A stretch of 40,871 nucleotides of DNA, taken from NCBI GenBank assembly GCA_003560595.1, contig PWKY01000052.1:1-40871 (forward strand), written 5' to 3'. A model generated the notes under the pieces. The model saw only the letters and a list, made by a program, of their open reading frames with translations, was not told the origin of the DNA and did not search any database. Positions within the stretch are counted from its first letter, which is position 1. Every line of letters starts with the position of its first letter. A program made the translations under genes and the position numbers. Below, piece after piece: positions 1 to 40,871 of the stretch. The DNA is from Thermoplasmata archaeon. Lineage in GTDB: Archaea > Thermoplasmatota > Thermoplasmata > Halarchaeoplasmatales > Halarchaeoplasmataceae.

Positions 1-22
1 ACATAAGATAGAAAGTGTTGCG

Positions 23-112
23 AAATATTTAAATATTTGTACGTACCCTGATTATTGGAATTCAGTTGGAATTCGATTGAAAATTAGTATTTCGCCATAA
101 TTAGTAACTAAT
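23..112. promoter_or_regulatory. AT-rich palindromes and a direct repeat at the left edge
   Basis: Positions 23-38 are a perfect 16-bp palindrome (AAATATTTAAATATTT), followed directly by GTACGTAC. TTGGAATTC occurs twice, at 55-63 and 66-74, an 11-bp or one-helical-turn spacing. ATTAGTAACTAAT at 100-112 is another inverted repeat. This resembles a promoter/operator region, perhaps for a gene left of the window as well as dnaG. No binding protein can be named. Confidence 0.35.
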
Positions 113-220
113 AATCACATTCACCCAATCAACAAATGCTGGTAATGATTCAGCTCAAATAAAACATAGAGTGGATAGGTTCCAACTGTTTTTCATAAAG
201 TAAGCATGAAGGTGTCAATA

Positions 221-1438
221 ATGAATATCGATCCGAGTACAACAAAATACATAATAAAAACTGAATTAGTAGCTAACGGCGTGGTTGAGAAACCCGATGT
301 TGTCGGCGCAATATTTGGACAATCTGAGGGACTTCTAGGTGATGAACTAGATCTGCGTGATCTCCAAAAGAGTGGAAGGATGGGACGTATAGAAGTAGAA
401 GTAAGTTCTTCCAAAGGAAAATCAACAGGTTCAATAATCCTCCCTTCAAGTCTTGATCTAGTAGAAACCTCAATATTGGCGGCAGCCTTGGAAACAATAG
501 ATAGAGTAGGTCCCTGTAAAGCTCAAATCACGGTTAAAGAGATAAGAGATGTAAGAGAATCCAAGAGAAGGAAGATAGTTGAAAGGGCCAAAGAATTGCT
601 TTCAGGTGTTATGGAAGAAGGTGATGTACCCCTTGGCAACATATCTGAGATGGTGCGGTCAGAAGTCCAAATGGAGGAGATATCCGATTTTGGAAAGGAC
701 CGACTTCCAGCTGGACCAAATGTTAAGGATTCTGATGCGATAATACTCGTTGAAGGAAGATCTGATGTATTGAATCTACTAAAATACGGGATAAAGAACT
801 CCATCGCAGTTGAAGGTACAAACATACCTGAATCAATCAAGAAGCTGTCTTCGGAAAGGGTTACGACTGCTTTCGTTGATGGAGATAGAGGAGGTCTTCT
901 CATACTGAAAGAACTGCTTGAAACCGCCGAGATAGATTACGTGGCACAGGCACCAGATAATACAGAAGTGGAAGAACTCACCCAAAAACAGATCATGAAG
1001 GGGCTTCGCAGTAAGATACCCATCGACCAGTATATAGAGATGTATGACTTAGATACTGGAAAGAGGGGAGAGCATAAAAAAAAGAGTTCGAAATCCCAGA
1101 AGAAGAAAGAGGTCAAGGAGGTAAAAGAAGAGGAGAGTACTGATTCTAAATCTAAACTCTTCAAATCGATCTTGTCAGATATCAAAGGAGATAAGAAGGC
1201 GATAATCTTGGATAACGACGGCAACAAACAGGATGAGATACCTACCCGTGATCTTAAGAATAAATTAAAAAAGGATAAATTCAAAGGATCAACAGTAGTT
1301 TTCGATGGAATAATCACCCAGCGTCTCGTCGATGTATCGTTAGATGCAGGTGTAACTACACTTGTTGCTAGGAGGATAGGTAACATCCCGAAACTACCCA
1401 CATCCATAGATCTGATCTCACAGGACCAGCTCGCATAA
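221..1438 (+). CDS. dnaG: Archaeal DnaG primase-like protein (TOPRIM domain)
   Basis: Archaeal DnaG, a TOPRIM-fold RNA polymerase that in several archaea is also a structural subunit of the RNA exosome. The N-terminal block carries the archaeal DnaG signature GAIFGQSEGLLGDELDLRDL (about residues 30-50). The TOPRIM core follows at about residues 170-245, with the glutamate of the ILVEGRSDV motif and the metal-binding acids of DGDRGG. A lysine/glutamate-rich linker near residues 285-310 separates it from a C-terminal domain. I chose the ATG at 221 because AAGGTG lies six bases upstream; an in-frame ATG at 206 would add five residues. The roughly 405-residue length is normal for the family. The gene is probably monocistronic, since a T-rich stretch follows it. 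Confidence 0.95.
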   Translation: MNIDPSTTKYIIKTELVANGVVEKPDVVGAIFGQSEGLLGDELDLRDLQKSGRMGRIEVEVSSSKGKSTGSIILPSSLDLVETSILAAALETIDRVGPCKAQITVKEIRDVRESKRRKIVERAKELLSGVMEEGDVPLGNISEMVRSEVQMEEISDFGKDRLPAGPNVKDSDAIILVEGRSDVLNLLKYGIKNSIAVEGTNIPESIKKLSSERVTTAFVDGDRGGLLILKELLETAEIDYVAQAPDNTEVEELTQKQIMKGLRSKIPIDQYIEMYDLDTGKRGEHKKKSSKSQKKKEVKEVKEEESTDSKSKLFKSILSDIKGDKKAIILDNDGNKQDEIPTRDLKNKLKKDKFKGSTVVFDGIITQRLVDVSLDAGVTTLVARRIGNIPKLPTSIDLISQDQLA

Positions 1439-1472
1439 ACCCTTTCTTCTTTTTTCCAGAATTTTTTTATAC
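1439..1472 (+). terminator. T-rich terminator of dnaG
   Basis: Immediately after the dnaG stop codon there are two T-rich runs (TTTCTTCTTTTTT and ATTTTTTT), the usual form of an archaeal intrinsic terminator, without a strong hairpin. The second run merges into the TATA element of the next gene. Confidence 0.5.
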
Positions 1473-1474
1473 TC
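1464..1474 (+). promoter_or_regulatory. TATA box of ppdK
   Basis: TTTTTTTATAC lies about 30 bases before the ATG at 1502 and no ribosome binding site precedes that ATG, so a leaderless or near-leaderless transcript is likely. Confidence 0.5.
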
Positions 1475-1501
1475 ATACCCTCCCTAGCCCCTTCGGTAAC
1501 T

Positions 1502-4102
1502 ATGACAAAGTACGTATATTCATTTGACGAAGGCAACAAAGAGATGAAAGAGCTTTTAGGTGGCAAGGGCGCAAACCTTGCACAGATGACATCTATCGGA
1601 TTGGAAGTACCCCCAGGTTTTATCGTCACTTCAGAGACCTGTTTAGAGTATTTAAAGGAAGATAAGCTCCCAGATCAAGTTGAAGAACAGATGAGAATAA
1701 AGATGGATGAGTTGGAAGAGAGTTCAGGTAAAAAATTTGGGGATCCTGGAGACCCATTGCTTGTTTCGGTTCGTTCAGGTGCTGCTATATCCATGCCTGG
1801 GATGATGGATACTATCCTTAATCTAGGATTAAACGACGACACATTAGAAGGATTGAAAGAACTAACTGACGAAAGGTTTGCATACGATAGTTACCGAAGA
1901 TTTTTAAATATGTTTGGTGAAGTAGTAAGAGGCATACCCCACTCTAAATTCGAGGAAAAAATGGATGAGGTTAAAGATGACCGAGGGGTAAAAAAGGATG
2001 TGGATTTGGATGCAAAAGCCATGAAAGAGGTGTGTGATAAGTATTATAGATTGGTAGGAGATGTTCCATCGGATCCTTGGAAACAGCTCCTAGAAGCCGT
2101 TAAATCGGTATTCAAATCATGGAACAATCGACGAGCTATAAAGTATAGGGAACTCAACAATGTTCCTCACGATATGGGTACTGCTGTAAATATACAAACC
2201 ATGGTCTTCGGCAATACTGGTGAATCATCGGGAAGCGGGGTCGCCTTCACTAGGAACCCGTCTACCGGTGAAAAAGAGGTATATGGAGAATTCTTGATGA
2301 ACGCCCAGGGTGAAGACGTGGTCGCAGGTATTAGAACACCTCTTCATCTAGACGAACTTAAAAAAATCATGCCTGAGATATACTCCCAGCTAAATTACGT
2401 TTGCAAGATACTAGAGAACGAGTACAGAGATATGCAGGATCTGGAATTTACCATAGAGGAAGGTAAACTATACATCCTTCAGACTAGGGACGGTAAGAGA
2501 ACGCCCAATGCTGCTGTTAAGATCGCACATGATATGGCTAAAGAAGATGTGATTACCAAAGAGGAAGCGATCATGCGGGTAACCGGAGACCAGATCGAGA
2601 AATTGCTGCATAAAAGCATAGATTCCAAGGCCGATACCGAGAAGATAGCCAAAGGGTTGAACGCTTCACCAGGAGCCGCATCGGGCTGTGTAGTGTTCAA
2701 CACCGACGAGGCAGCCCAGAGGGGTGATGCCGGGGAAGATATAATCCTGGTCCGACCGGAGACCACGCCGGATGACATACATGGTTTAGCCGCCTCTCGA
2801 GGCGTTCTGACCAGTCGAGGGGGTATGACCTCCCACGCAGCGGTAGTAGCCAGAGGTATGGGTCAACCATGCGTGGCCGGTGCTGAAGATATAAACATCG
2901 ATATCAAAAACCAACTTTTTACAGTGGGAGATGTCACAGTTCATAAAGATGACACCATCACCATCGACGGTACCACTGGTGAAGTCATACTGGGCGAGGC
3001 ACCCCTGGTTGAACCTGATTTTTCTTTAGAGTTTCAGGAGATGCTCCTATGGGCCGACGATATAAGAGATATGGGTGTCAGGATGAACGCCGATACGCCG
3101 GAAGACGCTAAAAAGGGCTTGGAATTCGGCGCCGAGGGCATCGGTCTTTGTAGGACTGAACACATGTTCTTCGACGCTGAACGTCTAGGTGCGGTGCATG
3201 AGATGATAATCGCTGAGTCAAAAGAAGATAGGCATAAGGCCCTGGATAAGATCGTACCCTACCAAAAAGAGGATTTCTTCGGGATATTCAAGGTGATGGA
3301 CGGCTACCCGCTCATCATACGACTACTGGACCCTCCACTTCACGAGTTCGCACCTACCGACAAAGAGTCGCAGAAAAAGCTCGCTGAGCGTACGGGGATG
3401 GATCCAGCGGAGATACGTAAGAAAGTCGGGAAACTAAAGGAAGCTAATCCCATGTTAGGACACCGCGGCTGTCGTCTGGGGATCATCTATCCCGAGATCT
3501 ACCGCATGCAGGTTAGAGCCATCCTGGAAGCCGCTGTAGAGGCCAAGGAGGAGGGTGTGGAGGTTAAGCCAAGGATAATGATACCTCTCATCGGTCATGT
3601 TAACGAATTGAAGTTTTTAAAGGACGAAGTAGTGGGACCCACCGCTGAGAAAGTATTTTCCGAGAAGAAAGATAAAGTCAAATTCAAGGTAGGTACTATG
3701 ATAGAGATACCTAGAGCCGCTTTGACCGCCGATGAGATAGCAGAGGAGGCTGAGTTCTTGTCCTTCGGGACAAACGATCTAACACAGATGACCTTTGGAT
3801 TCAGTAGAGACGACGTAGGTACCTTCGTACCCAGCTACATAGAACAAGGTATACTGAACGAAGATCCCTTCCAGGTATTGGATGAAGGGGGAGTAGGCAT
3901 CCTTGTTGATACTGCGGTAAAGGATGGTAAAAATGTCAATAAAAAACTAAGCACGGGCATCTGTGGAGAACACGGTGGTGAGCCGAAGTCCATCAAGTTC
4001 TCTTATCGAGCGGGGTTAGATTACGTGAGCTGTTCTCCATACCGTGTGCCGATCGCAAGGATATCAGCAGCCCAAGCTAAGATCGAGTCGGATCTTTCCT
4101 GA
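1502..4102 (+). CDS. ppdK: Pyruvate, phosphate dikinase
   Basis: Reversibly converts pyruvate, ATP and phosphate to PEP, AMP and pyrophosphate, linking glycolysis and gluconeogenesis in the cytosol. The 866 residues hold the full architecture: an N-terminal ATP-grasp domain (GGKGANLAQM near residue 20, VSVRSGAAISMPGMMDT near residue 85), the central phosphohistidine domain (GGMTSHAAVVARGMGQPC near residue 440, with the catalytic His), and the C-terminal PEP/pyruvate-binding TIM barrel (GLCRTEHMFF, and the catalytic Cys in STGICGEHGG near residue 825). Length and motifs are complete, so it should be active. The 3' end overlaps the convergent acetyltransferase gene by 26 bases. The second half looks richer in G+C than the first. 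Confidence 0.97.
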   Translation: MTKYVYSFDEGNKEMKELLGGKGANLAQMTSIGLEVPPGFIVTSETCLEYLKEDKLPDQVEEQMRIKMDELEESSGKKFGDPGDPLLVSVRSGAAISMPGMMDTILNLGLNDDTLEGLKELTDERFAYDSYRRFLNMFGEVVRGIPHSKFEEKMDEVKDDRGVKKDVDLDAKAMKEVCDKYYRLVGDVPSDPWKQLLEAVKSVFKSWNNRRAIKYRELNNVPHDMGTAVNIQTMVFGNTGESSGSGVAFTRNPSTGEKEVYGEFLMNAQGEDVVAGIRTPLHLDELKKIMPEIYSQLNYVCKILENEYRDMQDLEFTIEEGKLYILQTRDGKRTPNAAVKIAHDMAKEDVITKEEAIMRVTGDQIEKLLHKSIDSKADTEKIAKGLNASPGAASGCVVFNTDEAAQRGDAGEDIILVRPETTPDDIHGLAASRGVLTSRGGMTSHAAVVARGMGQPCVAGAEDINIDIKNQLFTVGDVTVHKDDTITIDGTTGEVILGEAPLVEPDFSLEFQEMLLWADDIRDMGVRMNADTPEDAKKGLEFGAEGIGLCRTEHMFFDAERLGAVHEMIIAESKEDRHKALDKIVPYQKEDFFGIFKVMDGYPLIIRLLDPPLHEFAPTDKESQKKLAERTGMDPAEIRKKVGKLKEANPMLGHRGCRLGIIYPEIYRMQVRAILEAAVEAKEEGVEVKPRIMIPLIGHVNELKFLKDEVVGPTAEKVFSEKKDKVKFKVGTMIEIPRAALTADEIAEEAEFLSFGTNDLTQMTFGFSRDDVGTFVPSYIEQGILNEDPFQVLDEGGVGILVDTAVKDGKNVNKKLSTGICGEHGGEPKSIKFSYRAGLDYVSCSPYRVPIARISAAQAKIESDLS

Positions 4103-4499
4103 AACGTATATGGGTAGGTCGGTATCCGATGTGTTCGTAAAAACGCTGTATGCTCGGATTCTCAACGTTTAGATGTACAGATGCCGACTTTCCCTCGGGA
4201 ACCACCCTTTCCATGAGCTCCAGGCCGATACCCATTTTACGATGGCTCGTTTCTACCGCAAGATGGGCTATATGGAAGTCTTCGAAGAAAGGAGTGTATG
4301 CACCTGCTACAGCACCTACTAACCTTTTCCCTTCATAAGCGCCCACAACTCTGCCTTTTTCAAAACAGTATTTTACATCACCCCTAAGTTCTTCTTCGGA
4401 GATATAGTGATGGAGATACGAATAAAGTAGTTTTACGTATTCATCCATCTTTTCAGGCTCAGTTTCATGAGCATCAACGTACACCAATTCTTCAGTCAT
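4077..4499 (-). CDS. GNAT-family N-acetyltransferase
   Basis: Small GNAT acyltransferase of about 140 residues, predicted to transfer an acetyl group from acetyl-CoA to an amine. The acetyl-CoA binding motif A is visible as HLAVETSHRKMGIGLELMERV (R/Q-x-x-G-x-G/A type), preceded by the beta strand LVGAVAGAY and followed by the motif-B-like segment VHLNVENPSIQRFYEHIGYR. The ATG at 4499 overlaps the end of the DUF1611 gene by eight bases, which implies translational coupling; an upstream in-frame start at 4526 is less likely. It is the last gene of a three-gene operon with a PLP enzyme and a DUF1611 protein, so its substrate may be their amino-acid product (inference). It could instead be a protein N-acetyltransferase. 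Confidence 0.85.
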   Translation of the reverse strand: MTEELVYVDAHETEPEKMDEYVKLLYSYLHHYISEEELRGDVKYCFEKGRVVGAYEGKRLVGAVAGAYTPFFEDFHIAHLAVETSHRKMGIGLELMERVVPEGKSASVHLNVENPSIQRFYEHIGYRPTHIRFRKDPTRS

Positions 4500-5553
4500 G
4501 GATAAGGAACCTTTTTTCAATAGCATCCACTATCTTTTTCGGACCATGTACCAATACGTCGGAGGCAGGTAGACCGTATTTATCCTCATATCGTTCTACC
4601 CATTCATCAGGATCGATGCCGTTCTCGTGATTGATAGTGATAGCGAAGATCGAATCAGGGTAGAAGAATTCAACAGTCTCCCACTCAGCTTCAAGGTTGG
4701 GTGGGGGAAAGTTCGGCAGCCCGTCGAGATGCTCACGACCCGGCGCGTGCTGAATTATCACACCATGTGGGTGACATCCTTTCAGTAGTGCTAGAGGGAC
4801 TCCTCCCTGTGGATGTGTAATGCAGGCTTGCCCTTCGATTATCACTATATCTGCATCTTGAGATGCTTTCCACACTTCGTGCTCCACCTTTCCGCTGAGA
4901 AAATCACCTTTGACAGCGTCCAGCGGAGTGCCGTACTTGGCACCCTGCATAAGCCCGGTCTGACCGGTTGCTACAAAAGCGGGATTGTATCCCCTTCTTT
5001 TCAGCTCCTTGTAGATCTCTACACATGTGGTCCGTTTACCGATGGCACAATCCGTACCCACTAGATGTATACGAGGTGGTAGTCCGTCAATCCTTATCTT
5101 ACCTGAGATAAAGTAAGATTCATCAACAGGCTTTCTCACGTCCCATATCTCTACATTACATTCCTTAGCTTTCTGCACAAATTCCTTATCATCGGTGAGA
5201 TATTCTTGCGTTCCAGTGACTATATCCATTCCATGCTCCATGGCGCTTAGGAATATATCCTTATGTTCATATGGAAACGCGCCACCGTCTCTAGCTATAC
5301 CATTTATAAAGGCTCTCGGCTTTTTATCGATCTTTCCCAGAGCCTCTTCTAGGGTGGAAAATATAGGTATCTCTTCTTCTACGTCATCCAGGACCTCATG
5401 AACATAGTCATTTATTTGGTCGCTGTCTATTACCCCTAATATCTCGTATTTCGGTGAGAACCTGACTAGCCCATTAGCGGTCTTTCCGTCCAATCCCCCG
5501 AATTCTCCTTCAGCGAATATTAGCGCTGGTCTCCTTTCTTTGATTCCGAACAT
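4492..5553 (-). CDS. DUF1611 family P-loop protein (DgcN-like)
   Basis: 353-residue DUF1611 protein with an N-terminal Rossmann-like domain and a C-terminal P-loop domain. The nucleotide-binding loop is GTDCAIGKRTT near residue 165, and family-typical segments EGQACITHPQGG and HAPGREHLDGLP follow. Bacterial relatives include DgcN, described as acting in D-glutamate utilisation as an N-acyltransferase; other members are uncharacterised. I chose the ATG at 5553 because AGGTG precedes it; the GTG at 5562 lies inside that binding site. The gene overlaps the upstream PLP gene by 44 bases and the downstream GNAT gene by eight, so the three are certainly co-transcribed. Its role is probably an ATP-dependent or acyl-transfer step on a small amino acid or peptide; the substrate is unknown. 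Confidence 0.85.
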   Translation of the reverse strand: MFGIKERRPALIFAEGEFGGLDGKTANGLVRFSPKYEILGVIDSDQINDYVHEVLDDVEEEIPIFSTLEEALGKIDKKPRAFINGIARDGGAFPYEHKDIFLSAMEHGMDIVTGTQEYLTDDKEFVQKAKECNVEIWDVRKPVDESYFISGKIRIDGLPPRIHLVGTDCAIGKRTTCVEIYKELKRRGYNPAFVATGQTGLMQGAKYGTPLDAVKGDFLSGKVEHEVWKASQDADIVIIEGQACITHPQGGVPLALLKGCHPHGVIIQHAPGREHLDGLPNFPPPNLEAEWETVEFFYPDSIFAITINHENGIDPDEWVERYEDKYGLPASDVLVHGPKKIVDAIEKRFLIHD

Positions 5554-6484
5554 TTTTAACACCTGATGTAAGTACTACTACGTGTTTCCCCATTACTTCA
5601 TCATACTCTAAAAATCTTTTCAAACCACCTAAAGCGGCAGCTGAAGCCGGGAGTGCTTCTACGTTCTCTTCTTTAAGTAGTTTTTGATAATACAACAATT
5701 CTTCGTCGGTCAGTCCAACTGCGATCCCTTTGGTATCATATATTGCATTTAATGCCTCCTGTCCATCGTAGGCATGCCAATTCAACAAAGGTTCGTTGAC
5801 TTCTGTTTCATGAATGTCCTCTGGAGAGAGGTCCTCCATCTCCTGTAGTCCCTTCGAGAAACTCTCGATCACAGCATTATTTCCTTTGCTTGAAGCACCT
5901 ATCATCCTGGGTATATCTTTAGCACGGTGCTTATGCCAGAGTAATCTGTATCCAAGGTGGATACCGGCCATAGTTGTTCCATTGCCGACTGGTACAGAGA
6001 TAGATGCCGGCGTTTCACCCAATTGCTGCTGTATCTCATCGGATATGTCCACGTAGGCGACCAAAGAGGTCGGTGTATTTTTGTTGCCTGGATTTGCATC
6101 GTACCAGCCTCTTTCATCAGCCATCCTTCTGCTGGCCATGACCGTCTCCTCATAACCTCCTTCGACGGTGTGAACTTCGGCTCCGTATTCCTTTAGATAA
6201 GAACGGCAGCTACCAGAGTAATTTTTAGGTATAAATACTACACATCGTAGTGATGATTTACAGGCTACGAATGATATGGCAACACCATAATTCCCACATG
6301 AACCCACGGTGATTGTATCATAGTTCCTAATGATCGCATCATCCACGTGCTGTATCGCAAGACGGTCCTTATGGGTGCCGGTTGGATTTTCTCCTTCCAA
6401 TTTTAAATAAAGCTCTTCAGCCCCTAATTTTCTTCCCAACTTATGAGCAGGTATCATCGATGTATTACCGATTCCATAGGTCAT
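5510..6484 (-). CDS. Threonine synthase-like PLP-dependent enzyme (fold type II)
   Basis: 324-residue fold-type-II PLP enzyme of the threonine synthase / diaminopropionate ammonia-lyase group. The start MTYGIGNTS matches the conserved GNTPL opening of the fold, so 6484 is kept. The PLP Schiff-base lysine is in NPTGTHKDRLA near residue 39, the substrate loop is SCGNYGVA near residue 80, and the glycine-rich phosphate-binding loop is PVGNGTTMAG near residue 165. It is shorter than classical threonine synthases and lacks their N-terminal domain. The threonine biosynthesis genes that would support ThrC are absent here; instead it is locked in an operon with DUF1611 and GNAT proteins. A lyase, racemase or beta-replacement reaction on an amino acid is equally possible. 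Confidence 0.8.
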   Translation of the reverse strand: MTYGIGNTSMIPAHKLGRKLGAEELYLKLEGENPTGTHKDRLAIQHVDDAIIRNYDTITVGSCGNYGVAISFVACKSSLRCVVFIPKNYSGSCRSYLKEYGAEVHTVEGGYEETVMASRRMADERGWYDANPGNKNTPTSLVAYVDISDEIQQQLGETPASISVPVGNGTTMAGIHLGYRLLWHKHRAKDIPRMIGASSKGNNAVIESFSKGLQEMEDLSPEDIHETEVNEPLLNWHAYDGQEALNAIYDTKGIAVGLTDEELLYYQKLLKEENVEALPASAAALGGLKRFLEYDEVMGKHVVVLTSGVKNVRNQRKETSANIR

Positions 6485-6536
6485 ATGACTATGATATAAA
6501 GGCTATTTGTTTTAAGTTTTCACCTTAATGATCTTC

Positions 6537-7943
6537 TCAAAGCAATCCAAATATTAGAGTTAACATGATGATACCGAACACACCTACTATAATCCCATTG
6601 ATCAACATATCCTTCATATCGATAACGTCCTGGCCATAGGCGATGGCGTTAGGTGGAGTACTGACAGGTAAAGCCATAGCCATAGAACAGGAAAGGGCGA
6701 TCGCCGCCATTATGGATACAGTAGCTCCTAGATCCATTCCAACTATGATCATGATCGGTGCCATCACTGCCGCAGTTGCAGTGTTGCTCATGAAACTCGA
6801 GAGGATGACAGCGAGGCTCGTGAATACCACGATAACCATGATCATCCCTAAAGCATGGTGATCTATTTGACTTACTATCCAACTAGCAAGTCCTGTAGAA
6901 TCTATGGCGTTACCCAAGGATAATCCACCGCCCATCAACAACAGCACATTCCAGTTAAGCTTGGCTAGGTCATCTTTATCTAGTAACCCTGTGCTGAAAA
7001 AGATGACTGCCGGTATCAAAGCGATGATACCGGCCGATTTAAATAGATTATCCACCACCGATACGGATGATGTTAACCACAGTGCAACGGTTAAAGAAAA
7101 TACCAACAACACGAATAACTGTTTTTTTGTGAATCCTTTAGTACTGCTGTGATCCAGCTTTATGTTTAATTTTTTAAGAGAAGGTTTATAAGAGTAATAA
7201 AGTAAGAAATAAGTAAACAGAAGCATTATCATGGTTAAGGGTAGTGCTATTATCATCCATTCCAAGAAGGTTATATTTACTGGTGTAAATCCTTCCCGGG
7301 CAGTAGCTAATTCATTTATTATTATAGCATTTGGCGGTGTTCCTATGGGGGTGGCCATACCACCTATATTTGCTGCGAAGGGGATACCAAGCATCATAGC
7401 TTTGGTGAATTTTTCTTCCTTGGGTATCTGCGTGTATATCGGTATCGCTAATGCAACCATCAGCGCGGTGGTGGCGGTATTTGACATCCACATGGACAAG
7501 AAAGCTGTTATACCCATCAATCCCAATAAAACACCTTTTGGAGACTTACCGAACCTCTGAAGCATCTCCTTAGCCAGCTTTATATCCACGTTATATCGTT
7601 GTAAAGCAGCTGCCAGAACGAAACCACCGAAGAACAGAGCGATGATCGTGTTGAAAAAGGGTGCTAGGGCTTGATTTGGACTAACGACCTCCTCACTTAT
7701 GAACATGACCTGAAGTAAAACGATCACCAAGGATGTTGCGTAAAGGGGTATTGCTTCTGTGATCCAAAATAAAGCGGCCACAAGAAGGATGCCCAGAGCA
7801 GCATTCATGTTGTTGTCTAGACCGTTTATATCTAAAATGAAAGGTAAAATGAACAATATCACCGCGAGTACAAACACTATGATCCTCTTTTCGTTCAACC
7901 AGTGCTCTTCTGTGTCGAGGTTAGCTCCCTCATCTTGCTTCAT
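6537..7943 (-). CDS. DASS (SLC13) family sodium/anion symporter
   Basis: 468-residue divalent anion:sodium symporter with about 11 membrane helices in the cytoplasmic membrane. The inverted-repeat family hallmarks are both present: SNTATTALM with PIGTPPNAII in the first half, and SNTATAAVM with PVSTPPNAIAYG in the second, which form the two sodium/substrate-binding loops. Family substrates are C4-dicarboxylates, citrate or sulfate; the sequence does not decide which. The ATG at 7943 is preceded by AGGTG at proper spacing, with a TATA-like AACATATATACT further upstream. The gene stands alone between unrelated same-strand genes. Confidence 0.93.
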   Translation of the reverse strand: MKQDEGANLDTEEHWLNEKRIIVFVLAVILFILPFILDINGLDNNMNAALGILLVAALFWITEAIPLYATSLVIVLLQVMFISEEVVSPNQALAPFFNTIIALFFGGFVLAAALQRYNVDIKLAKEMLQRFGKSPKGVLLGLMGITAFLSMWMSNTATTALMVALAIPIYTQIPKEEKFTKAMMLGIPFAANIGGMATPIGTPPNAIIINELATAREGFTPVNITFLEWMIIALPLTMIMLLFTYFLLYYSYKPSLKKLNIKLDHSSTKGFTKKQLFVLLVFSLTVALWLTSSVSVVDNLFKSAGIIALIPAVIFFSTGLLDKDDLAKLNWNVLLLMGGGLSLGNAIDSTGLASWIVSQIDHHALGMIMVIVVFTSLAVILSSFMSNTATAAVMAPIMIIVGMDLGATVSIMAAIALSCSMAMALPVSTPPNAIAYGQDVIDMKDMLINGIIVGVFGIIMLTLIFGLL

Positions 7944-8078
7944 TTTGGCACCTATAGTCCTGCGCTATATTGAGGGAGTATATATGTTTTATTGGTTTTT
8001 CGAAGGATTTTATAATCCCAGGAATACACATACATTATATTTTTAAAAAAATAAAAAAGAAAGGGTTTGATAAAAGGT

Positions 8079-8495
8079 TCACCATTGATCGTCGTCTTGC
8101 TCCTGTTGTGGTGGTTGCTGCTGTTGCGGTGGCTGCTGGTACTGCTGTTGTGGTGGCTGCTGATACTGCTGTTGTTGGTATGGTTGCTGCTGGTATTGCT
8201 GTTGTGGTGGTTGCTGCATCTTTTTGCGCTGTACTTCATCCATACTCGGTCTGACGACTAACCATATCACCAAACCAATAAGGCCGGCTACCAAACCAAC
8301 TATGAGCCAAAGAACTGCATTTTCTTCTCTCTTCTGGGCATCCTTGTACATCCAGATACCGACTCCGATCCAGATTATGATCGGAATTATCCAGATGAAA
8401 CAAAAAGCACCGGCACACCAGCCTGGGGCGAAGTCCCATTCTAAGTCTTCTGCTCCAGCGATTGCATAGTTTATAGCTTTCGTTATTTGATACAT
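8079..8495 (-). CDS. Small membrane protein with Gln/Pro-rich tail
   Basis: 138-residue protein of unknown function. After about 30 residues there are two hydrophobic helices (about residues 30-50 and 62-82) separated by the short basic loop KDAQKREEN, a layout resembling the PLDc_N hairpin found in small bacterial and archaeal membrane proteins. From about residue 93 onward the chain is almost only Q, P and Y in imperfect QQYQQPPQ units, ending in the acidic DDDQW. The tail is likely disordered and cytosolic or extracellular depending on topology, which I cannot fix. A binding site GGGGTAAG lies before the ATG and a TATA box (TATTATATATG) is near 8532-8545. It appears to be a single-gene unit. 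Confidence 0.75.
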   Translation of the reverse strand: MYQITKAINYAIAGAEDLEWDFAPGWCAGAFCFIWIIPIIIWIGVGIWMYKDAQKREENAVLWLIVGLVAGLIGLVIWLVVRPSMDEVQRKKMQQPPQQQYQQQPYQQQQYQQPPQQQYQQPPQQQQPPQQEQDDDQW

Positions 8496-8578
8496 TTTCT
8501 TACCCCTGTTCTGGGGCTAGATATGATTAAACATATATAATACTTTCCAACATAGCTAGCTAATTTAACAACGAGTTA

Positions 8579-9844
8579 TCAGAGGGTCACATACTCGATC
8601 CGTTCTTCTTCACACTCGTTCTTGTCGAATATCCCCCGTATATCGACCAACACTGGATGTGCATTCATATTTCTCTTCAGGTCCAGAAGGGATAGTTTTT
8701 TAAATTCATCATGGGCGACGGTGATTATTATGCAGTCAACCATCATATCTCCCAATGTACTGGACTTGGCACCGAAGTCTTCAACCTGCTGTTTTGATAA
8801 GAGTGGGTCGTAGCCGTAAACATCCATCTCGAACTCTTTCAACTCTTTTATAAGCCCTCTAACCGGTGATTCACGAGTATCTGGAACGTTCTCTTTGTAT
8901 GTGAGACCCATTATCAGCACTTTTGATCCTTTCAAGCCTTTTCCAGCTCTATTTATCGCCTTGATCGATTCCCACGCGACATGCTTGGGCATCTGATCGT
9001 TTATAGATCTACCTGCGAGAATGACCTGAGGGTGATAATCCAGTTCCTGTGCTTTATAGACAAGATAATAGGGATCTACAGGTATACAGTGACCTCCTAC
9101 GAGCCCGGGATCATATCTATGAAAATTCCATTTAGTTGCAGCAGCATCCAGTACCGATCTCGTATCAATATCCATCTTTGAAAAGATCACAGAGAGTTCG
9201 TTCATAAGTGCGATGTTAAGATCTCTCTGAACATTTTCTATAACTTTAGCAGATTCTGCTACTTTGATACCGTCCGCTAGGTATACGTCTGTAATTAGTT
9301 TGTAAAGATCTTTTAGAATATCGCCGACTTCTGGAGTTATCCCAGCGACTATCTTTGTTATCCTATCTACATCGTGTTCTTCATCTCCGGGATTCACACG
9401 TTCGGGGGAATATCCTATGTAGAAATCCTTTCCACACTTCTGGCCACTCACCTCTTCCAATATCGGCAGGCAGTATTCCTCAGTGACCCCGGGATAAACA
9501 GTGCTTTCGTACACAACGATAGCTCCTTTTTTCATGTTTTTACCGACTATCTCCGATGCAGAAGTGAGATATTTTAAATCAGGTTCCTTGGTTTTCTTAA
9601 CAGGCGTAGGAACGCAAACGATCAAAAAGTCTGCCCGAGAAAGATCACTAGATCCGCTAGTAAGTTCGATTTCTTTTAATTCACCGCTTAAATCATCCAG
9701 TTTTTTCTCGTCTATGTCAAAACCGATAACATCGAGATGTTTAGAAAAAGCTTTAGCCAACGGAATTCCAACATAACCCATCCCCACTATACCTACTTTT
9801 ACCTTACCTTGTATTAACCTTTCCTTTATCTCGTCGAGCGTCAT
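8579..9844 (-). CDS. Nucleotide sugar dehydrogenase (UDP-HexNAc 6-dehydrogenase type)
   Basis: 421-residue NAD-dependent four-electron dehydrogenase of the UDP-glucose/GDP-mannose family, closest in layout to WbpA/TviB/VipA-type UDP-N-acetylhexosamine dehydrogenases. It holds the dinucleotide loop VGMGYVGIPLA near residue 20, CVPTP near residue 76, the ESTVYPG segment near residue 115, and the catalytic Cys in GGHCIPVDPYYL near residue 250. The C-terminal domain has GLTYKENVPDTRESP, typical of this subfamily. The product would be a UDP-uronic acid for surface glycans or N-glycans. It lies 64 bases downstream of a family-2 glycosyltransferase on the same strand, which supports a glycan role. 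GGTGAT precedes the ATG. Confidence 0.93.
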   Translation of the reverse strand: MTLDEIKERLIQGKVKVGIVGMGYVGIPLAKAFSKHLDVIGFDIDEKKLDDLSGELKEIELTSGSSDLSRADFLIVCVPTPVKKTKEPDLKYLTSASEIVGKNMKKGAIVVYESTVYPGVTEEYCLPILEEVSGQKCGKDFYIGYSPERVNPGDEEHDVDRITKIVAGITPEVGDILKDLYKLITDVYLADGIKVAESAKVIENVQRDLNIALMNELSVIFSKMDIDTRSVLDAAATKWNFHRYDPGLVGGHCIPVDPYYLVYKAQELDYHPQVILAGRSINDQMPKHVAWESIKAINRAGKGLKGSKVLIMGLTYKENVPDTRESPVRGLIKELKEFEMDVYGYDPLLSKQQVEDFGAKSSTLGDMMVDCIIITVAHDEFKKLSLLDLKRNMNAHPVLVDIRGIFDKNECEEERIEYVTL

Positions 9845-9908
9845 TTGATCACCTATTTATAGCCCTAGAAAATAGGGGTCAGAATTAAGTTTTTCGCAAA
9901 GATGTAAA

Positions 9909-10706
9909 TCAGAACGGTTTATCTGATTCACCGTGTTTATTACCAAACAACTTACATGCGATATACCCCAAAAAAGCCGGAGGCATCCTTAACATATACC
10001 ATAGATTCATATTTTCGGTGAGCATTTTATCTGGTGAATAATTCTTCCAGAGAGCCCCGTGTTTCATCGTTAATTGCTTTCGACCAAAACCGTTCCAGAA
10101 AGCCTGCTTAAAGAAGCCATAGAAACTGCCCCGTGTTCGATGATAAACTATGGCTTTATCATCATAACCGATCTTTGCACCCTTTTCCACAGCTCTGAAG
10201 TTAAGGTCTATATCCTCAGCAGTCATGAACCATGGATCAAAACCATCTATGTCCTGGAAAACCGATCGGTGATACAGTAGATTGCAGCTAGGATAGGTTA
10301 CGTCGTAGCCCTGATAATATAGTTCCACCCTTTCCAATTCTTCAAAGGCGTGATATCCTATCTGTACTATTTTCCCCGCGACTATGTCGTACTTTTCTGC
10401 AGATCGTCGCATCTCCTTTGCCCAGAATGGATTGACTATTGTGTCCCCATCCACGAAGGCCAGTAGGTCGCCCTTTGCCTTTTCAACACCAAAGTTCCGC
10501 CCCTGCCCACGGGTGCCACCTCTCACGTAGAGTCGTATGAATTCGTACTGGTCTGCGTAATTACGAACTATCTGCTGTGTGCTATCATCACTGTGGGCAT
10601 CAACTATTATCACCTCGATGGGGGGTTCCTGAACTACGAGGCTGTCAAGTAGATCAGGCATGTCCCGTTCTTCGTTCTTAACGGTGATGATGATGCTTAT
10701 GAGCAT
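9909..10706 (-). CDS. Family 2 glycosyltransferase
   Basis: GT-A fold glycosyltransferase of about 265 residues. The N-terminal strand SIIITVKNEERDMPDLLDSL starts the nucleotide-binding domain; VDAHSDDST and the metal-binding DxD in FVDGDTIVNPF follow, and TAEDIDLNFR supplies the acidic acceptor-site motif. A hydrophobic C-terminal segment may associate with the membrane. I place the start at the ATG at 10706, with 10715 possible, because a TATA box lies at 10731-10740, about 27 bases upstream, fitting a leaderless transcript. The longer frame back to 10814 would run through that promoter and add 36 non-family residues. It is probably co-transcribed with the downstream UDP-sugar dehydrogenase. 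Confidence 0.88.
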   Translation of the reverse strand: MLISIIITVKNEERDMPDLLDSLVVQEPPIEVIIVDAHSDDSTQQIVRNYADQYEFIRLYVRGGTRGQGRNFGVEKAKGDLLAFVDGDTIVNPFWAKEMRRSAEKYDIVAGKIVQIGYHAFEELERVELYYQGYDVTYPSCNLLYHRSVFQDIDGFDPWFMTAEDIDLNFRAVEKGAKIGYDDKAIVYHRTRGSFYGFFKQAFWNGFGRKQLTMKHGALWKNYSPDKMLTENMNLWYMLRMPPAFLGYIACKLFGNKHGESDKPF

Positions 10707-10730
10707 TACACCCATGTATGTAGAACTTGA

Positions 10731-10807
10731 TAATATATTTTGTGAAATCTTGATCAGTGAAAACGAGAGAAGATGAACAAAAGATCCACTCGTCGATTTT
10801 AAATATT
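10731..10807. promoter_or_regulatory. Divergent TATA boxes of the glycosyltransferase and thiD
   Basis: AAATATATTA on the minus strand at 10731-10740 sits about 27 bases before the glycosyltransferase ATG at 10706. TTTTAAATATT on the plus strand at 10797-10807 sits about 25 bases before the thiD ATG at 10827. Both spacings predict leaderless mRNAs. Confidence 0.6.
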
Positions 10808-10826
10808 CAGACATAGGTGTTTGAAT

Positions 10827-11633
10827 ATGTCATCACCAAAGCGTTCTTTAACTATCGCCGGTTCAGATTCCGGAGGTGGGGCGGGATTAGAAGCGGACCT
10901 AAAAACGTTCACCGCTTTCGGAGTTTACGGCAGTGCAGCAGTCACGTGCGTTACTGCACAGAATACTATGACCGTATTAGGGATACAGGATCTACCTGCG
11001 GATTTCGTTGAACTTCAGATAGAAGCAGTACTCTCGGATATCGGTGCCGACTCTGTTAAGACCGGGATGTTATATAATAAGGATATAATCAAAGCAGTTG
11101 TAAAGAAAATTGACGAGTACGACTTAAAACCGGTTGTGGACCCAGTCATGGTGACCAAAAAAGGCGAACTTCTACTGAAGGATGATTCTGTGGAGCTTTA
11201 CAGGTCTGAGATGATAGATAGAGCGTATATTTTAACACCCAATATAAGAGAAACTGAAGTGTTGACCGATCTAAGTATAGAAAGTATCGCAGACATGGAG
11301 ATAGCAGCGAAGATACTACACCATGAAGGAGCAGATAACGTTGTGATCAAAGCAGGAAAATTCGAAAACGAAGTAGTCGATATCTTTTATGACGGTAAGC
11401 ACCTCCAAACTATAAAGGGAGAAATTCTAACAGGACATAAGCATGGTACTGGATGTACCTTCTCCGCAGCTATAACTGCATTGCTTGCCTTGGGGGCAGA
11501 TGCAGGATATGCTGTTAGATTATCAAAGAAGTATGTTGAAGACGCGATCCGAAAGGGCGTACCTTTGGGTGGAGGAGAACAGCCTGTAGATCACAACGTT
11601 TGGTCCATGCAAAAGGATTTTTTAGGTCGATAA
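10827..11633 (+). CDS. thiD: Hydroxymethylpyrimidine/phosphomethylpyrimidine kinase
   Basis: Ribokinase-fold kinase of thiamine synthesis that phosphorylates HMP and HMP-phosphate to the pyrophosphate. The N-terminus [20 protein letters not shown] is diagnostic of ThiD and carries the HMP-binding loop; [14 protein letters not shown] and the C-terminal [15 protein letters not shown] (anion hole and catalytic Asp-equivalent region, DXXGXG-like) complete the fold. At 268 residues this is the stand-alone kinase and lacks the C-terminal ThiN domain found fused to ThiD in many euryarchaea. The ATG at 10827 is preferred over an in-frame TTG at 10821 because of the TATA spacing. An ABC exporter gene begins 10 bases after its stop, probably by read-through operon organisation. 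Confidence 0.93.
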
Positions 11634-11643
11634 CCTTCAGGTT

Positions 11644-12546
11644 ATGATGAGCTTCCTCGAAATCAAAGGACTTGAAAAGGGATTCGGTAAAGTCGAAGCC
11701 CTTAGATCCCTAGATATGTCCGTGACTAAAGGGGAGATCTACGGTTTTCTAGGCCCTAATGGAGCAGGAAAGACTACAACTCTTAGGATTATCATGGGAT
11801 TGATAGGAGCCGAACGGGGTACCATCAGATTGAAGGGGAAAGATATATCATTCGATGATAGAGGGAAGATCGGGTATCTACCAGAAAGGTTGTCCCTATA
11901 TGGGAGGATGACGGTGGATGAGAATATGAATTTCTTTTGTAAGCTCAAAGGCTGTAAAAAAACAGAACCTGAACGTATAGCAAAAGAATTCGAACTCTAT
12001 GATATTTTAGACCGTAAGGTAGAAACTCTCTCTAAAGGAGTTAGGCAAAAATTGGGACTGGGACAAGCTCTCATAGGTGACCCACATCTATTGGTATTAG
12101 ACGAGCCCACATCAGGATTGGACCCAGCCGTCCGACGGTGGGTAAAAGATAAGATGCTGGATCTTAAGAGTCGAGGGAAAACTATCTTGTTTTCAAGCCA
12201 TGTACTAGGCGAGGTACAGGAGATATGCGATAGAGTGGGGATCATCAGCAATGGGCGGATGTTAACCGAAGATAGGATAGATGAGCTCACTGACAAACTA
12301 CGACTCGAGGACAGATTGATATTGACCATAGAGCATGTCCATGAGGCACTAAGACTGGTGAGGAGTATAAGAAAGGCAAATCGTCCGAGGATCGAGAACG
12401 GAAATATCGTATTCTACTGTGATAAAAAGAATAAAGTCGATATCTTAAAAAAGATAATTGCTAGTGATCACGAAGTTTTGGATATCATAATAGATGAGCC
12501 AGATCTTGAGGAGATATTTGTAAAACTTACGGAGGAGACAATATGA
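11644..12546 (+). CDS. ABC transporter ATP-binding protein
   Basis: 300-residue ABC ATPase of the ABC-2 exporter class. Walker A is GPNGAGKTTT near residue 37, the signature is LSKGVRQKLGL near residue 128, Walker B with catalytic Glu is LLVLDEPTSGLD near residue 150, and the H-loop is FSSHV near residue 183. The C-terminal 80 residues form the short regulatory extension common in DrrA/CcmA/Nat-like ATPases. It overlaps the permease gene downstream by four bases (ATGA), so the two form one exporter. The substrate is unknown; this class exports lipids, drugs, sodium or peptides. Confidence 0.94.
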   Translation: MMSFLEIKGLEKGFGKVEALRSLDMSVTKGEIYGFLGPNGAGKTTTLRIIMGLIGAERGTIRLKGKDISFDDRGKIGYLPERLSLYGRMTVDENMNFFCKLKGCKKTEPERIAKEFELYDILDRKVETLSKGVRQKLGLGQALIGDPHLLVLDEPTSGLDPAVRRWVKDKMLDLKSRGKTILFSSHVLGEVQEICDRVGIISNGRMLTEDRIDELTDKLRLEDRLILTIEHVHEALRLVRSIRKANRPRIENGNIVFYCDKKNKVDILKKIIASDHEVLDIIIDEPDLEEIFVKLTEETI

Positions 12547-13439
12547 ATCTGAGTAGTTACAAACTCATCTTCTCCAAAGAGATGTGGAAGAGGATAATGT
12601 GTTTGGCGGAAAAGGAGTTCAAAAACTACCTGCGGAACGGTTGGATACTGATATTGGTGGTCGTGTTCGTCTTGATGTCCCTGATGATATCCTTTTATGG
12701 TGCATCAGGATATGAAGGTGAACATTGGCATAACTTAGAGCAAGCCATCGTTTACATGGTGGGTTACATGGAGTTCATGGCTCCGATATTGGGTATAGTA
12801 TTTGGATACAGCTCTATAGTCAGTGAGCGGGAAAGCGGTTCGTTGGAATTACTATCTTCTTACCCATTGGATAAAGGTGAGATAATAGCAGGTAAATTCC
12901 TTGGTCTATGGTCACTACTAGCTATGATAATCGGTGTCGGCCTCGGTGTGGGTGGTGCTATACTTTCCACGTTGGTCTCGGAGATGGTTTGGTCTGAATA
13001 CTATCTATTCGTTTTCGGTTCCATAATGCTTGGAGGGGTTTACTTATCCCTTTCGATGATGATCTCAACGATCTTTAAAACCAGTAACTCAGCAGTATCA
13101 GCTTCAGTTTTTATTTTATTCCTTTTCAATATCCTATGGTTCTTCATAATGTACTCAGTAGCCGAAACCACCTTTGGATGGGAAAGTATGATAGAGGGGG
13201 TTTCTCCACCTACTTGGTACTTTTCTATTCAATTTTTTAACCCTGTGATAATTTGGTACACCCTGTTAGCTTTGAACTTACCCACCTTAAGGCAAAGTGC
13301 TATGGAGCTTGGAGGGCAGGAAGTGGAGGTATATCCTGAAATGTACCAAACTTGGTCTATGATCATAATATTGATCATCTGGATAAGTATTCCTTTATTG
13401 ATAAGCGAGTATCGTATCCGTAAGATGGACCTGAATTGA
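12543..13439 (+). CDS. ABC-2 type transporter permease
   Basis: 298-residue permease of the ABC-2 family with about six membrane helices. After the amphipathic start (AEKEFKNYLRNGW), helix 1 is ILILVVVFVLMSLMISF; a helix at GYMEFMAPILGIVFGY is followed by the conserved cytosolic segment SIVSERESGSLELLSSYPLDKGEIIAGKFLG, which is typical of the NosY/DUF3526 group and contacts the ATPase. Four further hydrophobic segments end with MIIILIIWISIPLLIS. Its start overlaps the stop of the ATPase gene, giving translational coupling. There is no separate substrate-binding protein, which fits an exporter. Confidence 0.9.
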   Translation: MNLSSYKLIFSKEMWKRIMCLAEKEFKNYLRNGWILILVVVFVLMSLMISFYGASGYEGEHWHNLEQAIVYMVGYMEFMAPILGIVFGYSSIVSERESGSLELLSSYPLDKGEIIAGKFLGLWSLLAMIIGVGLGVGGAILSTLVSEMVWSEYYLFVFGSIMLGGVYLSLSMMISTIFKTSNSAVSASVFILFLFNILWFFIMYSVAETTFGWESMIEGVSPPTWYFSIQFFNPVIIWYTLLALNLPTLRQSAMELGGQEVEVYPEMYQTWSMIIILIIWISIPLLISEYRIRKMDLN

Positions 13440-13454
13440 TAGGACAGCAAAAAA

Positions 13455-13466
13455 TTTTTATATAAT
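13455..13466 (+). promoter_or_regulatory. TATA box of the TPR gene
   Basis: TTTTTATATAAT lies about 25 bases before the ATG at 13485 with no binding site between, indicating a leaderless transcript independent of the upstream ABC operon. Confidence 0.6.
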
Positions 13467-13484
13467 CCTTCCTAGATAGAGCGT

Positions 13485-14771
13485 ATGGGAAGAGGCATAA
13501 GCCATAGAGTGAGGGAGACGCTCCGAGAAGAACTAGGAGACCTTGGTGAAAACATATTTGAAAAACAGTGCTGGGATATCGGTGTACCTCCAGATGATTT
13601 AAGCTATGATTATTTAGACCAACTCGCTGAAAATGTGTTCGACGCGGTACGTTATTTTATGGGTATCAAAAAAGCTGAAAAGGTCAAAAACAGCATCCGT
13701 AAATACGTGATTTTGAATAAATTGAATGAGATAGGTACTGAAGAAAAAGGTATGGTTGCTTTGGTGAAAGAATGTGAGTTACACCTTGAATTAGGTTATA
13801 CTAATCTTGCCCTTGGTTATATGAAAGAAGGGCTAGAAGATTACAAAAAGGCCTTTGAGGTCGCCAAGCAAAGCAAAAGAAAGGACCTTAAAATTCAGGC
13901 TTCATTGGGGATTATTCAAGCATACCTAGAACTAGGTGAATCAAAAAAAGCCCAAACTATGGTAGATAAATCTATGTCACTAGTAGATGGACCTGATTTT
14001 AAGTGTGATAAGGCTGAGTGTTTACGTTATTTAGGGGTTATAAACTGGAGAGAAGGGGACTACGATAAGGCTTCGGAATACTTCAAAGATTCTTTGATCG
14101 TTTACAAAGAAGAATGTGAAACAAGTGGCGTCGCCATGGTCTACGACAACTTGGGTGATCTTTACGGGGAGATGGAAGAGTACGATAGAAGTATAGATTA
14201 CTACCAGAAAAGTGGAGACATTTATGGTGATGAAAAGAACCAATACCAAAAAGTGATCTCTTTAATGAATCGGGGTGTCATATACTCCCTAAAAAAAGAA
14301 TGGGAAAAGGCCGCAAACCTCTATGAACAAAGCAAGGAATTAGCGGAAAAACATCGTTTACCCAACATGGAAGCATGGTCATTATTCAATTTAGGAGAAG
14401 CATACATATATACTGAGGAACATGATAAAGCGGAAGCCGCATTCCAAGAGTCATTAGAATTACTCAAAAATCAACAGGACCATGTCGGAGAAGCAGGTGT
14501 CAGGATAAAGTATGGGCAGCTTTTTCTAGAGAGGGGGGAATATGAAAAGGGAGATGAGAGCCTTTCCGCTGGTATAGAAATACTCCGTGAACTGAATATA
14601 CCTAGGTATTTAGCCGATGCACTCCATGAGCTAGGTAAAACAAAGCATGCATTGGGAGATGTTGAAAAAGCCCGAGAACTCATAGATGAATCTATTGGTA
14701 TATACGATGAGCTTGGATTGGACGAGAGAAAGGAAAGAGTTCTAAACGATTTGGAAAAGTTGACCAAATGA
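13485..14771 (+). CDS. Tetratricopeptide repeat protein
   Basis: 428-residue soluble protein. An N-terminal helical region of about 95 residues is followed by roughly eight TPR units from residue 100 to the C-terminus, recognisable by repeated G-Y/D-Y-x-K-A-x-x-x-Y/F patterns such as GDYDKASEYFKDSL, EEYDRSIDYYQKS and EEHDKAEAAFQESL. There is no signal peptide, membrane helix or catalytic domain, so it is probably a scaffold or regulatory protein. TPR proteins with a short N-terminal helical domain are common in Thermoplasmata-type archaea. The Sm-like gene begins 36 bases downstream and could share its transcript. Confidence 0.88.
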   Translation: MGRGISHRVRETLREELGDLGENIFEKQCWDIGVPPDDLSYDYLDQLAENVFDAVRYFMGIKKAEKVKNSIRKYVILNKLNEIGTEEKGMVALVKECELHLELGYTNLALGYMKEGLEDYKKAFEVAKQSKRKDLKIQASLGIIQAYLELGESKKAQTMVDKSMSLVDGPDFKCDKAECLRYLGVINWREGDYDKASEYFKDSLIVYKEECETSGVAMVYDNLGDLYGEMEEYDRSIDYYQKSGDIYGDEKNQYQKVISLMNRGVIYSLKKEWEKAANLYEQSKELAEKHRLPNMEAWSLFNLGEAYIYTEEHDKAEAAFQESLELLKNQQDHVGEAGVRIKYGQLFLERGEYEKGDESLSAGIEILRELNIPRYLADALHELGKTKHALGDVEKARELIDESIGIYDELGLDERKERVLNDLEKLTK

Positions 14772-14807
14772 TTAAAATACGGAGAGCATGTTCCTTTCAG
14801 TGGTACA

Positions 14808-15023
14808 ATGGCAAAACCCACTAAATTCCTGAATGATACGTTGGGAGAAAAGATCGAGCTTCTCCTTAAAGACGGTAGAGTATTAATCGGAGTACTGATA
14901 GGATATGACGATCATATGAATCTAGTCCTTGAAGATACTACTGAAGAGACCGAAGACATGTTAAGGAGGATAGGAACGATAATCCTAAGGGGAAACAACG
15001 TTGTTACCCTGAATCCTATCTAG
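14808..15023 (+). CDS. Sm-like archaeal protein (LSm)
   Basis: 71-residue archaeal Sm protein that forms ring-shaped oligomers binding U-rich RNA. The Sm1 motif is LLLKDGRVLIGVLIGYDDHMNLVLEDT (shown in part: D-G-R, G-x-L-x-G-Y-D-x-H-M-N), and Sm2 is GTIILRGNNVVTLNP with the RNA-binding R-G-N-N. Length is exactly that of the family. In many euryarchaea this gene precedes rpl37e, but here the next gene is the convergent kptA, whose 3' end overlaps by eight bases. Confidence 0.94.
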   Translation: MAKPTKFLNDTLGEKIELLLKDGRVLIGVLIGYDDHMNLVLEDTTEETEDMLRRIGTIILRGNNVVTLNPI

Positions 15024-15720
15024 ATTCCCGTTCTTCTCTCTTTTTCTTCTCTTCCGTATACGAGGCTATTTCCTCATCATCCGGCTGTTTTTCATTTATA
15101 GATAGGTAATCTGGATTTACTTTTTTAGTGATGTAAACACCGTCACCGGCCTTCATTATGGTTTCTCCTTCATCTATTGCCTTCTCGGCATCCACATGGA
15201 GAATTACTGGTTTTTCAGTACGAACAACACCTGCGCCAACTGCCGATTCATATGTTTCGCTTAGATGTACGTAAGATCTATCAGAAGGTTTTATACCCCC
15301 TTCTAGAAGCAGTTCAGCCTCTTTTTCAGTAGTTGGAAAGTACAGATCGTCAGGTATATCTACAGTTGGTAAATCAAGATCAACTTCGACAGAGTGGGCA
15401 TAAGTGGCCCTTACATGGCCTTCTTCTACCTGATACCTACCCTTGGGATCGGTAGCAACCAATGCGTCCATGTGGTATCGTCTTAACCAGTGGAATCTTT
15501 TCTGTCTATTTCTAAGAGCTTTGATGTAGTGTTCTAGATCCACCCATCCACGTGTATCCATATCTAATCCATATTTGTCAGGGAAATGACGAAGGATACC
15601 TGCAGTGGTTTTACCCAGATTTTTTATCTCTTCGTCACTCATTATGAACTTTCCCCTCTCACCACAAACCGGGCACTCGTCACCCCGGTAATAGCCGTCA
15701 GCTTCACATTCCCGTATCAT
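15016..15720 (-). CDS. kptA: RNA 2'-phosphotransferase (Tpt1/KptA family)
   Basis: Transfers an internal RNA 2'-phosphate to NAD, giving ADP-ribose 1''-2'' cyclic phosphate. The first 30 residues form an archaeal-type zinc knuckle (MIRECEADGYYRGDECPVCGE), then LGKTTAGILRHFPDKYGLDMDTRGWV is the conserved N-lobe of Tpt1, and RYHMDALVATDPKGRYQVEEGHVRATYAHS holds the NAD/RNA-binding R-H-R residues. YVHLSETYESAVGAG supplies the later family motif. The frame continues upstream to 15831, but those 37 hydrophobic residues are not part of the family, so 15720 is the start. Archaea splice tRNA without leaving a 2'-phosphate, so the natural substrate is unclear. Confidence 0.9.
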   Translation of the reverse strand: MIRECEADGYYRGDECPVCGERGKFIMSDEEIKNLGKTTAGILRHFPDKYGLDMDTRGWVDLEHYIKALRNRQKRFHWLRRYHMDALVATDPKGRYQVEEGHVRATYAHSVEVDLDLPTVDIPDDLYFPTTEKEAELLLEGGIKPSDRSYVHLSETYESAVGAGVVRTEKPVILHVDAEKAIDEGETIMKAGDGVYITKKVNPDYLSINEKQPDDEEIASYTEEKKKREERESR

Positions 15721-15843
15721 AACAATCACGAGTACAGTGAAAATGAGTGTGTTGATAAATCTTTTGGTAGATACGTATCGGTAAAGTATATTTTTCACGC
15801 CAACATATGAGTATATCATCAGATCTGTCATACAGGTGCTATA

Positions 15844-16674
15844 ATGAAAAGGATACCCAGCGGGATCAGCGACCTTGATTCTATTTTACGCGGTGGTTTA
15901 CCCGCCGGTTCAGTTGTACTCTTGTTCACTGAGATAGGTGCAGGAGGTTTAGAGTTCACTTACACGGCTTCAGCGAAATTACTCAAAGTTAGTGAGACCC
16001 CAGAAGACTTGACTCTGATCCTGGGAGATGAATGCAAAAAAGCGATACTGCCTGAAAATATTCACTATCTCACCTTTTCTCGTTCTAAGCAGGATATACT
16101 TGAAGAGATAAAGATGTCCTTCAATCAGGATTACTACGACGCTATCAATGCAGGACTCAATTTTAAAGATCTGTCCGAATCGTACTTCAGGCGGACGATG
16201 GTACCGAGTAGTTGGACAGGTGGATCTGGATCATCCATATTTTCCAATAACGGAGGAACCGATCTTTTAACAGAACTGGTCGAATTCTTGGATACTAACG
16301 CAGAAGGTAATATCGTAATAATCGATTCTCTTACCGATCTTTTGACTAACTCAAATATCGATATCGAAAAGCTCGTGACTATCGTCAAAGGCATGAGGAG
16401 AGCCTCAAAATCATGGGGCGGTATAATTTATCTTATACTATCCAAAGGGATTGTAGATAAAAGAGTGGAATATCTACTCACAGATAGTGTGGACGGAGTA
16501 TTTTCCTTCGAATGGTCAAAGAGTTATCGTAGTTCACAGCGTCAGCGATATATGACTGTGGAAAAATTTATGAGTGTACTCCCCCATCTAAAGAGGGAGA
16601 AGATAGCGAGGTTTACTGCGGAAGTAACAAATTACGCAGGCTATCACGTTGTAAACTACGAGATGATAAGGTGA
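15844..16674 (+). CDS. KaiC/RecA-like domain protein with lost Walker A
   Basis: 276-residue protein with a RecA/KaiC-type fold. The opening IPSGISDLDSILRGGLPAGSVVLLFTE matches the KaiC N-terminus, but the nucleotide loop, GxxGxGKT in active members, reads EIGAGGLEFTY and lacks the lysine. The Walker-B-like strand NIVIIDSLTDLLT is kept, and the C-terminal part VDGVFSFEW...RYMTVEKFMSVLPH keeps the family end. An insertion with a Gly/Ser-rich stretch (TGGSGSSIFSNNGG) lies near residue 130. It is probably ATPase-dead and may pair with the intact KaiC-like protein encoded six bases downstream. AGGTG precedes the ATG. Confidence 0.8.
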   Translation: MKRIPSGISDLDSILRGGLPAGSVVLLFTEIGAGGLEFTYTASAKLLKVSETPEDLTLILGDECKKAILPENIHYLTFSRSKQDILEEIKMSFNQDYYDAINAGLNFKDLSESYFRRTMVPSSWTGGSGSSIFSNNGGTDLLTELVEFLDTNAEGNIVIIDSLTDLLTNSNIDIEKLVTIVKGMRRASKSWGGIIYLILSKGIVDKRVEYLLTDSVDGVFSFEWSKSYRSSQRQRYMTVEKFMSVLPHLKREKIARFTAEVTNYAGYHVVNYEMIR

Positions 16675-16680
16675 AAAACG

Positions 16681-17373
16681 ATGACTGAAAAAGTAACTAC
16701 AGGCATAGTTGGTTTGGATACGATGTTGAACGGTGGAGTCCCAAAGGGTCATGTATTCACGGTGATGGGTTCTTTCGGTACCGGTAAAACAACCTTTGGA
16801 CTTCAATATCTTTGGGAAGGACTTCAAAGGGGTGAAAAATGCGTGTATATATCTTTGGAAGAAGATAAGGATGCCATCGTAACAACCGCAAATTCGTACG
16901 GATGGGACCTTACCCCATACCTAGATTCAGGCGAGGTGGTAATTGAGAAACTCGAGCCTGCCGACGCAGACGCAACGATACATAAGTTAAAGAGTGAACT
17001 TCCACATTTCATAAACGATTTTGGTGCCCAAAGGATAGCCATCGATTCAGTATCATTATTGAACATGCTTTCAGATACACCGCAGCAAAAAAGAGAAAGG
17101 CTTTTCGGACTTTGTAAAATGGTTAAAGATACTGGAGCAACAACTCTTCTCACAGCCGAGGTTAAGGATGATAACCCGCGCAGTTCTAGAGACGGCCTGG
17201 TCGAATATACGGTCGACGGTGTTATACTGCTTCGTTACGACCACGACAAACAGGATGTACAGATGAGTATCCAGGTTATCAAGATGAGAAGGATAGAACA
17301 TTCACGTTCCATCAAACCTTACGAAATAACCGATAAGGGTATAAATGTACACACTGAGGGGGAAGTATTTTAG
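16681..17373 (+). CDS. KaiC-like (RAD55/GvpD-type) ATPase
   Basis: 230-residue single-domain KaiC-family ATPase. It starts with the typical TGIVGLDTMLNGGVPKGHVF, has an intact Walker A GSFGTGKTTFGLQYL near residue 32, the catalytic-glutamate segment VYISLEEDKD near residue 58, and the Walker B RIAIDSVSLLN near residue 120. The C-terminus DGVILLRYDHDK...VIKMRRIEHSRSIKPYEIT is the conserved KaiC end, including the R-x-x-x-H-S motif. It is co-transcribed with the degenerate paralogue upstream (six-base gap, with GGTGA overlapping its stop) and FEN1 downstream (10-base gap). A regulatory or DNA-transaction role is inferred from context; it is too divergent from RadB to be called that. Confidence 0.88.
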   Translation: MTEKVTTGIVGLDTMLNGGVPKGHVFTVMGSFGTGKTTFGLQYLWEGLQRGEKCVYISLEEDKDAIVTTANSYGWDLTPYLDSGEVVIEKLEPADADATIHKLKSELPHFINDFGAQRIAIDSVSLLNMLSDTPQQKRERLFGLCKMVKDTGATTLLTAEVKDDNPRSSRDGLVEYTVDGVILLRYDHDKQDVQMSIQVIKMRRIEHSRSIKPYEITDKGINVHTEGEVF

Positions 17374-17383
17374 GTGATTTAAC

Positions 17384-18403
17384 ATGGGAGTCGCCATAGG
17401 TAGTATACTAACGTCGGAAGAGATAGACTTAAACGATTTAAAAGGTAAAATGATAGCCATGGACGGTTACAATATAATCTATCAATTTTTGGCGAGTATC
17501 AGGCAGAGAGACGGCACTCCTTTGATGGATTCTCAAGGAAACGTTACATCCCATCTATCCGGTCTTCTTTACAGAAACTCCAACTTTTTGATGGAGGGAT
17601 TGAAACCGATATACGTTCTAGATGGTGAACCCGACGTTATGAAGGAAGGGACTTTGGAGAAACGTAAAGAGCGAAAAAAAGAGGCTAAAAAAGAGTATGA
17701 AAAGGCCTTGGAGAAGGGAGATTTGGAGAGGGCTCGAACCAAGGCGCAGCAGACTTCTAGGATGAGTAAAGATATAGTTCAAGGGAGTAAAAGACTGCTG
17801 GAACTCATGGGCATACCGTGGGTCCAGGCACCGGCGGAAGGCGAGGCACAGGCAGCCCACATGGTGATCGAAGGTGATGCATGGGCAGTTGGTAGTCAAG
17901 ATTTTGATTCGATTCTATGCGGAGCTCCGAGATTGGTGAGGAATCTGACAATAACAGGTAAACGAAAGATGCCTGGAAGGAACGAGTACCGGGAGATATT
18001 GCCCGAGATAATAGTATTACAAGAAGTGTTGGATGAACTTGATATCAGCCGTGAACAGTTGATCGATATAGCACTCCTTTGTGGTACCGACTATAATGAG
18101 GGGATCAAAGGGATAGGTCCCAAGAGAGGGTTGAAAAAGGTAAAAAAAATGGGAGACCTCGAATCCGTTTTAAAGAAGGAAGGGAAAAGCATCGGAAATC
18201 ATTCCGTTATCAAGCAGTTGTTTTTAGAACCCAAAGTCACAGACGATTACAAAGTCGACTTCGGCGAGCCCGATGTTGATGGTGTAGTAGATTTTCTATC
18301 CGGTGAGCGCGATTTTTCAGAATCACGTGTCAGAGATGTGTTAGACAAAGTGATGGACTCTTACGAGAAGGAGAAACAATCCGACCTTTTCTCTTTTAAT
18401 TGA
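17384..18403 (+). CDS. fen: Flap endonuclease 1
   Basis: 339-residue structure-specific 5' nuclease that removes flaps during Okazaki fragment maturation and repair. The N nuclease region starts MGVAIGSILTSEEI and carries the metal ligand Asp in AMDGYNIIYQFL and in VLDGEPD. The internal region has APAEGEAQAAHM and GSQDFDS, and GTDYNEGIKGIGPKRGLK is the helix-hairpin DNA-binding motif with the last metal ligand. The C-terminus QSDLFSFN is a slightly altered PCNA-interacting (PIP) peptide, Q-x-x-L-x-x-F. GGTGATT precedes the ATG. It follows the KaiC-like genes in an operon and converges on DP2, one base apart from its stop. Confidence 0.96.
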   Translation: MGVAIGSILTSEEIDLNDLKGKMIAMDGYNIIYQFLASIRQRDGTPLMDSQGNVTSHLSGLLYRNSNFLMEGLKPIYVLDGEPDVMKEGTLEKRKERKKEAKKEYEKALEKGDLERARTKAQQTSRMSKDIVQGSKRLLELMGIPWVQAPAEGEAQAAHMVIEGDAWAVGSQDFDSILCGAPRLVRNLTITGKRKMPGRNEYREILPEIIVLQEVLDELDISREQLIDIALLCGTDYNEGIKGIGPKRGLKKVKKMGDLESVLKKEGKSIGNHSVIKQLFLEPKVTDDYKVDFGEPDVDGVVDFLSGERDFSESRVRDVLDKVMDSYEKEKQSDLFSFN

Positions 18404-18404
18404 T

Positions 18405-21400
18405 TCACATAAACTCGTCCAGACTTGGCATGGACACTTTATCGTTTTCGAAGAGAGAATCGATCTGGTCACCGATCTGATTCACACGCTGTGAAAGGTA
18501 ATCCGGCAGTTCGAATCTTTCTATCATCTTTAAAGAGGTGTCGAGATACTTTTTCACACCGCCTTTATGGATAGTAAGAGTAAGATTACCGCCGCATGTG
18601 CATTTATCACTCAGAGGAGGTCTTCTGTATTTTTTGTTGCACTTAGTACATCTTATCTTTTGAAGGCAGAATTTGTTGAAATTTCCCATAAGATCTGGTA
18701 TAAAATGATCCTGGATCACCCTGGAGACCACGTCGTGTTCGTCCACTGCTCTTATTATCTTTGCCACCTGGATCTGGGCTTCCATCTTTTCAATCATCTT
18801 TCCAAGTCTTGTGTAATTACTGCTCTTAGGACCTTCGGAGATATCCGACGTTTCATGGGTATACCCAAAGCCTTCGTACTGCTTTTCCTGACCCAGCCTA
18901 GTTTCCACGGTCTCCATGATATCCATCAGTTCTTTAGGGTCGGCGTAATCCATGGCCCTCTGATAAAACTCAAGAGGATACTTCCACATGGTATCTACGT
19001 TATGCGCCTCCTTGTCTATCTCATCGGGATTGATACGTGTGGTCAGGACCAAAGGTGCGTCCATCTTTCCACCACGTTTCTCAGGGAGGAAACTCTGCGA
19101 GAAATTCAATAGACCATCTAGAAGTAGCATTATACAGTCCTCATCCCCATCACAATTTCGCCGTTTGGCTGCGTGGAAGAAAGGATGTGCATATCCTGCT
19201 TTGCCTTTATTGAATCCTATGAGTCTTCCTAGAACACCGCCGGAGGTATGAGGCGCCAATCCCACGACCATATGCCCGATGAGGTCCGATGGTTTCTCGA
19301 CTTTGTAGAATGCCTTCTGTTCGTAGTACTTTTCCAAAAGCTCGTCCACAAAGTTGGTCACTTTTACAAGATAGGGCCCGGCGTTCTCTGAAGCGATAAA
19401 ATCTTGAACCATCAGTTCTACTACCTGGTCTCCATTGGTAAGCTCTTCACCGTAGATGTCATGAGTATAGCCAAGCTCTACAGACTTTTCAAGCGAAAGG
19501 CCGATCTCGCTTGGCTTAAAGTGAGTCACTGGGAGGTCGGTCATATCGAATCTAGTGGTACCGTCCTTGAACACGTAAACATCGTGCTTTGCACGGAGTA
19601 TACCCTTCTCCATAGCCTCAGGTGTTTTCGTTTTGTTCATCATCTTTTTTACACCTTTCAGCCGAGTTATGTTCCCTCCACCTTTCAAGATCGCTAATGC
19701 CTCTCGATAGATGTTCTCTATAGGTATCCTCTGTTTTCTAGGCTCGTCGATTATCTCCGTCCTACCTCCACAGCTGCATCGAATCTGTGCATTTTTCTTT
19801 CCGCACTTAACGCACTTTCTAGCGCTGACTTCTACTTCTATAACCTTTTTCTTCACCGCATCAGGTATCAAGCGCTGTTTTCCTCCGGATTCTGCCAATG
19901 GGAACAAGGAGTGCACAGCAGGGTTCATCCGCCTTTCTTTAGCCTTCTCCGGTCGTGCCATCCTTGAGCCTATCGGAGTAGGGCTCTTGCTCCGTATGAC
20001 CGTACCCGATAACTCGGAAACGTATTCTATGGGATCATCTGCACCGCTTTCGCCGACCTTATTCAAAGTTTCAACATCGAGTCCCATGGAATATAGGAAG
20101 GGCTCGTACTCTTCCATCACGATTTTATCGTTGTCGAGAGTGTGAGGAACTCCTATATCTTCCATGGTCTTTTTTGCTTCCTCGTCGAAATCGATGACCA
20201 ACTTATCTTCAACGACGGAGTTCTCAGATACGTAGTTTCTTAGTTTGCAGATACTATCTGTATCTGTGTAATCCCAGAAGTAAACGTATTTAGGATGCAA
20301 AGGTGCTCCTTTTTTTGATAGCTCTACCGCCTTCTCTGCAGATATATTATCAGGAGATAGATCGACTTCCGCTTCCTGTACCCACCACTCGTGACAGTAG
20401 GCACCTGGCACCAGAGGATGATTGTTTTCCAAAAACTCCCCAAAGGGTATGAGGATTTCACCCATATCGATTATCTCCTTAAGTTTTGTTTTCAATCTGA
20501 TGGCCTCGGCGGCGGAATTCACCTTCACCACTGTACCGTCGTGCTGCAATATGGTTGGTCCCTCTATGGAATCACATGGCGTTACCGCTCCCGCCTTCCC
20601 CGGCCTCTCTATCTTCACCTGGGTACCCAGAGCCATGAACTCGCCTGCCAGGTACATTGTGGCCGGGTTGACAGCGATGGATGCAAGACCGAGGGTCCTT
20701 CCCCGACCATACCTCAAACGCAGGCCTCCTTTTACAGACGGATGTCCGAAAACTGGCCGGCCGGCGATGGTTTCCTTGATATACTTGAAGTTAGGTGAGA
20801 TCCCCTTTTTCTTTTCCTCGTCCTTATCATCCTTACTGCTGGCGTACTCTGATATATATTCGTCTAAAAACTCCCAACCCTCGATATTCAGTTTATCGAC
20901 GTGCTTCTTTATCTTCTGGGCCTTCAAACACATACCCTCAGCGATAACCAAACATGCCCCTCCTCTGATCCTGTTGGTTTCAACCCTAGGCAGGTCCCTG
21001 TTACCAGAAACTTCCTCCTTCTCCGTTCCCTCACCACTTATACTCACCGGACAGCCGTTGATGATTATACCTATCTCTTCTGCGGATGGTGTGTACTGAA
21101 GGCTTCTCGCTTTTTTGTACAGAGGGACCTCTTCTTTGAACCGCTGGACCTCCATAGAAGTGGCTTTGTAGGCACCTATACCCAGTTCTCTACGGACGAT
21201 ATCGGCGATGAGAACGCTCATGGCCTGGCCGGTACCTCCGGCTGAACGGATGGGTCCCGCGAAGGATATCTCTGCATAGGTGGTACCGTTTGAATTTTCT
21301 TTTACCTCAACCTTTCCTATACCCTCCAAAGGAGCTACTAATATCCCCTCTGTCAGTACGGCTAATCCTATCCTAACTGCATCCTCCAACCTTTCAGCAA

Positions 21401-21686
21401 CAGTACCCTGTTTTCGTGTAGCCACCTCTTTGGCTATCATTATGGAAACCTCTTCCCTGCTGTCGTACTTTTCACTCAACTCCCTTATCTTCTCAGCGGT
21501 ATTCTCTATGCCCGTAAGTTCCTGGGCCCTTAGGGCTAGGTCCTCCGCCATGGGTATCTCGACGTCCTTAGAGGGATCGTATCCTTTTTTCCTCGCAACC
21601 TCTGCGACTGCGTAACACCTTTTTGCTTCCCTCTCCAACGACTTGAAATACCTTCCAACTTTATCTGAATAAGCTAACTCTGGCAT
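18405..21686 (-). CDS. polC: DNA polymerase D large subunit DP2
   Basis: Catalytic subunit of the archaeal family-D replicative polymerase. N-terminal LALRAQELTG and AGPIRSAGGTGQAMSVLIADIVRRELG are DP2 signatures; the double-psi-barrel active site includes NCDGDEDCIMLLLDGLLNFS near residue 840 with the catalytic acids. Zinc ribbons are CVKCGKKNAQIRCSCGG near residue 640 and CTKCNKKYRRPPLSDKCTCGG close to the C-terminus. There is no intein. The frame opens at 21812, but family N-termini match from MPELAYSDKVGRYF, giving about 1093 residues from 21686; an ATG at 21725 is also possible, since TTAATTAA near 21760 could be its TATA box. The DP1 gene is not in the window. Confidence 0.95.
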   Translation of the reverse strand: MPELAYSDKVGRYFKSLEREAKRCYAVAEVARKKGYDPSKDVEIPMAEDLALRAQELTGIENTAEKIRELSEKYDSREEVSIMIAKEVATRKQGTVAERLEDAVRIGLAVLTEGILVAPLEGIGKVEVKENSNGTTYAEISFAGPIRSAGGTGQAMSVLIADIVRRELGIGAYKATSMEVQRFKEEVPLYKKARSLQYTPSAEEIGIIINGCPVSISGEGTEKEEVSGNRDLPRVETNRIRGGACLVIAEGMCLKAQKIKKHVDKLNIEGWEFLDEYISEYASSKDDKDEEKKKGISPNFKYIKETIAGRPVFGHPSVKGGLRLRYGRGRTLGLASIAVNPATMYLAGEFMALGTQVKIERPGKAGAVTPCDSIEGPTILQHDGTVVKVNSAAEAIRLKTKLKEIIDMGEILIPFGEFLENNHPLVPGAYCHEWWVQEAEVDLSPDNISAEKAVELSKKGAPLHPKYVYFWDYTDTDSICKLRNYVSENSVVEDKLVIDFDEEAKKTMEDIGVPHTLDNDKIVMEEYEPFLYSMGLDVETLNKVGESGADDPIEYVSELSGTVIRSKSPTPIGSRMARPEKAKERRMNPAVHSLFPLAESGGKQRLIPDAVKKKVIEVEVSARKCVKCGKKNAQIRCSCGGRTEIIDEPRKQRIPIENIYREALAILKGGGNITRLKGVKKMMNKTKTPEAMEKGILRAKHDVYVFKDGTTRFDMTDLPVTHFKPSEIGLSLEKSVELGYTHDIYGEELTNGDQVVELMVQDFIASENAGPYLVKVTNFVDELLEKYYEQKAFYKVEKPSDLIGHMVVGLAPHTSGGVLGRLIGFNKGKAGYAHPFFHAAKRRNCDGDEDCIMLLLDGLLNFSQSFLPEKRGGKMDAPLVLTTRINPDEIDKEAHNVDTMWKYPLEFYQRAMDYADPKELMDIMETVETRLGQEKQYEGFGYTHETSDISEGPKSSNYTRLGKMIEKMEAQIQVAKIIRAVDEHDVVSRVIQDHFIPDLMGNFNKFCLQKIRCTKCNKKYRRPPLSDKCTCGGNLTLTIHKGGVKKYLDTSLKMIERFELPDYLSQRVNQIGDQIDSLFENDKVSMPSLDEFM

Positions 21687-21837
21687 GCTGTTATCCCCCC
21701 ATGGATATCCCGAGTGCGGTCCCATGGCACGTAACGCGAATTTGACAATAGAAGGGTGTTTAATTAAGGTTACTGTTCTCCTCATTTTTATCGCTTCTAC
21801 CGAAAGAATCATGAGGTAGAATTACCATATCGAAAAC

Positions 21838-22674
21838 ATGCCGTTCAGAGAAGCTGTAGACATAGTGCGTGATACAGAGAAAGGAGCAGCCCAGCTGGCG
21901 TTGGAAGCCGTTGAAAGCGTACTCGAACTCGGGAAAGAAGAGGAGGTGGAGGATTATCTGATCGAGCTGGTCGAGGGCAGGCCCTCTATGGCTCCGTTGT
22001 TGAACTTGGCCAATAGTGTCTTTATATCGCTGGAAAAAGAAGAGGATCCGTGGGGCGAAGCTGAAAAATTCAGGAAAAAACTCATCATCGGGCGGAAAAA
22101 GTCATCCGAAACTATGAGAGAACTGATAAAAGGTTTACACGTTTTGACCTTGAGTTACAGTTCCACTGTCAAGATGTCTTTGAAAGTATCACCCCGGGTC
22201 AGTATACTTGAATCTCGACCGTTGATGGAGGGTCGGAGGATGGCAGAAGAATTGGCTGCCTCAGGAAGCCGGGTAACTTACTGGTGCGACCCCGGGGTAC
22301 TCCCTGCTCTTGAAGATGTGGATGCAGTGGTCGTAGGTGCTGACGCATTTTCCGAAGAACACTTTGTGAACAAGGTGGGCACCGGCGTTTTGTCTTTATG
22401 CTGTGAGAAACTGAAAATACCATTCTATGTAGTAACCGACTGCACTAAATTCTTACCTAACGAGATACCGTTGATACACCAGGAAATGCATGATACGTCA
22501 GAGGTGTGGGAAGACGCACCGCACGGAGTTCGAGTGGAAAATCCATACTTTGAGAAAGTGCCCTGGGGTGATGATATATTGGTCAACGAATCAGGCATCA
22601 ACGTGTTCCCGTCAACGGAGATATCGGATAGGCTCAGTTATCACTTTTCAAGGAGTGATGATGGCCTCTGTTAA
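21838..22674 (+). CDS. aIF2B-like protein (eIF2B alpha/beta/delta family)
   Basis: 278-residue member of the eIF2B/MtnA/ribose-1,5-bisphosphate isomerase superfamily. An N-terminal helical domain is followed by the Rossmann-like C-domain with VLTLSYSSTVKMSL near residue 105, ESRPLMEGRRMAEEL near residue 128, and DAVVVGADAFSEEHFVNKVGTGVLSLCCEKLKIPFYVV near residues 160-200. The isomerases need a Cys in the THCN-type motif at the first of these positions; here it reads TLSYSST, as in non-catalytic eIF2B-type members. It is therefore more likely regulatory or of unknown activity than an isomerase. Its 3' end overlaps the convergent aminotransferase gene by 27 bases. Confidence 0.82.
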   Translation: MPFREAVDIVRDTEKGAAQLALEAVESVLELGKEEEVEDYLIELVEGRPSMAPLLNLANSVFISLEKEEDPWGEAEKFRKKLIIGRKKSSETMRELIKGLHVLTLSYSSTVKMSLKVSPRVSILESRPLMEGRRMAEELAASGSRVTYWCDPGVLPALEDVDAVVVGADAFSEEHFVNKVGTGVLSLCCEKLKIPFYVVTDCTKFLPNEIPLIHQEMHDTSEVWEDAPHGVRVENPYFEKVPWGDDILVNESGINVFPSTEISDRLSYHFSRSDDGLC

Positions 22675-23892
22675 CTTCCCTTTTTTTTCCTTTATCTCCT
22701 GTTTGATAACTACCCCCAGTCTTTTGATCCCCTCTTTGATCTCTTCTTCGGATGAATGGGAGAAGTTGAGCCTCAAAGTGTTATACCCCTCGTTTTCAAC
22801 ATAGAATGCATCGCCGACGACGTAAGCTACATCACACTGAAGAGCCTTCTCGAACATCTCTCGAGTGTTGATGTATTCAGGTAATGTGACCCAGATGAAC
22901 ATACCTCCCAGAGGTTTTTTCCATTTTGCTTCAGGTGGGAAGTGCTCATCCATGGCCTCCAGCATGGTCAATCGCTTCTCGTTGTAAAGCTTCTTTATGT
23001 AATCTATGTGCTCATCGATAGCTCCCGATGATACGTATTTGTACGCCACATACTGGCCAAAGGGGTTGGTACACAGGTCCGTCGCCTGCTTTGCGATCAC
23101 CATCTTGTCGATCAACTGGGCGGGACCGACGGTCCATGCGATCCTGAATCCCGGGGCTAGTATCTTTGAAAAGGTCTGCATCCTAACCACTCTGTCCTCG
23201 CCATCCAAAGAAAGTAGGTGCGGCTGTGGTTCACCTTCGTATCTAAGATATGAATAAGGTGAATCCTCCACTATCAACACATCGTACTTTGCAGCTATCT
23301 CAAGCAGTCTTTCACGGTTTTTACCGGATATAGTCACCCCCGAAGGATTTTGGAACGTAGGGACTGAGTAAATGAACTTAGGCTTCTTTCCCGTTTTAAT
23401 CAATTCCTCCAGTCTTTTGTCCAACTCGTCCATGTCCATACCCTCTTCCCCTACAGGCACGGTTTCCATCCTAGCTTGGAATGCTCTGAACGCACCTGTC
23501 GCACCAAGGTATGTAGGTGATCCTACTATTATGGTGTCGCCGGGGTCCAAAAGCACCTTACTCAATAGGTCTAAAGCCTGCTGAGAGCCGTGTGTTATCA
23601 ATATCTGATTTTTGTCTATCTTCATCCCTCTCTTGTGCATGTGCTCGACTAGAGCTCCCCTAAGTTCTGGAACTCCTTCTGTCGAACCGTACTGAAGTAC
23701 CTTTTGCGGTATCTCATCTAATAGCTCGTTAACTATCTTCCGAGTGGTATCAGTTGGAAATGCTTCAGGATTTGGAAGTCCTCCCGCAAAAGATATAATT
23801 CCCGGCCTCTGGGTCAGTTTCAACAGCTCGCGTATCTCCGAGGCCTTCATGCCGTGGGCCCTTTCCGAGAATATGTGGTTGTAATCTACCAT
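22648..23892 (-). CDS. PLP-dependent aminotransferase, class I/II (LysN/2-aminoadipate type)
   Basis: 414-residue fold-type-I aminotransferase of the MocR-related LysN group, which uses aromatic, branched or 2-aminoadipate amino donors. It starts MVDYNHIFSERAHGMKASEIRELL, followed by FAGGLPNPEAFP, LITHGSQQALDLL (cofactor loop), the Asn of PTFQNPSG, the Asp-containing VEDSPYSYLRYEG and the Schiff-base lysine in TFSKILAPGFRIAW near residue 245. The frame runs upstream to 24081, but those 63 residues are not family-like and overlap the promoter and binding site of the divergent zinc-ribbon gene, so 23892 is the start. Its substrate cannot be decided from sequence. Confidence 0.93.
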   Translation of the reverse strand: MVDYNHIFSERAHGMKASEIRELLKLTQRPGIISFAGGLPNPEAFPTDTTRKIVNELLDEIPQKVLQYGSTEGVPELRGALVEHMHKRGMKIDKNQILITHGSQQALDLLSKVLLDPGDTIIVGSPTYLGATGAFRAFQARMETVPVGEEGMDMDELDKRLEELIKTGKKPKFIYSVPTFQNPSGVTISGKNRERLLEIAAKYDVLIVEDSPYSYLRYEGEPQPHLLSLDGEDRVVRMQTFSKILAPGFRIAWTVGPAQLIDKMVIAKQATDLCTNPFGQYVAYKYVSSGAIDEHIDYIKKLYNEKRLTMLEAMDEHFPPEAKWKKPLGGMFIWVTLPEYINTREMFEKALQCDVAYVVGDAFYVENEGYNTLRLNFSHSSEEEIKEGIKRLGVVIKQEIKEKKGKLTEAIITP

Positions 23893-24001
23893 GGTTATCA
23901 ACAATTCAGGATAAAACACCGAAGCATATAATGGTTTTGGGTTGAAAGGCTTCGATAGATTTATATGTCTCCTAGATTGTATTATAAAACGGTGATATGT
24001 G

Positions 24002-24187
24002 ATGGAGATATTAGGTAGGTGCCATATCTGTGGTCGTCCTGCCACAGGCTCTTGCAGCCTTTGTGGAGGTATGGTGTGCACGGATCATTCAAAGGGTGGG
24101 ATGTGTCTTAAATGCAGAAGAGGCGCTTACTCGGAAGAGAGTGATGAGGAGAAAAGGTTGTACAAAGACTCAGATACCTATTCGTGA
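24002..24187 (+). CDS. Small zinc-ribbon protein
   Basis: 61-residue protein with eight candidate zinc ligands in CHICGRP, CSLCGG, C-T-D-H and CLKC, a B-box/HIT-like cross-braced arrangement, followed by a charged tail (EESDEEKRLYKD). The exact archaeal-type binding site GGTGAT lies at 23991-23996, five bases before the ATG at 24002, and a TTTATAT element is near 23958, so this tiny gene is well supported. It may mediate protein or RNA contacts; no specific function is known to me. Its last 10 bases overlap the 3' end of valS. Confidence 0.8.
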   Translation: MEILGRCHICGRPATGSCSLCGGMVCTDHSKGGMCLKCRRGAYSEESDEEKRLYKDSDTYS

Positions 24188-26808
24188 ACAGAGCTGATCA
24201 GCAGGCTCAGTTCGTCCACCTTCAGTACATCCACTTTTTGGCCGTGTGCCCTGGTTGCAGTCTCCAGCTTGATTTCCCCTTCTGATAGCTCGACTTTTTC
24301 TCCGTCAACATCAAGTTCAATAGGTAACTCTATAGAGGCAGGCTTTATACTTTCCAGCGACGAATACACTTTGGGTGCATCTCCTTTGAAGCGCGGTCCC
24401 AATTTTGAATATACTGGCTTAACCGCCACTATGACCTCCTCCACCTCGTCTTTGGAAACGAACTCTATACCGGGACTTTTGACGGTGCTCAAAATATCAT
24501 CTTCGCACCCATGGAGCACCTTTTTTTCCCATGCACTGGGTTCCACAATTTTCAATATAGGTATCTCAGCGCTTAGGGCTATACCTTCGTCGCTCTTCCA
24601 TCTTCTAACCGCATGTATGATATCTTTGACCAACTCTCCTTCCTTCATGGATTCAGGATCGTCCAATATGGGTTCGGGCCATGAAGATACATGTACGCTT
24701 TCATCACCTTCGGATCCCTTGTAATACTTGTGGTATATCTCTTCGGTGATGAAACACATTATAGGTGCCAGCATCTTCGTGATACCCAAACCCACCTGGT
24801 AAAGTGTGTACTTCACCGCTTCATCATCTTCGGTATATATACGATGTTTTATCATCTCGATGTAGTGGTCCGCAAGAACGTGCCATAAGAAGTATTCGAC
24901 CTCCTGGAGAGCCTTATCGTACCTGTATCCATCCATGAATCGTGTTGCCTTACTAACGACCTCGCTGTATTTACTCAGGAGCCATATATCCACAGTCCTC
25001 AGTTCGGCTATTTCCTCTATCTTCTTATCCAGGGAATCACCGATGAACTTCTGTATATTCCATAATTTGTTCCTGATCCTCTGTCCCCGCTTCAACCATT
25101 TTTTCTCGAACTCGGCGTCCTCACCGGCTTTGTTAGAACTGCTGAGGTATCTTATCGCATCGGCGCCGTATTCGTCGGCGATCTCTTCGGGATCTATTAT
25201 CACACCCCTAGAGGATGAGAAAGCTTTACCTCCTGGAAGCATGAGATATCCGTGTATCAGTATGTCATCCCAGGGCTTTTCTTCTGAATGGAACAAGCTT
25301 TTAACGATGGTGTTGAAGGCCCAGAAGCTGATTATATCGTGTGATTGTGGCCTTAGACTGAATGGGAACACCTTATCGAACAGTTCGGAGTCCTCTATCC
25401 ATCTTGTGGCGATGTAAGGTGTAAGTGAAGAAGTTGCCCACGTATCAAGGACGTCCTCTTCAGGTTCGAATTCGTCACCACCACATCCTTCACATTTACC
25501 TCTTGGTTCATCTACCAAGGGATTCACCGGCAGCTGATCGTCTTCAGCCAGCTTTACTTCACCGCACTCTTTACAGTACCATACCGGAAAAGGGATACCG
25601 TGGAACCTCTGTCTTGAGATGCACCAATCCCATTTCAACGATTTGACCCAGTTGTCGTACCTGACCTTCATGTGTTCCGGATACCAGTTCAGGTCTTCCC
25701 CCACTTCCAGGTACTTATCACGCAGGTCTAGGTACTCGATGAACCACTGTTCGGTGATGAGAAATTCTATAGGTGTATCGCACCGTTCGTGTACATTAAC
25801 GTCATGTGTTATATCCCACTGTTCACCCAGGTACCCTTCCTTTTTTAGGTCCTCTAGTATCATGCGCCTAGCTTCGTAAACATCCGACCCGACGTATTCA
25901 CCGGATTTGTCGGTCATATGCCCGGTTTCGTCGATGGCTATGCGCAGTGGGAGGTCGTGTGTGTACCACCAGTCGATATCTGTTTGATCACCGAAGGTAC
26001 AGCACATCACTACGCCGGTACCGGTCTCCATATCGACTTTGTCATCCTCTATTATAGGCACTTCCTGACCAAATATGGGGATCACGGCCTTTTGACCGAT
26101 AAGGTGTGCATTTTCTTTATCATCGGGATGCACGAACACTGCAACACAAGCAGGAAGCAGCTCCGGTCTAGTGGTAGAGATCGTTATCTGCCCCCCGTCT
26201 TTGAGGTCAAATAAGATATTGTTGAACATCCCCTCTTTCTCGATGTCGTCGGTCTCCACTTGAGATATAGCGGTTTCACAGTGAGGGCACCAGAGTGTGG
26301 GAGATTCCTTCCTATACTCCCTCCCCATCTTGTAGAGCTCGATGAATGATCTCTGTGAAGTCCTCCTTGAGCGTTCATCGATGGTTCGGTAGAATATACT
26401 GTAATCAGGGAAGGTACCGACTCGCTTCCACTTCCTCTCCAGATCTTCTTCGAGCTTTTTACTCTCTTCCAAACACAATTCTATGAACCTCTCCCTTCCA
26501 ACGTCCTTGGGGTCCACGCCGGTCTCGTTCTTGACGTACAGCTCGGTGGCTATACCGTTGTCGTCGAAACCCCATGGATAGAACACATTGTAACCCTGCA
26601 TCCTCTTGTATCTGGCGATCAGATCCATCTGAGTGTATGAAAAGGCATGGCCTATGTGCATCCTTCCAGAGATGGTGGGCGGCGGTGTATCTATCGAGAA
26701 TATCGGCTTATCCGATCCAGGGTCGAAGCTGTATATGTCGCTATCTTCCCATTTTTTAAGCCATTTATGTTCCATTTCGATGAACTCTTCGATTCCAGAG
26801 GAAGACAT
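24178..26808 (-). CDS. valS: Valyl-tRNA synthetase
   Basis: 876-residue class I aminoacyl-tRNA synthetase. The HIGH motif is GRMHIGHAFSYTQ near residue 47; TISTTRPELLPACVAVFVHPDD near residue 210 is in the CP1 editing domain with the threonine-rich editing pocket; WCISRQRFHGIPFPVWYC near residue 390 and a zinc pair (CKECGE, CEGCGGD) follow; the C-terminal anticodon-binding and coiled regions are complete. The KMSKS site is unusual: it reads KAFSSSRG near residue 530, so both lysines of the standard motif are replaced when aligned on the following R-G. A TATA box at 26833-26843 lies about 28 bases before the ATG, predicting a leaderless mRNA. Confidence 0.96.
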   Translation of the reverse strand: MSSSGIEEFIEMEHKWLKKWEDSDIYSFDPGSDKPIFSIDTPPPTISGRMHIGHAFSYTQMDLIARYKRMQGYNVFYPWGFDDNGIATELYVKNETGVDPKDVGRERFIELCLEESKKLEEDLERKWKRVGTFPDYSIFYRTIDERSRRTSQRSFIELYKMGREYRKESPTLWCPHCETAISQVETDDIEKEGMFNNILFDLKDGGQITISTTRPELLPACVAVFVHPDDKENAHLIGQKAVIPIFGQEVPIIEDDKVDMETGTGVVMCCTFGDQTDIDWWYTHDLPLRIAIDETGHMTDKSGEYVGSDVYEARRMILEDLKKEGYLGEQWDITHDVNVHERCDTPIEFLITEQWFIEYLDLRDKYLEVGEDLNWYPEHMKVRYDNWVKSLKWDWCISRQRFHGIPFPVWYCKECGEVKLAEDDQLPVNPLVDEPRGKCEGCGGDEFEPEEDVLDTWATSSLTPYIATRWIEDSELFDKVFPFSLRPQSHDIISFWAFNTIVKSLFHSEEKPWDDILIHGYLMLPGGKAFSSSRGVIIDPEEIADEYGADAIRYLSSSNKAGEDAEFEKKWLKRGQRIRNKLWNIQKFIGDSLDKKIEEIAELRTVDIWLLSKYSEVVSKATRFMDGYRYDKALQEVEYFLWHVLADHYIEMIKHRIYTEDDEAVKYTLYQVGLGITKMLAPIMCFITEEIYHKYYKGSEGDESVHVSSWPEPILDDPESMKEGELVKDIIHAVRRWKSDEGIALSAEIPILKIVEPSAWEKKVLHGCEDDILSTVKSPGIEFVSKDEVEEVIVAVKPVYSKLGPRFKGDAPKVYSSLESIKPASIELPIELDVDGEKVELSEGEIKLETATRAHGQKVDVLKVDELSLLISSVHE

Positions 26809-26832
26809 GGTGCGTACTAACTTGGATCAAGA

Positions 26833-26843
26833 CTTTAAATTTT
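26833..26843 (-). promoter_or_regulatory. TATA box of valS
   Basis: AAAATTTAAAG on the minus strand, about 28 bases upstream of the valS ATG at 26808. No ribosome binding site lies between them. Confidence 0.55.
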
Positions 26844-26888
26844 CGGTGTGCGGAGTAGATGCAGATGAAGGGGGGCCGGTGAGATACC

Positions 26889-27340
26889 ATGATTCACTCC
26901 GCCTCTTCTTTTATTGGCAGTGTTCATAGCGGTGGCGATCTACCAAAAAAAGAAACAGTTAGTTATAACCTCACGAGTCTAAGGAAAAAACCCTTCACTG
27001 AATACATAGGAGGTGTAAAGCTCGAATTCGTAGATGGTACAGAAAGTGTAAATATTAAAAAGGAAAGAGATACATGGGATTATACTAATGACGCATGGAA
27101 GACCCACCGAGCAGGGCCGTGCGCAAGACGATCGAGGAGCTGGACGATATTTTGAGCGCATATTGGTGAAGGCAGGACTATCGAAACACGAAAATATTCA
27201 CAGAACCCGTTCAATTTTGGGAAACTGACGTGTTTAGAAAACTACTTGAGAATTCTAAAGAAGGCTCTATCGGTTCAGTAGGTTCCAGTAAATATACCTC
27301 TGAGCTTTGGGTGGTGTTAAGATTTAAAATATTGTTACCA
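26889..27340 (+). pseudogene. Possible decayed coding region in the valS-PKD gene gap
   Basis: The 762-base gap between valS and the large PKD gene holds no clear intact gene. An 88-codon frame starts at 26889 with GGTGAG five bases upstream. Near 27095 a G+C-rich stretch reads well only in another frame (MEDPPSRAVRKTIEELDDIL, stop at 27169), and the text continues in a third frame (VKAGLSKHENIHRTRS) and then a fourth segment (VFRKLLENSKEGSIGS, about 27230-27350). Such frame switching looks like a gene broken by indels, perhaps once helical or DNA-binding. No family can be named. Alternatively it is non-coding or holds short independent peptides. Confidence 0.3.
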
Positions 27341-27527
27341 TATCATCGATAGATTCTATGAGCATCCATCTTTACCGAGCCAGTGATCACATATTTTTTT
27401 ATACCTCTGTTAGTCTGTAACTGATTGAACGCTTTGGACACCTATTTATGAGATCACCGGTAGCCAACTGGTGTACGAATATTCGACAATTATATCTAAG
27501 AAAACAGAACAGTTTAGTATTAAAGCA

Positions 27528-27545
27528 ATATATATATATATAGTA
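27528..27545 (+). promoter_or_regulatory. TA-repeat promoter of the PKD/caspase-like gene
   Basis: A run of alternating TA bases (AATATATATATATATAG) lies about 27-40 bases before the ATG at 27571, the position of an archaeal TATA box. The remaining 27350-27527 is A+T-rich with no other feature I can see. Confidence 0.5.
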
Positions 27546-27570
27546 GTATTCCCTTTTCCTTCAAGATAAT

Positions 27571-30500
27571 ATGGTAGGGGAAACTAAATTATACGCTTTT
27601 CTCAGCGTTTTATTGATCTTGAGCTCCGCTTCTGCTACATACATGTTTTTCTCGGATTACGGACGAGATACGGTTTTGGGATCCGACGATGAGCAGGACA
27701 TACTGACGGATGATGACGGTCCGGTATGGCACTACACCGTACCGGTGGAAGTACACAGTGGGATGTTCGATAGGGAGGATAGGATTGTGTCTCAGGTGTT
27801 GAACGTTAGCAAAGAGATAGGTGGTATGGGAACCTTCGACGATAACTCGCTGCGTGTACACGAGACAAACGAGAGCTGGTATCCTCTGTGGGATTCTGTA
27901 TTTCAAAAAAGATGGCTTGACGAAGATCGTGTAAAGATAAGCTGGCTGTTGAATGGAACCACGGCGGCCAACGATACCCGATTTTTTGTGATCCGGTTCG
28001 ATACCGTAGAGAACGGTCCCAAACCGCCGTTGGACGATTTCGATCCTTTGATCGAGTTGGAGGAGGATGACGAATCAATCTGGCTGCTGGGTGACGATTA
28101 CGAAGTGAAGATAGACAGGCAGCGCGGCGGCAGCAGGGTGGTCAAGTACGGTGATGGGGCGAGAAAAGGGTACGTGTTCGACACCACGTGGATGTCGTGG
28201 CACACCGATGCGTTGAATTGGAGGGAGAAGGGTGCGGAGGTGGAAGTTATGGACGAAGGTCCCCTTTACGCATCGCTGCGGATCACTTCCGCGGAGGGCG
28301 AGGATAGCTTCATATGGTATTTTTATCACGATTCTATGGGTATCGAAAGCGACGGTGGTCAGATGTCGTTCGATACTATAGCGGATAACGTTATCAACAC
28401 CGACGGCACACTGGTTTGGAGTACCGGTTACACGGAGAACCTGACCAAAACCAACCCGTCCACCTCTCCAGGAGTACGAGCTGGACCTCCCGGCGATTTA
28501 TCGCCGGGTAACGTACCGCCGGGTCCACCGGGAGACGGTACTCCACCCGGTAGAAGGTACACGGTTCACCGCAACACCACCAACTTCTTCTATATGATCG
28601 GGCCGAAGGAGCGGGAGAAAGAGGATAGTGCGGGTTTCTGGGCGGTCACCCAGGATGGGCTGGTGCAGACCATCTACTGTGCCGGCGAGAAGGGACTTCG
28701 GTGGACCATGAACGGCACCGCGGCACGTTTCGGTTTTGCCGGTTACGATAACACGTTCAACGTTACCATGGATTACCAGTTTTCACCCACCATGGTCCGT
28801 CATCGTACCATCGTGCGTATGAGTGATACTAGGATAACGGAAGAAGTGCGTTTCGAGGAGCAGATGTTATTCGTCGAAGACGGTTTGACGGTTTTTGATG
28901 GAGGTAGTTTGACCATGATAGACATGGAAACCTATGTGGCCGGATCTTTCTTCGTTGGGGTTACAGGAGAGGCATCCATCGAAGGCTCTAAGATATCTAT
29001 CGAGGATGCGGGAAACGGAGAACGTGGGCTGTATGCAGCGGGAAGGTTGGATCTGATACGGACTCATGTATCCACCAACCATGGACATCACCTTAAGGTG
29101 GCTTTGGGTAACGAGGCGTCGGTGATAGGCAGTACGTTCAGACGTCTTTGGAACGGTGTGGAGATATACTCGGACGACGTAGAGATGATCGATGTGGATA
29201 TAAAGTACAGCGAGGGTGCAGGCATTCTGGTTACCGAGGGGAACCAGCCGGTTATCCAAGGGGGTGAGATAAGTAACTGCAAGTATGGATTATACTTGGG
29301 CGCGGATCAGGTAAACAGCACCGTACCTCCACCGAAGGCGGCCTTCGACTATACGCCTTCGGAGCCCACAGCGAACCAGCGGGTACGGTTAACCGACCGA
29401 TCCATCAAGACGCACGCGTTCATGGAGTTGACCTGGTACTGGGACTTCGGCGACGGTACCACGAGTACGGAGCAGAACCCGACGCATTCGTTTTTTGCAG
29501 GGGTGTACACCGTTGAATTGATCGTAGTAGGTGAAGTCGGGGGTTACATCGCGGGCACCTCGAAAGCTACAAGGGTTATCACGGTCACAACTGAAGACTC
29601 TCCCACAGCGGGATTCACGATAGATCATCCCGGTTTGCCACCGGATGGAGAAATTATCACCCCTCAGCAACCAAAAACTTTCGAGAACATCACTTTCTTA
29701 GACCACTCCGAGGGTGCGGCCGGGGACGATTCACATCTGGTAAGGTGGGAGTGGGACCTTGGAGACGGTACCGTCGAGGAGCGAAACCAAGGTACGAATA
29801 TAGTACATCGTTACGAGGAACCGGGGACTTATACCATCTCACTGACTGTGATAGACAACTTAGACCGAACACACACCGCTACTAGAGAACTGAACATCGC
29901 CAAACGAAGACCTGTGGCTAAATTCAGCTTTGAACCGCAGATCCCCGATATAGGAGAAACCATACAGTTCGATTGCGAGTCGTACGATGAAGACGGAGAT
30001 ATCGTCAGTAGGTTGTGGGACTTCGGCGACGGTACTACAAGTACGGAGCAGAATCCGACGCATTCGTATGGTAGAGGACATTACACCGTCAAACTAGCCG
30101 TTGAAGATAACAACGGTGCCGAGCACAGCAGCACCCGGACGATCACCGTAGGAAAACCACCTGTAGCCCGTATCTCGGAGTACAAGATAGTGGGTTCTTA
30201 CGAATTAGGTGAAGACGGCATTTGGCGTATGAAGGTAGAACTTGACGGAAGCGGATCCTCTGTAGAGGATGGAGAACTCGTGAATTATCGGTGGGAGTTC
30301 GTCGACCATGACGGTACAGAGACGGTTATCGAGGGCGAAGATAAGAAGGAGGTTACTCATACTTATGAACACACTGAACCAGTGGTGGGGTTCAATTTCC
30401 CTAGACTCACGGTTACGGACAACTTAGGCTTGACTCACACTACGTCCACTCGTGTGGTGTCTTACTATCCTGATGGATTCACGGTCTCCGATGTGCATGT

Positions 30501-32289
30501 GTTCGATAACGAAATCGGTATATTAATCACAGGTAATGGAGAGAATGAGGATGGTGAGATCGGTGAAAAAGTAAGCGTAACTGGGACCTACGTCAACATC
30601 TTAGATAGTACCGTACACAACAACCTTATCGGTATTCTTTCCGATGGAATACATTTTGCAATTAAAGACACTCATGTGTTCAACAACTATTGGTTCTCAA
30701 CTATGGTTAATGGCGAAGGTGACCTAACATTGATGGTACCTGTGACTGGTGCGTACGATAGAAGATCTGCATTCTTTTGGAACTTCGGTTCGGATTGGGA
30801 TCCCGATGAAGATCGATCAGGTGATGGACTATCTTGGACGGACGAATTGTGGAGGTACGGCACAGACCCCTTTTTACCGTCCGATATCACCGTAGATACC
30901 GACGGAGACGGTCTAACGAATCAAGAGGAAGCCGACGTATACGGCACCGACCCGCTTAGCCCGGATACCGACGGGGACGGTCTATGCGACTATACTGAAG
31001 TGAGAGGTCTGGTATTGAGAAGTGTAGTGGATTTAGAAGAAAAAGGTCAGCGGTTCTTCTTAACATACGAGGAGGCCATGGAAGCCTACGGTAGAGTTGA
31101 TAGGGATTTCAACTACTTCACGAATCCACTAAACCCAGATACCGATTTCGACGGTCAGGTTGATTCGAAGGACCTTATACCAAAGGATTACGACATGAAC
31201 GGTGACGGGCGGATAAATCATGTGAGCCTTGTTGATCCTGACTCGGATTATTACGTCGAGAGGATAGCGTGGGCGGCTAACCATGATCCGTGGCTGGACA
31301 GGGACGCGAACGGCAATCTGATCGGTTCGTACGACATGTCCGGTGACGGTGTGCTCAACGAACACGCCGAAGATATGACTAGGGATGGCATGCCTACTTC
31401 GTACGAGAAGCAATACGGTGTGGCCAACGGTGGCTGGCAGCATCCGTATCTGTACAATGCGAGATATGCAGTGTTGTTGGCATCAGGTTCGTCGAACCCG
31501 GATAGGAATTACCCCGCTTACTGGAATGATATTTATTATCTGTATAAAGTTTTAACTGGAGATTACGATTATATTGAAGAGAATGTACATTTATTGTATT
31601 CAGAATGGGATGGTGTCGATCATTCAAATGGTAATCCCGCAATAAATGATAACGCATCAAGAGAAGGATTAGAACGTTCATTGGACATAGTTCGTACTCG
31701 TATCACCACAAACGACTTTTTATTATTCGCCTACAGAGGGCACGCAACTGATCCTGAAGAGAAGGAAAAAAAGGTGGATGGACACTCTGTTTATCCCTAT
31801 GGAGATAAGGAAAAAGAGGTGCGGGGTGATAGTACATTGATTCTTGCATATGAACCACCTGGGTGGGATATGTTGAATTACTCTGAACTGAATGATATTT
31901 TTGAAGAAATGTACTATAATCGCATGGGTATATTATTGGGTACTTGTTTTAGCGGAATCGCACTTGATCATCTTTCTCGCCAAGACCGAATCATCACGAC
32001 ATCCGCTGAAGCTGATGAAAAATCATATTGCACTCTTGATACAGAAGAAACAGGCGCATTTTTCTATGAAGGTAAAAGGATAATCGCCCTCATTCCTAGT
32101 AAATATCCTGGTTTAGTTAGGAGCCTTGGAGAAATATCTAGCCCATATTCACTCAACTATGCTTTTGATAAAGGGTACACTGCATGCAGGAATAATTACA
32201 GTGGATGGATTATAGGTATACCCATTAGTGACGGTAGATCTACACCGCAGATCAGTAATAAAGAATTGGCGCAAAACACGTATATATGA
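27571..32289 (+). CDS. Large secreted protein: beta-helix, PKD, TSP3 repeats and caspase-like peptidase domain
   Basis: 1572 residues. A signal peptide or anchor (YAFLSVLLILSSASATYMF, residues 8-27) is followed by a beta-rich region with ENGPKP-type linkers (to about 430) and a right-handed beta-helix-like stretch (about 440-580). Four PKD domains follow (about 586-990; WDFGDGT twice, WDLGDGT, one divergent), a short helix-like relic, calcium-binding TSP3 repeats (DTDGDGLTNQEE, DTDGDGLCD; about 1073-1150), and EF-like D-x-D loops to about 1280. The C-terminus (about 1297-1570) resembles clan CD peptidases: hydrophobic strand plus GH (FAYRGHAT, His1391) and strand plus GTCFSG (Cys1459), the caspase/metacaspase-type dyad. 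Probably an extracellular or surface-bound peptidase. Codon use turns markedly A+T-rich at the peptidase domain. The downstream gene overlaps its stop. Confidence 0.85.
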   Translation: MVGETKLYAFLSVLLILSSASATYMFFSDYGRDTVLGSDDEQDILTDDDGPVWHYTVPVEVHSGMFDREDRIVSQVLNVSKEIGGMGTFDDNSLRVHETNESWYPLWDSVFQKRWLDEDRVKISWLLNGTTAANDTRFFVIRFDTVENGPKPPLDDFDPLIELEEDDESIWLLGDDYEVKIDRQRGGSRVVKYGDGARKGYVFDTTWMSWHTDALNWREKGAEVEVMDEGPLYASLRITSAEGEDSFIWYFYHDSMGIESDGGQMSFDTIADNVINTDGTLVWSTGYTENLTKTNPSTSPGVRAGPPGDLSPGNVPPGPPGDGTPPGRRYTVHRNTTNFFYMIGPKEREKEDSAGFWAVTQDGLVQTIYCAGEKGLRWTMNGTAARFGFAGYDNTFNVTMDYQFSPTMVRHRTIVRMSDTRITEEVRFEEQMLFVEDGLTVFDGGSLTMIDMETYVAGSFFVGVTGEASIEGSKISIEDAGNGERGLYAAGRLDLIRTHVSTNHGHHLKVALGNEASVIGSTFRRLWNGVEIYSDDVEMIDVDIKYSEGAGILVTEGNQPVIQGGEISNCKYGLYLGADQVNSTVPPPKAAFDYTPSEPTANQRVRLTDRSIKTHAFMELTWYWDFGDGTTSTEQNPTHSFFAGVYTVELIVVGEVGGYIAGTSKATRVITVTTEDSPTAGFTIDHPGLPPDGEIITPQQPKTFENITFLDHSEGAAGDDSHLVRWEWDLGDGTVEERNQGTNIVHRYEEPGTYTISLTVIDNLDRTHTATRELNIAKRRPVAKFSFEPQIPDIGETIQFDCESYDEDGDIVSRLWDFGDGTTSTEQNPTHSYGRGHYTVKLAVEDNNGAEHSSTRTITVGKPPVARISEYKIVGSYELGEDGIWRMKVELDGSGSSVEDGELVNYRWEFVDHDGTETVIEGEDKKEVTHTYEHTEPVVGFNFPRLTVTDNLGLTHTTSTRVVSYYPDGFTVSDVHVFDNEIGILITGNGENEDGEIGEKVSVTGTYVNILDSTVHNNLIGILSDGIHFAIKDTHVFNNYWFSTMVNGEGDLTLMVPVTGAYDRRSAFFWNFGSDWDPDEDRSGDGLSWTDELWRYGTDPFLPSDITVDTDGDGLTNQEEADVYGTDPLSPDTDGDGLCDYTEVRGLVLRSVVDLEEKGQRFFLTYEEAMEAYGRVDRDFNYFTNPLNPDTDFDGQVDSKDLIPKDYDMNGDGRINHVSLVDPDSDYYVERIAWAANHDPWLDRDANGNLIGSYDMSGDGVLNEHAEDMTRDGMPTSYEKQYGVANGGWQHPYLYNARYAVLLASGSSNPDRNYPAYWNDIYYLYKVLTGDYDYIEENVHLLYSEWDGVDHSNGNPAINDNASREGLERSLDIVRTRITTNDFLLFAYRGHATDPEEKEKKVDGHSVYPYGDKEKEVRGDSTLILAYEPPGWDMLNYSELNDIFEEMYYNRMGILLGTCFSGIALDHLSRQDRIITTSAEADEKSYCTLDTEETGAFFYEGKRIIALIPSKYPGLVRSLGEISSPYSLNYAFDKGYTACRNNYSGWIIGIPISDGRSTPQISNKELAQNTYI
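29440..29490 (+). repeat. 51-bp repeat in PKD domain 1 (copy 1 of 2)
   Basis: Encodes WDFGDGTTSTEQNPTHS. It differs from the second copy at 30016-30066 by only three bases, all in third codon positions. Confidence 0.9.
30016..30066 (+). repeat. 51-bp repeat in PKD domain 3 (copy 2 of 2)
   Basis: Second copy of the WDFGDGTTSTEQNPTHS coding segment; the flanking parts of the two PKD domains are much less alike, suggesting local gene conversion or a recent domain duplication. Confidence 0.9.
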
Positions 32290-32315
32290 AGATTGAACTA
32301 AGTGTGGTGAAGAAG

Positions 32316-32831
32316 ATGGAAAAAAAAAGGAAGGTCCTAGTGGTTGTAGTTTCCTCGATAATAATATTTCTCATCCTTGGCACTTTTTACATGATGGTCC
32401 CCGTGCATAGTCCAGGGCGGACTCTAGCTCCCCGTGTAATACTCTCTGTAGAGAGCGAAGAAGAGGTATGGGAGATCTCAGTCGATGGAATCGAGGAGGG
32501 GAGGTCTTTGTCCTCTCTTTCTATTGAAGACGTAGGAACATTGGTATGTGGGTCGGATTCAGAAGAATTCGTATATCTTGCTGATATCCGAGATACATGG
32601 TGTGACGATTGGGGCATCATATGGCATGATATCAACGATGATGGTATGCTGTCTGTAGGTGATACCATAGTGATATCAAAGGAGGGAGGTGAAGCGGGAC
32701 GACTTCAACCAGGAGTTCGTGTCACATTGTACGGTGCTGGATACACCACCATCTCTGACGGAGATGAAGTATATGCCATTTTTAAAGGAGAGATGACGTT
32801 GCCCGATGGATATGTAAATGAGGCTGGTTGA
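32316..32831 (+). CDS. Membrane-anchored secreted protein of unknown function
   Basis: About 171 residues: a basic start (MEKKRK), one hydrophobic helix (VLVVVVSSIIIFLILGTFYMMV, residues 7-28), then an extracellular beta-rich domain with the Ca-loop-like segment WHDINDDGMLSVGDTIVIS near residue 108, a pattern seen in archaeal pilin-like and surface proteins. GGTGA lies five bases before the ATG at 32316, so I prefer it to the in-frame ATG at 32286, which overlaps the stop of the large peptidase gene. Two Cys residues (in LVCGSD and TWCDDW) might form a disulfide. Position and coupling suggest it works with the upstream secreted peptidase, for instance as partner or anchor (inference). Confidence 0.7.
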   Translation: MEKKRKVLVVVVSSIIIFLILGTFYMMVPVHSPGRTLAPRVILSVESEEEVWEISVDGIEEGRSLSSLSIEDVGTLVCGSDSEEFVYLADIRDTWCDDWGIIWHDINDDGMLSVGDTIVISKEGGEAGRLQPGVRVTLYGAGYTTISDGDEVYAIFKGEMTLPDGYVNEAG

Positions 32832-32967
32832 TACTAAAGACGAAGATATAACGAATCAAGTGAAAGTTGATGCTTACGGCACCGGACCGCTGAGTTCGGA
32901 TATCGATGGTTCCGGTTTGACTGACCATCAAAACAAAGACCCTATCAACAATTCGCTGCCGTTATAG
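32818..32967 (+). pseudogene. Decayed TSP3-repeat fragment
   Basis: The frame from ATG 32818 reads VDTKDEDITNQVKVDAYGTGPLSSDIDGSGLTDHQNKDPINNS and stops at 32967. It aligns with the TSP3 repeats of the large protein upstream (DTDGDGLTNQEEADVYGTDPLSPDTDGDGL), but several calcium-ligand Asp residues are replaced (DTKDED for DTDGDG, GTGPLS for GTDPLS). At DNA level, TAACGAATCAAG and TACGGCACCG are shared with 30915-30960. It has no signal peptide, so it is probably the remnant of a lost or rearranged repeat protein rather than a functional gene. Confidence 0.7.
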
Positions 32968-33055
32968 TAACACTTATGGAAGCGAAAAAAAACCTTTCAT
33001 CACTCGATATTTTGGATATTATCGCAACCTAATATAGATATCACTAACTATTTGT

Positions 33056-33853
33056 TCAATATCTTTCCAGTTTTCCGTCTCTAAGTGCCTTCTTCAAGCA
33101 GAGCTGTAGTGTGATCAATCCTATGGCCAATCCTATGAGACCCGCCACTGGCATCACGATCAGGTCAGTGGTCGGTATATAACCGTGGGTGATGCTTGTT
33201 CTGATACCGTTCAAGGCGTAGGTGATGGGTATAGCTCGGCTGATATACTGTGCCGCTCTAGGCAGGGCTTCCACCGGGAAGAACACTCCGCAGAAAAATT
33301 GGAATGAGAAGAAGATCACCGTGAATACCGCCTGGATCTCCTTGTACAATATGGCGACACCGGCGATTGCGAATCCGAAGCCTATCACCGAAAGCCAGGC
33401 AAGTACCAGGAAAAGGAAAGACGGTACTGTCATATTCAGGCTGATACCGAAGACCAGTTCGGCAACCAACCACATCTCAACGAAGTTGAGCATCGACACC
33501 GTGAATCCCGACAGTGCGGTGGCCGATACTGGTATCATCAGGTGATTCGGGAGCATGTATATGTTTTTGAAAGTACCTATGTGCTGCTCCCATCGAATAC
33601 TCCACGAGGAATCGAAGAATCCGACCCGTATGAACCTCCATGTGATTATACCGGTCACCATATACATGGAGAAACCTCCGGGAGCACCGGTACCACCGGC
33701 ATCATCTATGGTTCTACCCAGGACACCGAATACACTCACCCACACAATGGGGTAAAGCAGCATGGCGATGAAGTTGAGTTTGTAAGACCAACGCCTCTGC
33801 CAATCCCTGACCACGAAGGCCCAAAGTATGGTAAAGTACTCCTTCACATCCAC
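33056..33853 (-). CDS. ABC-2 type transporter permease
   Basis: 265-residue ABC-2 permease with six predicted membrane helices, of the DrrB/NodJ/TagG kind. It begins with a cytosolic amphipathic stretch (FVVRDWQRRWSYKLNF), helix 1 MLLYPIVWVSVFGVLG, a helix near GGFSMYMVTGIITWRF, and the conserved segment FFQFFCGVFFPVEALPRAAQYISRAIPITYALNGIR typical of the family C-terminal half. Its start overlaps the end of the ATPase gene by 10 bases. It forms the membrane part of an exporter with the upstream gene; the substrate is unknown, though polysaccharides, lipids and drugs are family substrates. Confidence 0.92.
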   Translation of the reverse strand: MDVKEYFTILWAFVVRDWQRRWSYKLNFIAMLLYPIVWVSVFGVLGRTIDDAGGTGAPGGFSMYMVTGIITWRFIRVGFFDSSWSIRWEQHIGTFKNIYMLPNHLMIPVSATALSGFTVSMLNFVEMWLVAELVFGISLNMTVPSFLFLVLAWLSVIGFGFAIAGVAILYKEIQAVFTVIFFSFQFFCGVFFPVEALPRAAQYISRAIPITYALNGIRTSITHGYIPTTDLIVMPVAGLIGLAIGLITLQLCLKKALRDGKLERY

Positions 33854-34797
33854 GATGTCGCCTCCTCCCGCTCCTTATCACCCTCTTCGGTGTGTCTGAT
33901 GAAAGCTTCTTCCAGCGTGGGTTCCTTGACCGATAAGTCGGATACCCTGACACTCTTCACTATCTTCTCTATTACCTCGTGGATCCTTTCTCCGTCCTCA
34001 AGATAAACACGAACTTTGTTGCCTTTTTTCTCGATGTGGTCTATGGCTTCGTCAGTCAGATTTAAAGAATCCTCACCCGTCATAGTGAACTCTACAAGTC
34101 TTTTCGGGAATATTCGTTTCTTCAACGCCCCCGGTTTACCTACGGAGGTTATCCTACCTCTGTTGAGTATCGCTATACGTTCGCATAGTTCCTCCACCTC
34201 GAACATGTTGTGGCTGGTGAATATGACTGTTTTCTCTTCCCTATCCATGATATCTTTTAACAGGGATCTAAATTTTCTGCTGGAGACGGGATCCAGTCCA
34301 AGGGTGGGTTCGTCTAAAAACAGTATCGGAGTATCCCTGATAAGATTACGAACGAGATTCAATTTCTGTCTCATCCCGGTTGAGTAATCCGCCAACCTTT
34401 TTTCGTAGTCCTTCTCCTCCAGCCCCAATCTATCACCAAAATCCTCCATCTTATCTTTCCAATCGTAAACCCCGTACAATCTAGAGAAAAAGCTCATGTT
34501 CTGATAAGCGGTGAGCCTTCTGTAGAACTTATCACGAGCTGTTATTATATCAACCATGGCCCTTACTTTTTGAGGCTGCTTCACCACGTCGTAGCCACCA
34601 ATCATAACCTTCCCGCCATCCGGGAGCAGCATGGTGGACATGATCTTGACCGTAGTGGTTTTACCTGCACCGTTGGGCCCTAAAAGACCGAAGACCTCGC
34701 CCTTTTTCACTTTAAAGGATATACCATCTAAAGCTGTGGTGCCGTTAAATTCCTTTCTCAGTTTTTTTACATTGATCACTATAATCAACACTTGCAT
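33844..34797 (-). CDS. ABC transporter ATP-binding protein (DrrA-like)
   Basis: About 317-residue ATPase. Walker A is GPNGAGKTTTVKI near residue 40, the signature YSTGMRQKLNL near residue 140, Walker B ILFLDEPTLGLDP near residue 158, and the H-loop FTSHN near residue 190. The C-terminal extension of about 80 residues is typical for DrrA-type exporters. Start choice is uncertain: ATG 34797, or GTG at 34791 or 34779; the TATA box TTATAAATTT at 34811-34820 would place a leaderless transcript near the GTG codons. It is the first gene of the two-gene exporter operon. Confidence 0.93.
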   Translation of the reverse strand: MQVLIIVINVKKLRKEFNGTTALDGISFKVKKGEVFGLLGPNGAGKTTTVKIMSTMLLPDGGKVMIGGYDVVKQPQKVRAMVDIITARDKFYRRLTAYQNMSFFSRLYGVYDWKDKMEDFGDRLGLEEKDYEKRLADYSTGMRQKLNLVRNLIRDTPILFLDEPTLGLDPVSSRKFRSLLKDIMDREEKTVIFTSHNMFEVEELCERIAILNRGRITSVGKPGALKKRIFPKRLVEFTMTGEDSLNLTDEAIDHIEKKGNKVRVYLEDGERIHEVIEKIVKSVRVSDLSVKEPTLEEAFIRHTEEGDKEREEATSWM

Positions 34798-34842
34798 CAC
34801 GAAGCAAATGTTATAAATTTTTTGGGTTCTGTGATGAGGATG

Positions 34843-36225
34843 TCAATCGATAACTTTTGGTATATATTCCTGTATATCCCCTGGTAATGTACCCCATCCG
34901 TATTCTTCAGAAGCTAGTTCTCCTGCTCTGCAGGTGATATATACTCCTAACCTGGCGGCGTCGAATGCACTCATCCCTTTAGAAAGAAGAGCTCCTACAA
35001 CACCTGCAAGTGTATCACCGGTTCCTCCGACGGTCATCGTCGGTGACCCAAAATCGTTGTGTTTAAATCTACTACCATCGGTAACATAGTCGACCTCACC
35101 CTTCAGTATCAATGTTACATCTCTGTCAGCCGCAAAATCGTCGGCGGCCTTAGTCGATAATTCCTCACTTCCGGTCATACTGCGGAATTCGGCTTTATGA
35201 GGTGTTAAAACCGCCTCGCCGGCGATCGAGGCACTCCTAACCGCCATCAGAGCATCTGCATCGATGACCTTTGGGATAGTTATGTTCTCCATCAGAGTCT
35301 GCAAAGATTCCAGGGTAGCGTCGTCCTTGCCTATACCCGGACCGATAACTACTGCATCACATTCCTCGGCAAGTTCGATAGCTTTTTCAACGTTATTGGA
35401 TGAGATAATATCGCCCTTGAGGGGGTGCACTATAAGATGAGGGTCATAACCAGCTATGATCGAAGCCACCCTAGAAGGCACTGCGAGATGTACCAGGTCA
35501 GAACCTGTACGATAGGCTGCTTTAGCTACCAAAGCAGGTGCCCCCGTGTACGGACCTCCGCCTATAACAAGCAATCTACCGTTCTCTCCTTTATGGGAAG
35601 ATTGTTTTGGAGATGGGTATAGAAGAATCTCTCCCGGCCCCGTATATTTAACTGCTTTTTCCGGCACACCTATATCCCTGATAACGATCTCTCCACTGTT
35701 TTCCGTGTTCATGCCTTCTTTCACATCATGGAATGTTACAGTTATATCTGGTTTTACAGCCAAATCGGCTCCCAAACCGCTAGGTACGTCGATAGATACC
35801 ACGGGGGACTCGCTATCGTTTATTCTTTCTATCACACTTCGATAGGGTTCCCTAACCTTTCCTGAGATACCGGTACCCAGCATACCGTCGACGATAACAT
35901 GTTCATCTACATCGGCCCGATCGAATTTATCTACCACCTTACAATCTAACTTATCTAGGTTTTTACGGGATATCTCCGACCTGATCTCTTCTCGCCCTTT
36001 CACCAAGTAGACTATAACTTTCTCTTTTTGAAGATAACGTGCGGCAACGTAAGCATCACCGCCGTTGTTACCAGTACCGCATACAAACAAAAATTTACCG
36101 TTTTCAAACCTTGCCTTCAGCTCTTCGGCTAGTGACTTACCTGCATTCTCCATAAGTTTGAGGGGAGGTACACCTCTGTATTCCGAGTTCCTATCCATCA
36201 CTGCTACTTCGGTAAAAGGTATCAT
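34843..36225 (-). CDS. nnr: Bifunctional NAD(P)HX epimerase / ADP-dependent dehydratase
   Basis: Repairs hydrated NAD(P)H: the N-terminal YjeF_N domain epimerises NAD(P)HX and the C-terminal ribokinase-like domain dehydrates it with ADP. The N domain (residues 1-205) shows MENAGKSLAEEL, GTGNNGGDAYVAARYL, DGMLGTGISGKV and SIDVPSGLGAD. The C domain shows GRLLVIGGGPYTGAPALVAKAAYRTGSDLV, VIGPGIGKDD, the LTPHKAEF motif and the nucleotide/catalytic segment GGTGDTLAGVVGALL. The ATG at 36225 is used; a GTG at 36231 would add two residues. Length is normal for the fused form. Housekeeping gene. Confidence 0.96.
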   Translation of the reverse strand: MIPFTEVAVMDRNSEYRGVPPLKLMENAGKSLAEELKARFENGKFLFVCGTGNNGGDAYVAARYLQKEKVIVYLVKGREEIRSEISRKNLDKLDCKVVDKFDRADVDEHVIVDGMLGTGISGKVREPYRSVIERINDSESPVVSIDVPSGLGADLAVKPDITVTFHDVKEGMNTENSGEIVIRDIGVPEKAVKYTGPGEILLYPSPKQSSHKGENGRLLVIGGGPYTGAPALVAKAAYRTGSDLVHLAVPSRVASIIAGYDPHLIVHPLKGDIISSNNVEKAIELAEECDAVVIGPGIGKDDATLESLQTLMENITIPKVIDADALMAVRSASIAGEAVLTPHKAEFRSMTGSEELSTKAADDFAADRDVTLILKGEVDYVTDGSRFKHNDFGSPTMTVGGTGDTLAGVVGALLSKGMSAFDAARLGVYITCRAGELASEEYGWGTLPGDIQEYIPKVID

Positions 36226-36343
36226 GAACACAATATCGTACTACCGGGTAATATCTGTTTTGGAATTTTGTTAGAATCCAAAGAGATCAATTTTGAATTT
36301 TAGATATCGCTGAAGTTATGAAACTCTCAAGAAAGTGGAAAAT

Positions 36344-36355
36344 GATATATATATT
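36344..36355 (+). promoter_or_regulatory. TATA box of the Roadblock-like gene
   Basis: GATATATATATT. Transcription should start near 36380, leaving a short leader that contains GAGGTG, seven bases before the ATG at 36410. The divergent nnr start lies at 36225; TTTGGA and TCCAAA near 36258-36282 form a 6-bp inverted repeat between them. Confidence 0.5.
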
Positions 36356-36409
36356 GGACCCTTTTATGGTCTAGCACAGTATCTTAGGATAATTAGAGAG
36401 GTGTTAACT

Positions 36410-36772
36410 ATGGTGAAACCTATAATATACAACACTTTAAGAAGATTAGCGGCAGAAGAAGGAATAGACCTATGTTACCTAATAACCAAAAAAGGTAATG
36501 TGCTGGTCGGTCTTGGAGATGTTAAAAAATCAATCGAGGTTAGCTTTGGAACTCTTACCGCTACGATATACGGCGCATCTCTACAAACGAATAAGATACT
36601 TGAAGAAAAATATCCTCGAAGGATCTTAGTTGAAGATATGAAGGGATACATGATGCTCAAATATATTGATAAAAATCACTTTCTAGTTTTAAGGATCAAA
36701 AAGGAAATGGATACTAAGACCTTGGAGAAAGAGATAGAAAATGCTTGTTGGACTTTATCACAAGAGATATAA
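36410..36772 (+). CDS. Roadblock/LC7-like small protein
   Basis: 120-residue cytosolic protein. The pattern of an N-terminal helix (IYNTLRRLAAEEGID), a beta hairpin (LCYLITKKGNVLVGLG), a second helix (SFGTLTATIYGASLQTNKILEE) and the strands RILVEDMKGYMMLKYID-NHFLVLRIKK with a final helix matches the Roadblock/LC7 (profilin-like) fold, whose archaeal members often regulate small Ras-like GTPases. No GTPase is encoded nearby. The start at 36410 is fixed by GAGGTG seven bases upstream; the frame extends to 36335 but runs into the TATA box. The family call is by pattern only; unrelated alpha/beta folds are possible. Confidence 0.6.
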   Translation: MVKPIIYNTLRRLAAEEGIDLCYLITKKGNVLVGLGDVKKSIEVSFGTLTATIYGASLQTNKILEEKYPRRILVEDMKGYMMLKYIDKNHFLVLRIKKEMDTKTLEKEIENACWTLSQEI

Positions 36773-36777
36773 AAAAA

Positions 36778-36796
36778 GGTCCCGACTCCCGGATTT
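36778..36796 (-). repeat. Duplicated 3' end of tRNA-Tyr (19-bp direct repeat, distal copy)
   Basis: GGTCCCGACTCCCGGATTT (plus strand) is identical to 36968-36986, the tRNA-Tyr stretch from C74-C75 through the acceptor 3' strand into the T-arm. On the minus strand this distal copy is followed immediately by a run of seven T, a terminator-like end. The pair flanks the hairpin cassette exactly 190 bp apart. Confidence 0.85.
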
Positions 36797-36808
36797 TAGT
36801 CAGAATCA

Positions 36809-36955
36809 AAGATTCTAACTACTCACTGATCAGAGATTAGTTCGTGAGCAGGAACTGGTTCCTACAACTCACTGATCAGAGATTAGTTCGTGAGCAGGAA
36901 CTGGTTCCTACAACTCACTAATCAGAGATTAGTTCGTGAACCGGGGTTCAAATCA
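36809..36955. repeat. Tandem 46-bp hairpin repeats (two full, one partial)
   Basis: The 46-bp unit is perfect at 36821-36866 and 36867-36912, with a truncated third unit at 36913-36939 carrying one base change. Each unit contains an imperfect hairpin (ACTGATC-AGA-GATTAGT inside CTC/GAG) and a palindrome AGGAACTGGTTCCT. In the third unit the hairpin is perfect (ACTAATC-AGA-GATTAGT). The left end holds another hairpin (AGAATC-AAA-GATTCT, 36812-36826 region) and the right end TGAACCGGGGTTCA (36938-36951), which contains T-arm-like GGTTCAAATC. No coding capacity is seen. I see no cas genes or spacers, so it is not CRISPR. Confidence 0.85.
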
Positions 36956-36966
36956 ATAGAAAATCA

Positions 36967-37089
36967 TGGTCCCGACTCCCGGATTTGAACCGGGGACCTG
37001 GTGATTTCCGCGGGTGAATCGGGTCAAAGCCCGATAGTTTTAAATTCCAACTACAGTCACCCGCTCTAGCCAGTCTGAGCTAAGTCGGG
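36967..37089 (-). tRNA. tRNA-Tyr (GTA), with intron and encoded CCA
   Basis: Reading the minus strand: acceptor CCCGACT paired with AGTCGGG, U8-A9, D-arm GCTC/GAGC, anticodon stem GGTGA/TCACC, loop C-T-G-T-A-G-A with anticodon GTA at 37054-37052, variable loop AGGTC, T-arm CCCGG-TTCAAAT-CCGGG, discriminator A and an encoded CCA. C1-G72 and A73 agree with archaeal tRNA-Tyr identity. A 45-base intron at 37006-37050 sits at the canonical 37/38 position. Exons are 37051-37089 and 36967-37005. A TATA-like ATAAATAATAAAC lies upstream near 37128-37141 (minus strand). Confidence 0.93.
37006..37050 (-). other. tRNA-Tyr intron (45 nt)
   Basis: Placed between positions 37 and 38 of the anticodon loop, the usual archaeal site cut by the splicing endonuclease at a bulge-helix-bulge. 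It contains its own hairpin CGGG-CTTTGA-CCCG and the segment TCACCCGC, a perfect 8-nt complement of the exon-1 sequence GCGGGTGA that forms the 5' anticodon stem. I could not derive an unambiguous bulge-helix-bulge by eye, so borders are inferred from the mature tRNA fold. Confidence 0.75.
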
Positions 37090-37109
37090 AAGTTATGCAG
37101 ATGTAAACC

Positions 37110-37124
37110 AGGTGACTAACACCT
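37110..37124. repeat. Inverted repeat in the tRNA-Tyr upstream region
   Basis: AGGTG-ACTAA-CACCT, a 5-bp stem just upstream of the tRNA gene. On the tRNA-sense strand it includes AGTCACC, complementary to GGTGACT in the anticodon arm. It may be part of a processed leader or chance. The rest of 37090-37250 is A+T-rich with nothing else recognised. Confidence 0.35.
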
Positions 37125-37256
37125 AAACATGTTTATTATTTATCCTTTTCGTTCAGTTTACTAGTGATTTGCATCTTCATAATTTGACCTTTAAAAAATA
37201 GAACGAAACTCAGATTAGATAAACAATGTTAAATAGTCGATACGACCATAACATAT

Positions 37257-37269
37257 AATATATTTAAAG
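37257..37269 (+). promoter_or_regulatory. TATA box of the small-protein/membrane-protein operon
   Basis: ATATATTTAAAGT about 22 bases before the ATG at 37284, fitting a leaderless transcript covering the next two genes. Confidence 0.55.
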
Positions 37270-37283
37270 TCTAAGTGATTTCA

Positions 37284-37532
37284 ATGCCAAACAAAGTATT
37301 CAAAATGGTTGTGAAGGATTTGGATTTTGTGGGAGAAATACTTTCAGTAGGTATAACAAAAAAGGGCGTTATAAAAGAGGGTGCTGATCCCGATTCAGTA
37401 ACCATCCCACAGATGAAAGTCGCTTTAAATAACCATATAGTTCCATCACTTTATTCATTCGTATCTAAGAAAAAAGCAGAAAGCTGGAAGAGGAAGGTAA
37501 TTAAAAAATTAGATCAGATGGAGGGAAACTGA
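37284..37532 (+). CDS. Small protein of unknown function
   Basis: 82-residue soluble, basic protein that I do not recognise. The N-terminal half is beta-like (KVFKMVVKDLDFVGEILSVGITKKGVI), then a helix-prone middle and a Lys-rich C-terminal helix (KKKAESWKRKVIKKLDQ). No cysteine, signal peptide or membrane segment. The ATG at 37284 is preferred over the in-frame GTG at 37275 because of TATA spacing. Its stop overlaps the next start (TGATG), so it is translationally coupled to an eight-helix membrane protein and probably acts with it. Confidence 0.7.
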   Translation: MPNKVFKMVVKDLDFVGEILSVGITKKGVIKEGADPDSVTIPQMKVALNNHIVPSLYSFVSKKKAESWKRKVIKKLDQMEGN

Positions 37533-38293
37533 TGAAATTAGATTCGATAACGATGGACGATCTTTTAAAATCGAAGTCAAAAAAGTACATCTATTTCGTT
37601 CTAGCGGTCATATTCATGATATCATATTCGCTGGTTCCATTTATCGGACGCGGATCTATAATCGCTAGCATAGTCGGAATAACTTCCTTCATAGTAACCA
37701 TAATCAGCTTCATATATCTTTTCAAGCTATATGGTGTAAAGAGCAAAGAAGGTTGGATTTGGTTATTGTTCATACTCGGACTGGTTCTTATGATTTTTTC
37801 CAGGATCGCTGACCTATCGGACCATACGTTAGCGTATTTTATCCTTCGCCTATCAGCTAAACCAACCTTGATAATCGGATTATTAATGAAACTCAATATA
37901 TCAGGTATTGATCTAGGCCAGAATGAAAAAACAATATTATCTATCACTTTTGCAGGATGGTGGCTTTTGGTATTCATCTCATCCTTGGTTCCCGCATTGT
38001 ATAGAGGATTCGATTACAGATCCGATATGTTCGCAATCTTTGCGATCACCGAAGTTTTTGCACTGATGGTCGCCTGTATTATACTTTTAACGATAAAGGC
38101 AAAGGGTTGGTACTTTTTTGCTTTGGGAGTGGTCTTGATTTCCATGGGAGATATATTCTACATGCCCGCTGAAGAGTACGGGCTAATATATCCAGGATCC
38201 CCGATCTCTTTGTTCTGGTATCTTGGCCTTTTGTTGACTGCATACGGTGCTTATCACTTGCGAAGGGAATATCTTGAGATGATAGCAATTTGA
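37532..38293 (+). CDS. Polytopic membrane protein of unknown function
   Basis: 253 residues with about eight hydrophobic helices: residues 19-39, 43-67, 75-95, 100-122, 133-153, 164-186, 192-212 and 222-241, and only short loops. The helix pattern recalls the 7TM sensor-type N-terminal modules of archaeal histidine kinases, but no kinase or other soluble domain follows. A few polar residues fall inside helices (Asp in FSRIADLS, Trp-Trp in AGWWLL). GGAGGG precedes its ATG, which overlaps the stop of the upstream small gene by one base. No transporter signature is seen. Confidence 0.8.
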   Translation: MKLDSITMDDLLKSKSKKYIYFVLAVIFMISYSLVPFIGRGSIIASIVGITSFIVTIISFIYLFKLYGVKSKEGWIWLLFILGLVLMIFSRIADLSDHTLAYFILRLSAKPTLIIGLLMKLNISGIDLGQNEKTILSITFAGWWLLVFISSLVPALYRGFDYRSDMFAIFAITEVFALMVACIILLTIKAKGWYFFALGVVLISMGDIFYMPAEEYGLIYPGSPISLFWYLGLLLTAYGAYHLRREYLEMIAI

Positions 38294-38348
38294 ATGTATC
38301 ATGGACTCGTTGCAGCAGCTCGTAAAGGATCGCATTATAGACCTGAAT

Positions 38349-38380
38349 ACTAGAAAATAATAAGTATCTTGAGTTCTAGT
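38349..38380. promoter_or_regulatory. Inverted repeat before purM
   Basis: ACTAGAA (38349-38355) and TTCTAGT (38374-38380) form a perfect 7-bp inverted repeat separated by 18 bases, ending eight bases before the purM ATG. The spacer holds AATAATAAGTAT, a possible TATA element. It could be an operator for a dimeric repressor of purine genes (inference). Confidence 0.4.
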
Positions 38381-38387
38381 TGAAGAT

Positions 38388-39380
38388 ATGAAAGGGTTAA
38401 CTTACAAAGACGCCGGTGTAGATATAGATGCTGAAGAAAACGGTATCTCAGCTATAAAAGAATCATTAAGATTTACAAGGAAAGGGCTAGGCGAAGCTAT
38501 GAAGGGGGAATTTACCGGCCTGATAGATTTTGGTGAATATGCACTGACGCTGTGTACAGACGGTGTTGGTACTAAACTTCTAATAGCAGATATCATGGAA
38601 AAGTGGGATACCGTTGGTATCGACTGCATCGCTATGAATGTTAACGACACGATATGCCAGGGAGCGGAACCCATCGCATTCGTTGATTATTTAGCAGTAG
38701 AAAGACCGGATGCTAAATTGATGAAAGAATTAGGCAAGGGCTTGAATAAAGGTGCTGAATTAGCGAACATATCCATAGTCGGTGGAGAAACCGCAACCCT
38801 CGGAGAGATAGTCAAAGGTTTCGATATAGCTGGCACTGCTCTAGGATATGTAAAAAAACAAGATATAATCGACGGTAAAGATGTGGTTGTTGGAGATAAG
38901 ATAATTGGATTACCGAGCTCGGGTATACATTCAAATGGATTCACTTTGGTCAGGAATATCATAGAATCGGCAGGGTATGATTATCACCAAGAATGGGAAC
39001 ATGGTGTGATAGGAGATACTCTGCTTGAACCCACACGTATATACGTTAAAACAGTGGTAGATTTAGTAAATAACTACCATATCAAAGGTATGGCCAATAT
39101 AACGGGTGGCGGTCTTAGAAACTTAAAACGCATCAATCCATCATACGGTTACAAAATCGACGAACCACTACCGGTGAACCCGATATTTGATTTTTTACAG
39201 GAGATGGGTAAAGTTAAAACCAAAGAGATGTACCAGACCTTTAACATGGGTATGGGTTTCGCATTGATAGTTTCCCAAGATGTCGCCAAAGAGGTGGCTG
39301 AAAGAGCCGGAGGAAAAGTAGTAGGCGAAGTGATCAAGGAACCATGTGCTTTTCTAGAAACTAAAGATATACGATTTTGA
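38388..39380 (+). CDS. purM: Phosphoribosylformylglycinamidine cyclo-ligase (AIR synthetase)
   Basis: ATP-dependent cyclisation of FGAM to AIR in de novo purine synthesis. 330 residues, usual length. The start MKGLTYKDAGVDID is the classical PurM N-terminus; LTLCTDGVGTKLLIA near residue 55, CIAMNVNDTICQGAEP near residue 80, SIVGGETATLGEI near residue 130, GLPSSGIHSNGFTLVR near residue 180 and ANITGGGLRNLKRI near residue 232 are the conserved ATP/substrate-binding motifs. The ATG follows an inverted repeat. Other pur genes are not in the window. Confidence 0.97.
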   Translation: MKGLTYKDAGVDIDAEENGISAIKESLRFTRKGLGEAMKGEFTGLIDFGEYALTLCTDGVGTKLLIADIMEKWDTVGIDCIAMNVNDTICQGAEPIAFVDYLAVERPDAKLMKELGKGLNKGAELANISIVGGETATLGEIVKGFDIAGTALGYVKKQDIIDGKDVVVGDKIIGLPSSGIHSNGFTLVRNIIESAGYDYHQEWEHGVIGDTLLEPTRIYVKTVVDLVNNYHIKGMANITGGGLRNLKRINPSYGYKIDEPLPVNPIFDFLQEMGKVKTKEMYQTFNMGMGFALIVSQDVAKEVAERAGGKVVGEVIKEPCAFLETKDIRF

Positions 39381-39399
39381 CCGCAGTTCAACTCTGCGG
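39381..39399 (+). terminator. Hairpin after purM
   Basis: CCGCAG-TTCAACT-CTGCGG, a 6-bp G+C-rich stem directly after the purM stop codon, with T-rich sequence about 30 bases later (TTAAATTTTATTTTC). Probably a terminator or mRNA 3'-end structure. Confidence 0.5.
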
Positions 39400-39451
39400 T
39401 TGAATGTATCTACCTCAAAGGTCAACTTATTAAATTTTATTTTCAATATAA

Positions 39452-39615
39452 TTATAAATACTCCCGGTGATATGTAGTAAATATGAAACAAAGCAGCAAA
39501 ATAACAAAAACCGCATATGACCTTTCGAGCCTCTTATCAACATACGGCGTTGTCAGGTAGATAAGAGGACCGATAAAAAATCAAAAACATTTCCTTCTTT
39601 TTTCACTTTTTTTCT
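39452..39615 (+). ncRNA. Possible small transcript: 25-codon peptide or structured RNA
   Basis: A TATA box TTATAAATA (39452-39460) lies about 25 bases before ATG 39483, which opens a 25-codon frame (MKQSSKITKTAYDLSSLLST...) ending at 39560. The end of that frame carries CCTCTTATC (39530-39538), pairing perfectly with GATAAGAGG (39560-39568), a 9-bp stem with a 21-nt loop. Two T-runs (about 39596-39613) could terminate it. The next gene has its own TATA box. The unit may be a small RNA, a micro-protein gene, or a stub of a lost gene. Confidence 0.35.
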
Positions 39616-39624
39616 GCAACAAAA

Positions 39625-39634
39625 TTAATTTATC
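39625..39634 (+). promoter_or_regulatory. TATA box of the cation diffusion facilitator gene
   Basis: TTAATTTATC about 26 bases before the ATG at 39656, with no ribosome binding site, indicating a leaderless mRNA. Confidence 0.5.
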
Positions 39635-39655
39635 ACATCATACCTATTAACAGAG

Positions 39656-40807
39656 ATGACAAAGGAGAAGGGGTCGTCTAAAAACGTAGCTCTAGGTTCG
39701 ACCGCCTTGAATATACTGCTTTTCATGGTCAAAGCGGTATTAGCGATCCAGATAGCTAGCCTCGCCCTTCTCACCGACTCTATACACACACTAACCGATA
39801 GTGTTAGCTCGATAGGTGTATACCTTGGTTTACGCTTGTCGGATAAACCTCCCGACGAAAGGCACCCATATGGGCATGGTAGGGCGGAACACGTGGCTAT
39901 ATTACTGGTGGGGTTGCTGTTGATGATGACCGCTCTAAAATTCTTGTCCGATGGCGCTCTCGCCCTCGTGCACGGTACTTCATACTTTGTCGTCAGCCGA
40001 AGGGTGATGATGGTGATCGGAGGTACCGCCATAGTCAAGCTCGGGATGTGGGCGTGGAGCTATGTGGTAGGTAAACGTGAAAAAACAGTATCTCTTCAGG
40101 CGGATGCATGGCATCATCTGTCAGACGTTTTCACAACCGTAATTGTGATAATAGCCCTCTGGGGCGCCAACAAAGGCTATCATTATCTGGATGCCTTCGT
40201 TGGGATCGGGATCTCACTATTCATAATCTACTTTGGGTTGAATTACACGAAAAAGTCAATCGATAATCTCCTGGGCAGCGCGCCATCTGATTCGTTAGTC
40301 GAGGATATAAAAGAAACGGCGGAATCCTTCGGCGGAGTTAAAGAAGTTCACAGTATCAAGGTCCACGACTATGGGAGACGTCTAGCTATATCACTTCACA
40401 TGACGCCAAAGGCTTCTAAGTCATCTTTACAAGCTCACAGCATAGCTCATTCCCTTAAAGAGATGCTTGAAGAAGAATTCTCTGCATCTGTAGAAGTTCA
40501 TCACGAGCCATGGCAGCCACCTGTAAAAAAGATAAGTTCTTTGATCGACGGGATCACCGATAACATGGGAGGCGTTAAAGAGATACACAAAATAAGGTTG
40601 ATGGAAAAGGAAGAGGGTTTTTTCATATCCATGCATCTTATACTACCCAAAGGTACCAGTATTGAAAAAGCACACGTCGTGGCCACGAAGGTCGAAGAAA
40701 GTATCAAAAAGGAGATATCTGAAAAACTGGGTTTGGACATGGATGTTCAGGTGCATATGGAGCCGTGTGATGAAGATTGTGAGTACTGTAACGTTAAAGA
40801 ACACTAA
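39656..40807 (+). CDS. Cation diffusion facilitator (CDF) metal exporter with duplicated C-terminal domain
   Basis: 383-residue CDF transporter that exchanges protons for Zn, Fe, Mn or similar cations at the cytoplasmic membrane. Six helices lie in residues 10-205. The metal site shows as LTDSIHTLTDS near residue 40 and QADAWHHLSDVFTT near residue 150, and DERHPYGHGRAEH is the conserved loop after helix 2. The cytosolic part is unusual: two consecutive CDF C-terminal ferredoxin-like domains (about 218-292, with GGVKEVHSIKVHDYG, and about 298-372, with GGVKEIHKIRLME) and a final CDEDCEYC-type tail that could bind metal. Standard members have one such domain. Leaderless promoter; it stands alone. 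The remaining 64 bases to the window end hold no feature I can see. Confidence 0.94.
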   Translation: MTKEKGSSKNVALGSTALNILLFMVKAVLAIQIASLALLTDSIHTLTDSVSSIGVYLGLRLSDKPPDERHPYGHGRAEHVAILLVGLLLMMTALKFLSDGALALVHGTSYFVVSRRVMMVIGGTAIVKLGMWAWSYVVGKREKTVSLQADAWHHLSDVFTTVIVIIALWGANKGYHYLDAFVGIGISLFIIYFGLNYTKKSIDNLLGSAPSDSLVEDIKETAESFGGVKEVHSIKVHDYGRRLAISLHMTPKASKSSLQAHSIAHSLKEMLEEEFSASVEVHHEPWQPPVKKISSLIDGITDNMGGVKEIHKIRLMEKEEGFFISMHLILPKGTSIEKAHVVATKVEESIKKEISEKLGLDMDVQVHMEPCDEDCEYCNVKEH

Positions 40808-40871
40808 CTATACACTACTAAATTCATAATTGTTCTTCATTAACATCTCTAAATATCCGCGTAGATCTATG

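Follow-up and report, generated by a model that had tools for sequence, protein, structure and literature searches.

Downstream of a tRNA-Tyr gene in a Thermoplasmata archaeon lies a cassette of about 170 bp that probably belongs to a family of miniature hairpin elements, which are non-coding and strand-specific. These elements are found at tRNA ends in Thermoplasmata and, beyond this class, in Thermoplasmatota; the mechanism of their movement is what we infer. The window, that is, the whole analysed stretch of 40,871 nucleotides, belongs to a 1.89-Mb MAG (G000). The cassette is located between the tRNA-Tyr and a second copy of its 3' end, and a T7 tract follows this copy. On the minus strand, it reads as an inverted T-arm copy with CCGGTTC, three P3 hairpins split by palindromes, one P4 hairpin and the copied tRNA end (Table 1).

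Table 1. Features of the tRNA-Tyr locus in the window, listed in the direction of the tRNA strand
Feature	Position	Strand	Basis
tRNA-Tyr gene with intron, intact	36970..37089	-	Rfam RF00005, 51.1 bits
X1, proximal copy of the tRNA-Tyr 3' end (T-loop to acceptor end)	36968..36986	-	19-nt exact repeat
X', reverse-complement-like T-arm copy, then CCGGTTC (GATTTGAACCCCGG); start of the cassette	36942..36955	-	sequence; same in relatives
Palindrome GAACCCCGGTTC (P2-like)	36938..36949	-	sequence
P3 hairpin copy 1, stem flanked by CGAA/TGAG (tandem G.A)	36914..36938	-	model R1 match 36903-36942
Palindrome GGAACCAGTTCC copy 1	36897..36908	-	sequence
46-bp tandem unit copy 2, perfect	36867..36912	-	repeat analysis and sequence
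P3 hairpin copy 2	36868..36892	-	sequence; R1 match 36840-36896
Palindrome GGAACCAGTTCC copy 2	36851..36862	-	sequence
46-bp tandem unit copy 1, perfect	36821..36866	-	repeat analysis and sequence
P3 hairpin copy 3, paired with P4	36822..36846	-	R1 match 36791-36850, 66.4 bits, E 2.4e-14
P4 hairpin GTTAGAATCTTTGATTCTGAC, invariant T.G mismatch	36799..36819	-	
X2, second copy of the tRNA-Tyr 3' end	36778..36796	-	19-nt exact repeat
T7 tract, probable displaced tRNA terminator	36771..36777	-	sequence

An earlier reading of this DNA, made from the sequence only, had described the locus, and all of its descriptive claims turned out to be correct. The 19-bp tRNA-Tyr 3' end is duplicated exactly: GGTCCCGACTCCCGGATTT is present at both places. 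For an exact repeat of 19 nt inside 200 bp this is far beyond chance. The seven T of the tRNA strand (A7 on the plus strand) border the distal copy only. The intact tRNA is kept, and the terminator has probably been displaced. The two perfect 46-bp units, with a repeat period of 46, are accompanied by a diverged third that begins at 36913. The T-arm-like fragments are real as well (CCGGGGTTCAAATC at the start of the cassette), and the cassette contains no gene, that is, no ORF of at least 80 aa. The DNA fold has a z-score of -3.9 on the tRNA strand and -2.6 on the opposite one; the RNA z-score is -5.3. CCA after the discriminator base is encoded in the tRNA-Tyr gene and not in its second copy. 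ARAGORN with bacterial settings missed this intron-containing gene.

We read the flanks of 35 tRNA genes in G000. At least five of them (Lys, Gly, Ser, Ala and Tyr) have 3' arrays bounded by the gene's own 3' end, with repeats of at least 14 nt; downstream of Lys, Gly, Ala and Ser, the closing copy is 14-17 nt long. In two Val genes, the last 8 nt are repeated downstream. Further arrays are located at Met, Glu, Arg and several Leu genes, and several of these are cut by contig ends. Seven genes have 5' arrays that repeat at least their own first 12 nt, each copy being followed by a hairpin and an inverted copy. Six of the seven 5' matches are exactly nucleotides 1-12. At Arg, the 5' copy extends to the anticodon, and hairpins come after nucleotide 12. 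When the flanks were exchanged among the tRNAs, the mean match was about 6 nt, and the remaining longer matches came from neighbouring tRNA genes and isoacceptors. We confirmed that own-end repeats are tRNA-specific in G000. They were likewise seen in two further family members, and two complete genomes of other families had none of 12 nt or longer. The density of perfect hairpins was 3.1 per kb in the tRNA 3' flanks of G000 versus 0.32 per kb over the window. This count is crude: one control genome (G027) was intermediate and not clearly separated from the family genomes. The specific motifs P3 and P4 are therefore better evidence than hairpin density.

In the 3' flanks of Leu tRNAs of G000 (L080, L083, L084, L089), we observed a second array style, in which a long hairpin is combined with a short GGAC-GTNA-GTCC hairpin. 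These units begin at the GCA end of the tRNA and contain a recurring AGCGGAGCGA loop motif. Many contigs of G000 (C16, C30, C41, C44, C65, C71, C89 and others) have an end within or next to a tRNA gene or array. Contigs often stop at tandem arrays, which appear to break short-read assembly; the copy numbers are therefore minimum values. An assembly artefact as the source of the arrays was ruled out, since the same anatomy is present in MAGs from several projects.

To describe the P3-P4 core, we aligned fifteen units from Tyr, Lys, Gly, Met, Glu and 5'-side Val arrays. In most units, P3 is a stem of 6-9 bp whose sequence is free to vary with complementarity kept. It is flanked on both sides by YGAR, which gives tandem G.A mismatches at the stem base. 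P4 has the form TTRGAA...TTCYGA, with a T.G mismatch in all fifteen units. Double changes were found in 10 of 16 pairs, and 97% of the cells in the alignment were paired, a figure that is flattering because we chose the units ourselves. The covariation score of the fifteen units was 0.52, compared with 0.18 for shuffled and less than 0.08 for slid partners, and this contrast is not explained by the choice alone. GTAG is located 5' of P4 in the Tyr and Val units; other units have GCTG, GCAG, GCGG or none of these.

The hairpins also have a preferred strand. A P4 scan of the strand pointing away from the tRNA gave 26 matches (24 distinct hairpins) of the T.G form and none of the mirror C.A form, and there were no P4 hairpins in the control genomes. 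Nine of the distinct hairpins are on the 3' side (sense strand) and fifteen on the 5' side (antisense strand). The P3 scan gave 13 outward and 4 inward matches and none in the controls. By our own tally of full P3-P4 units, made with the covariance model R1 where the tRNA was annotated, about 20 units are outward and 5 inward; the inward units are located at Ala, Ser and one Gln tRNA.

Such structure and covariation could mean that P3 and P4 are selected as RNA. In this case, the 3' arrays between the tRNA and the T-run would be co-transcribed and would act as a structured RNA or as a tRNA-processing or termination module. The strong covariation fits this, the window cassette precedes T7, and many 3' units are closed by the T-stem in a cloverleaf-like manner. 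However, P4 reads outward on both sides of the tRNA, and the 5' copies are therefore antisense to it. Since P4 reads outward on the 3' and 5' flanks alike, the conserved strand does not follow the tRNA transcript, and it is mainly for this reason that we prefer a DNA element to an RNA. Against the RNA are also the inverted units, the absence of the cassette from close relatives at the same tRNA, and the Rfam search, which gave no match other than tRNA. We consider the RNA module unlikely.

In the 3' units, the core interrupts the T-loop of a partial tRNA copy (GGTTC, then CGAG, the core and GAC, then AATCC). On the 5' side, mirrored P4-bearing copies are located within copies of the tRNA 5' end, on the opposite strand. 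The copied part of the tRNA is sometimes longer, with the core in its T-loop: it begins in the variable region in G001 Tyr and in the D-arm in G099 Gln, and it includes the full T-arm in G008 Pro. An intact tRNA is present beside almost every array that we examined, and the arrays grow in tandem. Apart from the tRNA end itself, no target-site duplication was demonstrated. An alternative is that no dedicated element exists. As tRNA genes are quasi-palindromes, template switching and slippage during replication could have produced both the palindromes and the tandem partial tRNA copies. The presence of the tRNA end in both orientations within units (X and X') is consistent with such a by-product, as are the perfect tandem copies. 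Yet the same core sequence with its mismatches recurs at unrelated tRNAs and in distant families, its orientation is strongly biased, and the control genomes have none at the tRNAs examined. Apparently, replication errors are an improbable source, and a dedicated element at tRNA ends remains our preferred reading.

The search for further copies at tRNA genes, suggested by the sequence-only reading, found the same two-hairpin core at many different tRNAs. Model R1 detected it in 15 of the 16 genomes of the window's family, with 4-15 matches per genome. Among 300 genomes of the class, it gave matches in seven more, which come from three other families. The R1 matches are almost always located at a tRNA end. 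In the other-family cases that we read, they adjoin the 3' end of a tRNA (Leu, Tyr, Gln and others) whose own end is repeated. A phylum sample gave one genome of another class with a tRNA-Trp array. The hairpin motif was seen in relatives that are Thermoplasmata MAGs; their isolate names point mostly to salt and soda-lake samples. Within the window's genus, the same tRNA-Tyr carries the cassette in G000 and G001 and is empty in G002 and G003; these two genomes have the core elsewhere despite the empty site. The two Val genes of G000 have related units in a different order, and G014 Tyr has three near-identical units of 104 bp. The evidence of mobility is this presence and absence together with unit shuffling only. 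Patchiness, reordering and a wide but sparse reach in the genome sequences would fit a mobile or formerly mobile element. Viral carriage was rejected: in IMG/VR, the hairpin pattern matched two contigs that are unrelated, and for a second cassette pattern there was no match. A contig labelled Sumerlaeota (L107, PWGE01000106.1) starts with sequence that matches the tRNA-Val array in one of the Thermoplasmata MAGs (L104), which is probably due to misbinning.

Hairpin arrays or cassettes without an adjoining intact tRNA were observed at L092/L249 (G000:C65, about 54850-55500), L222 (G015:C24) and L113, and the copies in L092, L222 and G012:C6 have no intact tRNA alongside. At L222, there are tRNA-Lys-like end repeats on both sides. 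The main proposal of the sequence-only reading was that islands carrying an integrase had entered tRNA 3' ends and had then been deleted until only the attachment-site arms were left as a scar. Copies at sites without a tRNA and without a duplicated tRNA end were named as speaking against it. The few such cassettes come close to this result. Integration with a crossover in the T-loop would leave a direct repeat as seen here, in which the tRNA 3' end is duplicated from the T-loop onwards. However, G000 has one tyrosine recombinase, which is XerA-like, arrays are also located at 5' ends, and no island of intermediate size was found among the array loci read. The islands with an integrase at tRNAs in G014, G001 and G015 have no hairpins. 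At L232 (G014:C12) and L231 (G001:C155), the gene of a tyrosine integrase lies just downstream of tRNA-Ser, from which a small ORF separates it; both look like conventional islands. We regard the scar as very unlikely. The sequence-only reading had left two options, a heavily deleted island or a small non-autonomous element. The second one agrees with our reading; the first is not supported. The same core recurs at many tRNAs, at 5' as well as 3' ends, in 15 of the 16 genomes of the family, and none of the arrays that we read encloses an integrase or any other gene.

We also looked for an enzyme that could move the element. The XerA-like recombinase is present in each family genome, and that of G000 matches the gene of its relatives. 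As a mover it was rejected: it is a core gene of the family and is also found beside tRNAs without a detected core. The XerA-like gene is located a few hundred bases from a tRNA in G013:C97, G010:C14, G014:C24, G008:C23 and G009:C28, in some cases with an array. A reverse transcriptase was rejected as well, because 15 of the 16 genomes in the family lack one. All nine good genomes have Y1 transposases. G000 has two, both with a downstream ORF as in IS605-type elements. A cognate RAYT was not found in G000: the one Y1 transposase of the two that was tested scored 35.7 bits on the RAYT model, with a cut-off of 80. IS605 ends were rejected as the source of the hairpins, since the left-end hairpins that we read are unlike P3 and P4 and R1 matched only one of 12 tnpA loci; in a second set, no further locus was found at E < 0.1. 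In G012:C6 (L148, about 600-1500), a gene of an IS200-type TnpA (NF033573, 94.7 bits; PF01797) is located between two P3-P4 units of the same orientation. This locus adjoins a broken-off ORF with a weak PIN-domain match and is a possible non-tRNA insertion or composite element. The TnpA may be the mover, or an IS may have landed in the array by chance. Several array-bearing genomes have no recognisable TnpA, although their assemblies are incomplete. An IS200/IS605-type single-strand transposase acting in trans is thus a weak candidate. We assign no enzyme as the mover, because nothing at the other tnpA loci supports this candidate and some genomes, although incompletely assembled, have arrays but no TnpA.

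Several known systems have common features with the tRNA-end elements. Double-hairpin elements of fungal mitochondria are located in intergenic regions, often beside tRNA genes, and are thought to be mobile. The same is described for the RHEs of sponge mitochondria (PMC2800124). Single or double intergenic hairpins beside tRNA genes are a likeness to our family; the mitochondrial elements differ in being organellar and, as far as they are described there, in having no systematic capture of each neighbouring tRNA's end. The E. coli TnpAREP needs a folded single strand and a stem mismatch (PMC8266576). REP/BIME sequences, which TnpAREP (RAYT) mobilises, are similarly short, non-coding, strand-specific hairpins in arrays with a conserved stem irregularity. 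The irregular strand-specific hairpin is found here in the invariant T.G of P4 and its orientation of 26:0. In contrast to REP, the tRNA-end elements lie at the ends of tRNAs and hold a copied tRNA end and a two-hairpin core, the GTAG tag is present in some units only, and G000 lacks a detected RAYT. The PATEs of Haloquadratum walsbyi are archaeal gene-less IS605 derivatives as small as 52 bp (PMC3119063). They are alike in being small and gene-less, in their palindromes near the termini, and in the archaeal host and hypersaline setting; however, PATE palindromes are IS605 ends, from which P3 and P4 differ as noted above, and the tRNA-end repeats are new. Archaeal integrative elements at tRNA genes also target the 3' part of the tRNA, restore the tRNA and leave a direct repeat, as is seen here, whereas our elements have no integrase and no cargo, occupy 5' ends too and consist of tandem hairpin cores. 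Because the tests for the GTAG tag, RAYT and IS605 ends failed, we do not file the family under REP or PATE. By analogy, it may at most work like REP, PATE or the mitochondrial hairpin elements. No description of hairpin arrays with captured tRNA ends was found in the open-access literature, and the family is apparently undescribed.

We suggest that the element would move as DNA and be recognised as a folded single strand, with the mismatches marking the strand. It would insert into tRNA-like sequence and could persist because the insertion brings a copy of the tRNA end and the tRNA function of the host is spared. Unequal recombination between the repeated ends might then enlarge and shuffle the arrays. 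In the window, one insertion at tRNA-Tyr would have been followed by an internal tandem duplication of 46 bp. A bolder version is a tentative idea that is doubtful at present: a distinct class of single-strand hairpin elements across Thermoplasmatota, driven by an unrecognised recombinase, with dedicated insertion into tRNA T-loops and D-arms while the tRNA end is copied, for example by fold-back priming on a nicked tRNA strand.

By eye, hairpin arrays that include copies of tRNA ends appear to lie on one side or on both sides of up to about half of the tRNA genes of G000. If our reading is true, minimal mobile DNA would have a new niche at tRNA ends, and the arrays would be a source of false partial tRNA calls and assembly breaks. 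The family would also be a natural experiment on the tolerance of tRNA processing for decoy ends, and a lead to an unrecognised single-strand recombinase.
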